The notes below the pieces were generated by a model. It saw nothing but the letters and a program-made list of their open reading frames with translations, had not been told where the DNA came from and did no database searches. From Prosopocoilus inquinatus (lineage: Eukaryota > Arthropoda > Insecta > Coleoptera > Lucanidae): a stretch of DNA of 64,000 bases. A program made the translations under genes and the position numbers. The stretch is taken from assembly GCA_036172665.1 (NCBI GenBank), contig CM069875.1:13658001-13722000 (forward strand). The letters run 5' to 3'. Of this stretch, positions 1 through 64,000 are shown one piece after another. Every line of letters starts with the position of its first letter. Positions within the stretch are counted from its first letter, which is position 1.

Positions 1-665
1 TTATACACAGTATGTTACATTAAAAAAAAACATAACTTTGGTCTGGCACAGCCACACGGAACACTCTGTATAATTGTAACTAATTTTAAATCATGCATCT
101 ATACCATAGGTAAGTAATAGCGAAAACAGATTTTAAAGATCTATATTAATACAGACGTTATCTACCGAATACGCACTATTGGCCCACCCTGTATATAATA
201 GCCAATAGTTTGTGCGTGTTCGATAACCAAATATTCGAAAATTGCTAGTATAAAAAAACTATGGCATCTGGAAGTCCTAAGAAATCCAAAAAACTCATTT
301 TTTTTAAATTTTTTATTTTCCATAAAGTAACACTATATCCGTCATCTCATTATCACAGTCACAAATCGGTACATTGTTATTACCGATTTGTGACTGTTGT
401 GACAGGCTTGTTACCTTAATTCACTGTCGCAACAACAATTTTAGCAAATTTTTTTTCTTTTTAAAGAGCTTTTATTAGATTTTTTTGCCAATGATTTCTA
501 CTCATCATCACCAACTACCAATTTTTTTTTGTACTAGCAATTTTCAAACACCAGGTATAGCTAAAAATAGCACTTATTGAAAAATTTAAAATACCGAAAT
601 TAAACAAAAGTTGTAATTTTGAATTGTTGGACTTATTAGACAAATAATTAAATTAAATAAGTATT
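1..665. other. AT-rich DNA, no gene seen
   Basis: No coding stretch or RNA gene is recognisable. It contains two CCTGTATA/CTCTGTATA-type motifs (near 50 and 190) of the kind that recurs in the mobile elements of this window, and homopolymer T runs. Possibly old repeat DNA. Confidence 0.4.
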
Positions 666-1487
666 GGGTCATTCCATGCGGACCAGGGATCCCCACTCGA
701 CCATCTCCATATCTCATGAAATTTTATAATTATATTCTGTGGAGTCTTAAACCGTACTGTACCAAATTTTAGTCGTCTATCTGCCGGGGTTAATTTTTTA
801 CAGCCTATTAAGGAAAATGTGCCCACCCACGTTTTGCGCGTTCACTGGAAAATGTTTCAACTTTCAATAATTATTGTGAAAGAAACAGCAAAGCTGTCAG
901 CTTCAATTTTTGTACCATTCATATACCTTTCAAGTTGAATCAAAATTTGACATTCACTAATTTTTTCATTTATTCTACTTGTCATTGAAACATGAAAAAG
1001 AATGTTAAAATGTACATGAAAAATAATGTTAAAAATATCGTAAACAAAAGTTTATTACTTTTTTGAAAAATGTTGTATACATGTAATGTAAAAAAATTGA
1101 TTAGCATTTACATACTTTTGATATTGAATTTCTCCAGCCCTAACAAGAAAAATAATAAAAGATTCGTTAAACTAATTGTAGTAATTGTACCTGTCAAAAT
1201 ATATTTTAAATGTGTTAAACACAAATCAAGGGTTCAAAGAGTTGAGTTTAAATTGACAGAAAAATAAAGCCCGTAGAGGAATTTTATTTAGATAACTTTA
1301 AAACTGTTTGTTTCTTGTTGATATCCTGAAAAGTAAGCATTTTCACATTCGTTAATTACATGTGGTGACGACGATATCCACTTATGATTAATTTGATAAA
1401 AAAATATAGAAATAAATCGCAAAGCCTTGATATTATAGTTGGAGAGCTCTAGTTGGAACACCTGTATAAGAGGAAAGCTAGAAATTA

Positions 1488-2894
1488 TAACTGTTCCAAT
1501 AAATTAACGCACCGTGCAATAAAATAAGAAATTTTCGATTTTTTAATCAAAATTTATAGTAACTGGTATTGCTATGAATTAGCTAAGTATACGAAGTTTA
1601 TTTTCCAATATTTATATAGATTTGATTATCCCTTAAGGGTGATTCCATAAAATTAAATCACATGCAAGCTCATTAGCCAAAAATCTATTTCAATTTTAAT
1701 GTTTAAATTTCGGTTTTATTTTTAAAGTGACTTTATTGTTTTTTGTTTTTGTGTTTCTTCGTCATTACGAACTTCGAAACTTGACCAAAGAAGAATGCAC
1801 TCAAGTAGAGGTATAGTTAGAATAAGACTGAAGCTCTTGTCGAGTAGGAGGAAGATTCAGTGTGTCCCAAATATCGGTGTGTGGTGCGAAGATATAGAGA
1901 GATTAGTAATTATTGTCGAAGGCCTAGGAAAAGCAGATATAGTGAAACAACCAGTGTTCAGACCATTTTTTTGACACTTTTTGCTTTAGAACAGAGGTTC
2001 GTTACAAACAAAAATTTCCAATTTGAATTAAAGGAAGTGCATAAGGAAGTGAATTTGTTAGATTTCATGTGATTTGGTTACAGGACGATTGGAGTCGAGT
2101 TCTCTTTAGATACGAATCTAGATTTTGTTTTTGCGAGTGTGATAGACGTGTTCGGGTATACCAACGACCAAATGAGCGGTGTGCTAACATTTCAGTACTA
2201 CTTTATTTGGCGGTAGCTTTTTTATGGCGTGAGTAGGAATTTCTTTGACAGCGCGCACGGATGTAGTGATGTTAAATAATGGAAAACTTGTTTCGGTACA
2301 CAACGGACGTCCTTCAAGATCATGTCGTGCCATTTGTGCCCTACATCGGACGCATTTTTTTAATTAAAGCATGGTAATGCTCGATGCCAACGTGTTCGGA
2401 GAGTTCAAAATTGCTTGGAGGAGATTGAAATCGATGCCATGGTTTATCCAGAAAGAAGTTCAGACCTCAGTCCCATTGAGCATATCTGAGTTACACTTGG
2501 TAGGCGTCTTAAAGCACTCAGAGATTATCCCAACCAAGTTAATAACTTGGAAGAGGTGGGGCGTTGGCTTATGGAAATATGGAAGGAATTGGAACAAAAT
2601 GACATAACTTCGCTTATTTTATGTGTGGATCGTCGATAACAATTGTTATTCCAAATACAGGTGGAAATACCCGACAATGGTGTCATTTATTTGAAAATGT
2701 TGTTTCTCAAATTTTTCGATTTGATTTTATTGGTTTTTATTGTTTATTTTTTTCTTGTAAATGATGATTTAATAACACATTAAACAGTTGTTACTAAATT
2801 ATTTCAAATCAACGACAACCGTTCCAAATTTTAAAAAAAGAAAACGAAAACTCTTATTTTACTGAGTGGTGCGTTAATTTCTTGGAGCAGTGTA
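1488..2894 (+). mobile_element. Tc1/mariner-like element, dead
   Basis: A TA dinucleotide lies at each edge (1488-1489 and 2893-2894). The inverted ends are near-identical: the left one reads ACTGTTCCAATAAATTAACG and the right one, reversed, CACTGCTCCAAGAAATTAACG less its last base, both followed by CACC. The length of 1.4 kb is right for Tc1 elements. It sits inside the long-TIR element, so it inserted later. Confidence 0.75.
1860..2620 (+). pseudogene. Tc1-like transposase remnant
   Basis: The conceptual translation in changing frames shows Tc1-family landmarks. A W-S-R-V-L-F segment near 2090 is followed by E-S-R-F, where the first catalytic Asp of the D-E-S motif is replaced by Tyr (codon 2111-2113). 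A V-Y-x-R-P-N-E-R-C stretch follows, and near 2460-2490 there is S-D-L-S-P-I-E-H-I carrying the third catalytic acid (Glu). Stops and frameshifts are numerous and the second Asp region is unrecognisable. The family normally encodes a ~340-residue cut-and-paste transposase; this copy cannot work. Confidence 0.65.
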
Positions 2895-4514
2895 TTTCGA
2901 GAAAGAATAAGCATAAGAGTCCGATTTAACACTCTGTTCAATTTACTTTACTGACGATTATCCAAACGTTAAGCAGCACAATGAAACTCTGTGTAAATGA
3001 AAGGTAACATGTTAGTCTTTCTGATGTTAAAATTTAAATAAAATCTAAGAAGGTATACCTGAGATATCGGGCCTCAAACATGCCTAAAATCCGTGAAAAA
3101 CATTTTTTGGCGTACTTTGATGAATCATATTTCTTCTTCTTCTGAAGTTTTGCAAATAGTGAAGTGTTCTTTTAGATCACCAAGATTGGGTTCGGTTGAT
3201 TCCGATAATAAGAAATTAGAAGCATTTAAAGTTTCATTTTTTATAACGCAACGAATTTTTTTGTCAAATTTTGATTTAACTTGATAGGTATATGAATGGT
3301 ACAAAAATTCAAGCTGACAGCTTTGCTGTTTCCTTCACAATAATTATTCAGAGTTGGAACATTTTCATGTGAACGCGCAAAACGTGGGTGTACACATTTT
3401 CCTTAATAGCAGTGAATAGGTTGTAAAAAATTAACCGCGTCAGAACGACAACCAAAATTTGGTACAGTATAGTTTAAGACTCCAAAGAATATAATTATAA
3501 AATTTCGTGAAATTTGGAGATGGTCGAGTGGGGACGATTTCTAAAATTGGTCCACTTGACATGAATGACCCTATTTATAAAATATGTCCAGGTGTTCAAA
3601 ATGTGAAGCAGTCAATGGGCGTTTCGCATTTAACGCTTACGAGTAGTTAGCTTATTCATTATATTCATAAAAAATATTTAATAAAATAAAAGTTGTTCTG
3701 GGGTTTGAATTGTTACATGCACGAGCAAATTTGAAATCATTTTTCAGGTGCAACTTCTTTTTTATATAAGATTTTGTGTTATTGTTTATGATTTCTTCAT
3801 AATACACTTCTCATAACTAAGGTTTCTATCCCGGAAATCCCGGGAACGATTTCTCGGGAAATTGCCGTTTTTTTCATTCTCTATTCCGGGAAATAACAGT
3901 CGGGAGTTCCCGACTTGGCGGGAATGAAAGTTTGACTTGTATTATAACTTTTTTGGGCCTGGCGTGTTATGATGAAATGTAGTGTTGTGAGTCGATAAAA
4001 GTACCACGTTACCTTACGGTAAATTCCCAATGTTACCGGTAAGGTAACATTCATTTATTTCCGTTTGTTACCTCTGTCGTCCAGATAACGTAATTTCACA
4101 CACACTTGCAAAATTCAAGTAAACCAATGAAAAAAGTTGTCAAGGAATACTTTTGATTATGTAGGAAAAACGTTAATACTAAGAAAAGGAAATAAATATT
4201 TCATAACCTAAAATGACTTTTGTTTTCACTTGAATTTATTTAGTGAAATTACATAATAATAGTGAATTTGCGGCAATCCTTTTCCGTTACGTTATACGGC
4301 CATTTTTGCTTGTAATATAATGTAATGCAATATTATGAAAAGTTCATTTGCGGTTATCGTCAAAAATAAATTACGCTATAAACATCTTTTGGTTAGGAAA
4401 TGACAGCTGGTGCAGGAATTGTCGCATGACAGATGGACAGATAGCTCGACTAATTTGAAGTTGTGACTTGGTCAGTATTGAAAAACTGAATAATTTTACT
4501 TTACAATAATACTG

Positions 4515-4626
4515 CTAAAAAAATTTGCGCAAATCGTGTTTGATTGCAGTGAAAACCTCGAGCAGCCCCTGTACAGCTGTTTCAGCCCTGCTTGGGGCTT
4601 CGTCAGCAGAGACATAGCTCGACATT
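4515..4626 (-). repeat. hammerhead retroposon, 5'-truncated copy
   Basis: Reverse-strand copy of the repeat also found at 47217, 59136 and 61001. Only the last ~110 bp (ribozyme plus 3' tail) are present. Similarity stops abruptly at about 4626, the pattern of 5' truncation seen when elements insert by target-primed reverse transcription. Its flanks are AT-rich and no convincing target duplication is seen. Confidence 0.7.
4558..4622 (-). ncRNA. type I hammerhead ribozyme motif
   Basis: On the minus strand: outer stem I TCGAGC (4622-4617) pairs with GCTCGA (4563-4558), and inner stem I CTCTG (4611-4607) with CAGGG (4571-4567, one G-U). The core CTGACGA is at 4606-4600. Stem II is AGCCC (4599-4595) / GGGCT (4588-4584) with a 6-nt loop, then GAAA (4583-4580). 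Stem III is a minimal C-G closing AGCT. The cleavage triplet is GTA with A17 at 4572. Every conserved core base is present (CUGANGA, GAAA, A15.1-U16.1, H17). Activity is inferred, not shown. Confidence 0.8.
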
Positions 4627-5138
4627 ATATTTCAATATACTCCCACATTTTTATTTATTGCTCCAGGCATTTGATTTTTATACACACAGAGATACATTGG
4701 TGTACAATAAAATGTCAAAGTTCAAATTTAGAAAATTTACTTAAGCCCTGAAAAATAATAAAAAATTGTTTTGGACTTAGCCACTTTTTGCACTGAATTT
4801 CGGTGATGTCGATCATTTACAATAGATAGACACATTTCAACGAATAATAGTAATTTTATTTTGTTTACAAAAGTAACGTAAGACTTTTTAAATCTCAAAT
4901 CTCAGTTGCTTGTGCAAAAAAGAACTCATGTTTTAACTCAGAACAGGTATACCCGTACGTTGAAATTTCATCCACTTTTTGTGCAAAACTAAAGTAATAT
5001 TCCGCGATGTAAGCTTTGTATTTGTTTAGAAACCATTTTGTAAAAAATTATTATATTAAACTAGTGGTATAATATTTCAGTTAAGATATGATATATGCTG
5101 TCAAGTTAACAACAATATCTGTATTTAGCTAAGACATG

Positions 5139-6606
5139 TGCTACCTACCTGCGAAGGTATCAACAAGTGATCGCAGTGACAGACGTTTCGGCGTCGTCGG
5201 CCAGCCCCAGTGGGATAGGGTGGGTTTATACTAAATCTTTACTAACAAACAACAGCAAAATCAAAGAAAAAGTCGCCACTTAATTTCTTTTTGGCTATGG
5301 AGAACCGCGGGGAAAAATTAAGAAAAACGCGACTCATCCAAGATATTTGCGATAATTTGTTTTATTTAACAACAATCCAAACAGACAAAAATAATTATAC
5401 ACTAATGACAAGTTTAAAATAAGAGCGCAAACGCGTCTTGTGCGAAACAAACAAAAATAAAATTCAAGTTCAACTAATCTTACAGCAAAAGCTATGAAAA
5501 ACGTAGAGTTAACGTTATATACAACAAACGTTTTTATACTAAAAGCGATAAAATATGTAACTAGAGCGTCACGCAGAAATGTATCAGTAAGGCGAATTAT
5601 GTTAAATTGAAGTGTACCGCATGTGCACATGCCCTTTCGGAATCAATAAATGAAAGTAAAAGTTAAGAAAACTTTGTCCGACCTGAATGCGTCGTGGCAG
5701 TGTCACACGGAGGTGTCAAGCGTCGTGCTGTCCGGCAGAGAGGGGAAGAGGGCTGGGGCACGTCGTTGGTCGGCGTGTATCCGAGTCCGGGGAACTCTGA
5801 TTCTAGCCGACGAGAGTAGGCGCCGAGCCCGATGTCCCTGGGACTGCAGCGGCGAAGCTAGAAGCTCCAAGGGAGGTACGCTAATGCCCAAGTAACCGAG
5901 AAGTTACGGCAAACGGGCAGACAATGGATACAGCGTATTCGTAAAGAATAAAGGGATAGAGGTTAAGTTAACGGGGTGACGGTAAAGGTACAGCTAAAGC
6001 CTGTTCACAGAGCAACTTGGGGGGAACAGGCGTAGACAATACGAACGTATTAATTATCTCTCGACTCAACGTAGTAATCCAGCAATACAGCTGTAGATGA
6101 ATTCCCCAACACAAACTTTGGGCGAAAACACACACAAAAATACACCAACCCGAGACGTGTTGTTACGTCGAGAGATGCAGTGTAAATTGAGGTCTGAAAT
6201 CGCTCCGCGCGGGCGGGTGGAAAAGAGACGGGGTAAGAGAAAAGAGGAGGTGAAATGCAACCACCAACCGCTACAGAATCTTACGTCAATGAGGACCAAT
6301 AGGCTTAAATACCGGGGGATCAATTTCTATACAACCTTCGTGGGAACGGAGACGCTGATTTCGAAATATGGTGCAATAATGCGTAAATCTAAAATGCTAA
6401 ATAAAGAATTTATTCGACCGAAAATTAACTTTCAAATCCCAATTTTCCCTTATCCTAATTTTTACAGGAAAACTTATAGCTCTGGGGAATTACTTTGAAA
6501 GCAAATCGGCGAAACGCAAAGAGTTCGCTGAGGCGGTCTGCGAAAGTATTTCACGAGAAACAATATACAGGGTGATTCGGGGTCGGGCAGAAATTGAACG
6601 GTAACA
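5139..6606 (-). mobile_element. solo LTR, relative of the gypsy element at 17059-26721
   Basis: Begins TGCTACC and ends GGTAACA, the same termini as the 1.5-kb LTRs at 17059 and 25223, and shares the internal GAAAAATTAAGAAAAACGCG-type block near 5310 and the CAATATACAGGGTG block near 6560. It is flanked by a perfect 4-bp duplication, CATG (5135-5138 and 6607-6610). No internal element sequence remains, so it arose by recombination between two LTRs. It is clearly diverged from the full-length copy, so it belongs to an older or sister subfamily. ORFs inside are not credible genes. Confidence 0.85.
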
Positions 6607-7540
6607 CATGAAATTTATTCCTAGCCACTTGAGAACTAGATCTTACATTATAAACAATTAAAAAATAGAGCATACGTTATAACAATTTAATTTATAACAA
6701 AATGAAGGTACGGTAGCGGACATTAAATCCGGACAAGAATTTAATATAAATATAAGTAATAGCAGGCGTATTTTGACAAATTTGATAAATCAGGATAACA
6801 GAATTTTATATTGAAACAACTTTTCATGCGATATTTGCAACAATAAGTAGTTATTTCCGGGAATTAGGAGCATTTCTTCCTACGTAGCAACGACACTGAA
6901 TTGGGATTCGACTGAAATTGTTGCTGTTGCTGTGTGGTAAATTTATCGACTTCTTGGAGTTTATCTGAGTTTACCAGACGATAGTACATGTGAATTAATG
7001 TACTTGACATTGGTTATCTTAAAAATGCAAAATATGGACTTAGCCAGTTTTTGAACTGACCCGTTCAATTGGTAATTCCGGCGCGAGATGTCGCCACTTG
7101 AGCTACAATTGGTAATATTATGAAAACATTACCGGTAAGGTAATATAAAAAACTAATTACCGGTAATTTAACAACACTAATGAAATGTACGTAATATACG
7201 TATACGATGTCGTGGGGAAGAGCGGAATTCTTGTTGTATAGTTCGATGTAATTCAGCCAGTCGCAGTTCCACAATTTCGCACTTCACAAAGGAGTCGACA
7301 AAAAAATTTACGACCTCTCTATAAACACGCGGCGGATGCACTCGCTTCAATTAATCTCAGTTTTTTAATCGCAAATAACGTATTGTTTTCTTTAAAATAA
7401 TTCCGAAGTAACCGTAAATACATGGTTCTAGCGGGTCCTAGAAATGATAGAACAAAAGATAAATGAATACTGTTGGTTTAATTTCCTAAATTTTGTTGTG
7501 ATTGACTAATAATGTTAAAGGATCTCTAGTTTCCATCTCA

Positions 7541-7681
7541 ATCACCCTTATGTCGTATCATTTTATGTTATACATAACGTGACGTTATCGGTGATTTTAC
7601 GTTATATAATAGGAATTTGAATATGAAATCATCTATAACGTCACGTTATGTATAAAAGAAATGATACAACATAGGGGTGAT
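7541..7681. repeat. hairpin MITE, ~141 bp
   Basis: Arms 7541-7590 and 7633-7681 are inverted repeats: ATCACCCTTATGTCGTATCA on the left matches ATCACCCCTATGTTGTATCA on the reverse of the right. The arms share ACATAACGTGACGTTAT. The loop is ~40 bp. No clear target duplication is visible and there is no coding capacity. Confidence 0.65.
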
Positions 7682-8101
7682 TTTGTGAATGGTGGTTTTG
7701 ATAAATTTAAGGTTTATTTATAATAAATTTGCAGTTTGTGAAATAATCTTTATTAATTAAAAAAATGCAGATGTAAATTAAAGAAGAAATTAAGTAACTT
7801 TCTTCTGATTGGATTTTTTTGAATGAAGATAAAAGCTTTATTTTGATATCCTACGGGTCTTTTTGCAATCTCATCCGTATGTTATGAGACACCTAGTTAA
7901 AATATCGCAAAAAGTAAAACTCATATCATGATTTTTACAATCCCGATTCTCGGGACTTAAAAAAAAACCGGAAAATCAGAAACCTACTCGTAACTCCAAT
8001 TTAGACTAAGCAGGCTGAAAATTGCAAGAATTACATCTACTTTTTGGTTTGGACTTATTTAATATCCATACTTATAAAATCAATATTTGTCGTGGTAATC
8101 A

Positions 8102-8239
8102 TGAAATATTTACTGTTTGTGTTAATGTTGATTGTACCTACGGATTTAAACGGAAGTTAGTGTTTTCAAATGAAATATTTACTGTTTGTGTTAATGTTGA
8201 TTGTACCTACGGATTTAAACGGAAGTTAGTGTTTTCAAA
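8102..8239. repeat. two tandem copies of a 69-bp unit at the LTR edge
   Basis: 8102-8170 is repeated directly at 8171-8239 with no visible mismatch. The last 12 bp of each unit are the outer edge of the adjacent LTR (AGTGTTTTCAAA). The duplication therefore spans the insertion junction and must have arisen after the gypsy element inserted. Confidence 0.8.
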
Positions 8240-8440
8240 TCGATTTTGAGATTTAAAAAAAACACTGAAGTTATAAAACAACTTTACTGTATCAAAACTG
8301 GATTATAACTATCCATGTACGTAACTTTACAACTGCATTACATAAAAAATAGAGTGTCAGCAGACCTTCATCTCCGGCGTTGCATAGGAAAACTGCATAA
8401 TCTGCTCATCTTATGCAATGCTTGTTATCATGTCATAACT
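8228..8440 (-). repeat. 3' LTR of errantivirus-like element
   Basis: 213-bp repeat matching 14849-15056 with small indels and several substitutions. In element sense it follows the purine-rich AGAGCCGGAGG (plus strand 8441-8451), the likely polypurine tract. Confidence 0.8.
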
Positions 8441-8860
8441 CCTCCGGCTCTAGATGGAAACATTCTTGAGATTCCATTTTTCTTTTTTCATTAACTTGCT
8501 TTGGATTACTTCTTTCTTCTTTTGTTGAGGTTTTCCAAATTTTCCAAAAATATTTAAGTATTTTCCATAAAAACAACAAACAAATGATGACAATTATAAT
8601 TACTGTCCAAATACTTATTGGTCTTTCATGAATTTTTACGTTACTGATTTTATTTACTTATTCATTTAAATCTTGAAGGTGAGTATGAATAGCTGTTAGG
8701 TTGTTGAAGTTGACTTATTCTATCTTCTTAGTTTCGAAGTTGGTTTCTTCTTTTATTTTAATATTGTAATCATTTTCTAACTTTGATTTCTTTTTAGACT
8801 TTAACAATTTGAACACAAGTTTCATATTTATTGGAATATAACTGAATTCTGCAAGGCAAA

Positions 8861-9345
8861 TTAGTCTGATTTCCTTGTGGTCACGGATGTATTCTTTAGA
8901 TTTATTCCCTGACTTTTATTTTCTGATTGTACAAATTTTAATTCATTGATCGCTAAATATTTAGAAGTAGGTATTATTGACTTGAAATAGGAATTATTGA
9001 CAGGGATTAACAAGGAATGTAACTGATAATAATTATAGGATTCGGGTTCAACTAAAGGAACGAGGATCACAAAAGTAATGAATTTATTTTTAATATAAGC
9101 GTTTATCTTTAATAAGTTACTTAGTTGGTGAACATTCAATGCCAAAGATTTTACTGGTAATTTATTAGAAATAATCTGTTCATCGATGATTAAGGTTTCA
9201 TTCAATAATTCATCAGGATTCATTATAGATGAATGGAATATTTGCATATTTGCGAATGTAGTTGCTGTTATTAAAGTTTCTAATAAATTATTGATTGTGT
9301 TCGTTAGAAATATCAATTTTGTATCATTAAATATTTTATAGCATA
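8861..9345 (-). pseudogene. env remnant of errantivirus-like element
   Basis: An open stretch of 151 codons (8861-9316) sits downstream of integrase and upstream of the 3' LTR, exactly where errantiviruses keep env. It resembles the ectodomain part of insect errantivirus/baculovirus F-type Env: a leucine-rich N-L-L-E-T-L-I-T-A-T-T-F-A run followed by L-H/F-H-S-S-I-M. Only part of a ~500-residue protein remains. No signal peptide or intact fusion region can be seen, and 8441-8860 reads as broken frames. Non-functional. Confidence 0.55.
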
Positions 9346-9349
9346 GTAT

Positions 9350-10752
9350 TTAATTCGATGTCCCCGGCTCATCGCTCGGCGTTTCCACTAAGGAATCTGG
9401 AAAAGTACCATATTTCAGATTTCTGACATGTTTTTTCCTTTCTTTATTTTTCTTATCGATTATTATTGCAGTACCATTAGCAAATAATTTCTTAATTTCA
9501 TACGGACCTGAATATTTTGGTGCTTCTTGTCCAGCCTCTAGTGGTTTTGCTCCCAATTTTTCGTTGCGTTTGGTAATTACCTTTTCTTTTTGGCTTTGGA
9601 TTTTATCTCCCAATCTTTGATAGAGAATTTTTAATCGATTAACATGTTTCGTTAAATAATTATTATAAAATTGTTTATCGTAACAAACATCAAAAGGATC
9701 ACGTGTTTTAGTGTACCCTAAAATTAATTCAAGTGGAGTTAACCCTGGAGTGTGTGTTGTATGCTATAACCGCCAATTTCATTAATTTTTCAGTATCGTC
9801 GTCATTGTATTGTTCTTTATGTTTATGTTCTTTATCTAATAATTCCGTGACTAAATCATTGGTAAATTCAGTTCCTCCATCCATCACAATTTCTTCCGGA
9901 ACACCGTAAAATGAAAAATACGTTATTAGTGCGTCCACTAATTCAACTGCATTTTTACTTTTTATTGAAATTGCTCATGCATACTTGGTGAAACCATCAA
10001 TAGCTGTCAAATATATTTTACCCCCTATAACAAATGTATCTATATGTACTTTTTGGAAGGGTTTATCTATTTTTTCACTGATATATAATTCCGGGTGTGG
10101 CATTTGCCTATCGTATTTGCTTCTGTTGCAATTGTCACATCTATTTATGTAAATCGTTACCGTTTCTTTCATTTTCGGCCAGTAATAACGATGTTATAAC
10201 TGCGATAATGTTTCTTTTATTTTCACTTTTCTTAAGCAATGGTATAATTTCGGACCATTATCGTTAACATTTTCTAAATAAACTTGGCAAAATTCTTTAT
10301 ACGGTGAATCCTATTTAAAATAAAGATAATGTTTACCGGTTGTCATATATTCACGCATAAATTCAAAAATTTGTTTACTGTTATTTTCGCCAGGTATGTG
10401 AACTTCGTAATTTTTTTTTTTTATCTAAGCGAAACAACACTTTCACTTAATTTAAATAAGTATATTCAATAAAATATTGAAGATTTTTAATATCAATTGC
10501 TACATCCATTGTAGGTATTGTAGTTTTTGGTTCTTGCTTTTCGGTTGAATGAATTGTATCCTGTAATTCGTTGTTCTCATATTCTGTTTGCCTCTGTCCT
10601 GCGTCCAGAGTTTCTCGAGGAACTTCTTCTGTTTGTCCCGTTTCCATAATATTCCTTAAAAGTTCTTCGATGTCATCACTGATGTTATTTGCCATAGATT
10701 CCGTTTCTATGGCGTTGATTTTTATTCTTGACATTGACATTCTGCGTTGCAA
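9350..10752 (-). pseudogene. integrase region of pol, broken
   Basis: Successive minus-strand ORFs give the end of RNase H (L-S-R-I-K-I-N-A-I-E near 10730), a C-x2-C of the HHCC zinc domain and an H-I-D-T-F catalytic Asp region (9975-10172), a D-G-G-T-E-F second Asp region (9729-9938), and the basic C-terminal domain with Y-S-G-P-Y-E-I-K (9350-9613). Frameshifts and stops separate the pieces and the catalytic Glu segment is not intact. In life integrase would insert the cDNA copy; here it is dead. Confidence 0.75.
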
Positions 10753-10977
10753 TTATATTTTCCTCTTTTATATTTTATTTCGAAGTTATATTCGGCTAAT
10801 TTAATTTTTCACCTTGAAAGTTTTGAGTTAGGCTCTTTTAAAGAGTTTAACCAAACCAAAGCTCTGTGGTAGGTATATAAAGTAAATTTACGTCCATACA
10901 AGCATGGTCTAAAATACTCCGTTGACCAAATTACGGCAAATAATTACTTTTCAATTGTTGAACACTTCTTTTCAGTT

Positions 10978-12761
10978 TCACTGAGTGTTCTTGACGCATA
11001 ACATATTGGTCTGTCTCTTCCAAGTACGCCTTGAGATAAAATCTATTATAATTTTCGATCCTTTTTTAAGACATTTAGTTAATGGTTTAGTTACTTTAGT
11101 GAAATTTTGTATGAATTTGCGGTAATAACGCACCAATCCTAAAAATGATTTAATTTCGGTAACTGTTTTCGACAATGGATATTTACGTATCGCTTCGATC
11201 TTATCTGGATTTGGTAGTACACTTTCCATGGTTATAAGATGCCCTAGGCATACAGCTTCCTTACGTAAAAATTCACATTTAATTGAATTTTTAAATTTAC
11301 TTCTCTCGATCGTTGGAAATTTTTTTCTAATTTTTCCAAATGTTCTTGCAAAATAGTTGAATACACAATAATGTCGTCTAAATAAACGTGGCATATGTCT
11401 TCTTGTAAACCTCTAAGCACATTATCCATCATTCCCTGGAATGTTGTCGGTGAGTTCTTGAGTTCAAAAGGCATTCTTTTAAATTCGTAGTGCCCCTGCT
11501 CGGTTTGAAAGGTAGTTTTTGGAATATCCTTTTCAACCATCTCAATTTGGTGATAACCAGATGCTAGCTCCAGTGTTGTAAAATACTGCGATCGGGCCAA
11601 TTTATCCAAAATGTCTGTTATACTTGGGATTAGGTATTTATCATCAATAGTTTGATCGTTTAGTTTTCTATAGTCGATCACCATTCAGATTTTTTGTTCT
11701 CCTGATGCATCTGTTTTCTTAGGTACGATGCTGACAGGTGCGGACCATGGACTACAACTTTCTTGAATAATGTCTTGTTCCAATAATTGATTTACTTGTC
11801 TTTTAATTTCCTCTTTCTGTTGTAGTGCCTTCCTATAAGGTTTGATGTATACTGGTACTTCACTTTTCATATTGAGAGTATGTCTAACTTTATTCGTAAA
11901 CGTTAAAGGTAATCGTTCATCGTAACAAATATCTTTGTATTTTAAACATAACATTTCAATTGCATTCGTTTCTTCTTCGTTTAAATGTTCTAATCGAAGT
12001 TTACTATACACATTCTCTAACTGTTTCTTCAATTTCGTTGGTATTACATGATATTTGAGTTTGTGTAGGTTTAAATTCTCGGTACATTTCGACAGGAATT
12101 GGTTCTTCGATATTTAATTCTACCGGATAACCATTGAAATTAGCTATTTCAGTTATTACATGAAAATCTTTAGCGTCTGCTAGTGAAGCTGGAATTTCTA
12201 TTCCTGAAGTTAAAATCCGATGATTCATTACAACGTTAGTTAAATTTTTGGTTACCGGAATTTTTGTGATTCTGCGTTCTTGCGGACCTAAAGTAATTTT
12301 ATTATTTTCCAATGAATTTTAATATTTCCGAATTTAGTTCATAAAAGCTCATTTGGAACATTTACGATTGCTCCTAGTTGTTTCATTAAATTTACTCCAA
12401 TTAAACCGTCATAATTTCTGAAAAATCAAATACATGAAAAGTTAAGATTAATTGCGGAGGTGCTTTAAAAGTTTCTAAACAAGGAATATTAATCACGTAA
12501 TTGTGTTTAGTAACTGAATGAGCTGTTTGAATTGGAAATGGTTCATATGTAACAAAATCTGTGAAATATTCTTCCAAATTTTTTTGTACTTATCATTGAT
12601 CTAGTTGATCCTGTGTCGATTAAAAATTTGGCACTAATCTCAGGTAAAATTTTATAAGACAATTTTGAAGATGTGTTAGTATTTAATTTAATATTTTCAT
12701 TCATTTGAACATTTTCCATGTCTTCCATTTCTTCATCGCCCTGTAGATATTCGTCATCCAT
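10978..12761 (-). pseudogene. protease and reverse transcriptase of pol, broken
   Basis: Protease: F-L-I-D-T-G-S-T-R at 12543-12761 carries the catalytic D-T-G. A connector lies at 12004-12312. RT: N-terminal part 11685-12032 with S-P-W-S-A-P-V, then 11244-11684 with V-I-D-Y-R-K-L-N, L-E-L-A-S-G-Y-H-Q and the active site Y-L-D-D-I-I-V. A frameshift leads into 10978-11394 with F-L-G-L-V-R-Y-Y-R-K-F-I. RNase H is almost wholly deleted between 10978 and 10752. The family uses these enzymes for minus- and plus-strand cDNA synthesis. Confidence 0.8.
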
Positions 12762-14457
12762 TTCCTCGGTTTCATATGTATTTTCCGTATAATATGCTTG
12801 ATTTCGAAATCTTCGTCTTGTTCTTGACAGTGCAATCCTTCTGCCATCCAGTTTCTTGGACCCGTAGATTTAAAATACTGATTTATATTACCGCTTGCTG
12901 ATGATTTTGACTTCTCGAACTTCCTAAGTCCATAGGCGTCTGTCTTGGTTGCCTGCCGCTTCTGCTCCAATTGTCCAGGCTTCTTCACAAATTTAAAAGA
13001 TGATTGATTTGGTCGTAACGGATGTTGTTGCCATTGTGGTTTTATTTGAATTCGCTGTGTTGAATTAGACATTGGTTGATTCATTCTTGGTTGAAATGAT
13101 TGTTACCCAAAATTTGGCGTTTAATATGTTATTGATTTATTTTTCGCGTCCGAATAAACTTATTTTAGCGGAATTTGTTGTCGTATAGGTTTAAATTCAG
13201 TTTTATTTACGCTGTTAGGCTGTTTAGTAAAATAATTAAAATTTTCTTCGAGTACGTACGACATTGCTATTTCAATATTTTCAAAATTTCTAAACCTCTA
13301 ATTTGTGCGACAGTGTAGTGAAAAATCAGGAGGGGCGGACATCCAAACCCGAGAGCGACTCCAGAAAGAATCTGCTGCGGAGTCCTGCCTTAGATTAGTG
13401 GTGGTCCCTCTGAATATCAGGTATAGTTTGCCCACCCCCCTTTTTGTATAAGCCGAATTTCTATTACTTTTTGCTTCAATATATTCTTTTTAGTTAGTAG
13501 CAATGTCTTTTCCTTAATTTACTTATTTTCAGTAATGCTTGACGACTGTACACAGTTCTAAAGCCTGAAGAACCCTAAAGCCTCTGACCTTTTAAATATT
13601 TTAATCAGTGTCAAATAAGATACATGTAACCCAAAATTCCTTTTGGTACTTAAAAAAAAGAACACGTTACCCATTGTTCAAAATTATTCTTATTTGTCTT
13701 AAATCGCCCCCCTACAGTAGGTGGTGCTGCAACCAGGAATCTTTTAATAATTTTTTTTGTTTTTGTTTCCAAATTAGAAACCATGGTTTCAAAGTTAAAA
13801 CAGCAGTGCCATCCTACAGTAGTTCAATTTTTACCGCTCGCTTACCCGCATTATTTTCTGTCATTTTAACTTTAGTTAGTGAAAGATTTAATATATCTTT
13901 ACACCGCATACCAAAACTGTACGCTGTTTCACCCTTTTCCATTTTCAGTTGCATTAAGTCCTGTATTAGACAACGTTCTGATCTCTGATCACAAAAGTTC
14001 AATCGCAAAAGTGATTTTAAATCCGCCCAGGATGTAATACATTCTCTATTTCCTACTAATTGTAAAGCTCTTCCGGTTAATTTTGATTGGAATAATCTTA
14101 ACAGAAATTCGTTAATAGGATCAGCTCCCTGATTTTGATTTGCAAAAGTATAATTAAATATTCACAAGAATTTATGTACATAGAAAGTGTATTTGGATTG
14201 CCGTCGTATTGTGGTATAAGAGCTACATGATTTTGTGTAATATCTTTAACAGTTGGTTGTGCCATTTCAACAAAATTGAGATTTGTATCTGAATTGTTTT
14301 CTAAACTACTGGTACCACTGCTAGTACTTATTTTACTTCAAATACTACTTCGCAAATTTTTATTGCAAGATGAAAGTTTATTACTACTTGCTAAATTTGA
14401 ATTATTCAACGATAAATTCGTTAATGATTCGAACAGATCATCTTCAGATTCACTCAT
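12701..14457 (-). pseudogene. gag of errantivirus-like element, broken
   Basis: The likely start is the ATG at 14457-14455 (M-S-E-S-E-D-D). Pieces at 13814-14008 (C-D-Q-R-S-E and Y-S-F-G-M-R-C-K-D-I-L), about 13170-13300, and 12701-13084 fit an errantivirus Gag, which lacks a CCHC knuckle. Frames are shifted several times. A stretch near 13315-13600 shows no Gag similarity and may be an insertion. It overlaps the start of the protease frame. Confidence 0.65.
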
Positions 14458-14830
14458 TAACTAATTAAAATTAAAACGCATTTCATGAACATGTAAAAAT
14501 AAAAGCTAATTATTCAGCGATAAATGTTTGCGTTCAAAATCAAACAAATGAATGAAAAATTAACTCACATTAAAAATAACAGAGAATAAATTTTCTTCTG
14601 GAATTCGCTGAGTTGTTGCTTTCCGTTTTCGGTGTCTTCTTTGTTGCGTGAGAATCGATGGTTGATGCCCCGGCGTCGATATAAGATCGCCGCGACCGAC
14701 GTTGAGGTCCCGCTGTTTGTATCGATGTTAGATCTCGTTGCTCCGATGTATAGGATTTGGATCTTCAGCACGAAACGTTGAAACGTATCAATCACTTCCC
14801 AAATTTTATGGTCGGCAATTGATTATTGCT

Positions 14831-14849
14831 GACCCTGCTGACTGCGCCA
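14831..14849 (-). other. primer-binding site, tRNA-Ser type
   Basis: Directly inside the 5' LTR the element-sense strand reads TGGCGCAGTC-AGCAGGGTC, complementary at its first bases to the 3' end of insect tRNA-Ser, the primer used by 17.6/297-type elements. Confidence 0.75.
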
Positions 14850-15056
14850 GTGTTTTCAAATCGATTTTGAGTTAAAAAAAAACACTGAAGTTATAAAACA
14901 AGTTTACTGTATCAAAACTGGATTATAACTGCATGTACGTAACTTTACAACTGCATTACATAAAAAATAGTGTCAGCAGACCTTCACTTCCGGCTTTGCA
15001 TGGGAAAACTGCATAATCTGCTCATCTTATGCAATGCTTGTTATCATATCATAACT
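14849..15056 (-). repeat. 5' LTR of errantivirus-like element
   Basis: 208-bp partner of 8228-8440; same AGT...ACT ends in element sense. Several substitutions and indels between the two LTRs show an old insertion. Confidence 0.8.
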
Positions 15057-15760
15057 CGGGTCCAAAATAAAAATTGTGTGTAACGCTTGTAATTTTCGGT
15101 CTGCTTAAGCTGTTACCAAATTATGTAATCAAGAAACCAAGTCATAACACAAAAATTTTATGTAAAAAAGCCTTGCATCAGTCACTTGAAAAATCGTGTG
15201 AAATTTTTTTGTGTATGTAACAGTTAAGAACCCAAGAGACAAAGCTGATTGTTTTAAGTACTGCTTACGGATATAAATGAATAAGCTAACTATTCGTAAG
15301 AGCTAAGTACCAAGTACTCGTCTAAGTATCAAGCGAACACATTTTATGAAACCTCAGCGGAACCTATTAAAATGTTGTCTGACTTACATTTCCTAATTAT
15401 GACAATTTTTTAATTTTTGCATTTTAAAAAGATTCCATTTTTAGCCATACTAATAGTTGCTCACTGGACCTTTTCTGCTTATATTTGGTTAACGAACATG
15501 CACAAACTATTGGTCAAAAAAGTTAAAAAAAGTTAATGTATTGTTCATATGTATGAACACTTTATTCCATAATTTTCTTTTATTAAATTTAGGTAAAAGT
15601 TAATATTTTTACATATTTTGAAAATTAGCAGAAAGGAGATAGACAATAACTGCCGAGTGACTGAAAATGCTTTGCCATAAATATTGTCAGCTCAGTTTAA
15701 GAAAATGTAGCATTTTTAATACTTACGTATCAGTAAATTAAGTACAATTTTTTATTTCAG
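15057..15760. other. non-coding, possible intron
   Basis: No ORF or repeat recognised. If the exon at 15761 is real this is the 3' end of its upstream intron, ending in a T-rich tract and TTTATTTCAG. Confidence 0.35.
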
Positions 15761-15830
15761 TCAAAATCGTTTGGAGTATGAAAAACGTGTGAGAGCCCAA
15801 GCCCGAGCAATGCGACAACAAGAACTATAA
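15761..15830 (+). CDS. possible last coding exon of a host gene
   Basis: A pyrimidine-rich tract ending in TTTATTTCAG (15751-15760) is followed by 69 bases of open frame coding a basic, helical, arginine- and glutamine-rich tail (R-L-E-Y-E-K-R-V, ending A-M-R-Q-Q-E-L) and a TAA at 15828-15830. An AATAAA signal follows 30 bases later. This is the layout of a terminal exon: acceptor, short C-terminal coding part, stop, 3' UTR, poly(A) signal. The reading phase implies one base (T) completes a codon begun in the previous exon. No upstream exon is found in the window, so it would lie more than 15 kb away, or this is a retained fragment. The gene is not recognised. Confidence 0.4.
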
Positions 15831-15859
15831 AATGGATTTATATTCTACTCTCCTGTTTT

Positions 15860-15865
15860 AATAAA
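15860..15865 (+). terminator. AATAAA poly(A) signal
   Basis: AATAAA 30 bases after the stop codon of the putative terminal exon; a second AATAAA-like motif (near 15890) follows. Confidence 0.4.
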
Positions 15866-17054
15866 ATTTTGCGTATGTTGTCTCATAAGAAATAAATGAA
15901 AGATATTTACTTCGGACAAAAATTATTATTTTATGTGTTCTAATGTATTAAGATTTGTATTTTCTGTAATCCCTTTTTATACTTCATTGTGTAGTGTACA
16001 CTGTTTAATTACTTCAGCGTGCATTTTTCTTCCACATTTTAAGTAAACGTATAGCTGAATTAAATGTTGGATTTAATGGAACTTTTAATAATAATTCTTA
16101 CTATAAAATTTGTTTTTTTTTTTTTAAATTCCTAAACATTATCTCTTACCATACGCGTACCAAGTCATACACATTTAAAGGACAACACTATTTTACAAAT
16201 GGTTACGTCATTATACAGGCTGTTCGACTTACTCCAGCTTCCTTGGTACCCGTCTAGTTACTCATTTTACCAAAAAATGTTTCAAATGAGTAACTTCGTA
16301 TTGTTACAGCCGGGAATTGCGACGCCTACAAATTCTGCCTTTCAATTATTTCGGTAACGGTTCATGTTTTTATTATTAAAATCGACTAAATTTCTGTTGT
16401 ATGGGGGCAGCTATGAAAATTTTATTAAATAAGGTTTCTTAAATTAATTTCTGACTGTATTGTCAATTTCATTCTAAAAACAGAAAAATAATATTTCAAT
16501 ACATATCTACCATCCAAAATGTTTTATTTACATATTCTGCATGTATTAGAATTCTTGGTATGACTTTTTACACATTTTCAAAGAGAAATTTACACTTACC
16601 AAACAACATTTTATGTAAACTAATAAATAAATCCAAAATATTGAAAATAATACTAAAATTGTTGGTTATAATATTGGTTCTAAGTTGTTCTCAGCTATTA
16701 TTTATTAGTAATAACTTTCTATTGTGTCTCAGTAATAACATATTTTCCTTGATATCACAATTTTTTTGGTTCTTCGATTAAATTGTGTTTTTTTTTTAAT
16801 TCCTACTAGACGGATGGTTTGAAAAATTATAATTTCTCTAGTTTTCATAGCCCACTATCTAAAAGCAGTACCAAAAAATGGAAAAAAAGAATTAGGTATT
16901 AAACAGAAATCATCGATAACGAGTGATCTATAAGAGATAGGTATAGGGAGTGCTAATACAGGACGAAAGAACATTTAATCCTGAGTTAAAAAACTTTTCG
17001 ACAGTTGAAATTATTTCGAAAAGAAGTTACTTTTCAACCAGCCTGTAAGCAGTC
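15866..17054. other. AT-rich DNA, no gene seen
   Basis: No credible ORF. A short open frame at 16560-16781 is AT-driven low complexity. Ends at the target site of the gypsy element. Confidence 0.4.
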
Positions 17055-17058
17055 AAGT

Positions 17059-18558
17059 TGCTACCTTACCTTTCCAGGAAGATAATCAGATGTTGCACCG
17101 TGACGTCAGTTTCGACGCATCCGGCAGCTAACAGTCGTGACAGGCGTGGGAGTAATCTCAAACCAACAACAACGACCCAAACAAAAAAAAAACTAACAAA
17201 AAGGCGCCACTCAATTTAATTTACTTTCCGCGGGAAATTAAGAAAAACGCGGTACGTCCTTGTTAAACAAATTGTTTTATTTACACAAAAAAAGAAAAAC
17301 AGAACAGTGAAAAATTAAACAGTTTACAAAATAAACCACGCAGTACACAAAACAACAAAAAGAAATAAATGCGACACAACAAAATTTAAGTGTTCATTAA
17401 AAAAAAAAACAAATTAAGTAATTACGCAACAAACTTACGTTGCAAACAGGAAAAGAAAAAGGATTGATTCAAATCCCTCGTAAGGGGTCCTCTACTCGTA
17501 AGGGTGACGGTCGAGGTAAAACAAGCGTTCGTTGTTCGCAACAATAATCAATTAAAAAAAGAAATAAAAAGGTCCGACCTTGTCCGTTGGTCAGTTAGGC
17601 GGTCCCAAATTTTCCTCGGGCCGCAACACGTCAGCCACGGAGAGGGCAAATTGACGAGTCTCGGGTCGAGTCCGTCGGCGGAAGGTAATTTCTACACTTC
17701 TCGCAGAAATTTCGATATCCCAAACGCAAAAAGGGGGGGGGGGGGAAGAAAAAGCCTGAAGAAAGAAACAAATATGCCCCCCATTACACACGAATCAAAC
17801 AATTTCCCACACTTATTAACTCACCTGCCCTAACAAGCAGGCTTTCTGAGGAAAACGCAAAACAAGCGTTTATTGCTGCAGCAATCGCACAGGATCCGGT
17901 CAAAGCCGAAGGGGAATTTGTCCACGCAGAGGACGAATTCACGCACAACACCGAGTGAAAATCACTCACCCAACACACAAATTACTTGCGATCACTGCGG
18001 GAATTAATTTGGGAATGAATCCAGAACTTGGTTCGTGGTAACGAGTTAAAACGGGGAGAACGGGGGAGAACATTCCAAAATCATACCAATGAACCAATCC
18101 CAATAAGTGTCTGACTAAGCCTCAGCCAATCAATTCGAATGTCATAGTTCGTTTCACACGGCGGTAGAGATTGCGACATAGAATGAAATCGAAATTATAA
18201 CTGACTAAGCAAGAAAAAAAGGAACAAAAAAAAAACGCGTCAAGCCGACGCCGCGTGAAAGCCCATAAAGCGAATTGAAAACAGCCTAACACTTTTCCCT
18301 GGGTAAAATAAACAAACGTATTTTCTCAAAGAACACGAAGTCGTAAAGCAAGCGCGGAGAATGTGTAATTAAGCGCAGCCCGAAACGAGCGGCGTTGTAA
18401 AAGAGATCTGCGTCGGCGATAAAAAAAAACACCGCAAATGCGACGAAAGGTTGATTTCGCCAGCACGCCGGCGGCTAGCCTGAAAACACATCTATTTTTA
18501 ACTCGCAATACAACATACAGGGTGGCTCAAAACAACCGGGGAAATTTGCACGGTAACA
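17059..18558 (-). repeat. 3' LTR of young gypsy element
   Basis: Reads TGCTACC...GGTAACA on the plus strand. In element sense it starts TGTTACC, with CACCCTGTATG near its 5' end. It is preceded in element sense by a purine-rich AGTAAGGGTGGGAT (plus 18559-18572), the likely polypurine tract. Contains a G homopolymer near 17740. ORFs inside are not genes. Confidence 0.95.
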
Positions 18559-20560
18559 ATCCCACCCTTACTTCGATGGAAATTTTACCTAAGGAAAATT
18601 TCTAGACGAAACTATAGAGAGTTACTCAGAATAAACCGGGCATGTAGGGGGAGGGGCAACGACACGGGAACGCGGACGGAAACTCATAGTCTAAGACTGC
18701 GGACAAGACTTTACACAAAACGGACATTGGTCAAAGACCACGGGAAAAATTCAAACCAAACGTTACCCAAGCAGCAACACGCCCACACGGAGCATAAACC
18801 GGACTGGTACGCAAGAAGAGCAAAAGGGAAACAAAGAGTCAGGTGGGGTCCGCATGTTGACAAGCATCAACATCGTCTGACCAGGAAACACCACGCCACC
18901 TGGCAAACACAAGAAGAGGAAGTTAACTATACCACTCCCGATCAATACACCGCGCGGCCAAAAGAGTTTCCCAGGCAACGTAAAATTTGACAGTATTCTC
19001 AGGATGCTGGGACATCCTGGAAAAGACCAACATCACCGAGAAATTTACTTGGATCCACAACAATGTAAAACAAAAAAGAAACCCGTCTGTCCAGGACTTG
19101 GCCCAAACCACAACCAACCGCGCGCGTGTCACAGACATTGGGAGGTGGCAGAGTCCTAAGACTGTAACAACCAAGCCTGGGACAAACTTCGAAACTAAAC
19201 TAAAACAAAACCGGGGTAAAAACTATGGAAATGGCAAACTACAATGAAATATACGGGACAAAATGAATGGAAAGAGCAAATAATAACAACAAAATGAAAA
19301 TCCAAACGATCTCGGTCCATCGGAAGTCTTTTCCGAAACGAGAAGAAGAAGACAAAAGGGAAGGAAAAAAAATTAAATGATCCGGTGATCAACGCGAAAT
19401 TTTGCTATAAAGCAAGTGAAATTCGTGGTCGACTGGTAAGGTCGAACCGCGAAGCAATAAGGCACACTACGGTACCTGAAGTCAAATCCTACTCCCAGGG
19501 CAAAACTAAAATACGGGGAAGAAAATTTTACTAAGGTTAAAAGACTCTAATCCTGGGGATCCCCTAGTCACGAGGAGTTGTCAGCTCCGTCACGAAATTT
19601 GTCTTCCAAGAAGACCCACAACGATGAATTCCTCGCCACCAACCCTGCGCTCCAAATTTGATACAAGGTCAAAATTCGTCAAAGGACCAATACAAACCCA
19701 ACACAGAATTGTCAGCGGAGAAAACACCGTCCCACCAATACGACACAAAAACAAAATGAAACTCCTCACAACGAGATAAGCTCTCGTCAGGCGAAAAACA
19801 GTCACAACCGGGAGTTTTCCTACTTCAGAAAAAAAAGTAAACTGAAGAAAGTCGAATCCGGGTAATAAAAAAAAATTTGAGATGACTAAATCTCAAAAGG
19901 ACACCCAAACAAGGTAGAGGTTACAGGGGGGGAGGGGAAAGAAAGAGAGAAGTTGAGGAAGACAGACAACAGGAAAGTAAAAGTCCTCCAATCGGAACAC
20001 ACCATACTACAGCTCCGATTCCTCTGAGGAACATCCGATAGCGGTACGTCAGAGAGAGAGGGTAAGCGATACCTTCACGGGATCCAGCACGCTTGGAACT
20101 CCCACACGCTCTGGCGGGTGCTAAGAGATATCCCAGAGTCGGCAGAGCCGAGCTGATCAATCCGAAAGGGGATAGAGAGTTAGAGTAGAAGAAAGGGTGA
20201 AACAAGAAGAAAGGAAAGCAATATGCATGTGGATAGAGGCATCTCACGTCACAATCGCGAGGCCTGCCAGACGTCACTCATAGTGAAGTTCACGAAAAGA
20301 GAGGGCAAGAAGAGTCTTCACGAGATCCGACTCTCTTGTCATTCCCACAACTTCCGCAAACTGCAAGGCGACTTCTCGCAAACGACTAGACTGTCCGAAA
20401 AGTACCTCCATCACACGTGAACATCCGAAGACGTTCAATTCCGAAGGTGTTAGAGGAATTGGGACTGAATCTTTTAGGAGCCTTTTACTCCACGCAGAAG
20501 ATACGTCGGGAGAATTCTAAGGGACCCATCCCGCAGGTCGAAAGAACGAATAGGGTGAAC
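18559..20560 (-). other. 2-kb non-coding 3' region of gypsy element
   Basis: Between the pol stop and the 3' LTR there is no long ORF on the coding strand; short open frames there look random. It sits where other gypsy elements carry env. Base composition is more C/A-rich than the surrounding genome. It may hold packaging or regulatory sequence, or a lost third ORF. Confidence 0.5.
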
Positions 20561-23500
20561 CTATTCATCAGGGGGATCTGGTTTAAGATGTTCACTATTC
20601 CAGGTGCCAGGAAGTATATTGTCATCAAAATCCTTAAGTTCATACGTGTCTGACGACACACGACGATTAATGAGGAAAGGCCCAACAAACTTATCGGCCA
20701 ACTTGGCCGCGAAATGCTTAGAAGCATCCGACAATACAAAATTTTTACGCCAAACCCGTTGTTCAGGGTGATACTCAACCTTACGCCTACGGAGATCATA
20801 ACGGCCTTTAGCCTTCTCGTAAGCCTTTTGCAGCCTTCCTTGTACGTCCTTATATAGCACGGCAAACTTACCGGTACGAGATTGTAGATCCTTAGGATCC
20901 TGAGGGACAACTTCCAGAGACACATTCTTATCAGGGGTACTATCAGGGGTTAGACTACCTTTTAGGCACATCTCACGACCAAAATTGAGGAAGTATGGAG
21001 TCACACCAGTAACTTCATGACGAGCGGTTCGAAGAGCACAGGCGACCTTGGGCAAGAATAGATCCCATTTGCGGTGGTCTTCCGCCACATAAGCAGTCAA
21101 CATAGACTTAATAACGCGGTTAACGCGTTCGACAGGGTTCGCCTTAGGATGATAATACGAAGTGTACGCAGGGCGTACATGGTATGACGTCAGAAGTTTT
21201 TGATACTCTTTGGACTTGAATTGGACTCCATTATCGGAAATAATGGCGCGAGGTACACCGAAAACTAAGAAAATATTTTCCTCAATGTGCTGCACAATCT
21301 TTGGGGCGGTAGCTTTACGAAGAGGAAAACACAGGGTAAATTTACTAAAACAGTCAGTAGCCACTAGGATATATTGGTAACCACGAGAAAATCTAGGGAG
21401 TGGTCCAACAAGATCGATACTGATGACCTCCCAAGGACGAGTAATCTTGGAGTGACCTCCCATCATACCAGCTGGAGCCCTTTGTTCAGGTTTGGTACGG
21501 ATACACGTCTGGCAACGGTGGACATACTTTGCCACATCGGCATGCATCTTAGGCCAATAGTAATTTTGAGCGATTCTATTATACGTCTTATAAATTCCTA
21601 GATGACCACTGGTTGGAGAGTCATGACTTTCTTGAAGTATTTTTGACCGAGAATCCTTTGGGACAACAGTCTTCCAATGAGGTTCATCCTTAGCCAAACG
21701 ATAATATGTGTTTCGGACCAGTTTATAAATGACATTTCCCTCGACACGGAAACTAGGAAACTTTTCCGGAGTCAAACGAATTTTCTTAAGGAAATTCCAG
21801 TACCAACTGTCCTGAACGTTGTCAAAATCGATGGAGTCGATAACAGGGACGGTTCGAGAAAGCATATCAGGAACAACGTGATCTTTTCCTTTGCGATGGA
21901 TGACGCTAAAGTTATATTGTTGTAGGCGCACAGCCCAACGACACAATCGACCGGAAGGATTCTGCAACTTATTAAGCCAAAGGAGAGAGTGATGGTCTGT
22001 GATGACCTTAAAGTGCGAACCTTCTACATAAGGCCGAAGTTTTTCTATGGCCCACAACATCGCAAGGAGTTCCTTTTCGGTTGTTGAAAAGTTACGCTCG
22101 GTTCGAGTCAACGAGCGGCTTAGATAGCAGATGACTTTCTCACCTTCGTCTTGTTCTTGGGTAAGGACAGCACCTAGACCATAATCGGATGCGTCCGTTT
22201 GCATCGTAAATTCTTTGGTGAAGTCGGGACATGAGAGAACTGGAGCAGAAACTAAGTGCTCACGAATTTTTTCCCAAGCTTCATCACAAGTCTCATCCCA
22301 CCTATGCTTAGAATTTTTCTTAAGCAAGTTTGTCAAAGGGGCGATAATAGTGGAAAATCCAGGGATAAACCTCCGATACCAAGAAGCAGTTCCTATCAAA
22401 CGGCGAACTTCCTTAACCGTAGTTGGCTTAGGCATCTTAAGAATTGATTGTACCTTTTCAGGGTCAACATGAAGACCATGACGATCCACTACATACCCTA
22501 GGTACTTGAGTTCGCTAAGACAAAAATTGCATTTTTCTTCGTTCAAGGTTAGTCCGGCCTTGGTCAGGCGTTTATGGACTTCGGAGAGTACTTCGAGATG
22601 TTTGTCGAAGGTTTGAGTCACAATAATGATGTCGTCTAAATAGACGAACACATGTGGTTCAAGATCAGCACCGATTACACAGTCGATAAATCTTTGCCAA
22701 GTTGCAGGAGAATTATGAAGACCAAAAGGCATTCTGCGAAATTGATACAAACCGCGGTTAGGTACGGTAAAAGCGGTGTATTGGCGGGATTCTTCGGCAA
22801 CCGGAATTTGCCAGTATGCTGACTTGATATCTAAGGAAGATAGATACTTAGCATCTTTGAGTTTATCAAGGGTGTTCGAGACATAAGGTAGAGGATAAGC
22901 ATCCTTGGTCGTAACTTGGTTGAGCTTCCGATAGTCCACACAAAAGCGGAAAGAACCATCCTTTTTGGGTACAAGAAGAATGGGCGATGACCAAGCACTC
23001 TTAGATTTCTCAACAATTCCACGCTTAATCATGTCGTCAAGTTCTGTATCGACGATGGCTTGTCTTGCTGGCGAAATCGGGTAATATCGTTGTTTGATTG
23101 GTGGGCTATCAGTACGGATGACGTGTTCGACCAATTGGGTACATCCTAGTTCACGGTTTCTGGAATCAGCAAACAGCTGTTCGGTCCGTTCATTAAGTTG
23201 GGTCTGTTGATCATTTGTCAGATGACCCCAAGATGTGACATGTTCGACTGAGTCAATGAATTCCTTTCCAAAACTCCACTCACCGGAGCGCAAGTCAGGG
23301 ACGATGCCCATCAACTTCCAAAAATCTGCGCCGAGAATTAAGGAATGCGGCAACTCAGGAACGACAAGAACGTCGATCACTTTGACACGGTCACGAAGTT
23401 GGATAGGGGTGGTAACATTACCAGGACTACTACAGGGTTGTCCATTCGCAACAGTGCATGACGTCACATGTTTCGTAAAAGGTAAGTTTAAAGTCTGAAG

Positions 23501-23749
23501 GATTTCCCATCCTGAACTGCCAACAATTGTGCGAGACGCACCTGAATCAAGGAGGCCAAGAAATGGGATGCCTAAGATGGATACAGACAGATATGGGCGT
23601 TCGTCATCTTTTGCATGAGCTAGGACAAAGTCTAAAACAGGTTGTACAGTCAGAGATTCGATCGGATTTGTTACTTTAAAGCAACGCACTAGCCGGTCAT
23701 CTAACGCGTTGTTCGGGAGTTTTTTGGACTCTTCGAGCACACGGGGCAC
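20561..23749 (-). CDS. pol: Pol polyprotein: protease-RT-RNase H-integrase
   Basis: 1062-codon uninterrupted frame, overlapping gag by 49 nt in the -1 frame, so Pol is probably made by -1 ribosomal frameshifting; the Met at 23749 is simply the first in the frame. Domains in order: aspartic protease with D-S-G-A at residues 68-71; RT with V-D-Y-R-K-L-N, D-I-K-S-A-Y-W-Q and active site Y370-L-D-D; RNase H with T-D-A-S, E-K-E-L and T-D-H-H-S-L; integrase with an H-H-C-C zinc domain (G-H-L-G..., C-x2-C), catalytic D of I-S-I-D-L-V-G-P (~779), D of I-I-S-D-N-G (~838) and E of N-P-V-E-R-V-N-R (~873); then a G-P-F module and no chromodomain. All catalytic residues are present. Ty3/gypsy by domain order; the clade is not fixed. 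Confidence 0.95.
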   Translation of the reverse strand: MPRVLEESKKLPNNALDDRLVRCFKVTNPIESLTVQPVLDFVLAHAKDDERPYLSVSILGIPFLGLLDSGASRTIVGSSGWEILQTLNLPFTKHVTSCTVANGQPCSSPGNVTTPIQLRDRVKVIDVLVVPELPHSLILGADFWKLMGIVPDLRSGEWSFGKEFIDSVEHVTSWGHLTNDQQTQLNERTEQLFADSRNRELGCTQLVEHVIRTDSPPIKQRYYPISPARQAIVDTELDDMIKRGIVEKSKSAWSSPILLVPKKDGSFRFCVDYRKLNQVTTKDAYPLPYVSNTLDKLKDAKYLSSLDIKSAYWQIPVAEESRQYTAFTVPNRGLYQFRRMPFGLHNSPATWQRFIDCVIGADLEPHVFVYLDDIIIVTQTFDKHLEVLSEVHKRLTKAGLTLNEEKCNFCLSELKYLGYVVDRHGLHVDPEKVQSILKMPKPTTVKEVRRLIGTASWYRRFIPGFSTIIAPLTNLLKKNSKHRWDETCDEAWEKIREHLVSAPVLSCPDFTKEFTMQTDASDYGLGAVLTQEQDEGEKVICYLSRSLTRTERNFSTTEKELLAMLWAIEKLRPYVEGSHFKVITDHHSLLWLNKLQNPSGRLCRWAVRLQQYNFSVIHRKGKDHVVPDMLSRTVPVIDSIDFDNVQDSWYWNFLKKIRLTPEKFPSFRVEGNVIYKLVRNTYYRLAKDEPHWKTVVPKDSRSKILQESHDSPTSGHLGIYKTYNRIAQNYYWPKMHADVAKYVHRCQTCIRTKPEQRAPAGMMGGHSKITRPWEVISIDLVGPLPRFSRGYQYILVATDCFSKFTLCFPLRKATAPKIVQHIEENIFLVFGVPRAIISDNGVQFKSKEYQKLLTSYHVRPAYTSYYHPKANPVERVNRVIKSMLTAYVAEDHRKWDLFLPKVACALRTARHEVTGVTPYFLNFGREMCLKGSLTPDSTPDKNVSLEVVPQDPKDLQSRTGKFAVLYKDVQGRLQKAYEKAKGRYDLRRRKVEYHPEQRVWRKNFVLSDASKHFAAKLADKFVGPFLINRRVSSDTYELKDFDDNILPGTWNSEHLKPDPPDE

Positions 23750-25110
23750 GTCTTAGTGGTGACATTGGGACGTCCACATTGATAACAATGCCTACGTAAG
23801 GGTTCAGAGCAATCACGGGATAGGTGGCCTGTCTTTTGACAATTCCAGCACTTAAACGTTTTGGTAGGTTTAGGAGGATCTACCTTACACTCACTTACGG
23901 TTGGTGCGCAGGCTTGTACATAGGCTAGGTCAGGCTCTAGAGTATTGTTCTTACGAGGTGGAGGCATGTATGCCTCTACGGCGGACTTACGAACCTCTAA
24001 TTGTCTACCTATCTTCAATAACTGGGTGACAGAAGTAACCTCGACTAGTCCTAACTGACGCTGATAAAAAGGGGCAATGTTATTCAGAAGAATTTTTATG
24101 CGAACGTTTTCCGCGACAGGGATGCTCAAACGATCGAATAAATTGAGCATGACAGAAATATAAATTCCCATTGATTCATCGGGACCCTGGGTGCGTTTCT
24201 TTATTTCTTCAAATAACTTGTCGTAATTATGGGGTTGGAACTCGTCACGAAGACCTTGCACGAGTTCGGACCAATTATTGCAAAATTTCCGATTTGCCCG
24301 AAACCAGATTAAAGCTTTATCGCGAAATAAATCGGACGCTGAAGCGAACAGAGTTGCTTCCGAAACGTTTCTCGAAATTTGGAGTTCACTAACGCATTCC
24401 AAAAAGGCGCTAAGGGAGAGAATCTTATTATTCCCATTATAAGTTAAACCCCATTTAGAAACAGGAACCGATTTAATTTCGATCGCGGTTACAGGGTGTG
24501 TCGTAACCTTGGGCGCAAGAAGAACAGCTTTAGGCGGGGACGTCGTAATTTTTGGCGACGAAGTCGCACTAGGAGTTACAACAACATTCGGATTGACACA
24601 AATCATGGATGATTGATCATTTCGGAAATGATCCGCAACAGCCGTTAAATCAAGTAAGGGAGACGCATGAGTCCTAACAACTTCAGTTTCTTTAGGACTG
24701 AAATTTAACGTCGTCTGTTCAAAGTCAAACGCGAGTTCATTTAACGTCTGTAAAATGCACTTACGTTGTTGTACTTCGTCGTTTGTCAAAGGCTGAGAAC
24801 GCTGTGCGCGTCCGATGGTGTGAGCCAATTTGGCTGAAATTTTGTTTACAATGCAAACAGCGGTCGAGCCAGGGACAGACTCAATTAAACAGCGAATTTC
24901 GCTAATCTTTTCCTGAAGGGCAGTCACGTCTTCGTCAAATAATACGTCATATTTGGGTAAGGGTAAGCGCAAATCTTTTTCCAAACGCAATTGTCGTCTG
25001 AGGTACGCTCGTTTTTGCGCAACAGTACCGTCACATTGTACACCTCTCGCTAAGAGTTCATAGTTAATCTCTTCCGCATTAAGGCGATCGGGTAACAATT
25101 TAAAATCCAT
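23701..25110 (-). CDS. gag: Gag with CCHC zinc knuckle
   Basis: Forms the virus-like particle and packages RNA. I chose the ATG at 25110-25108 (M-D-F-K-L-L-P-D): the frame is open back to 25218 but that part lies in the primer-binding site. This gives 469 residues. The N-terminal third is helical, the middle holds the capsid-like part with W-F-R-A-N-R near the centre, and the C-terminus has a nucleocapsid knuckle C-W-N-C-Q-K-T-G-H-L-S-R-D-C (C-x2-C-x4-H-x4-C). A second cysteine cluster follows (C-Y-Q-C ... C-P-V-C) that lacks the normal His spacing. The leader from LTR to ATG is only ~110 nt. The stop lies 49 nt into the pol frame. Confidence 0.93.
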   Translation of the reverse strand: MDFKLLPDRLNAEEINYELLARGVQCDGTVAQKRAYLRRQLRLEKDLRLPLPKYDVLFDEDVTALQEKISEIRCLIESVPGSTAVCIVNKISAKLAHTIGRAQRSQPLTNDEVQQRKCILQTLNELAFDFEQTTLNFSPKETEVVRTHASPLLDLTAVADHFRNDQSSMICVNPNVVVTPSATSSPKITTSPPKAVLLAPKVTTHPVTAIEIKSVPVSKWGLTYNGNNKILSLSAFLECVSELQISRNVSEATLFASASDLFRDKALIWFRANRKFCNNWSELVQGLRDEFQPHNYDKLFEEIKKRTQGPDESMGIYISVMLNLFDRLSIPVAENVRIKILLNNIAPFYQRQLGLVEVTSVTQLLKIGRQLEVRKSAVEAYMPPPRKNNTLEPDLAYVQACAPTVSECKVDPPKPTKTFKCWNCQKTGHLSRDCSEPLRRHCYQCGRPNVTTKTCPVCSKSPKNSRTTR

Positions 25111-25197
25111 GTCAAGGCGCAAAATTCCGCAATAAAACAAACAATTCTGTCTAACTTGGACGTAATTTTTCGGAAAACAAAACGCAAAACAAATTGA

Positions 25198-25217
25198 GGC
25201 CCCACAATTGGGCGCCA
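25198..25217 (-). other. primer-binding site, tRNA-Lys type
   Basis: Five bases inside the 5' LTR the element strand reads TGGCGCCCAATTGTGGGGCC. The insect tRNA-Lys(CTT) 3' end would call for TGGCGCCCAACGTGGGG, so only two positions differ. Confidence 0.8.
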
Positions 25218-25222
25218 AATCT

Positions 25223-26721
25223 TGCTACCTTACCTTTCCAGGAAGATAATCAGATGTTGCATCGTGACGTCAGTTTCGACGCATCCGGCAGCTAACAGTC
25301 GTGACAGGCGTGGGAGTAATCTCAAACCAACAACAACGACCCAAACAAAAAAAAAACTAACAAAAAGGCGCCACTCAATTTAATTTACTTTCCGCGGGAA
25401 ATTAAGAAAAACGCGGTACGTCCTTGTTAAACAAATTGTTTTATTTACACAAAAAAAGAAAAACAGAACAGTGAAAAATTAAACAGTTTACAAAATAAAC
25501 CACGCAGTACACAAAACAACAAAAAGAAATAAATGCGACACAACAAAATTTAAGTGTTCATTAAAAAAAAAAACAAATTAAGTAATTACGCAACAAACTT
25601 ACGTTGCAAACAGGAAAAGAAAAAGGATTGATTCAAATCCCTCGTAAGGGGTCCTCTACTCGTAAGGGTGACGGTCGAGGTAAAACAAGCGTTCGTTGTT
25701 CGCAACAATAATCAATTAAAAAAAGAAATAAAAAGGTCCGACCTTGTCCGTTGGTCAGTTAGGCGGTCCCAAATTTTCCTCGGGCCGCAACACGTCAGCC
25801 ACGGAGAGGGCAAATTGACGAGTCTCGGGTCGAGTCCGTCGGCGGAAGGTAATTTCTACACTTCTCGCAGAAATTTCGATATCCCAAACGCAAAAAAGGG
25901 GGGGGGGGAAGAAAAAGTCTGAAGAAAGAAACAAATATGCCCCCCATTACACACGAATCAAACAATTTCCCACACTTATTAACTCACCTGCCCTAACAAG
26001 CAGGCTTTCTGAGGAAAACGCAAAACAAGCGTTTATTGCTGCAGCAATCGCACAGGATCCGGTCAAAGCCGAAGGGGAATTTGTCCACGCAGAGGACGAA
26101 TTCACGCACAACACCGAGTGAAAATCACTCACCCAACACACAAATTACTTGCGATCACTGCGGGAATTAATTTGGGAATGAATCCAGAACTTGGTTCGTG
26201 GTAACGAGTTAAAACGGGGAGAACGGGGGAGAACATTCCAAAATCATACCAATGAACCAATCCCAATAAGTGTCTGACTAAGCCTCAGCCAATCAATTCG
26301 AATGTCATAGTTCGTTTCACACGGCGGTAGAGATTGCGACATAGAATGAAATCGAAATTATAACTGACTAAGCAAGAAAAAAAAGGAACAAAAAAAAACG
26401 CGTCAAGCCGACGCCGCGTGAAAGCCCATAAAGCGAATTGAAAACAGCCTAACACTTTTCCCTGGGTAAAATAAACAAACGTATTTTCTCAAAGAACACG
26501 AAGTCGTAAAGCAAGCGCGGAGAATGTGTAATTAAGCGCAGCCCGAAACGAGCGGCGTTGTAAAAGAGATCTGCGTCGGCGATAAAAAAAAACACCGCAA
26601 ATGCGACGAAAGGTTGATTTCGCCAGCACGCCGGCGGCTAGCCTGAAAACACATCTATTTTTAACTCGCAATACAACATACAGGATGGCTCAAAACAACC
26701 GGGGAAATTTGCACGGTAACA
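25223..26721 (-). repeat. 5' LTR of young gypsy element
   Basis: Partner of 17059-18558; nearly identical (examples of differences: C/T near 25261, C/T near 25918, G/A near 26684). Drives element transcription toward lower coordinates. Confidence 0.95.
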
Positions 26722-26725
26722 AAGT

Positions 26726-27625
26726 ATAAAACATGATCTGAAAGAATGTTACTGCAGCAGGCCAAAAATGGGCATCATGGTTTTTGTTGCACAAATATTG
26801 AAGTATCATAAACAAGGTTGTGCAAGTCTGAGTTATTTTTAAAAAATTAAAATATCTTGGAAACGGTTAATTTTCGTTGTCACATGTTCCACAAAATATT
26901 TTTAGAATTTTATGAAGATTTCAAAAATTCATTAAAAAATGGGGTGTTCCATTTAAAATAAGAAAGTTGGCAGCAACTCATAAGCGGAAGTGTCCGAAAA
27001 TTGGAAATATTATATTTTGATAGATCATTATCGTTAACTTATAACTGCAAATATGAAACAGAAATTCAAAGAAGAAGTCCGTAAACTTTTAATGAATGTG
27101 TTGCCTGAATCTCCCGGTAAACACAGTTCAAAATATTAATCAAGATATTAGGGACAGTGATCAACTGATCGACGCGGTGTGGTCGAGTTGTCTCCCAAAG
27201 CAAGCAGGTAATTTTTTTCAATGTACGAGTTGTCTCCCGTGTGCTTGTGGTTGATTTTATGGCCTATTGCATATAATTATAATAATTCCAAATTAATAAT
27301 ACAAAGTAAGGTGTAAAAAATAATACGAATATTACATATAAACAATTTATTTAAAAAAATAAAAAATATAAACTAAGAAATAATACGAATGTCGCATATA
27401 AACAATATGTTAAAAAACAACATAAAATAAAACAAAATATGTACATATATAAGTAATTTATATAATATTGTAATATTTATCATTAAGTTTTAGAATTATT
27501 TTTTTTTTGATACCTTAAAGTAATGCGAAATTGCTTTAACAAAGTCAATATCTTTAAAGTCGACATTTTGTTGAAGTTCTTTAATTTTTTCATCCACATA
27601 ACTTTTCCTTTTTAACACACGGCAG
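26726..27625. other. AT-rich DNA with a dispersed repeat block
   Basis: No gene. 26940-27010 contains GTTCCATTTAAAATAAGAAA followed by CGGAAGT and TCCGAAAAT, a block repeated in tandem at 53525-53860. Two GAGTTGTCTCCC motifs sit 40 bp apart near 27190-27240. Confidence 0.45.
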
Positions 27626-28320
27626 TCAGATTTTTTTAACTTTGTCACAGCTCCTAATTTTTATGTAGTTGTCGATCTGAAACTGTAGTAGAACATTTAA
27701 AAATTGATTTATGTTTGGATGGGGTGTGTAAAAAGAAGAATTATATTTGGAATGAAATGATTCACACCCGTTCATTGTCCTTAATAGAGAAGACGAATGT
27801 TCAGCCCATATATGAGGAGGGAATTTAGAATTCTCATCAATATAATTTTCCACTAAATAATCACAAAATTTTGTTATTTTTTTACAGTCTGGCTTAAATG
27901 CACAAAGATCCAATGCGAAGCAATCACCAACATTTTGTGGGTGTAAGAAAGGTAAACCAAAAATGTAAGTTAGAAACTTTGTCTTTTCTGTTTCTTCTGC
28001 TTTTTTTTATTATATTCGTTCGATAGGCCTAATTCTTGAATCTTCCGATACCAACATTGTGAGAGATGAAAGCGACATCCTTTAATAGTAGCTTCTGGAA
28101 ATGCTTCTGCTATACTTTTATGAATACTTGCTTCGAAATCAGCAGTGATTATATTAGGAGATAAAGTGCAATTCAATTCTTGACATTCATCTTTAACAAA
28201 GTTAAACGTTTTTGTATAGGAAGAAACTAACTTATTTGGCAATAAACAAAATACAAGGGGAATATAATACCCGTTTTTCTGTCCATGTATGGTAAAAAGT
28301 TGTAAATAATATCTTGGACA
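27626..28320 (-). pseudogene. MULE-type transposase fragment
   Basis: Minus-strand frames 27970-28310 and 27626-27960 carry the signature of the MULE transposase domain: I-P-L-V-F-C-L-L-P-N-K, then I-I-T-A-D-F-E-A-S-I (catalytic Asp), A-F-P-E-A-T-I-K-G-C-R-F-H-L-S-Q-C (the C/H motif), and G-L-P-F-L-H-P-Q-N-V-G-D-C-F further on, ending around the N-G-C-E-S-F-H region. At least one frameshift near 27965 and loss of the N-terminal zinc finger leave a fragment. These enzymes cut and paste DNA with ~9-bp duplications; the element ends were not found. Confidence 0.75.
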
Positions 28321-29257
28321 GTAATTATCGCACTAATAGCTGCAGAATAAATATTGCAAGAGCAGAAACTATTCCTATTGTGAAAACGGAAGGTAAGAAT
28401 TGGAGTATGAGTACGATGGAAAATTTAAATAAATTAAATTGCCTGAACACACAATAATCTATGGGTTCAAAATAAGCGATTGAATAATTTCGCTGGCTCT
28501 CAATCGAACTATTTTATTAATTGTTTACATTCCAACACAAAACACGTTTTTATAAGGATAATATTGAACCTAAATTTCTGCGTCAGCTTAAACCAATAAA
28601 GACATAAAAAACTCTCGCCTAATGCAGACGATAATTTCGTCATTTCGTCGTAGTTTTAATAAAGATAAATTTATTTTTGCTATACAAATACAATAACTTT
28701 AGTAATCAATAAGGATAGGATTTGAATAAGTTCACGCCATCATTTCAGTAGCGCCGTAAAAATGCATCGAACAGGCACATTGTGTAATGGGACGGTGAAA
28801 ATAATTTACGGCGTTCTTACTATATGATGCAATATGGCGACACATTTCGGTGGTCGAGGTACAACTGGCCCACAGTTAGTGTATGAGAAGTTGCCTCACG
28901 CGATATCGGACGGATTCGTCATTTTTCGTATGGGTCTCAGTCTACGTCATTCGTCCAAGCTGAAGCTCCATTTAAAATCGTCATAATAGTTGCGTTGCTG
29001 TAGTAACGACACCGACTGTGCATACGCCGTCGATCGCGACTAATAAAAATCCCAACAGACTAGTCTGACTTCACGAGAGACCGTACGGACACCTTCACCA
29101 GCGCGACCAGGCATTCGGCTTTATGCATGTAAATTCAAGCGTATGAGACAACTTCTCAAGTATTAACTTTGCAACTGGCCAACTAATTACTCTGAAAATA
29201 TTTACACATTTAAACAAGAAGCGTTGATTGCATAACTAATTTTTTATTGCGGCAATA
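28321..29257. other. no gene seen
   Basis: No ORF. Contains an imperfect inverted pair, GAGAAGTTGCCTCA near 28890 and TGAGACAACTTCTC near 29142, plus an ordinary AT-rich background. Ends at the hAT target site. Confidence 0.35.
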
Positions 29258-29581
29258 TTGCTCTGTAGAGTTGTGCCGTTCACGAACGATTGAGTTGTTT
29301 CGAACGAATCTTTTGAGTAAAGATTCGTTCGTTTCGGTCGTTCGCGAACGAACGAATCTTTTCAAACGATTTGATTCAGATGAACGAAATGAACTAATCA
29401 CGCTACACCGTAGCTTCCAATTTTATTCGTGCATTTTCACCTCTTGTTTCCATGTATTTTAATAATGAAAATATATTATATGAGTTATCCTGCATACTTT
29501 TACATTTTTGAAGAAAGAATAAAATTATCAATAATACACAGTATATTAATTCAAAAAGATTGTGAGATATTTCAATAATAT

Positions 29582-30583
29582 TGTAAACAGGCGAAATTTC
29601 TAGCATGAATTATTTTCCTTCGAATATCATGTAGCGTATTAACTTTATTTTTTTTTTATTTCTGCATAAAGAAATTTGAGTACCAGAATCAAAATTTTAT
29701 TAAACTCCAAATGAGCATGCAGTCATAACATCCTTTCTAGATAACGGTTTATTTAGCTGACTGGCATGAGAAAATCCGCGTGATTGAGCGTGTGAAACGC
29801 GGGGGAGTTCTTAAAACAAACCTCCCGGCGAAAAGGAGGAGGAAGGTAATTACTGCTTAAGACAGTCGTCATTCGGTCCTAAATTAAGTCAGACGTGGTT
29901 TTGATCAAAATTGTGAATGTAAATGTAACTTCGGAAAATTAAGAGTTTTGGTGGGTGAAAAGTGAGGTGGTAGAAGCCCCCGAAAGGAGAGCGAGCCCCT
30001 GTCATCAACGTTCCGGAAAATAAAAGAAAGAGGATCTCTATTGCAGCGTCTCCCTGCTTAACAGGTAGGAAAATGATAGTTGTTCAGTGTTAATTCGTAC
30101 CATTTGGTTTGGAGGAAAATCCTCCTAGTTCCGACATTTTTTTCCCTTTATTCTTTAATTATGATTTGTCTTGTTTTTATTTGTAAATTTAAGGTGTCGA
30201 ATATATTCCTTTTTCATACCTTCAAGGGACTTTTATTTCATTTTGGTGTCGTAATCAATTAATCATTTCTTTTTTTAATTTTTTTATTAAAATTGTATAT
30301 AAAACTCGTACAGTTCTAGAGTCAAGAACTAACGCTTCCGACTTTAATGCCAAGGGAAAGAGAGCCCCATTAATTACGTGAGGGTAAAAATTTCAATTGC
30401 TTTAATTAATATTATTATATTCTTTATTTTGGGCCCGATGCCCCGTGAGCCATTAATGAATGCATCGGTGGTGGCAGCGCAATAATCATTCATAGAAATT
30501 TTCTTTAATTTTTTTTTGTATTAAAAATTTAATCCCTCATTTAATATAACTCGGCTCCTTTACCCAGAAAGGCCACGCCTACA
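29582..30583 (+). repeat. 5' LTR of macrodomain gypsy element
   Basis: Begins TGTAAACAGG and ends CGCCTACA. Contains an initiator-like GTACAGTTCTAGAGTCAAG region after a TATAAAACTCG box (near 30297), which may be the core promoter. Confidence 0.93.
30297..30304 (+). promoter_or_regulatory. TATA-like box in LTR
   Basis: TATATAAAACTCG at about 30295-30307, repeated in the 3' LTR near 41806-41818, is the best candidate core promoter for element RNA. Judged by motif only. Confidence 0.35.
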
Positions 30584-31674
30584 AAATGGTGCCAGCGGTG
30601 TGGGATTAATTATTTGCTTATAAAATGTTGGCAGCGCTGTGTGAAATTTCTGTTAATTAAAAGTAATTTGTATTTTTTTTTTGTTTTCCGTTCGAAATTC
30701 ATTCAAATAGACCTAGAATGAGTACGAGTATTTTGTGTATTTCTTTTCCAGGTAGTGTATTAAATAAACTACGGTAAAAACTAAATAAAGCCCTCATCAT
30801 AATAATTGTTTTGAGAAACCCCTATAGCGGAAGGCAAACGCGTAATCGCGGAGTGTAACGTGCGATCGTAGACGTACACAGTACGATTCAGACAGCGCCA
30901 TCTTGGTAGCTGCCTAACGTCGCGACGGCGACCGGAACGCACGGGAATTCGACCGACGCTCGTATGCAGCAGGCGTCGCATCTAAGGCGCGTACAAACCA
31001 AACGACGTATAATAGGAGTTAGATTAAAAGTAAATTAGAAATTCAAATTGTTTTTCGTTAATTTAAATATTTTTTTTTCTATACGCAAAGTATTTTCCAA
31101 TCATTTTTTTTTTCTTGCAAACATTTTTTTTTAAATTCACCTTAATAATTTTTTTAAAATTAATAACATAACTTGATTAATTCATAAAGTACAGTCTCCT
31201 TTATTTATTTATTTATTTATTTTTTTTAACTGTACGCCAACGCTATATAAATAAATCAAACCACAACGTTGTTTTATTATTTATTGCGAACCTTGAAGTT
31301 TTCGTGTTTTCTTGCGCGATTGAATTATTTTCGCTGACGGAAGATTGCCTTTTAGCCTTGTTTTTTTAAATTAATTAATTAATTTTTTTTTTCTCATTTA
31401 CTAAATGGGGTATTCATAAAGTCAATTAAATTCTTTTGTTGTTCTCTCTCATATAGTTTGTTTTCATTTTTTTTTTAGAATTACTTATAAAAAGTTAGTT
31501 TTCTTTTTGTTACTACTTTCATTTAAATTCACTTTCAATTAAAGGGCTAATTTAAACTAAACTTATAAAATAAACGTGAAATTAGTGAGTTTAGTGAAAT
31601 AATGGTTAAAGGTGAACCTGGAAAATCAGTTATTTTTATTTTATTATTTTTAACAAAGAGTGAGGTATTTAAAA
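30584..31674 (+). other. 1.1-kb untranslated leader
   Basis: T-rich with no ORF in element sense. It may hold packaging signals; a TTTTCCAGGTAGTG near 30745 looks splice-site-like. Confidence 0.5.
30587..30607 (+). other. primer-binding site, probably tRNA-Leu type
   Basis: TGGTGCCAGCGG-TGTGGGATT starts 3 nt after the LTR. It resembles the complement of a tRNA-Leu 3' end (TGGCAGCGGTGGGATT) with small insertions; the assignment is tentative. Confidence 0.5.
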
Positions 31675-33075
31675 ATGGCAGAAGTAGAATACGATTTTGT
31701 GGACGCAAATGATAATACTTTAGAAGCAAATATTCTCCCCGTGGATGATGTTAACAATGCAATAACACAACCACCCTCAATGAATATAGCAAGTTTGCGA
31801 ACGATTGGGCAAACCCTTGTTGGCCTCCCCGAATTTTCTGGAAAACCTGGTGAAAATATAAAAGAATTTTTCCTGAAATTACGTCAACGAGCGGACATAG
31901 ATGCGTGGACGGAGCAACAAACCCTAGCTGTCGCAAGATATCAGCTAAAAGGAGAAGCTTTCCAATACTTGGAATTGGAATCACATTTATTATCATCGAA
32001 TGTGACATACGCTGATTTTAAAGCTGCCTTGATAAAACGATACGAAAAGAAGGTTTTACCGGGTGAAGCTTATTTGAAACTCCAACGATGCACGCAAGCC
32101 GCTCGCGAAAGGGTTGAAGATTTTTCCATCAGAGTAAAGAGAGCAGGCAAGAAACTTCTAGAAGAAAACCTGGCCCTGGTGGAGTCAAATCAGCCAGCTC
32201 AACGAGACGCCGTGATAAAAAGACATCAGCGAGACCTGGCTGAACAATTCAAAAGAGGATTGGACCCGGAATTACTGAAGATGATCATCCTGGATCTGAA
32301 CCGGAATCCTCGTCGGTCGTTTGAAGAAGTGATCGAACTTGCCCAACAAGCAGAGACGAGTGGGAGAATGTTAAAACAGATGAACAGATTGAACAACCTC
32401 TACGTCACAAATCGGAACATGAACCTCTCGGAAGAAGATGATGAAGAAGAGTACGGTTACGAGGAGATTCGAAGCTCTCAAAGGAACTATCCACCTCAAT
32501 ACCACGAGAACACTCGTTGGGTCAAGAAACCAACCGGCTACTCAGAACATTGGAACAATAGATTTCCTACTGGGGAAAATTTCGCCGAAACACAAAACGA
32601 AAGACCCAGGAAAGTAACATTCGCAAGGGACTATGCTCAGGTCATGACGAGTAAAGATAGTTTCCCTCTAAATCATCAATCGGGTACTAAGTACCAGAAA
32701 GGATATCCAAGGGCGTACGGAGAAACTCCAACCCCGCAATATCCTAGAACTTATCCGAGGATAAACGAAGGAAATTCAGCCTCGCAGTATTCCAGAACAT
32801 ATCCAAGGAAATATGGGGAAAATCAAACACGGAACTTTCGTGAGAAAAGACCTGACGCTTACCCGAGGAACGACCAGCAACACCAAAGGAATTTTAGGAA
32901 ACAAGTGAAATGTTTCAGGTGTTCGAGGATGGGACATTATGCATCCGAATGTAAAGTATCGGTTAAACAACCGGGGATGTTAAGAGTAGGGAGCCAGACT
33001 AATAATACGAAGTCTTTAAACTACAGAGGTCCTTTGCAGAACCCCGAGGTCAAAGGACCTTACCGAAGAAATTAA
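31675..33075 (+). CDS. gag: Gag with CCHC zinc knuckle
   Basis: 466 residues from the ATG at 31675 (M-A-E-V-E-Y-D-F); the frame is open slightly upstream but without an ATG. Residues ~45-230 form a helical capsid-like region typical of Ty3/gypsy Gag (L-V-G-L-P-E-F-S-G-K ... F-K-A-A-L-I-K-R-Y). The C-terminal third is basic and has a loose Y-P-R-x-Y-G-E repeat, which would suit RNA binding. A single knuckle C-F-R-C-S-R-M-G-H-Y-A-S-E-C lies near residue 412. It ends at TAA 33073-33075. Pol follows in the -1 frame and is open across the gag end, so -1 frameshifting is the likely route to Gag-Pol. Confidence 0.93.
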   Translation: MAEVEYDFVDANDNTLEANILPVDDVNNAITQPPSMNIASLRTIGQTLVGLPEFSGKPGENIKEFFLKLRQRADIDAWTEQQTLAVARYQLKGEAFQYLELESHLLSSNVTYADFKAALIKRYEKKVLPGEAYLKLQRCTQAARERVEDFSIRVKRAGKKLLEENLALVESNQPAQRDAVIKRHQRDLAEQFKRGLDPELLKMIILDLNRNPRRSFEEVIELAQQAETSGRMLKQMNRLNNLYVTNRNMNLSEEDDEEEYGYEEIRSSQRNYPPQYHENTRWVKKPTGYSEHWNNRFPTGENFAETQNERPRKVTFARDYAQVMTSKDSFPLNHQSGTKYQKGYPRAYGETPTPQYPRTYPRINEGNSASQYSRTYPRKYGENQTRNFREKRPDAYPRNDQQHQRNFRKQVKCFRCSRMGHYASECKVSVKQPGMLRVGSQTNNTKSLNYRGPLQNPEVKGPYRRN

Positions 33076-33161
33076 AAATTACGCTCCCACACGCATATAC
33101 GGTCGAAGAGGAAGGAAATAAATGTATCATCCTACCGAAAGTATTTGGTCACACAGCTACA

Positions 33162-36017
33162 ATGCTAGTGGATACTGGAGCCTCTTTGACCATATTAAAA
33201 GAAGAGTTTGTTCGGAGGATCGGGGCCCGAACTAAACCAGAACCACACGTTGTTTTCCGCGGAATTTCAGGAGACGAAGAGCCATGTTTGGGATCAATTG
33301 TGTTACCACTCCGGATAGGAAACAGGAACTACGATACCAAGTGCATGATATGGTCGAACTCAGTAAACCTGAATATGGATGGCCTTCTTGGTAGAGATTT
33401 TCTTCGAGCCAACAGCGCATCAGTCGACTATGGGGAAAATGTCCTCAGACTCGGAAAGGAAAAGGTGAAGCTCTTAAGTTATGATGATCTGAACGATCAG
33501 AATTATGACGATGCTTACTCTCTACGTCAAGAAAATGGCTGGGAATCCAACCGCAGAAGAAAGCAGGCTAACTTCCGAGAACCGGACCGAAACGGATTTA
33601 CAAAATCCAAGAGATCAACAGGATCTGAAAACCGGAATAAAGGAATGAAGCCGAAAAGCAACGGAATAACCGAACTGGGCAGGTGTGAGGAAAGACGCAA
33701 TCAAATATGGTTTCACCACAGACGAAATACAATTCCGAGAAGAAATACAGAAATAGCAGAGCCCAGTTATAGCGGTGTAGTGCGGAACGGAAAAGGAAGA
33801 TCCTTGAAGAAGGAAAATTTTGAATTAGTGAAGGAAAGTAGAGAACCGCGTAGTAAGGAAATAATTTCCATAAAAATGGAAAAGAAGAATGCCGAAATAA
33901 ATGAAGTCTGTGGGGATTTGTTTTCAGCTCCAGAAGAATACTCTTTGGCCCATTGTGTAGCAAAAGATCTCCACATGAGCAAAGGGATCGCGGTAGAATT
34001 CAAACAAAGATTTGGACGCGTGGAAGCTTTAAAGAAACAAAACACTCAAGTTGGCGGAGTAGCAGTCTTGAGGGACAACTTGCTCCGAGGAAAGCACAGA
34101 TTCATTTACTACCTTGTGACGAAAAATCAAAGTCAAGATAAACCTACCTATGAATCCTTAGAAAAGGCAATAGTAAGTCTACGGGATCACTGTCTACAGC
34201 ACAGAATCCAAAAGTTAGCAATGCCAAGGATAGGATGCGGGTTGGACGGACTTAATTGGGAAGAAGTCATAAGGATTATAAGAAGAGTGTTTGCCGAAAC
34301 CGGAATAAGCATCTTAGTTTATGCTCTGGTAATAGATAATGGTCGGCAAGAAAACACTAGAAACAGGCACGTCAAGGAAGGTACAAATGAAGTACAGATT
34401 GAAAGTGCTGAAAGGAAGCAAATGACACACCACCGTAAAGAAGTGGAAGAAGTACATAGAAGTGGAGGTAAAGATAGAAAAGTAATAAAGAAGGAGACTC
34501 TAGAGGAAGATCGCAAGTCGTCACCGTCACCACCAATGATGGATGATGACCAGGATGAAGCAGTTGGTGGCTGCCAAGTCCGAATTAAAAATGCGACCGA
34601 CATTCCTCCAAGATGTCAAATGTTGTGTACTGCTGTGCAGGGAATGATCAACCCTGGACAGGATTTAATGCTGGAACCCGCTCAGTTACTCATCCATGGA
34701 CTTATAGTAGCGCGTACTGTTTCCAAGGCCGGACGTGAAGTACCCGTTTGCATAATGAATGTCACCAATGAAAGGCTGAGAATACCGAAGAACACGGTAG
34801 TAGCCTACGGTGAGAGGGTAGATGTGTCTGAAAACCCAGGAAGGGAAAGGAAGAAAAGAATCCCCATAAATAAGGTAGACCTGAGGAAAGCCGGAATCCT
34901 AGAAAAATTGGAAATGGAACATCTGAGTAATGAAGAGAAAAATAAATTAATAAAACTAGTTCAAGAATACGGCGACATTTTTATGGGAAAAAATGTGAAT
35001 TTAGGATGCACGCACGAGGTGAAGCACAAGATTATTACAGAAGATGTGCCACCTATAACCAAAGCGCCCTACAGAGTGCCATACAGTCAGCGGAAGGAGC
35101 TCCAGAACCAGATCGGAGAAATGATAGAACAAGGAGTGATTAAAGAGTCCTCCTCTCCTTGGAGTGCGCCGGTAATTATGGTAAGGAAGAAAGCCGCAGA
35201 AGGTGAGAATAAAATTCGCGTTTGTATAGACTACAGGGCACTGAATTCCATCACCAAGCGAGACTATTTCCCATTACCGAACCTCCAGGAGGCTATCGAT
35301 CAACTAGGGAATGCAAAGTTCTTTTCCACGTTGGATCTGGCAAGCGGATATTGGCAAGTGGAAGTGGACCCGAAGGATAGGGAGAAAACAGGATTTTCAA
35401 CTCCCGATGGTCACTATGAATGCCTAAGAATGCCGTTTGGACTGGCAAATGCTCCAAGCACCTTTCAAAGATTGATGTATTCAGTGATGTCGGGATTGAC
35501 CGGGGACAAATGTTTGGTATACCTCGACGACATCATCGTGTTTAGCAAAACACTAAATGAGCATTTGGAAAGGTTGACCGAAGAGTTCGAAAGGCTCAGG
35601 AAAGCCAATTTAAAGTTGAAGCCGTCAAAGTGTAGGTTTTTAGCCAGAGAAGCTAAATATCTGGGACATGTTATATCTCAACAGGGAGTGAAACCGGACC
35701 CCGAGAAATTAAGTGTTGTGAAAAATTACCCACGACCAAGAACCGTGAAGGACATCAGAGCTTTCTTAGGATTAGTAGGATTTTACAGGAAGTTTATCCC
35801 AGAGTTCTCGCACAAGGCAATCCCCTTGACGTCGCTCACAAAGAAGGATGTTGAGTTGGTATGGACTCAGGAGCAGGAGGACGCATTTGAATACCTCAAA
35901 GAAAGGTTATGCAACCCACCAGTCCCGAAATACCCTAATTTTGAGGAACCGTTCATACTAGCTACTTTCTGGAACAGCTATCGGCGCAGTGCTAAGTCAG
36001 AAGGAAGGAACGTATGA
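33162..36017 (+). CDS. pol: Pol part 1: protease, macrodomain, RT (frame-broken)
   Basis: 951-codon frame; 33162 is the first ATG but the frame is open upstream through the gag stop. Protease: V-D-T-G-A-S with Asp4. Residues ~240-390 (about 33870-34335) form a TARG1/OARD1-type macrodomain: I-N-E-V-C-G-D-L-F, S-L-A-H-C-V-A-K-D, M-S-K-G-I-A-V-E-F, Y-Y-L-V-T-K-N (Lys321) and M-P-R-I-G-C-G-L-D-G (Asp362). In TARG1 the equivalent Lys and Asp do the ADP-ribosyl hydrolysis. RT: S-P-W-S-A-P-V, C-I-D-Y-R-A-L-N, D-L-A-S-G-Y-W-Q and Y787-L-D-D, then thumb/connection F-L-G-L-V-G-F-Y-R-K-F-I. The frame leaves Pol near 35967, where a few bases are missing at the start of RNase H, including its first catalytic Asp; the last ~17 codons are out of frame. 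Hence this copy of Pol is defective though all upstream motifs are intact. Confidence 0.92.
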   Translation: MLVDTGASLTILKEEFVRRIGARTKPEPHVVFRGISGDEEPCLGSIVLPLRIGNRNYDTKCMIWSNSVNLNMDGLLGRDFLRANSASVDYGENVLRLGKEKVKLLSYDDLNDQNYDDAYSLRQENGWESNRRRKQANFREPDRNGFTKSKRSTGSENRNKGMKPKSNGITELGRCEERRNQIWFHHRRNTIPRRNTEIAEPSYSGVVRNGKGRSLKKENFELVKESREPRSKEIISIKMEKKNAEINEVCGDLFSAPEEYSLAHCVAKDLHMSKGIAVEFKQRFGRVEALKKQNTQVGGVAVLRDNLLRGKHRFIYYLVTKNQSQDKPTYESLEKAIVSLRDHCLQHRIQKLAMPRIGCGLDGLNWEEVIRIIRRVFAETGISILVYALVIDNGRQENTRNRHVKEGTNEVQIESAERKQMTHHRKEVEEVHRSGGKDRKVIKKETLEEDRKSSPSPPMMDDDQDEAVGGCQVRIKNATDIPPRCQMLCTAVQGMINPGQDLMLEPAQLLIHGLIVARTVSKAGREVPVCIMNVTNERLRIPKNTVVAYGERVDVSENPGRERKKRIPINKVDLRKAGILEKLEMEHLSNEEKNKLIKLVQEYGDIFMGKNVNLGCTHEVKHKIITEDVPPITKAPYRVPYSQRKELQNQIGEMIEQGVIKESSSPWSAPVIMVRKKAAEGENKIRVCIDYRALNSITKRDYFPLPNLQEAIDQLGNAKFFSTLDLASGYWQVEVDPKDREKTGFSTPDGHYECLRMPFGLANAPSTFQRLMYSVMSGLTGDKCLVYLDDIIVFSKTLNEHLERLTEEFERLRKANLKLKPSKCRFLAREAKYLGHVISQQGVKPDPEKLSVVKNYPRPRTVKDIRAFLGLVGFYRKFIPEFSHKAIPLTSLTKKDVELVWTQEQEDAFEYLKERLCNPPVPKYPNFEEPFILATFWNSYRRSAKSEGRNV

Positions 36018-38745
36018 AAGACCCATAGCGTACGCCAGCCGGCAACTCAACAAAGCCGAGCGAAATTACGACGTGACTCAACAAGAATGTTTAGCAGTTG
36101 TTTGGGCTATCAAACATTTTAGATGTTATCTCTACGGGACTAAGTTCACCATCTATACGGACCACAGACCGTTAAAGTGGTTGTTCTCACTAAAGGACCC
36201 GACATCGAGATTAGCCCGATGGGCTCTACTCTTGTCAGAGTACGACTTTACAATAGAGTATAAGCCAGGAAAAAAGAACAACAATGCTGATGCTATGAGT
36301 CGATTGCCTATGGTAGAAAGACCTTCACAGGAACCGGAGATTTGTATAAATCAGGTCCGAGGTTTAAGGCCGATGAAGAGGAAAGGAATAACTAACCTTC
36401 ATACATTGAGCGAAGCTGTAAAAAGAGAACGTCAACAAATACGACAGGAAATCAACGAAGTTGACGAGATCACCAAATATGGAAGCGAAGGAAGAAAATC
36501 TCGTACAACATTCCCAAAAGAAGTTATGGAGAAAGAACCAAAGTATGGACAAAGTAAGGTTCGGAATCAATATGACGAAAACTGGAACCCCAGCTACGGA
36601 GAAAGAAACATAGCAGTCCCAGTTGATGTTCAAGTGGAAGTGAATACACGTAATGAAGAGCTCAGCGATGACGAGCCGGGGGACCGAAAATATGAAAGGA
36701 CATTCTCTCAGTTAGATAGAGAAAAGGTACAAGGTTACGAAGAATTCCAAAGATGGGCAGAAGAGAAAAGGAAAGATGATCGAATGAAAATCATACCATC
36801 ACACGAAACGAATCCCAAGACAGAAGGAGACAGGCAAGAAATTGTAACACACCCGATTTCCAGAAGAAACCGGATTGGAACAGAAGTTACGCCCGTACCA
36901 TACCTAGACAAGAAGGTGATAGCCGACGAACAAGGGAAGGATCCAGTTCTCAAGATTGTGCACCGACAAATTCTGGAAGAACAAAAAGACGATCCTTATT
37001 ATATCGACGACGATGGTGCTATTTTCCGTGTAAGACGCGGAAATGAAAGGAATGACCGGATTGTCATCCCGAAGAACTTGGTACGACAGTCTATACGTGA
37101 CTACCACGATTTGCCGTACGCAGGACACCAAGGCGTACCGAAAACACTAAAATTGCTACAAGGGCGGATGTACTGGAAGGGAATGGAAGAGGACATTAAG
37201 GATTACATCCAAAAATGTCACTCTTGTAATGCGCGAAAAACACCTACCAACCGAAAACCAGCACCCTTGCAGCCGTTTTGCGAAGTGTCGTACCCGTTCG
37301 AGTTGACAGCAATGGACATAGTAGGACCGCTAGTTACCACAGATCAAGGCAACAAATACATATTGACCTTTCAGGATTATTTTACTAAGTATCCGGAAGC
37401 GATACCTCTACCGGATCAGAAAGCGGACACCGTAGCACGAGCATTTGTGGAAAACATCGTCGCCAGACACGGAGTTCCAAGGAAGTTGCTTACCGATCAA
37501 GGTACCAACTTCGTATCGGAACTTATGAAGAACGTGTGTAAAATCCTAGGAATTAAAAAGATCCAGACAACTCCATACCACCCCCAGAGTAATGGAATGA
37601 TAGAACGAACACATCGAGTTCTGAAAGATATGCTGTCTCACTACGTTACGAAATCGCAACGGGATTGGTATAAGTGGATTCCTTATGTGTTAATGGCCTA
37701 CAGAGCCAGCATCCACTCTTCTATTGGAGAGACACCATATTTTCTGCTTCATGGAAGGGACATGAGACTGCCTAATGACGACGATCTTACTTCTACCAGA
37801 CAACGATACGACTACAGTGAAAACTACGCTGCAGAATTGGTAGCGAGGTTGAACTCAACCTTTGAAGTCGTACGAGAAAAACTCAAGAAATCAGCAGGAC
37901 AGCGGGAGAAACAGTACAATAAAAAGACAAAACCCACCGAATTCAAACTCGGGGATAAAGTCTACTTGTACAACCCAGCGGTAAAACCCGGTCTGTCGAG
38001 AAAACTGAGTAAACAGTGGGAAGGACCGTATCGAATAATCGAAAGGTTAGGTCCTGTAACGTACAAGATCGCCAGAATAGGGAAGGACGAAGAACAAACA
38101 GTCCATGTCAATAGGTTTAAATGGTATGAAGATGGAGACGAGATTCGAAATGTACCCCAACCTCAAGGACATAAAGAGGATGCACCAGATCAAGAAGATT
38201 CAGACAATCCAGAGTCAAAGACGGAGTCTGAGGAAGACTTAATGGTTCCCGGAAACTTTGAAGAGTTGGAGAGAGCATATTTTGGTGGAGTACCAGCGCC
38301 GTTTCCGCAGGAAAATGTAAACGCTCCAGAAGAAGTGGAACCATGGATTGGAACACCGGTGTCAATGAGGGACGAACCCCAAGCACCTCGTGTAGTAAAC
38401 TTCAATCCTAATGTACTGAACGAAATTCCCGAAGACTACCAAATACAAAATGAAGAACCACCCGAATTGGTGGAAGAAGATAGTTTCGAAGAGGAGGATG
38501 AAACGGAGAACGAAGATTCGGCAGAAGTTCAGGAAAATCAAGGACAAACCCCAGAAAGCGATAATGTCAAAGGAACAGCTGGAAGTAGCGGACATCGCTA
38601 TGACACAAGAAGTAAAGGACCTGCAGAATTACAGCCATGGGTCATGCCGAAAACATTAATGGTAAATAGCGGATACCCTGAAGTAAAGAAAAGCTTCAAA
38701 CCACACATAAATGATCAAAATTTAGATGAAATCACTTTGGCATAA
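35989..38745 (+). CDS. pol: Pol part 2: RNase H remainder and integrase
   Basis: 918-codon continuation in the frame one base on. Residues 1-110 are the rest of RNase H (Q-Q-E-C-L-A-V-V-W-A with catalytic Glu; Y-T-D-H-R-P-L-K-W with Asp; N-A-D-A-M-S-R-L). Residues ~110-330 are a highly charged spacer longer than usual. Integrase: H-H-C-C zinc domain (G-H-Q-G-V ... C-H-S-C), catalytic D of A-M-D-I-V-G-P (~443), D of L-T-D-Q-G-T-N-F (~503) and E of N-G-M-I-E-R-T-H (~538), then a G-P-Y-R-I-I-E-R module. The last ~200 residues are acidic (runs of E and D), an unusual tail of unknown role. The ATG at 35989 is internal to RNase H and is not a natural start. Confidence 0.92.
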   Translation: MLSQKEGTYERPIAYASRQLNKAERNYDVTQQECLAVVWAIKHFRCYLYGTKFTIYTDHRPLKWLFSLKDPTSRLARWALLLSEYDFTIEYKPGKKNNNADAMSRLPMVERPSQEPEICINQVRGLRPMKRKGITNLHTLSEAVKRERQQIRQEINEVDEITKYGSEGRKSRTTFPKEVMEKEPKYGQSKVRNQYDENWNPSYGERNIAVPVDVQVEVNTRNEELSDDEPGDRKYERTFSQLDREKVQGYEEFQRWAEEKRKDDRMKIIPSHETNPKTEGDRQEIVTHPISRRNRIGTEVTPVPYLDKKVIADEQGKDPVLKIVHRQILEEQKDDPYYIDDDGAIFRVRRGNERNDRIVIPKNLVRQSIRDYHDLPYAGHQGVPKTLKLLQGRMYWKGMEEDIKDYIQKCHSCNARKTPTNRKPAPLQPFCEVSYPFELTAMDIVGPLVTTDQGNKYILTFQDYFTKYPEAIPLPDQKADTVARAFVENIVARHGVPRKLLTDQGTNFVSELMKNVCKILGIKKIQTTPYHPQSNGMIERTHRVLKDMLSHYVTKSQRDWYKWIPYVLMAYRASIHSSIGETPYFLLHGRDMRLPNDDDLTSTRQRYDYSENYAAELVARLNSTFEVVREKLKKSAGQREKQYNKKTKPTEFKLGDKVYLYNPAVKPGLSRKLSKQWEGPYRIIERLGPVTYKIARIGKDEEQTVHVNRFKWYEDGDEIRNVPQPQGHKEDAPDQEDSDNPESKTESEEDLMVPGNFEELERAYFGGVPAPFPQENVNAPEEVEPWIGTPVSMRDEPQAPRVVNFNPNVLNEIPEDYQIQNEEPPELVEEDSFEEEDETENEDSAEVQENQGQTPESDNVKGTAGSSGHRYDTRSKGPAELQPWVMPKTLMVNSGYPEVKKSFKPHINDQNLDEITLA

Positions 38746-39668
38746 TGTGTAGTTTTTTTTTTTTTTTTTTAATTTTCACCCTTTTTATCTCTTATCCAAC
38801 CCCTACAGTCCTTTATCTAGGAGAATGATAGACACAACTAAAAATGTTTTGATTTGTTATGCAAAATTTCAAAATTTTGAGAAGAACTATGTGTTCTTGA
38901 TTCATTTGGGTTTTAGGGTGTTCGATTAAATATTTAAGATGAAGATCAATGATTTAATCTAAAAATTTATCAAAATTTAAGGGATGATTGATTCTTTTTG
39001 TATTTAAACATTTTTTTTTACAGTTCATTTTGTTATTAAAAGGGAGTTTAGCTTCCTAAAGTTAATTGTAACGGAGAATTCCATTATTTATTTAATTTTG
39101 TTTTGGGTTTTCAAAATTTAAAAAGGGATTAGAAATTCTTTTTCTAGTGATGTCTTACTTTTCTTTGTGCCACTTTTCCGTAATGGATAATAATTCAGTT
39201 GGGATACATAAAAATAAAATAACGGGGAGCTCCATTACTAAAGTTTGTTTCTTAAGTGAAATCTTAGAATTTGAGGAGGAAATATTTTGATCTATCTTAT
39301 TTCATTATTTTATTTGAGTAATGACTGTACTTTCGGTTTGTCAAAAGTTTACACGTACCAGAAATGGATTGGTAATTTTGAATAGATCCGTTTATTTTAA
39401 AACTTGGCCGACAAAGTACATTCTTCCTTTCTTAAGCGTGGCTTGAAAGAGTAAGAAAGGATGTCAGGCCCCTTGAGTAGTATGTAGAATAGAAATATGA
39501 AGAATGTTAGGGAATTATGTGATCCCATTTAAAAAAAAAAAAAAACCTCAAAGAAGTTCTCGTAAACGTATTTATAGGGCGAAAGAAAGAATAAGAGTAC
39601 AGAAGCATTTACCGCGAGCAAAAATTTACTTTATCAACGAACATGCATTAGGCAGACGAAGAAAATAA
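38746..39668 (+). other. non-coding gap between pol and KH ORF
   Basis: Starts with a long T run (38753-38770) and has no ORF on the element strand; contains an A run near 39530. The distance from the promoter suggests the downstream ORF needs a spliced or subgenomic RNA. A CATTAGGCAG acceptor-like motif lies just before it (near 39643-39652). Confidence 0.45.
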
Positions 39669-40247
39669 ATGGTTGATAATTCGTATGTTAAAGGAGAAGC
39701 CAGAGACACCATGCAGAAAACAGAAGAGGCTTGCGCACGGATTCTTCTCACTCGCCATCAAGTAAAAGAAGTTGTAGGAAACGGAGGTGTCCGTATCGCA
39801 GCCATAAGAAACAAGTCGAAAGCTAGAATCTACATTTGTTCTCAAATGGAGGAAGAAGAACTTCGACTCCTACAGATCAAGGGAACCGTACTACAAGTAG
39901 AACGGGCAGTGAAAAGCCTCTTGAAGGAGCTATATAAACACTCATTGGAGACCCTGTACGAAATGGACGAGAGTGGTGTCCGAATCCGGTCTAGAGTGTC
40001 CCTACGGCTCCTGCTCCTTGAAGAAATAACAAAGCGATGGGAAGGACCCCCATGTGTCATCAAACCCCTTCTGAAAAGTAGAGAAGTATCGTGGAAGGAA
40101 GAAGGTGTCTTCCCAAATTCTACGGAACAGGCAATTTATATTGCCGGTGACTGGGCAAAAGTTGCTGAGGCCATCCAACAAACCCTCGCGACCCACCGTG
40201 TATGCCGGCGCTTTGTCAAAGACCCAGTACTCCTTTACGTCCCATAA
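39669..40247 (+). CDS. accessory ORF with KH RNA-binding domain
   Basis: 192 residues from ATG 39669; an in-frame TAA directly upstream fixes the frame limit. Residues ~22-88 fit a type I KH fold: A-R-I-L-L-T, then the V-V-G-N-G-G-V-R-I nucleic-acid-binding loop (Gly37-x-x-Gly40, I43), I-R-N-K-S-K-A-R-I-Y-I, and L-L-Q-I-K-G-T-V-L-Q-V-E-R-A-V. KH domains bind single-stranded RNA or DNA. A second, degenerate KH-like unit may occupy residues ~104-178 (A-I-Y-I-A-G-D-W-A-K-V-A-E-A-I) but lacks the GxxG loop. There is no signal peptide or membrane segment, so it is not an env. It sits in the env position of the retroelement, between pol and the 3' LTR. Its role is inferred: binding element RNA or host transcripts. 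The frame is intact in a young element, which argues it is used. Confidence 0.8.
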   Translation: MVDNSYVKGEARDTMQKTEEACARILLTRHQVKEVVGNGGVRIAAIRNKSKARIYICSQMEEEELRLLQIKGTVLQVERAVKSLLKELYKHSLETLYEMDESGVRIRSRVSLRLLLLEEITKRWEGPPCVIKPLLKSREVSWKEEGVFPNSTEQAIYIAGDWAKVAEAIQQTLATHRVCRRFVKDPVLLYVP

Positions 40248-41073
40248 AAAGAATTAGCCAGATGCACTAAGAACAAACATCGAACCTGATGTTCGCCTGA
40301 AGCATGTCGTACGAAATTATAATTACATATTTTCTTATGTCAATTTTTTTTTTGTTTATTTTTCTTTCTTTGTTATATTCATTAACCGAAATTTTGATTG
40401 TACTATAATAGAGATACTATTATTCTTTCCTCGCATAAACTTTAGTTTAAATACCTTTTATTTCACTGTTTTTATTATATTGTAATCTAAGAATCTGATA
40501 CTCGTTTTTTTTGTTATATGTAATCTTTGACATGGAGACAACCTGACATGAGGCAACCTCCACACACAACCATGAGCCAGCCAGTAAGCACCAAAAGGTC
40601 CTGAGTCGTTAGTTACGTGATCCGGAAGAGTAGGCGGTTGTTGAACCGACCCACCTCAACATGGACACAAACTATCTCATTCGAACCGATCAAGACGGTG
40701 TTACTGAAAGGCACCGCCCTGCACAAAGGAAACCAGACCTTCATCACATGTCTCAGGAAGGACTGACCTAGTCATCCAGGAGGATATTTGTAGAAGAAAG
40801 GACGTGACGACATGGTGCCCGGCCGAATAAGCTCACATTATCGAAAGGAAGCTGGAGTCTCGAACAATTGGTGAAACGTTATACCATGAATAATTATTGT
40901 GTTGTGTCTTATGCCATTTTGCCTCATGACATTTATTTATTTTTTTTATACATTTGTTCTATGTTAATTAATTTCAAATTGTGTAATTAATTTATTTTTA
41001 TGATTGTAAGGGACCCTGTAACAGAGACCTCTGCTAATTCAAAAGGTATTGACCTCGGGTCAACACTTTTACT
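40248..41073 (+). other. 3' untranslated part of gypsy element
   Basis: No ORF. Contains a G/A- and C/A-rich block (40540-40870) unlike the T-rich flanks. Ends at the polypurine tract. Confidence 0.45.
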
Positions 41074-41086
41074 AAAGGGGAAGGGA
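41074..41086 (+). other. polypurine tract
   Basis: AAAGGGGAAGGGA immediately before the 3' LTR primes plus-strand DNA synthesis in this class of element. Confidence 0.85.
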
Positions 41087-42091
41087 TGTAAACAGGCGAA
41101 ATTTCTAGCATGAATTATTTTCCTTCGAATATCATGTAGCGTATTAACTTTATTTTTTTTTTATTTCTGCATAAAGAAATTTGAGTACCAGAATCAAAAT
41201 TTTATTAAACTCCAAATGAGCATGCAGTCATAACATCCTTTCTAGATAACGGTTTATTTAGCTGACTGGCATGAGAAAATCCGCGTGATTGAGCGTGTGA
41301 AACGCGGGGGAGTTCTTAAAACAAACCTCCCGGCGAAAAGGAGGAGGAAGGTAATTACTGCTTAAGACAGTCGTCATTCGGTCCTAAATTAAGTCAGACG
41401 TGGTTTTGATCAAAATTGTGAATGTAAATGTAACTTCGGAAAATTAAGAGTTTTGGTGGGTGAAAAGTGAGGTGGTAGAAGCCCCCGAAAGGAGAGCGAG
41501 CCCCTGTCATCAACGTTCCGGAAAATAAAAGAAAGAGGATCTCTATTGCAGCGTCTCCCTGCTTAACAGGTAGGAAAATGATAGTTGTTCAGTGTTAATT
41601 CGTACCATTTGGTTTGGAGGAAAATCCTCAAAGTAGTTCCGACATTTTTTTCCCTTTATTCTTTAATTATGATTTGTCTTGTTTTTATTTGTAAATTTAA
41701 GGTGTCGAATATATTCCTTTTTCATACCTTCAAGGGACTTTTATTTCATTTTGGTGTCGTAATCAATTAATCATTTCTTTTTTTAATTTTTTTATTAAAA
41801 TTGTATATAAAACTCGTACAGTTCTAGAGTCAAGAACTAACGCTTCCGACTTTAATGCCAAGGGAAAGAGAGCCCCATTAATTACGTGAGGGTAAAAATT
41901 TCAATTGCTTTAATTAATATTATTATATTCTTTATTTTGGGCCCGATGCCCCGTGAGCCATTAATGAATGCATCGGTGGTGGCAGCGCAATAATCATTCA
42001 TAGAAATTTTCTTTAATTTTTTTTTGTATTAAAAATTTAATCCCTCATTTAATATAACTCGGCTCCTTTACCTAGAAAGGCCGCGCCTACA
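41087..42091 (+). repeat. 3' LTR of macrodomain gypsy element
   Basis: Nearly identical partner of 29582-30583. Internal short open frames are chance. Confidence 0.93.
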
Positions 42092-42439
42092 ATATTTACA
42101 ATGTTCAGGTAGGCTGTGAGTGAAGATTTTTAAACAATTTTAATTTTCTGTCAAATCTCAGATTATTTGGAAATATCTGAGCGTAAAAGAAGTGTTGGTT
42201 GAAAATGCTTTAGTGTCTAATATAAATAAAAGAAAATGTAATTATTGTCTGAACGAAGTGAGTACGGCGGGAATCGATATAAATATGTACGGCGTACGAC
42301 CGATCCATTCCGATTCGTTCATCTCGTTCACCGATTCGTTCGTTCGTTTTTTTAAGAACGAATCTTTTGAGTCGTTCATAAGTTCATACTAATAATATGA
42401 ACGATTCATTCATGAACGACACAACTCTATAATGCTCTG

Positions 42440-44009
42440 TTTTTTTGTTATACTGAATAGCACCATTGCTGTAGCGGTGTTAATTGTCTCCGCAGCCGTC
42501 GCGTTTGTTTACACGCTACGGTCTAATGTCTTATATTTCCCGCTTCATTAGAATTTGAACCGCACAAAATATATCTCCCCGACCCATAGTAATCAACATT
42601 GTAAATTGGCAGCTTACGAATTAATAGATGTAAGAATTTTCTTTTTTTCGATCGCCTTTAGATTTTATAAATTTAACTGTAAAAATACGGATTAGCACAA
42701 AACTAATCATCAATTAATGCAACACGCACAGAATATTTTAAACTATTAAGAACTTACCTAGTTACAAAATCTATCTGCTTTTAAAATTAATAAAAAACAC
42801 GATACTTGACCTGCCTTAAGTAAAATATCTGTGCATTAGCTAGGTCATGGTCTGCGTTTTTATGGCTCCGAACGTGGGAGAATAGTTGAAAATCAAGCTC
42901 CGCCGGAATATTTAAGCTGCATTCAGCGACCCTCAAACAATTTCTATGAAAAAGTAAAATAATTTCTCTCTGCGTTGTTATTGGTATCTGAGCAACAGTT
43001 GTATACCAAATTTTGCTTCTTTTCTTGACCACTGTTTGTGGTTTCAATTAAAGACATAGGTTCAGAGATATGCTGTATTTGTTTTTTACCATTGAAATAA
43101 AAAAGTATTATTATTAATATTATACGTGGCGACGTGAACACCGTCATGTCGGCTCCGTCACAACGTAGATTAGTTTGATATAACGAGAAAAGTGTGTATT
43201 AAAGATCCAAGAGGGAGTGCAGCAGTGGAAAGAAATAGTGTGAAATCAGATTACAATAGTTTAAGGTCAGTAGGATACTTATTAATCCAGGGAAAAAGTA
43301 AAACTAAAAATTAAGAACGTAGTGAAATTAAATAGAAGAGAAGTAAAACGGAAAAAAACCAAGCGTGTTCGGGTCTCCGAGGGGTCGACCCGGACCTAAT
43401 ACACGCTACTCCACAGCGAAGAAGATACTAAAGTATTGCAATCATAGAAATGAATGCAAAGACCGGTTATAAATTAGGCGCGAGCATTGGACCTACAAAT
43501 TAAGCGGGAGCATAGCGAAATCGTACAGATCAAAATGAGCCAAACAGATGCGGAAGAAAGTAAAAGGAAGAGACCTGAACAAATAAGTGAAGACGAAATA
43601 GAAATTTTTGGGAAAAGTAAGAAAACGCATAGATAAAGCATCAATTCTATAACTGGGCTGCAGTCAAAAAAGGAGTTGATAGTAATTCAAATGATTATTT
43701 ACTCCTTAGTGAGTACAAAAGGTTAAACCACTAGTTATCATAATATTAAATTTCATTAAGAATAAGTTATAAGAATAAATTTTGAATTTTACATTTTTTG
43801 ACAACTAAATTAATTGCGGAATTTAGAAAATTGAATCACGATAGAAAAATTGTTTATTCATTATTAGGTAATACGATGTAAATTTTGATTTCCAACATCT
43901 TGATTGTCTTTCTTTTTAGTTTTAAAATTTAATAGGTAAATATAGATAAATAAATACAACTAAGTTTCTCAATATCAGTTCTTTTGTTGATACTTTTTTT
44001 ATTACAAAA
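42440..44009. other. unassigned DNA, possible LINE 5' part
   Basis: 42440-43130 shows nothing firm. 43180-43640 is purine-rich and holds a 33-codon frame from ATG 43534 (M-S-Q-T-D-A-E-E-S) of LINE ORF1-start character, but this is weak. 43740-44009 is AT-rich and may include the 3' end of the Penelope fragment on the minus strand. Confidence 0.3.
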
Positions 44010-44221
44010 ATATGACACATTTCAATAAAAAGTCTTTGACTCAAAATTGGTTCAATATCTAAAATTTTTGCATCTTCAAAATTAATCTTATGGTCTTCAT
44101 TATTGGCATGTTCAGATAAAGCACAAGCATTAGGTCTAAGTCTAATATCACTTTTATGAGAAATAATTCTCGAATGAGGAGTTCTTGATGTTTGGCCAAT
44201 ATAAACAGAATCACAATGCTA
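44010..44221 (-). pseudogene. Penelope-like element GIY-YIG endonuclease fragment
   Basis: Minus-strand translation reads S-V-Y-I-G-Q-T-S-R-T, then H-K-S-D-I-R, A-L-S-E-H-A-N, H-K-I-N-F-E-D-A-K-I-L and I-L-S-Q-R. This is the order of motifs in the C-terminal GIY-YIG nuclease of Penelope-like retroelements (Y-I-G-Q-T, A-x-x-x-H, H-x-I-x-F, I-L). No reverse transcriptase is attached. Penelope elements are a group known to carry hammerhead ribozymes, which matters for the repeats nearby. Confidence 0.6.
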
Positions 44222-44309
44222 AATAAGTTAATTTTCAATACTCAACAAAGAATAGAACCTGTTTCTCAAATGAAAAAAGAAAAGAACAAGTAAAAATTAA
44301 TAAAGAAAA

Positions 44310-45530
44310 ATGGAAATATTATTTAACACAAAAAAAACGGATAAGAACTACAAACAGCAACGCGTAAAAGGTAAGGAAATGGTATTACAAGCTAAACAAA
44401 AAACATCGGAGGAGTTTGGTGAGAAAATGGAAGCAGACAACAGAGGAAATCAAAAGTTATTCTACAAAGTATTAAAGGAAGTAAGAAAAGATAAACATAC
44501 ATTAATACAAGTAAAAGCTAAAAATAACAAAATCCTAACTGAAGGGAAAGAAATCATGAAAAGATGGAGGGAATATTTTCACGAACTCTATAACGAAAAT
44601 GTGACAAATAATAAAACACAAGAGAAACAAATTGAAAACAGACACGAAGGAAATGCGTAATTCGATGCGAAATTCGTAGATATGGAAAAGGCAAGTACCT
44701 CAGAAGTCTGGGAAACTACAGAAAGAAGAAATGTTAACCAAAGATGAAGAATAGCAGTTAAAAGCTTGTATGAAAATAGTATAAATTGTGTAAGAAAGGA
44801 CAATATGGAATCGGAAACTTTCGAAATAAAAGATGGATTAAGACAGAGTGGAATTATGAGTCCGATTTTATTCACACTCGTAATGGACGACGTAATCAAA
44901 TCAATAAAGGATAAAACCAAAAAGGTACCCGTAGGACACAAGCTAAAATCGGCAAGGGTCTCGGAATGCGTATTCGCAGATAATGTCATGATGCGCTGAT
45001 AAAGAAGACCTACAAGAAAACTAGATATTTAGGAAGAATTAACAAAAAAGAAAATGAAAATTAACACAAAGAAAACAAAAGTAATGGTCATAGGCAACAC
45101 AAACAGAAAAGTGAACGTAGAAATAAACCAGGAGACGATAGAACAGGTCGACTTTCAAATATTTAGGTGTATTAATAGAAACGGAAGGGAACATGGAAAG
45201 TGAAGTGCTGGAAAGAATTAATAGTGCTGCTAAAATATACCGTAGTATAAGCAATATGTTCCTAGAAAGAAAGGAAATTAGCGTAAGGACAAAAATGACA
45301 GTTTACAAGAGATTTTAGACCCGCCTTAATATAAGGAAGTGAGAGTTGGATATTAACAAAAACCTCAAAAAGTAAGTTGCAAGCCAAAGAAATCAAATAC
45401 CTGAGAAAAGTGAAAGGAATAACAAAGAGAGATAGAATACGTAATGATACAGTGAGGGAAGAATTAGAAATTGAACCGATCTTAAATTACATAGAGAAAC
45501 AACAACTAAAGTGGTTCGGTAAGGGTGTCT
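44310..45530 (+). pseudogene. non-LTR retrotransposon (LINE) RT remnant
   Basis: 44310-44660 is a linker rich in K and E ending M-K-R-W-R-E-Y-F-H-E-L-Y-N, which lies before the RT in many insect LINEs. Then F-V-D-M-E-K-A jumps straight to K-S-L-Y-E-N and D-G-L-R-Q-S-G-I-M-S-P-I-L-F, so the middle of the RT is deleted. The catalytic box reads F-A-D-N instead of F-A-D-D. Later frames give M-K-I-N-T-K-K-T-K-V-M, I-L-D-P and finally Q-Q-L-K-W-F-G, after which the sequence is interrupted by the palindromic element at 45523. Many frameshifts. Dead. Confidence 0.75.
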
Positions 45531-47198
45531 CAGAGCTCCGTAAAAGTTCCATAACTTTGTTGCTATTCCGGGTATCGACTTTTTTTTTGTATAATAGAAG
45601 CGTTTCCATTGCACATTTGAAAATTATTTTCGTTTATATACAGGGTGTCCAAGTATTATAAAAATATTAAAGTTACGTTTTTTTTTAAAAAAATTTTGAG
45701 CAAATCCCGCTTCAATTTGTCTACCCTACTGCAATGTCAGGTCAAAAAGCGATAGTAAGATGTCGCTATTTTATCTGTTTTTTTTTAAATTGAAACACAC
45801 CATTTTGACTTCATTTTTGGATTTCACACTAAATTTGCATTAAATTTATTTGAGTCATTTTTATGTTCCAAGGCTTACTACGATTTTTAGAAGATGAATA
45901 ATTATAAATAACAAAAACTCCATTTTTTCAAATAGAACAACCTGTATATTTTCACACCATTCCGTAGCGTTTTTGATAAGCTTTTCTATGATATACAGTT
46001 TGTATGGTCCAATTCTGATATTCGACGAGTTATTGAGAAAATAGTAATATTAGATGTAAATATTTAATAAACAACTGAAAGTTTCTAGTAGATTGGTGCC
46101 AAAATGAAAAGCGATTCATATTTTAAAACAACGTCGCATTAGTTACGGATATATTGTGTCAAAAAGTGCGAATTACATTGGTTTAATATTTTATTCGCTG
46201 TGCATGATTATCCGCGATGGATCAGTAGGACTGCGGCTTTAATTTCAAATTTATCCTTCCAGTTCGTGTGAATTAGAAGTTCTATTGATGATTCATGAAA
46301 ATTCTAACTTGAGTACTCAGGAAATCTCAAGAGAAACTGATTTGTATGTCACTTTGAAATTTTAACTTGAGTACTCGGAAAATCTCAAAAGAAACGGACC
46401 TGTATATCAGTTTCTCCCGAGTACTCAAGTTACAATTTTCATGAATCATCAAGAGAACTTCTAATTCACGCGAACTGGGAAGATAAATTTGAAATTAAAG
46501 ACGCAGTCCCTACCGAATCATGCACAGTGAATAAAATATTATACCAATGAAATTCGCACTACTAGAAGCTTTCAGTTGTTTATTAAATATTTACATCTAA
46601 AAATTACCCTTTTCTCAATAACTCGTCGAATATCAGAATTGGACTCTACAAACTGTATATCATTAAAAAGCTTATCAAAAACGCTATGGAATGATGTGAA
46701 AATATACAGGGTGTCCTATTTGAGTTTTTGTTATTTATAATTATTCCTCTTCAAAAAATCGTAGTAAGCCTTGAAACATCCCTTCACGACTTGGCTTGAT
46801 CTCGAAAGATTGACCACAGCCTTGGCATTGACTGAAAAAAAATCGGTTGCGTTATCTTTAATGGTTTAGAAATTACGATTTTTTGAATGGAACCTTGTAT
46901 CCGGGAATTTTCAAGAAAAAATTGCCTCACATCAAAAAGTATGATTGACAGGTAAAAATGACTCAAATAAATTTAACGCAAAATTTATTGTAGAATCCAA
47001 AAATGAAGTCAAAATGGGGTATTTCAATTAAAAAAACCGTAACTTTAATATTTTTATAATACTTGGACACCCTGTATATAAACGAAAATAATTTTAAAAT
47101 GTGCAATGGAAGCGCTGCTATTATACAAAAAAAAAAATGAGTCGATACCTGGAATAGCAAGAAAGTTATGGAACTTTCATAGAGCCTCTGGGACACCT
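45523..47198. repeat. 1.7-kb foldback (palindromic) element
   Basis: The two halves are reverse complements about a centre near 46388. The left half starts GGTGTCTCAGAGCTC and the right end, reversed, AGGTGTCCCAGAGGCTC. Both share AGTTCCATAACTTT, TATACAGGGTGTCC (two internal copies per arm) and ACTCGTCGAATATCAGAATT. The left arm lacks ~185 bp present on the right (46780-46960) and carries an 82-bp insertion (45699-45780). No ORF. The element inserted into, or ends against, the LINE remnant. Confidence 0.75.
45699..45780 (-). repeat. 5'-end fragment of hammerhead retroposon
   Basis: Matches the first ~80 bp of the repeat at 59136 (reverse strand): AACAGATAAAATAGCGACAT through GCAAATCCCGCTTCAATTTG in reverse. 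No ribozyme part. Present only in the left arm of the palindrome, so it is a later insertion or conversion. Confidence 0.65.
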
Positions 47199-47216
47199 GT
47201 ATATATTAATATTATT

Positions 47217-47627
47217 GAACAGATAAAATAGCGATATCTTACTATCGCTTTCTGACCTGACATTGCAGTGGGATAGACAAATTGAAGCGGGATTTGCTCC
47301 TAATAAGTCCCCCATGCAAGGCGGCCATTATGCTTTGACAGCAAGCATGGCCGCCTTGCATGGGGGACTTATTAGGAGCAAATCCCGCTTCAATTTGTCT
47401 ATCCTACTGCAATGTGAGGTCAAAAAGCGATAGGAAGATGTCGCTATTTTATCTGTTCATCACTCTTACATCGCAATTGCGAATAAATTGGACAAGTCGT
47501 TTTTGTTTGCAGTGGAAATGTCGAGCTACGTCTCTGCTGAAGAAGCCCCAAGCAGGGCTGAAACAGCTGTCCAGAGGCTGCTCGAGGTTTTCACTGCAAT
47601 CAGAAACGATTTGCACAAAATTTTTCT
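47217..47627 (+). repeat. hammerhead retroposon with inverted 5' duplication
   Basis: Flanked by ATTAATATTATT (47205-47216) and ATTAATATCATT (47628-47639), 11 of 12 matching, so a target duplication. The first ~110 bp (AACAGATAAAATAGCG...) are followed by their own reverse complement, ending CTATTTTATCTGTTC near 47457. Then come the unit's central part and ribozyme. Confidence 0.8.
47521..47585 (+). ncRNA. type I hammerhead ribozyme motif
   Basis: Outer stem I TCGAGC (47521-47526) / GCTCGA (47580-47585); inner stem I CTCTG (47532-47536) / CAGAG (47572-47576), with internal loops between that could dock with loop II. Core CTGAAGA 47537-47543. Stem II AGCCC (47544-47548) / GGGCT (47555-47559), loop CAAGCA. 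GAAA 47560-47563. Stem III is C47564-G47569 plus the A-U pair, loop AGCT. Cleavage triplet GTC with C17 at 47571. All invariant bases are present. Such tiny stem III ribozymes often act as dimers. Confidence 0.82.
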
Positions 47628-47639
47628 ATTAATATCATT

Positions 47640-49499
47640 ATAAAAATAAGTTTTCCATTTCAATTTATCAGGCTGTTCCTAAAGTTGTCACACAATACAA
47701 ATAAAACCATTAAGCTAAAAAACATTTGTTTATTCTTCATACAAAGTTCCTGTCATAAAATAGAGAATACCGTTTTATTAGATCGCATGCATCACAAGTT
47801 ATATAAACAACATTTACAATTAAAATATTAATTTATAACTTAAACAGGATACTTAAAAATAATTTCATACAAAAAGTGTTTAAACTTAATGACCCATGTA
47901 AAGGTAACTTATCTCTGTAACTACATCATTTAATACAAGAGTATTTTGCTATTTGACGAATGCTTGTGCAGGTACTTTTCCTTGATTGTTTAATTCTGTA
48001 AAAACAAATCCGGCCTGTTGGAAATTCCAATTTGATTCTTGCAAACATCTGTAATTTTAGATAAAAAAATAAATTATATAAAGATCGGTTTTTCAACCAC
48101 GAGTTAACTTTAACCATCATTTTATTGCATGGAAGAACTATTGTTTTCATTATTATTACTATGGGTCGAGAACCAAATATTAAAGTTAACATGTAACTGA
48201 AAAACTAAGGGCCGTTTTCATAATCAGACTTTAAATTTAAAGTTACTTTAACCTAAAGAAATACATTTATTTCCCTATACTTAGAGAGACTAAGTTAAAG
48301 CTTAAGACCTACTAATAAAAAGAAACATTTTAACAGTGCAAAACTTGTTCTGTGACCAATGCCCAATGCTGTTGAAAGTAGCTCAAGGCCATGATATTGC
48401 AATTACCAGATAAGAGTCGAATTTATGTTTCGTTCGTACATAACGTCACTTGGTGACAAAATGAAACTTAATGCACTGAAATTAAAGGATAGGTATAAAA
48501 TCATAACCAAAGGGAGGATCTAAGAAATCGAACTGCTTGAAACCAGTTTGAGACAGCGGCAGTCCGACTCGACGCGGGGGTCTAAATCGAAGCGTTAAAT
48601 GTTCCGCCCGCTTATACGTGATTTTTAATCAATCAGTCTAATATCGCCACGGTAACAACGCGAATATAATTCCGGAAGCTAATAACAGCTCTTTCTTGAA
48701 TTTAGAAACAACAATTTAGTTGATTTGAATTAAACAGAAACACGACACGTCTCTGCAGCACACTCTCTCGTGCGCGTCGTGTCCTAGCATCGCAGTCAAC
48801 CGCGACATTCTTGTGAATCGTGCCGTCCTAACGAATGCATTATTACTTTGGCTTACCGATTGTTCACTATAAGCTGGATGCGCTGCGCCGGCAAATATGA
48901 TATCTATTTATAACATCGCACCGCTTCGTTGCAATAGTAGTTTTACTGTCCGCCATGTGATCATAACTATTTATTTACGGAAGTAAACAAAAGGAAGGCT
49001 ACCGAATTTAGGTTGTTTCTACTACATTTTGATCTAGCTATGCTAAAAAATTTAGTAGTTGTTAAAGCTGTTTTACATTATACTTATTTAAGATATGAGA
49101 AAATAGTACAAAAAATATTACCCAAAAATTGGACACAAATACAACTGTTTCTGTACGATTGTACGTACATTATTTCATCAAGTGTAATAGTAGTTGTTGA
49201 TATGCGCGGTGAGTCTTTTTCGATGTTTAGCATTACAAGAGTAAACCAGCAGAGTTAGAGAGACGGTTAAATGGGGAAAGATTTGTAATTTTAAGTGGTC
49301 AGTTTAATGCAGCTTTTGTTTCTTACTTAAAGTTCAAGTCTGGCTACTTATTTCGAAAAATTTTATTGGTTTTTTAAATGAAAACTCTAGTAGGCCATGA
49401 TTGAAAAAATGGTATTTTTTCCATTTTTCCAACGTTGTATCATTCGATATGTTTATTAAAAAAACGAATCGACAGTTTCTCTTTCGAAATTGTTAATAT
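47640..49499. other. no gene seen
   Basis: AT-rich with short chance ORFs. 48530-48870 is GC-richer (GACTCGACGCGGGG, CTCGTGCGCGTCGTG) and could be a promoter or exon, but nothing ties it to a gene. Confidence 0.35.
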
Positions 49500-49838
49500 T
49501 GTTACAACCGTGACGCGCAAATAGATCTATTTTTAGCACCAGCCACCACATCTTGCGTCACATAATGTTATCGAAAGTTTCTCGTCCATTCCAGCACGTT
49601 CGAGATTACAGCGATCTACTATAAGACGTCAGACGCGAAAGTTAGTTCAGTTATAAGTTAGGAAGCGAAGGGTTCATACCTCGAATAAATAGAAAGTACA
49701 TTTTTGTAGTAGTGTTATTTGATAGACAGGTGTTGCAGCTAATTACTATTGTGTTTTCAATTTCGTAAAACGCCAGTTTGTAATTAAAGTGTTCTGAAAA
49801 TTAACGACTATAATTTGTGAACCCCCAAATTCGTAACA
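49500..49838 (+). mobile_element. solo LTR, 339 bp
   Basis: Begins TGTTACAACCGTGACGCG and ends AAATTCGTAACA, so TG...CA with an extended TGTTAC/GTAACA inversion. The 4-bp duplication ATAT is on both sides (49496-49499 and 49839-49842). Contains an AATAAA poly(A) signal near 49685. No flanking retrotransposon interior; strand inferred from the poly(A) signal. Confidence 0.75.
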
Positions 49839-50108
49839 ATATGGTTAGTCATGGAAGCAAATGTATCTTTGTATGTACAAATTACTTTGTGGGAGTAGTT
49901 TAGATATAGGAAGTAGAGAAACCTTGAAAGATCATTCTTGTGGTTCTGAGAAGAACCTTTCAAAATTCACCGGATGAACAACTGAAATTACGAGTACCAG
50001 GGTCGGAGGATTTTCGTATTACAAATCTACTATAACTATAAAGAACAAAAATAAACTAAAAATATTTCTAAAAATGTTCAAAAATACTACCATTATTTGT
50101 AATACACA

Positions 50109-51230
50109 TACAGTCGGGGACAAAATTGTGGGGACGGAAGAGAGTTCTGTCGTATTTGAAAAGGATATATACACAGAATTAAAATATAAACAAAATTAAT
50201 CAACCGAACAGTTTATTGACAACTAAATATAATATTCTAGGAAAAAAAGTGAAAAGATAAACGAAAAAACAAGTACTTTATTATAATAACTTAATAATTT
50301 CTGAAATAAGAGGTGGACAAAATTATGGGTACAATTTCTTTTTTAAATTTGTATTACATAAATTTCACCAGAATTAATACTTAGTATGACCTCCCTTGGC
50401 TGCAATGACTGCTGTAAATCGCCGTGGTATGCTGTCAATTAAAATTGTTATTATTTCTGCAGGAATTTCTTCCCAAGCAGCGATCAGTTTGTTAAAGTAA
50501 GATGAGGCATTTGTTACTCCTTCTCGTGAAATTTTGCCGTCTAAATAAGACCACAAGTGTTCAATTGGGTTTAGATCCGGACTTTGAAGCGGCCACTGAA
50601 GGACTTCAATGTCATTTTCTTGGAAATAATTCTTAGCAACTTGCGAAGTATGCTTGGGATCGTTATCTTGTTGAAAAATAAAGTCGTCAAGGTCCATCTT
50701 TTTCGAGCAAAGGATATAAATTTTCTTCCAAAATTTGTACGTATGATATTCCTGTTATCGTACCTTCTATTACTACTAGTTTGCTACCTTCTTACTAGCT
50801 AAATTGCCTACACCGTTTTTACTAAAACAACCCCATACAAGAACATTGCCGCCTCTGTGTTTAACTGTAGCTTCCACCATTTTAGAACTTAAAGCTTCTC
50901 CTGCTCGCCTCCATACTCTATCTCTTCGTTTTGACCCAAAAAGTTCAACTTTACTTTCATCCGACCACACCACTTTTTCCCAATAGGCTGGGGGTTTATT
51001 TCCATGTTGTTTAGCAAATGCTAATCGTTTTTTCTTATTTTGTTCACTAATGAATGGTTTCTTTCTTTTTAAACAACTTTGAAGGCCAGCCTCCTTAATC
51101 TTTATTTTAATTGTTCTAGTAGAAACGTTTATATTGACACTTTCCCTCACTTGGCGAGCACTTGCACTAGGATTTTTGCAAGTTGTTACGAAACTGTTTA
51201 CAGAATACAATTTGCAAGGTTACTTGATAC
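50109..51230 (-). mobile_element. Tc1-like (DD34E) element, truncated
   Basis: The lower end has TA at 50109-50110 followed by CAGTCGGGGACAAAATTGTG, a classic Tc1 terminus. No matching inverted end is found beyond 51230, so the 5' end is lost. Carries the transposase remnant 50374-51210. Confidence 0.75.
50374..51210 (-). pseudogene. Tc1-like DD34E transposase, frameshifted
   Basis: The upstream frame (50776-51210) has a second HTH domain and V-V-W-S-D-E-S-K with the first Asp, R-G-G-N-V-L-V-W-G-C-F. The downstream frame (50374-50697) has F-Q-Q-D-N-D-P-K-H-T-S (second Asp), W-P-L-Q-S-P-D-L-N-P-I-E-H-L-W with Glu 35 positions after that Asp (34 residues between), and the usual I-P-R-R C-terminus. 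Frameshifts near 50785 and 50700 separate them, and the first HTH is absent. Clearly the mariner/Tc1 cut-and-paste transposase but inactive. Confidence 0.88.
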
Positions 51231-52149
51231 ATAACAATAATTGATAAGTTTCAAGTTCATAATAATGTTACAGAATAGACACCAATATTGACAAAAGCTT
51301 CTAGTACACCTTCTCTCAGGTCTTCTATTGTTGCACACAACCTTCGATAGACCTTATCTTCTCTCGTTCCCCATAAATAAGTCTAAAACAGACAGACAGA
51401 TCAGGGGATCGATGCGACGGTGCGTCATCATGTTAGAACCATTTTGGCAATCTTCGAGTCTGTAAATTTAATTCGTGCAACATATTTTCAAAATCATTCC
51501 GTAAGAAATTAAGTCAGCAGGAGTGCGTTCAAAAATGGAGAATGTAGGGTAGAGTGTTATCCCGAGGGTAATGACGGCTGAATCACCCAGAGCGTTGCGA
51601 GTGCGTGGTAAAATTCTGAACGATTAGAGACGTCCTCCGAGTGGCACAAGTTTTTATTACTACTTTTGTTACTATTATTACATGAATCTGAGTATTGCAG
51701 ATACACACATCGTTTAATATTTAAATCTTATTGATATCAACCCTTGTTCCATATTTAATTTTGTTGGTTCCAAAAACAAATCATATGAAATCCTTTAAAA
51801 AAATTAATTACATTCAGTAGGGAGAATAAATATATTTTATTTTATAACGTATTCAATTTGTTTCGCCTCACATGTATCATGCACCTATGATTTTACATAT
51901 TGCGCATATCGGGCGAAATTCACCTCGCTCCTGACCGGGGAGTTGGGAGCGCACACTGAGCGCTACACCCTTACGATTTTAGAACGCTTCAAGGGCGAGG
52001 TGCGTCTAGTTTGAAATTGAATTTATGAACGGTTTTAGCGCACCCTGGTATAACTCTCACCCGTTCGGGTGTCATTTATGAACGTACCCCAGTCACCAAT
52101 GAAGTACCATTAAAAACATACGGACCGAGAATTGTTCATCCGTTGATAC
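51231..52149. other. no gene seen
   Basis: Nothing recognisable; 51930-52090 is GC-richer and contains ACCCGTTCGGGTG, a small hairpin. Confidence 0.35.
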
Positions 52150-52883
52150 CGTTTAACCAAATTTAATTTGTGGTCTTGTTTATTCAACCTGATGCGGATT
52201 TTCTTTTAACCAATGATGGTTGTTGTGTCATTAGTCATTAAACATATCACAGTTTATAAGCCTGGTTACATCTGTCCAAAGAACTTTAAATTTGAACTGT
52301 GCGTCACCTGTATGTTTATTTCTAAACGCAGGTATTGTTTGAGAAATTGATAATTTGTAAGGATGGAACTTATGCTTATACAACATTCACATAACAGTGC
52401 GTTGTGGTTGTGATGTGCTTGCTTCCGTTTCAATTTGTCGAGTCGAAGTTGATGATTTTCCACTACATAGGTTAATACATTTATCTCAGCAGCTTCGTTA
52501 ATTGAATTGGTTCTGATCCTAGATTTAGAGAAAAAACCATATTCTCCGAAATTGTCATACAATCTTTTAAATGTATGCAGTGATGGCTGGCGATGTTCCA
52601 AACATAGGTCAAAACATTGTGCAGTTTGGATAGATTTTTTTTGGCACTGAATGTAACACTCAATCATAATGCGCTTTTCATTTGAAAAAATAATTTCAAT
52701 GACACACCAAACACTTATCAAGCGAACATTGGTGGTAGTAAACGTAGAAGTGATATAATTGCATTTGTCAATTAACATTTGTTTCCAAGGCCAACCATAG
52801 TGTGTCCCAGATTGAGTAGGCTGTATGGGTAACTTTCTTATTAGCGAAGATAGAGATTTGGTTAAATGGGCAATATTCTGCAA
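52150..52883 (-). pseudogene. mariner-type transposase remnant (DUF4817-like HTH)
   Basis: The minus-strand frame 52266-52883 contains F-S-N-E-K-R-I-M-I-E-C-Y, A-Q-C-F-D-L and H-R-Q-P-S-L-H-T-F-K-R-L-Y-D-N-F-G-E-Y-G, the pattern of the DUF4817 helix-turn-helix domain found at the N-terminus of a mariner-related transposase group common in insects. Beyond 52266 broken frames give E-N-P-H-Q-V and S-T-D-E-Q-F-S-V, compatible with the catalytic domain. No catalytic triad can be read. Fragment. Confidence 0.5.
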
Positions 52884-53524
52884 TTTTATGTGCCGTTGAA
52901 AATTCCGAATAGCTACGATATCGTCGCAAAAAAAACTGAAAATCGCTGTTTTTTACACGATTAAATAGCACTTTTTTTCTCGTTTCAATCATGTATGACA
53001 ACCAATACTTTTAAATATTTTGAAAAATTCATACATATTTTTATTTTAAATCAAGCAAACGAGGAAAAACAAAAATTGCTTTTACTTACAAAACAAAAAT
53101 AAAACATAAGAAAGTTATAAAAATAACTGACCATTAAAGTTTGATTCTCACTATCCTGCAAGCGACCTGCAATGCACGGGCAAGGAACGGGCTCTGCACG
53201 TGCTCGGCAAATATTGTAACCTATGAATTCAATGCTTTTCTTGGGTTGCATTTTCATTATGTGGGCACCGGCCCGGGAAAACACGCTGCTTGCACGCGGG
53301 ATTTCTTTTTGACAATATTTGCCGAAAACGTACCGCGCCGATTCTGCGTGTTGCAGAGTTAAATACTTTTATATATAAAAAAAACATGTCAAGGCATTGT
53401 TTCATTGCAATCTGTAGGCAATCAATACACTCACTCAATGCATTTACAAGTTTTTTTTTTATAAAAGTATACACCGTTGCTATGTATACAAATAAAAGAA
53501 AAACGCATGGTATGTAAAAATATA
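52884..53524. other. no gene seen
   Basis: Short ORFs on both strands overlap and look random; no repeat ends found. Confidence 0.3.
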
Positions 53525-53860
53525 TAGGTGTTTCATTTAAAATAAGAAAGTTGATATCACTTCCGATGAAACCGGAAGTCCTATGACGGCTACTAGTATG
53601 TCGGAAAATTACGTTCTTTGTTTAATTTTTGTCTCCAAATTCCATGTAAATCGATTAATAAATAGATTCTAGAATAGTGAACATATGACGTGGGATACGC
53701 AGTATACGGTGTTCTATTTAAAATAAGAAGATTGACATGATTGCCGCCGAAACCGGAAGTCCAACAGCGGCTAGTAGTATGTCGCGAAATTCCATTTTTA
53801 GCTTCATTTATAGTTCCCAAGTTTCGTATAAATGAAATTTATGGTATGAGACACCCGGTG
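53525..53860. repeat. two tandem units (~185 bp) of a dispersed repeat
   Basis: Units at 53525 and 53708 share TTTAAAATAAGAA, ACCGGAAGTCC, CGGCTA, TAGTATGTCG and GAAATT-type blocks in order. A third, partial copy lies at 26940-27010. The second unit ends with GAGACACCCGGTG at the MITE border. Confidence 0.65.
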
Positions 53861-53862
53861 TA

Positions 53863-54420
53863 TAGTTGGGGAAACAAAAAGCGGGACAGTGAACTTTTGT
53901 TAGTTTAAACCTTACTTCTAAATTTCGGTAACTATGGTAATTTACCGACCTTGACATTAAGTAAAATGATTAATCATTCCGTTTATAATTAAATATTATA
54001 ACAAACAAATACCTCATAGAAATAAATCATACTAGTGTAATAGTTAGTTTTTATTTTACTTACAATTATTGCCATGCGAAATAAAATGAAACAAAATAAC
54101 AGTCATGCAGCCTTTCGATTGAATTATTGAATGCAAATCTGCGGACGTTGATTGAATCAAGATTTCTAATATACATATTCCACATACAAAATGTCACATA
54201 GTTCTTCCAAAGGCTTCACTAATTCCATTTGATTCACTGGAAGAAAATTTTCATTTACGTTTCCCTTAGAAAGACGATACATTCTTAAGAGTTATTTCTG
54301 ACGTTCACTGACGGTAAGAAATTAATTAGAAAGGTCACGACCATAACCAAGGAAACTTCACACTATCAAAATAATCGGATATTTCGTTATAAGACTTGTC
54401 CCGCTTTGTTTCCGCAACTG
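53863..54420. repeat. mariner-type MITE, 558 bp
   Basis: TA on both sides (53861-53862, 54421-54422). Inverted ends TAGTTGGGGAAACAAAAAGC and (reverse of the right) CAGTTGCGGAAACAAAGCGG, both followed by GACA. No transposase inside. Tc1/mariner-type ends. Confidence 0.75.
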
Positions 54421-54422
54421 TA

Positions 54423-55474
54423 CCTTACAATGACTGATGTTTCCATTGAAATATTTTTTAAATGGGGGAAGTGTGCTTTCACCCGATATTTTTATTTTTT
54501 CTGAGAAAGCTCTGGCTACGCTGATTAGTACTGAACAATAACTTCTACATAGACGACGACTAATAAAGATATTCAAAATGTCATTTATTAAAAATTAGTG
54601 CGGTAATTATTTTTTAAATGGTTTAAATATTTTTTTGGTTGCTTAGTCATTTTTTAATTAGGTAAGATTAGTTAGATTTCTTTAATTTGTTGTGTTGGAT
54701 TGACTTATTAAATTTTTAAAAGTTACACATTTTTGATCATCTAATTTTCCAGCAAAATTGTACGTTGAGAATCACACCAAAATAAACCATAAACAAATAA
54801 ATATTAGTAATATAAAATATTAAGTTTCTAACAATATCTGCAATTAGTTGGCACACAGCCCAAATTATATAATAAATATTTGCACACAGCCATCAGTCAA
54901 TGAAGCTACTTGCGTCGCGTCGTCTGAATATATGCAATAAGTAAAGATCCAAACCATCACATATAAGTTCCAAATTCTCCAACAGAGGCAGCATCTTGCA
55001 CATACCCCTCTTCGCGCCACATTCCCGCCACCGTCATTCTTCTGTGTACGGTAAAGCCTATCTCATGATCCCTCTTATTAGTACCTATATACTCACTGGT
55101 TTTGATTTTAAAATTTTACCATTAACATATTAAATCGATTTAGATATTTTCTAAAAACTAATGTTTAAGCTAGACACGAAAAATAATTCGGAAAAATTGA
55201 ACTTTAAAAAACGAAATGAATGAATAAAATGAAAAATTTAACGTAAAACATATTTAAAGCGTTCTCAATTTTTCTTACGCAAAGTGTAAAAGTTTTTAAC
55301 ATATTTTGAATCACATCTCTTAGTATAAAAGGATCATTATTCAAGTTTTCTATTTCTAAAATTTAAAAATAAATTAAATTAAATAGAAATTATTTCATAG
55401 ACAACTTCTACATTACTAGTTTTATACGTAGTCCCAGTAGAATTTAATTAAGAATCGAAAATTGTAATAATATA
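54423..55474. other. AT-rich DNA, no gene seen
   Basis: Nothing recognisable beyond short direct repeats of TTTGCACACAGCC near 54850-54890. Confidence 0.4.
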
Positions 55475-56857
55475 CAGGCTGTCCGTCTTTCGAGTGCCAC
55501 TATCTCGCTTATCTTAAGAAATGCGGAAGTTCGTTAAATTAGGGCAAAGTTGCGCATTTTCGCATCTGAAAAGAAATTTGAAGTATCTTCAACAGTTTTG
55601 AAAATATCGTAAAAAAACAAGCATTTTTTCACGATTGTACTAGGCGTTTCTAACCAAGACATTATTCAGTCACTTTTTTATGAGGAATTTGAATATGGCA
55701 TCCCTTTCAATAATTTTCAAGATGAGGGGAAACACTGGCAACTTCATCTTTTTTTTATGGACGCCATTTTGGATTCTAACATTTTGAGATTATGTTTTTT
55801 TTTCTCTCTACAACGATGTATTACACATGGTGGTCCAATATCACATGTTTTAGTTCATTTTTTTTTTTGCGAAGAGTGCTTTGGAAAAACAAAACGTTCT
55901 CTTATTATGAACAAAAGTTTGACAGTTTGATCCTATGTCAAGTATTGTCATTTACGTTTGTGCTAAACTAGTCGTACTAGAGATTTCTAATCAAGAGACA
56001 TTATGCAGACACTTTTTTTTATTGAGAATTCGATTATGGCATCCCCAAAATACATAATAAGAATAGATAATAACGGCAAATTCAGCTGGGCTGCAACTTC
56101 TCTTGAGGAGACAGACGACTTTTAGTATTTGTAATCATGTAAAATGTTTACCTCTTCCAAAATTTCCTGCTCATATTCATTGGGCCATATTTTCGTGTAC
56201 GTCCTTTAAACGAACCATATTCGCCCAAACATAGAAAAATGCCTTCCTTAAACCAGGTTGTTGCCGTTGCAACAAAATGTCTCTTGGTTAGAAATCTCTA
56301 GTGCGATTAGTTTAGCACAAACGTAAATGATAAGACTTGAAACAGGATCAAACTGTCAAACTATTGTTCACAATAAAAGAACGATTTTTTCCAAAGCACT
56401 CTCCGCAAAAAATGAAAAATTGGATTTTTGGCAAAAATGTGATATTGGACCACCATGTGTGATACATCGTTGTAAAGAGAAAAAAAAAAACGTAATCTGA
56501 AAATGTTCAAATCCAAAATGGCGTCCATAAGAAAAAATGAAGTTGTCAGGTGCTTCTCCACCATCTTGAAAATGATTGAAAAGGGGATACCATATTCAAA
56601 TTGCTCATAAAAAAGTGTCGGAATAATGTCTTGGTTAGATATGCCTAGTATAATTAGTTTATCGTGAAACAATTAAAAATGAAAATCAGAAATTTTGTTC
56701 TTTTTGCGATATGTTCAAAACTATTAAAGATATTTCAAATTTATTTTCAGATTATTATTCAGCATGAAAATGCACAACTTTGCCCTAATTTAACCAACTT
56801 TGTATCTCTTAAAATAAGCGAGATCCTCATAGTAGCACTCGAAAAATGGACAGCCTT
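55475..56857. repeat. 1.4-kb foldback (palindromic) element
   Basis: Left half begins ACAGGCTGTCCGTCTTTCGA and right half, reversed, AAGGCTGTCCATTTTTCGA. The arms match through TTAGGGCAAAGTTG, ACCAAGACATTATTC, ATGGACGCCATTTTGGATT and AGCACAAACGTAAATGATA to a centre near 56145. Both arms have independent indels. No coding capacity. Confidence 0.75.
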
Positions 56858-57916
56858 GGCTTCCAGTTAGAAACACATGTCACGGATTTCTTCTAGAAGA
56901 ACTATATTAATTAGTATTTGACTATTCTATTGATTCTTAATATTAGCATTGTTAATTTTGGAATCTCGATTTGAACGCAAAAAATATCTTTATAGAAGTA
57001 ATGTCAAATTACTAACAATATTGAATTTGAAATTTCTTTCCAAAAATATATTCAATTGCTAGTATTATTTATTGTCCTCATTAACAACACATTTTTAATT
57101 TAATATTTAATTCTAAATTTTAATTAAGAATTGTTCTAGAAACATAATTAGTGTTACAGCTTATTTAGATGAGGACCTATTCATTCATAACAAAAACTTT
57201 AACAAAATCAAATTTTATTAACAAATTAATAAAATTAGATAAGATTTAGTAACGGAGTTCGAAATTTATTGACAAACATTTAAATATTTTCTAATTTATT
57301 TAAAAATATTTTCTTTTATTCTTATATTCTGGTTATTATCATTGTTGCAAACATATCTAACATTCATACTTCCGATATTTCAATTTTATAGTCTGTACAA
57401 GTGTAATTTCAATTTTTCGTTTCTTTTGCCTTATCTATGTTAAACTTACAATTCACGTAAATAAATGATTCAAAATACTTTCAAAGTATTTTTCAAACAT
57501 CGATAATATTCGGTCACACTCGGCTCGGATCCAACCTGTCACAAGCTAATTTTTGTTTCCAGCCGCGATATACACTTAAACAATTTTTCGAGGAACAGAA
57601 AGAGAAGATATGTTTGCTTCCTCTTTCGTTACGTCTCCCACAATTGATAGTGGGAGAAATCCGTCTACGCCTCATAAAAATAATTCATAAAAAACATGCA
57701 AAACGCGTGAATTCATTATATATACATATTTTTGAAAGCAGTTTTCGCCGTTTTGTTAATAAAACATCAATCTACAAAGTCACCAACGCGTTTTCGAAAA
57801 TATGAACTGGAAGTATATTTAATTTTACTATAAAGTTCAACTGCGATTTTTAAATGTTAATTATCTTTTTCTCTCATTAACAACTAATCGTAGCGAAATT
57901 TCCATTGGTCACTTTG
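56858..57916. other. AT-rich DNA, no gene seen
   Basis: No ORF or element end recognised. Confidence 0.4.
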
Positions 57917-57924
57917 TAGTTCTA

Positions 57925-58115
57925 TACCTTTTCAATTTCAAATTGGGACTAAACAATTTCAAACTGGGAACAAACAAATTCAAATTGGGAATAAACAATT
58001 TCAAATTGGGAATAAATAAATTCATCTTGGGAATAAACAATTTCAAATTGGGAATAAACAAATTCAAATTGGCAATAAACAGTTTTAAATTGGGAATAAA
58101 CAATTTCAAAATGAG
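57925..58115 (+). repeat. subterminal array of ~21-bp units (left)
   Basis: About nine units of the type AATTTCAAATTGGGAATAAAC with small variations. An open frame through it on the minus strand (L-F-I-P-N-L-K repeats) is a by-product of the repeat length being a multiple of three. Confidence 0.85.
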
Positions 58116-58213
58116 ATAAACAAGTGTCCTACTGTCATTAACGTCATTTCAAAAAAGTGTTTAATTCCGATTCCATTAAACTATATACATTAAACTGAAT
58201 AAGGTCACAAAAA

Positions 58214-59149
58214 ATGCCTTACATTAAGAAAGTGGACGCTGATGCCATGAAGAAACAAATCTGTGTCCTATATAATAACAACCAAGATTGGAGAACACTA
58301 GCGAATACCTTAAGAGTGAAAAAATCAACCGCGTACCGTTGGGTGAAAAACCAGGAAGAACCTGAAAACACACGTGGTGGAAAATAATCTCATGGAACAA
58401 TACATCGAAGAGAAATGAAAGAGAAGTTTCAAATTGAACACCAACTTGTTGTCTCGACAGAATGCCTTGGAAGACATTTGGATGGTTTGATGTATACTTT
58501 AAAAAATGTGAGAAAAGAACCTGAAAGGGCAAATAGTGCGGATAACAAAACCAAAAGATGTGAATTTGTTCCACAGCTATTAGATTATCAAGCAGATAAT
58601 ATTCCAACAGTTTACATGGACGAAACTAATTTTAATTTATACACTTCACGTACAGGAAGATCTAAGAAAGGCACGCGCCGCACTCATATTTCTGCAGGGA
58701 GTAGAGGGTCAAATATTCATGTTATCGGATGTATTGGAAACATGGGCCTAATACATTACGAAATTAGAAGAGGGGCATTTAAAAAACCGCAAGCTAATGA
58801 TTTCATTTGTCGATGCCTCCAAAATGCCCGAAATTTGTATCAAACACCTGTCGTTATGGTCATCGATAATGCTCGGTGCCATTCTTCAATTGAGGATGTT
58901 TTTAGGGAGGGCGAATTTGCCGATAATTATTTGCTAAGACTTTCCCCTTACAGCCCGATGTTGAATCAAATTGAACTCGCGTGGTCTTGTCTAAAAGCTG
59001 GTGTTAAAGCTGACTTAGCAATACAAATGCCACAAGTTTTAGCAGGTGTAGCCAGGGCAAACATTGCGCAAACGGAATATCGGCTACAAAAATTAGAAAA
59101 TATAGTGCAACAAAATATAACGAATAAAATTACCGAACAGATAAAATAG
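58214..59149 (+). pseudogene. IS630-like DDE transposase with one stop
   Basis: The ATG at 58214 opens an HTH domain (M-P-Y-I-K-K ... V-K-K-S-T-A-Y-R-W-V). A single in-frame TAA at 58385-58387 separates it from the catalytic part, which continues in the same frame from 58415. Catalytic motifs: V-Y-M-D-E-T-N-F (D1), M-V-I-D-N-A-R-C-H-S-S (D2), L-S-P-Y-S-P-M-L-N-Q-I-E-L-A-W (E), with 35 residues between D2 and E. The TAG at 59147-59149 is not the native stop: it lies inside the inserted hammerhead retroposon. The native frame resumes after the insertion and runs to a TGA at 59567-59569. Function of the family: cut-and-paste at TA. One stop plus one insertion is all that breaks it, so inactivation is fairly recent. 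Confidence 0.85.
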
Positions 59150-59476
59150 CGACATCTTACTATCGCTTTTTGACCTGACATTGCAGTAGGATAGACAAAT
59201 TGAAGCGGGATTTGCTCCTAATAAGTCCCCCATGCAAGGCGGCCATGCTTGCTGCCAAAGCATAATGAAAAATGTTTAGAAAAATTTTGTGGGATGTAAG
59301 AGTGATGAACTCTTACATCGCATTGCGAATAAATTGGGCAAGTCGTTTTTGTTTGCAGTGGAAATATCGAGCTACGTCTCTGCTGAAGAAGCCCCAAGCA
59401 GGGCTAAAACAGCTGTCCAGAGGCTGCTCGAGGTTTTCACTGCAATCAAAAACGATTTGCACAACATTTTTCTAAA
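59136..59476 (+). repeat. full-length hammerhead retroposon
   Basis: 341-bp unit bounded by a perfect 13-bp duplication AATAAAATTACCG (59123-59135 and 59477-59489). Starts AACAGATAAAATAGCGACAT, contains a hairpin GATGTAAGAGT...ACTCTTACATC near 59295-59325, then the ribozyme, then a T/A-rich tail. No poly(A) tail, no tRNA-like A/B boxes seen. Confidence 0.88.
59367..59431 (+). ncRNA. hammerhead ribozyme motif, G12 mutated
   Basis: Same fold as 47521-47585: stems TCGAGC/GCTCGA and CTCTG/CAGAG, core CTGAAGA 59383-59389, stem II AGCCC/GGGCT, cleavage triplet GTC with C at 59417. However, the GAAA after stem II reads AAAA: the base at 59406, equivalent to G12, the general base in catalysis, is A. 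This copy should be inactive or very slow. Confidence 0.8.
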
Positions 59477-59675
59477 AATAAAATTACCGTAGATAACTGC
59501 ATAAGATTCGTTGCAAACATTCAAAGATTTATACCTGATGCATTAAATATGATTGATGTAAAATTTTGATTTAGGCATATAAGTAATTATTAATTAGGTA
59601 GTTATATTCCGTTTTGTTATTTTATTATTTTCATACGAGCTTGTATTTTTTTGAATTAAAATATATTGTTCCAAT

Positions 59676-59860
59676 CTGAATTTGTTTATTTTCAATTTGA
59701 ATATGTTTAGTCCCAATTTGAAATTGTTTATTCCCAATTTGAATATGTTTGGTCTCAATTTGAAATTGTTTATTCCCAATTTGAATATGTTTGGTCTCAA
59801 TTTGAAATTGTTTATTCCCAATTTGAATATGTTTAGTCTCAATTTGAAATTAAAAAGGTA
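59676..59860 (-). repeat. subterminal array of ~21-bp units (right)
   Basis: Inverted counterpart of 57925-58115: units alternate TTCAATTTGAATATGTTTAG and AATTTGAAATTGTTTATTCC types, about nine in all. Confidence 0.85.
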
Positions 59861-59869
59861 TAGTCCTTA

Positions 59870-60988
59870 AATATGTGATGTCAAAAATAAAATAAATTGA
59901 TTAAGAACTAAACCCTCTACGACTTCGCGCGTTTTAATGGTTTTCGTATATGGCATTATTCGGTGGGATTCCTCTTACGGGAAACTTTTTAGTTACACGC
60001 CGTATACATAAGTTCCCTTACACTGTATCCCTTAAAATTCAGTGCCGCTAATTTATCGTAAAATTTCGACCTACACACCGTGATTCAGAAATGTCTTCCG
60101 ATATTTTCGGAGTGAATAGAACATCAAAGATTAAGGTCACCTTTTTATATATATTTTGCGAAATTGAATAATAAGGGAGTCATAACCCTGAAAGAGGGGT
60201 GAAAAATTTTATATTTTTGCAATATCTTCTGGATCCTTTAAATTAACAAACTAATATTTTAAACGAAGATATAAAGAACCTAACTGCGCATTAACAAGAT
60301 ATTTGTTAGAACCTCCTAACCTAACTTTTTATTTTTTACATATTTCGTCGAAAAATTGTGAAAGAAATATTCTTTAAGGCCCATCTTTCACAAGTGGCTA
60401 ATAAATCGGCAAGAGAGTCAACAAAGTTCAGACAGAAAGATTTCTAAGATTTTGCAGGTAGACGTTTAACACAAATAATATAGACGTGCAACAAAATAAA
60501 CAGTGTAGTACAATAAAGCTTCTTACTTATTGGTGTAAATCTTACTGGGACAGTCACTCTCAAAAATTTTACGCGCCACATTTTAAAGCGTTCAGCACGT
60601 TTTCTTATCGTAGAGGTACCAGGTAAGGAATACGATCCGTGTCAAGTTGTTTGGTTACTAGGGTTTACATATTTGAAAGTGTAAAGAGGCGTATTTTTTT
60701 ATGTGAAATAAATCTACGGATGAAAAGTGATTGTTGCATTAATTAAAATATAACTTTTTGGATTATAAAATAAAAATTCAGAAACGAACAAGAATATTTT
60801 TTGTAAACAATTGATAATAACTAAACAATATTGAAAAATTTCGAATTTGTAGTTGTCGGAGCTCCTGCAAATATGTGTTCTAAATCGCTACCTATTTAAC
60901 ATTTTTACTTCTATCTTTCATAAAATTTGATTTGATGAATGATTACTAATCCTGCTCTTTTAACATAGTTTTTCGTTTTATAATACAT
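59870..60988. other. no gene seen
   Basis: No credible ORF, repeat end or RNA gene. Confidence 0.4.
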
Positions 60989-61000
60989 ATAAAATTAAAA

Positions 61001-61286
61001 AATTTGTTGCAAATCGTTTTTGATTGCATTGAAAACCTCGAGCAGTCTCTGTACAGCTGTTTCAGCCCTGTTTGGGGCTTCGTCAGCAGAAACGTAGCTC
61101 GAAATTCTCACTGCAAACCAAAAACGACTTGTCCAATTTATTCGCAATTGATCAAAAACTATTTGCAACAAAATTTTTAAAACTTTCATTACGCTTTGAC
61201 AGCAGGCATGACCGCCTTCAATTTGTCTATCCTACTGCAATGTCAGGTCAAAAAGCGAGCGTAGAATGTCGCTGTTTTATCTGTTT
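61001..61286 (-). repeat. hammerhead retroposon, 286 bp
   Basis: Reverse-strand copy with internal deletions relative to 59136. Flanks ATAAAATTAAAA (60989-61000) and ATAAAGTTAAAA (61287-61298) agree at 11 of 12, a likely target duplication although AT-rich. Starts (reverse) AACAGATAAAACAGCG. Confidence 0.75.
61038..61102 (-). ncRNA. type I hammerhead ribozyme motif
   Basis: Minus strand: TCGAGC (61102-61097)/GCTCGA (61043-61038); TTCTG (61091-61087)/CAGAG (61051-61047, one U-G pair); core CTGACGA 61086-61080; stem II AGCCC (61079-61075)/GGGCT (61068-61064), loop CAAACA; GAAA 61063-61060; minimal stem III with AGCT loop; triplet GTA with A17 at 61052. Core complete. Changes against the other copies fall in loops, in N7 or preserve pairing. 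Confidence 0.8.
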
Positions 61287-61483
61287 ATAAAGTTAAAATA
61301 AAAAATTGAAAGTGTATTTTTCTGAAGATATTTGCTCGTGTACTTGCACTAAAAAAGTTGTGCAAAAACGAGAATTTTTATGCTAGAAATGTTGACACTG
61401 AATATTCTTATTAGCCCAACAGTAAAAACGTAAAATAAAATAAAAACTATTTATTAATTATTCATTATTTATACATAATTAAG

Positions 61484-62060
61484 TTCTACTAGAGTTTCTA
61501 ACTTTTCTTTTTGGATGACGTGGGTCGATAACCTTAGGTAATAAGCAAGTTTTATAAAAACGATGTAATGGAGCCATCATTTTTGTTTCCCAAAACGTAA
61601 GATCCCTTTGAATTTTTTCTAAATGTGTTCCAAAGGGTGACCAAACAAAAAAATAGCAAACTTTTTTTTACAAATATGTAACTGTCCTTGAATTTGATAC
61701 TTGTAATTGTGGCCTATTTTTAAATGCATCGTATTAATAAATTTATTAATTTGTAAAAAATCTATGGGACGCGTTTCCACTGCTTGTTGAGGATTAATTG
61801 TGCGCAATTTATATGGACATTCTATCTCCAAAATTGCGTTTTCTGTCTTCAGTTCTGAAGAGTAAGGCCACTAAATTCTTGAAAAGTTTTTCTCGCCACC
61901 GGTTCATTATCTAATCCGTATCTTGTAGCAGTTGTGCCAGAAAAATCAGAATACAATAATCTTTTAACGGTGTTTATACAAGGCGTACTTTTTCTTAATT
62001 TAAATACCGATCCAAAATTTGAGGCTGTAATTCGAAATTCTCTTTCTTGTTAAGGCCTCT
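61484..62060 (-). pseudogene. YqaJ-type exonuclease remnant
   Basis: Minus-strand frames give F-R-I-T-A-S-N-F-G-S-V-F, R-Y-G-L-D-N-E-P-V-A-R-K-T-F, I-L-E-I-E-C-P-Y-K, then Y-Q-I-Q-G-Q-L-H-I and F-W-E-T-K-M to a TAA near 61484. This is the motif order of YqaJ/lambda-exonuclease-like nucleases, which in insect genomes mostly travel in mobile elements. The core E-x-K is changed to E-I-E-C, so the catalytic Lys is lost, and at least two frameshifts (near 61650 and 61860) break it. Which element it came from is not clear. Confidence 0.6.
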
Positions 62061-62538
62061 GGTTAAGATTTCAATATTTTTTATTTTAATTATTGAATAA
62101 ATTTATATGAGTACATAAGAGTACATAGTCAGAAAGACCATCAAATTTAAAACATTTTATAGAGAAACGCAGCTAAGTTTGCAGTTACGTAGTTAGTGAC
62201 GTATTTCGTACCAATTCAATGAAAGCAAAATACAATAAATTATTTGAGCATTTAACATACAGAATTTAATGCATTTGTATAGCGTTGGTAAATAAGTTTG
62301 ACATTTACTGCAGCAATTTATTCTTATTTAAGTAACAATGAAATAAATAAATAAAAACGAATGTAATATTATGTTTGAGGGTTGGTATCCTGATTATACG
62401 TTTACATATCGGCCGTTCGTGCGACTTCGTGATTTTGACAATTGTGGTTATGGTATTTGAGCAACTATTTGAGCGCACAAGTTTCTTAAATTATATTCGT
62501 TTTCTTATTGTTTCGTGTCAGTTCTTCTTAGGACTAAA
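62061..62538. other. no gene seen; upstream of transposase remnant
   Basis: AT-rich; probably includes the 5' end of the element whose transposase starts at 62539, but no terminal repeat can be defined because the other end is outside the window. Confidence 0.3.
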
Positions 62539-64000
62539 ATGCCAAAACCACTGCATAGCCAATCCAAGGAATTGGTTGCCTTTTATTAAATATTTTGAGA
62601 GAGAAAAGGTTAACGGTGGACCTTTATTGACCGTAGGTAGTGTTTGTGAGGTTTGTGTACATCTGTTATTTTATTGCGTATTATTAATGCTAATCTTATT
62701 GACAGAGAGTTGCTGATGCATTGAATCTCAGTCTACGAACAGTACATTCCATATCGAAAGCCGTGAAAGAGAATATACCTTTACAAAGCCCTCCTAAAAA
62801 ACGTTCACGTACAAAACCTATTTGCGACATTAGTGAAGCAGAACAGGGGGCAATACGAGATGGAATTTATGATATGTACAGATCAAGTAAGCTTTTGTGT
62901 TCAGTGCAAGTATAAAAATGTTTCGTTATATTTATTTGCAGAGCAACACGTTACACGTCATTCACTTTTGTTGTATCTGAAGGAACGGCAAATTTTTAAT
63001 GGATCAGTAGATTCATTAGGTAGAATCTTGAAAAAGATTGGATTTAAATACAAGAAAGATGATTCTCGCCGAGCCTTAATGGAGCTTCAACATGTTGCTT
63101 CAGCAAGAATCGATTTTTTAAAATCGTATGTACAGAATTTAAACTCTGGAAAATCCTGGCAACCAGTATATGTAGATGAAACATGAATTTTTGAGAATGG
63201 TACAGTGACACGGTCTTGGCAAGATGACAGCCATAAGAGTGTAAAAAGAATGAAATGTGATGGCAAAAGGTTAGTTAATAGATATTAAATTTCCTGTATT
63301 TGCATGAATCATTTATTGTTTTCAGATTTATTGTACTACATGCAGGCAACATTAACGGTTTTATTGAAGGAGCTTCATTAGTATTTTCGTCAAATTCAAA
63401 GAACCCTGATTATCATGGAGAAATGAATGAAAATAACTTCTTAAAATGGTTTGAAAACCAGTTACTAAAAAATTTAGAAGAACCTTCTTTGATAATTATG
63501 GACAATGCCAGTTATCACAGCAGTTTATGTGACAAAAGTCCTAATAGTTCTTGGTCAAAGGCAAGAATAAAGGAATGGCTTCAGCAGCACAACGTTCAAG
63601 TAAACGATTGTTTGCTAAAACTGGAACTGTTGGAATTAGTGTCACGGTAATTGGCAATTATTACAAATTATTCAGTAACATTAGTGATGGTCTTGTTTTA
63701 GCAATAAGCCTGCGAAAACATACAAAGTTGACAAATAGCTTTAGAATATGGACATCGTGTACTAAGATTGCCACCATATCACTGCATATTTAACCCCATA
63801 GAAAACATTTGGGGTATTTGTAAAACTTATTACAACAGACATGTTGGACGAGATGGATATGGTCAGGTAAAAGCTGTGGATATGTGGAAGGAGGCATTGA
63901 ACCATGTGACTCCAGAAATGTGGGCGAATACTATCACTCATACTGATAATGTCATTAAAAAATGGTGGGACAGAGAAGTAGTATTTGACACCGAAGACGT
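62539..64000 (+). pseudogene. intron-containing DDE transposase remnant, 3'-incomplete
   Basis: Exons start at ATG 62539 (M-P-K-P-L-H-S-Q-S). Introns inferred from GT...AG and frame continuity: 62633-62705, 62887-62941, 63270-63325 and 63647-63701. Protein motifs: R-V-A-D-A-L-N-L-S-L-R-T-V-H (HTH), V-Y-V-D-E-T (D1), L-I-I-M-D-N-A-S-Y-H-S-S (D2), R-L-P-P-Y-H-C-I-F-N-P-I-E-N-I-W (E). Counting across the last intron, about 81 residues separate D2 and E, far above the 34-35 of ordinary Tc1/IS630, and similar to the group described as DD82E. Breaks: one extra base near 62586, TGA at 63184-63186 right after V-D-E-T, one lost base near 63741. The window ends inside the C-terminal region. Confidence 0.75.

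What the first reader, a model, noticed from the sequence alone, without database searches (positions are those of the whole stretch)
33870..34335. TARG1/OARD1-like macrodomain built into a gypsy Pol between protease and RT
Residues ~240-390 of this Pol carry all macrodomain landmarks in order and match the OARD1/TARG1 subfamily best: G-D-L-F, S-L-A-H-C, G-I-A-V-E-F, Y-L-V-T-K, R-I-G-C-G-L-D. The Lys (321) and Asp (362) that in TARG1 remove ADP-ribose from Glu/Asp are kept. ADP-ribosylation is an antiviral defence and several RNA viruses carry macrodomains to reverse it; a retrotransposon doing the same would be a striking parallel. Seen: the motifs. Known: TARG1 chemistry. Inferred: capture from a host gene and a counter-defence role. 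I do not recall a described Ty3/gypsy lineage with this domain, but I cannot search.
Basis: partly seen in the sequence, partly recalled or inferred. Interest (0 to 1): 0.92.

Follow-up and report, generated by a model that had tools for sequence, protein, structure and literature searches.

The report
ADP-ribose-removing enzyme inside jumping-gene polymerase
A jumping gene (LTR retrotransposon) in what appears to be a beetle genome carries, inside its polymerase protein, a well-preserved copy of the cellular enzyme TARG1 that strips ADP-ribose marks, and related elements carry it too, which hints that ADP-ribose marking matters in the contest between insects and their jumping genes.

The parts
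29582..30583 (+). 5' LTR (TG...CA), preceded by ATAT (target-site duplication)
   Evidence: repeat
31660..33075 (+). Gag ORF (CCHC knuckle at residues 417-432; Ty3 capsid-like match below Pfam's cut-off)
33162..33407 (+). Aspartyl protease (PF13975/PF13650), Pol residues 1-82
33432..34541 (+). Stretch absent from the 66%-identical sister element: linker 1, macrodomain, first part of linker 2 (bounds approximate)
   Evidence: in L131 the PR match ends at 883 and the match to linker 2 from its residue 66 starts at 944
33864..34328 (+). TARG1/OARD1-type macrodomain; Lys321 at 34122-34124, Asp362 at 34245-34247
35187..35675 (+). Reverse transcriptase (PF00078), Pol residues 676-838
35862..36243 (+). 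RNase H (PF17919/PF17917), split by this copy's frame break near 35989-36017
37066..38121 (+). Integrase (H2C2, rve core, p58 C-terminal domain)
39669..40247 (+). Separate 192-aa ORF with KH RNA-binding domain (hnRNP K/PCBP2-like) in the 3' region
   Evidence: (PF00013, 8e-12), (9 undisrupted full-length copies in the genome, window included)
41074..41086 (+). Polypurine tract (AAAGGGGAAGGGA)
41087..42091 (+). 3' LTR, 3 mismatches and 3 gap columns to the 5' LTR, followed by ATAT

Best explanation
A Ty3/gypsy-type LTR retrotransposon, apparently of a beetle, has a cellular TARG1 domain built into its Pol between protease and RT. Shown: the domain, its predicted fold, its conserved catalytic dyad, its persistence under purifying selection between families, and its absence, with the linkers around it (about 370 residues), from a sister element. 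Inferred: the domain is made as part of Gag-Pol, is packaged with RT and integrase, and hydrolyses ADP-ribose from Glu/Asp of the element's proteins or from bases or terminal phosphates of its RNA and cDNA, so undoing marks set by host PARPs that would block reverse transcription or integration.
Against: No activity, expression, packaging or substrate was tested. Pfam scores of families D (16.7) and F (19.7) lie under the 22-bit cut-off, and Macro was not listed at all in the scan of the whole L018 frame. Close copies carry too few changes to show selection, and three close pairs give 0.37, 0.45 and 2.03 without significance. One database protein (P0253, Diabrotica) has Arg and Glu in place of the dyad, and 4 of the 47 own loci that reach it have Gln at the TARG1 His32 column.
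Confidence: 0.6

Rival explanations
1. Reader, not eraser: the domain binds ADP-ribose on chromatin or at DNA breaks and steers integrase to such sites; hydrolysis is secondary.
For: In families E and F the domain lies behind integrase, and in 118 of 121 F-type database proteins it starts 10-51 aa behind the integrase C-terminus, a place where other Ty3/gypsy elements carry chromodomains (recalled).
Against: In families A-D and G it lies before RT; the dyad needed for catalysis rather than binding (recalled for Asp125) is almost invariant.
Confidence: 0.17
2. Eraser aimed at the host: it clears ADP-ribose from histones, PARPs or repair factors at integration sites, so damping break signalling, and does not protect the element's own parts or answer a defence.
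For: [quoted passage not shown] position beside RT or integrase.
Against: Nothing here separates it from the best explanation; only some gypsy lineages carry the domain.
Confidence: 0.15
3. Passive passenger: a host fragment carried along without function.
For: Linkers around it are weakly constrained (dN/dS 0.23-0.42).
Against: Domain dN/dS 0.13 at dS about 1.4; dyad kept across families and species; several RT lineages and placements.
Confidence: 0.03
4. Artefact: assembly chimera or a host gene next to a retrotransposon.
For: None found.
Against: 48 of 48 loci read carry gag or pol parts on the same strand; 9 of the 11 matches with 97% or more identity are open over 1914-1916 aa; proteins of other species have it too.
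Confidence: 0.01

Closest known systems
TARG1/OARD1 (C6orf130), cellular ADP-ribosylhydrolase
   Same: Fold, about 50% identity for family A, Lys84/Asp125 dyad
   Different: Here it is an intron-less domain inside a retrotransposon Pol; cellular TARG1 is a free enzyme
Ty3/gypsy (Metaviridae) LTR retrotransposons
   Same: LTR-gag-PR-RT-RH-IN-LTR with polypurine tract and target-site duplication
   Different: Extra macrodomain and a KH ORF
[quoted passage not shown] 2009)
   Same: Retroelement with a macro domain (PMC4977317, passages)
   Different: Vertebrate retroviruses, described there as additional ORFs; the original paper is not held, so macrodomain class and catalytic residues could not be compared
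Macrodomains of alphaviruses, rubella virus and coronaviruses
   Same: Macro fold; held to counteract host ADP-ribosylation (PMC7729036, abstract start and passages)
DarG antitoxin, and TARG1-like genes in viral contigs
   Same: DarG is the nearest solved fold after TARG1; 193 stretches of IMG/VR contigs encode relatives
   Different: In the 80 contig pieces kept, no match to this element's other parts lies in the flank; stop-to-stop frames are 119-387 aa
Crocodilian ERVs with captured KIT ligand and nectin3
   Same: Host mRNA captured by an LTR element, purifying selection (PMC4299795, passages)
   Different: Other genes, and not built into Pol as far as the passages tell

Membership tests
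TARG1/OARD1 macrodomain | Macro fold, closest to TARG1 among solved structures | tested here: met
   family A; family F; other families by sequence only
TARG1/OARD1 macrodomain | Catalytic Lys84 and Asp125 | tested here: met
TARG1/OARD1 macrodomain | Nested among animal TARG1 proteins in a tree | tested here: met
   inside the insect clade, 98/98; root set by me on a sponge protein, and no other macrodomain class is in the tree
TARG1/OARD1 macrodomain | Hydrolysis of Glu/Asp- or nucleic-acid-linked ADP-ribose | not testable with these tools
   needs an assay
Ty3/gypsy LTR retrotransposon | Domain order PR-RT-RH-IN | tested here: met
Ty3/gypsy LTR retrotransposon | Paired LTRs, target-site duplication, polypurine tract | tested here: met
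Ty3/gypsy LTR retrotransposon | Primer-binding site matching a host tRNA | not tested
   sequence after the 5' LTR printed, not compared with tRNAs
Errantivirus-like element | env ORF after pol | tested here: not met
   between 38745 and 41087 the KH ORF is the only ORF of 150 aa or more and, up to 40500, of 80 aa or more
Viral (coronavirus/alphavirus-type) macrodomain | Closest relatives in that class | tested here: not met

The most novel reading that the evidence does not exclude
TARG1 capture is a recurrent strategy of Ty3/gypsy elements: at least two independent captures, three placements in Pol, and spread among beetles, because insects restrict retrotransposons by ADP-ribosylating element nucleic acids or proteins, a retroelement parallel of viral macrodomains and of DarT/DarG.
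Probability: 0.3. Interest if true: 0.93.

Novelty: new variant of a known kind. Interest (0 to 1): 0.82.

Why it matters
Viral macrodomains are drug targets because they undo host ADP-ribosylation. A retrotransposon that keeps a TARG1-type eraser, in several families and in several beetle species, implies that ADP-ribose marks matter in the retrotransposon life cycle. It gives a concrete place to look for an ADP-ribosylation-based restriction of mobile DNA in insects, and a natural set of TARG1 domains fused to RT or integrase for asking what TARG1's natural substrate is (protein, DNA or RNA).

Tried and rejected
Artefact or single insertion: rejected. Membership in the coronavirus/alphavirus macrodomain class: rejected. 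Domain recently taken from this host's own gene: not supported. All element domains as one clade: disfavoured by AU tests, p 0.0057 with 15 element rows and p 0.044 with 16 element rows and the host gene added; within the insect-like group one capture is neither shown nor excluded (support 64/83 and 39/76). A search for a DarT homologue in the host did not complete. Literature: ten full-text searches were answered. Of their listings I opened four papers, with passage searches only (PMC4977317, PMC7729036, PMC8501950, PMC4299795); the rest were seen as listings. None that I saw describes a macrodomain in a Ty3/gypsy element; the library holds open-licence papers only. dN/dS among near-identical A copies proved uninformative; for A against C synonymous sites are saturated. 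The tree left out proteins whose domain piece was under 120 aa; the trees used 47 and 46 rows chosen by me; alignment A2 used 58 of the 67 rows of A1; the RT tree used 11 rows. One search found 147 proteins and listed 120; searches used only listed ones.

Full report
What is there. The window lies in a 650-Mb genome (G000, contig C7). Between 29582 and 42091 lies an LTR retrotransposon: LTRs of 1002 and 1005 bp with 3 mismatches and 3 gap columns, ATAT on both sides, a polypurine tract before the 3' LTR, a Gag with a zinc knuckle, PR, RT, RNase H and integrase, and a separate 192-aa KH-domain ORF where some gypsy elements have env (the env comparison is recalled). The pol frame of this copy breaks near 35989-36017; 9 of the 11 matches with 97% or more domain identity have an open frame of 1914-1916 aa.

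How widespread. A six-frame search of the own genome gave 151 matches at E 0.001 or better, from 1309 first-look candidates of which 150 were scored, so the count is a lower bound. I read 48 loci (the 8 cut out, and 40 chosen by me across the ranking). All 48 have gag or pol parts on the same strand beside the domain. In 34 it lies on the protease side of RT (in three of these, L013, L014 and L036, no RT match was seen, but PR before it and the pre-RT linker behind it); in 14 it lies behind integrase. The grouping into families A-G is mine, by identity and placement. In the RT tree A, B and C form one group and D and G another (100/100 each), and E, F and P0009 a third (89/94). The other gypsy element of the window (20561-25218, minus strand) has no macrodomain.

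In other genomes. Database proteins show PR-RT-RH-IN-macro-CCCH (P0009), RH-IN-macro-CCCH (P0018), PR-RT-RH-macro-IN (P0013) and RH-macro (P0023). P0097 of Pyrocoelia pectoralis, a short protein, joins an integrase C-terminus to the same domain. In 118 of 121 of these proteins (the 118 new ones plus P0009, P0018, P0097) the domain starts 10-51 aa behind the integrase C-terminus, and 117 also match the family F tail that holds the CCCH finger behind the domain, not always at Pfam level. That Aromia, Harmonia, Diabrotica and Pyrocoelia are beetles of four families is recalled. Relatives with the placement of family A were not seen outside this genome; but an intact Pol of that kind is longer than the size limit of the search, so this is no evidence of absence.

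Gain of the domain. I compared the lists by eye. Of 27 RT matches with 80% or more identity to this element, 25 have a macrodomain within about 1.5 kb, and 2 partial ones (95%) have one about 4.3 kb away. Of the next group, 5 RT matches at 65-66%, none has a domain in the list, nor have the 9 at 57-58%; that list is cut at E about 3e-35, and one search scored 150 of 3802 candidates. I read one of the five (L131, 1471 bp): its protease is followed after about 60 nt by the region that in family A lies before RT, with no macro match (best E 0.33 by tblastn over all domain queries, 0.84 for the best domain by profile). So about 370 residues (linker, macrodomain, linker) were gained in the A/B/C group or lost in the sister. 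This rests on one sister sequence read.

Origin. In the tree with the host gene, the element domains of this genome and those of P0009, P0018 and P0097 lie in the insect TARG1 clade (98/98) but outside the beetle clade (99/97) and the fly clade (96/88); P0013, P0014 and P0023 form a separate group (100/99) outside the insect clade. One clade for all is disfavoured (AU p 0.0057; p 0.044). Hence at least two captures are likely; within the insect group one capture with later relocation and several captures are both open. The host gene has what reads as a short intron after the residues GIAVNFR in the middle of the domain; intact element copies read across that point, as expected if a messenger RNA was captured.

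Selection and recombination. Between families A and B the domain has dN 0.19, dS 1.47, ratio 0.13; PR 0.11, RT 0.05, linkers 0.42 and 0.23. Other pairs give 0.19-0.26 within family C and 0.17 for D-G; closer or degraded pairs give 0.27 (p 0.018) and 0.31 (p 0.013), and 0.37, 0.45 and 2.03 without significance. dS of domain and linkers is about three to five times that of RT, so the domain cassette has a deeper history than the RT next to it. One copy shows why: L005 has an A domain identical in protein to the window's, but its RT matches family B (0-4% third-position mismatch over 750 nt) and then turns back. Families A and B thus exchange parts, as by template switching (inference).

Dyad. 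Lys84 column: Lys in 48 of 48 own loci. Asp125 column: Asp in 46 of the 46 loci that reach it. In 124 database proteins (127 domain rows): Lys in 121 of 122 and Asp in 123 of 124 rows that reach the columns; P0253 has Arg and Glu. These rows are not independent, since most are close copies.

How it works. Known for TARG1: it removes ADP-ribose from Glu/Asp and from thymidine in DNA, and the K84A form failed in the rescue tests (PMC8501950, passages). The host has PARP catalytic-domain matches at 4 places. From this I infer a Gag-Pol-borne hydrolase, packaged with RT and integrase, that keeps the element's nucleic acid or proteins free of ADP-ribose. RNA-binding modules recur beside it (KH ORF in A; CCCH finger in F). 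Whether the marks come from a defence or from ordinary break signalling cannot be told from sequence.

Known or new. Ten literature searches showed no Ty3/gypsy element with a macrodomain; the nearest is a review sentence on fish endogenous retroviruses with macro domain proteins (PMC4977317, passages). The original paper is not held. TARG1-like genes also occur in viral contigs (193 stretches), but the 80 pieces kept show no other part of this element beside them. I file it as a new variant of a known kind: host-domain capture by an LTR element, with a TARG1-class domain inside Pol.

Noticed in passing
39669-40247: KH-domain ORF (hnRNP K/PCBP2-like) in the 3' region of the element; 9 undisrupted full-length copies at 98-100% in the genome, and a 43-45% diverged type elsewhere, two of these in the same place beside A copies (L003 and L005).
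   Followed up: partly
L005 (G000:C1:39144034-39147600): Recombinant: family A macrodomain with most of a family B reverse transcriptase.
   Followed up: yes
L010, L039, L040, L042: Family B copies with Gln instead of the otherwise conserved His at the TARG1 His32 column.
   Followed up: no
20561-25218 (minus strand): A second gypsy element with Gag and Pol and no macrodomain.
   Followed up: partly
58415-59149: Transposase ORF with a DDE_3 domain.
   Followed up: no
L050:5614-9340 with L049: The host's own TARG1-like gene region: what looks like two tandem sets of macro exons, and a C-terminal extension shared with other beetles, a termite and a locust.
   Followed up: partly
P0150: An integrase-macro-CCCH protein of the beetle type in an assembly labelled as the fungus Erysiphe pulchra (5.4-kb contig), followed by a Gag-like part: contamination or transfer.
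   Followed up: no
P0017, P0019: Cellular-looking fusions of a TARG1 domain with DNA ligase domains and with a uracil-DNA-glycosylase-type domain, hinting at a DNA repair role of TARG1 (precomputed Pfam domains).
   Followed up: no
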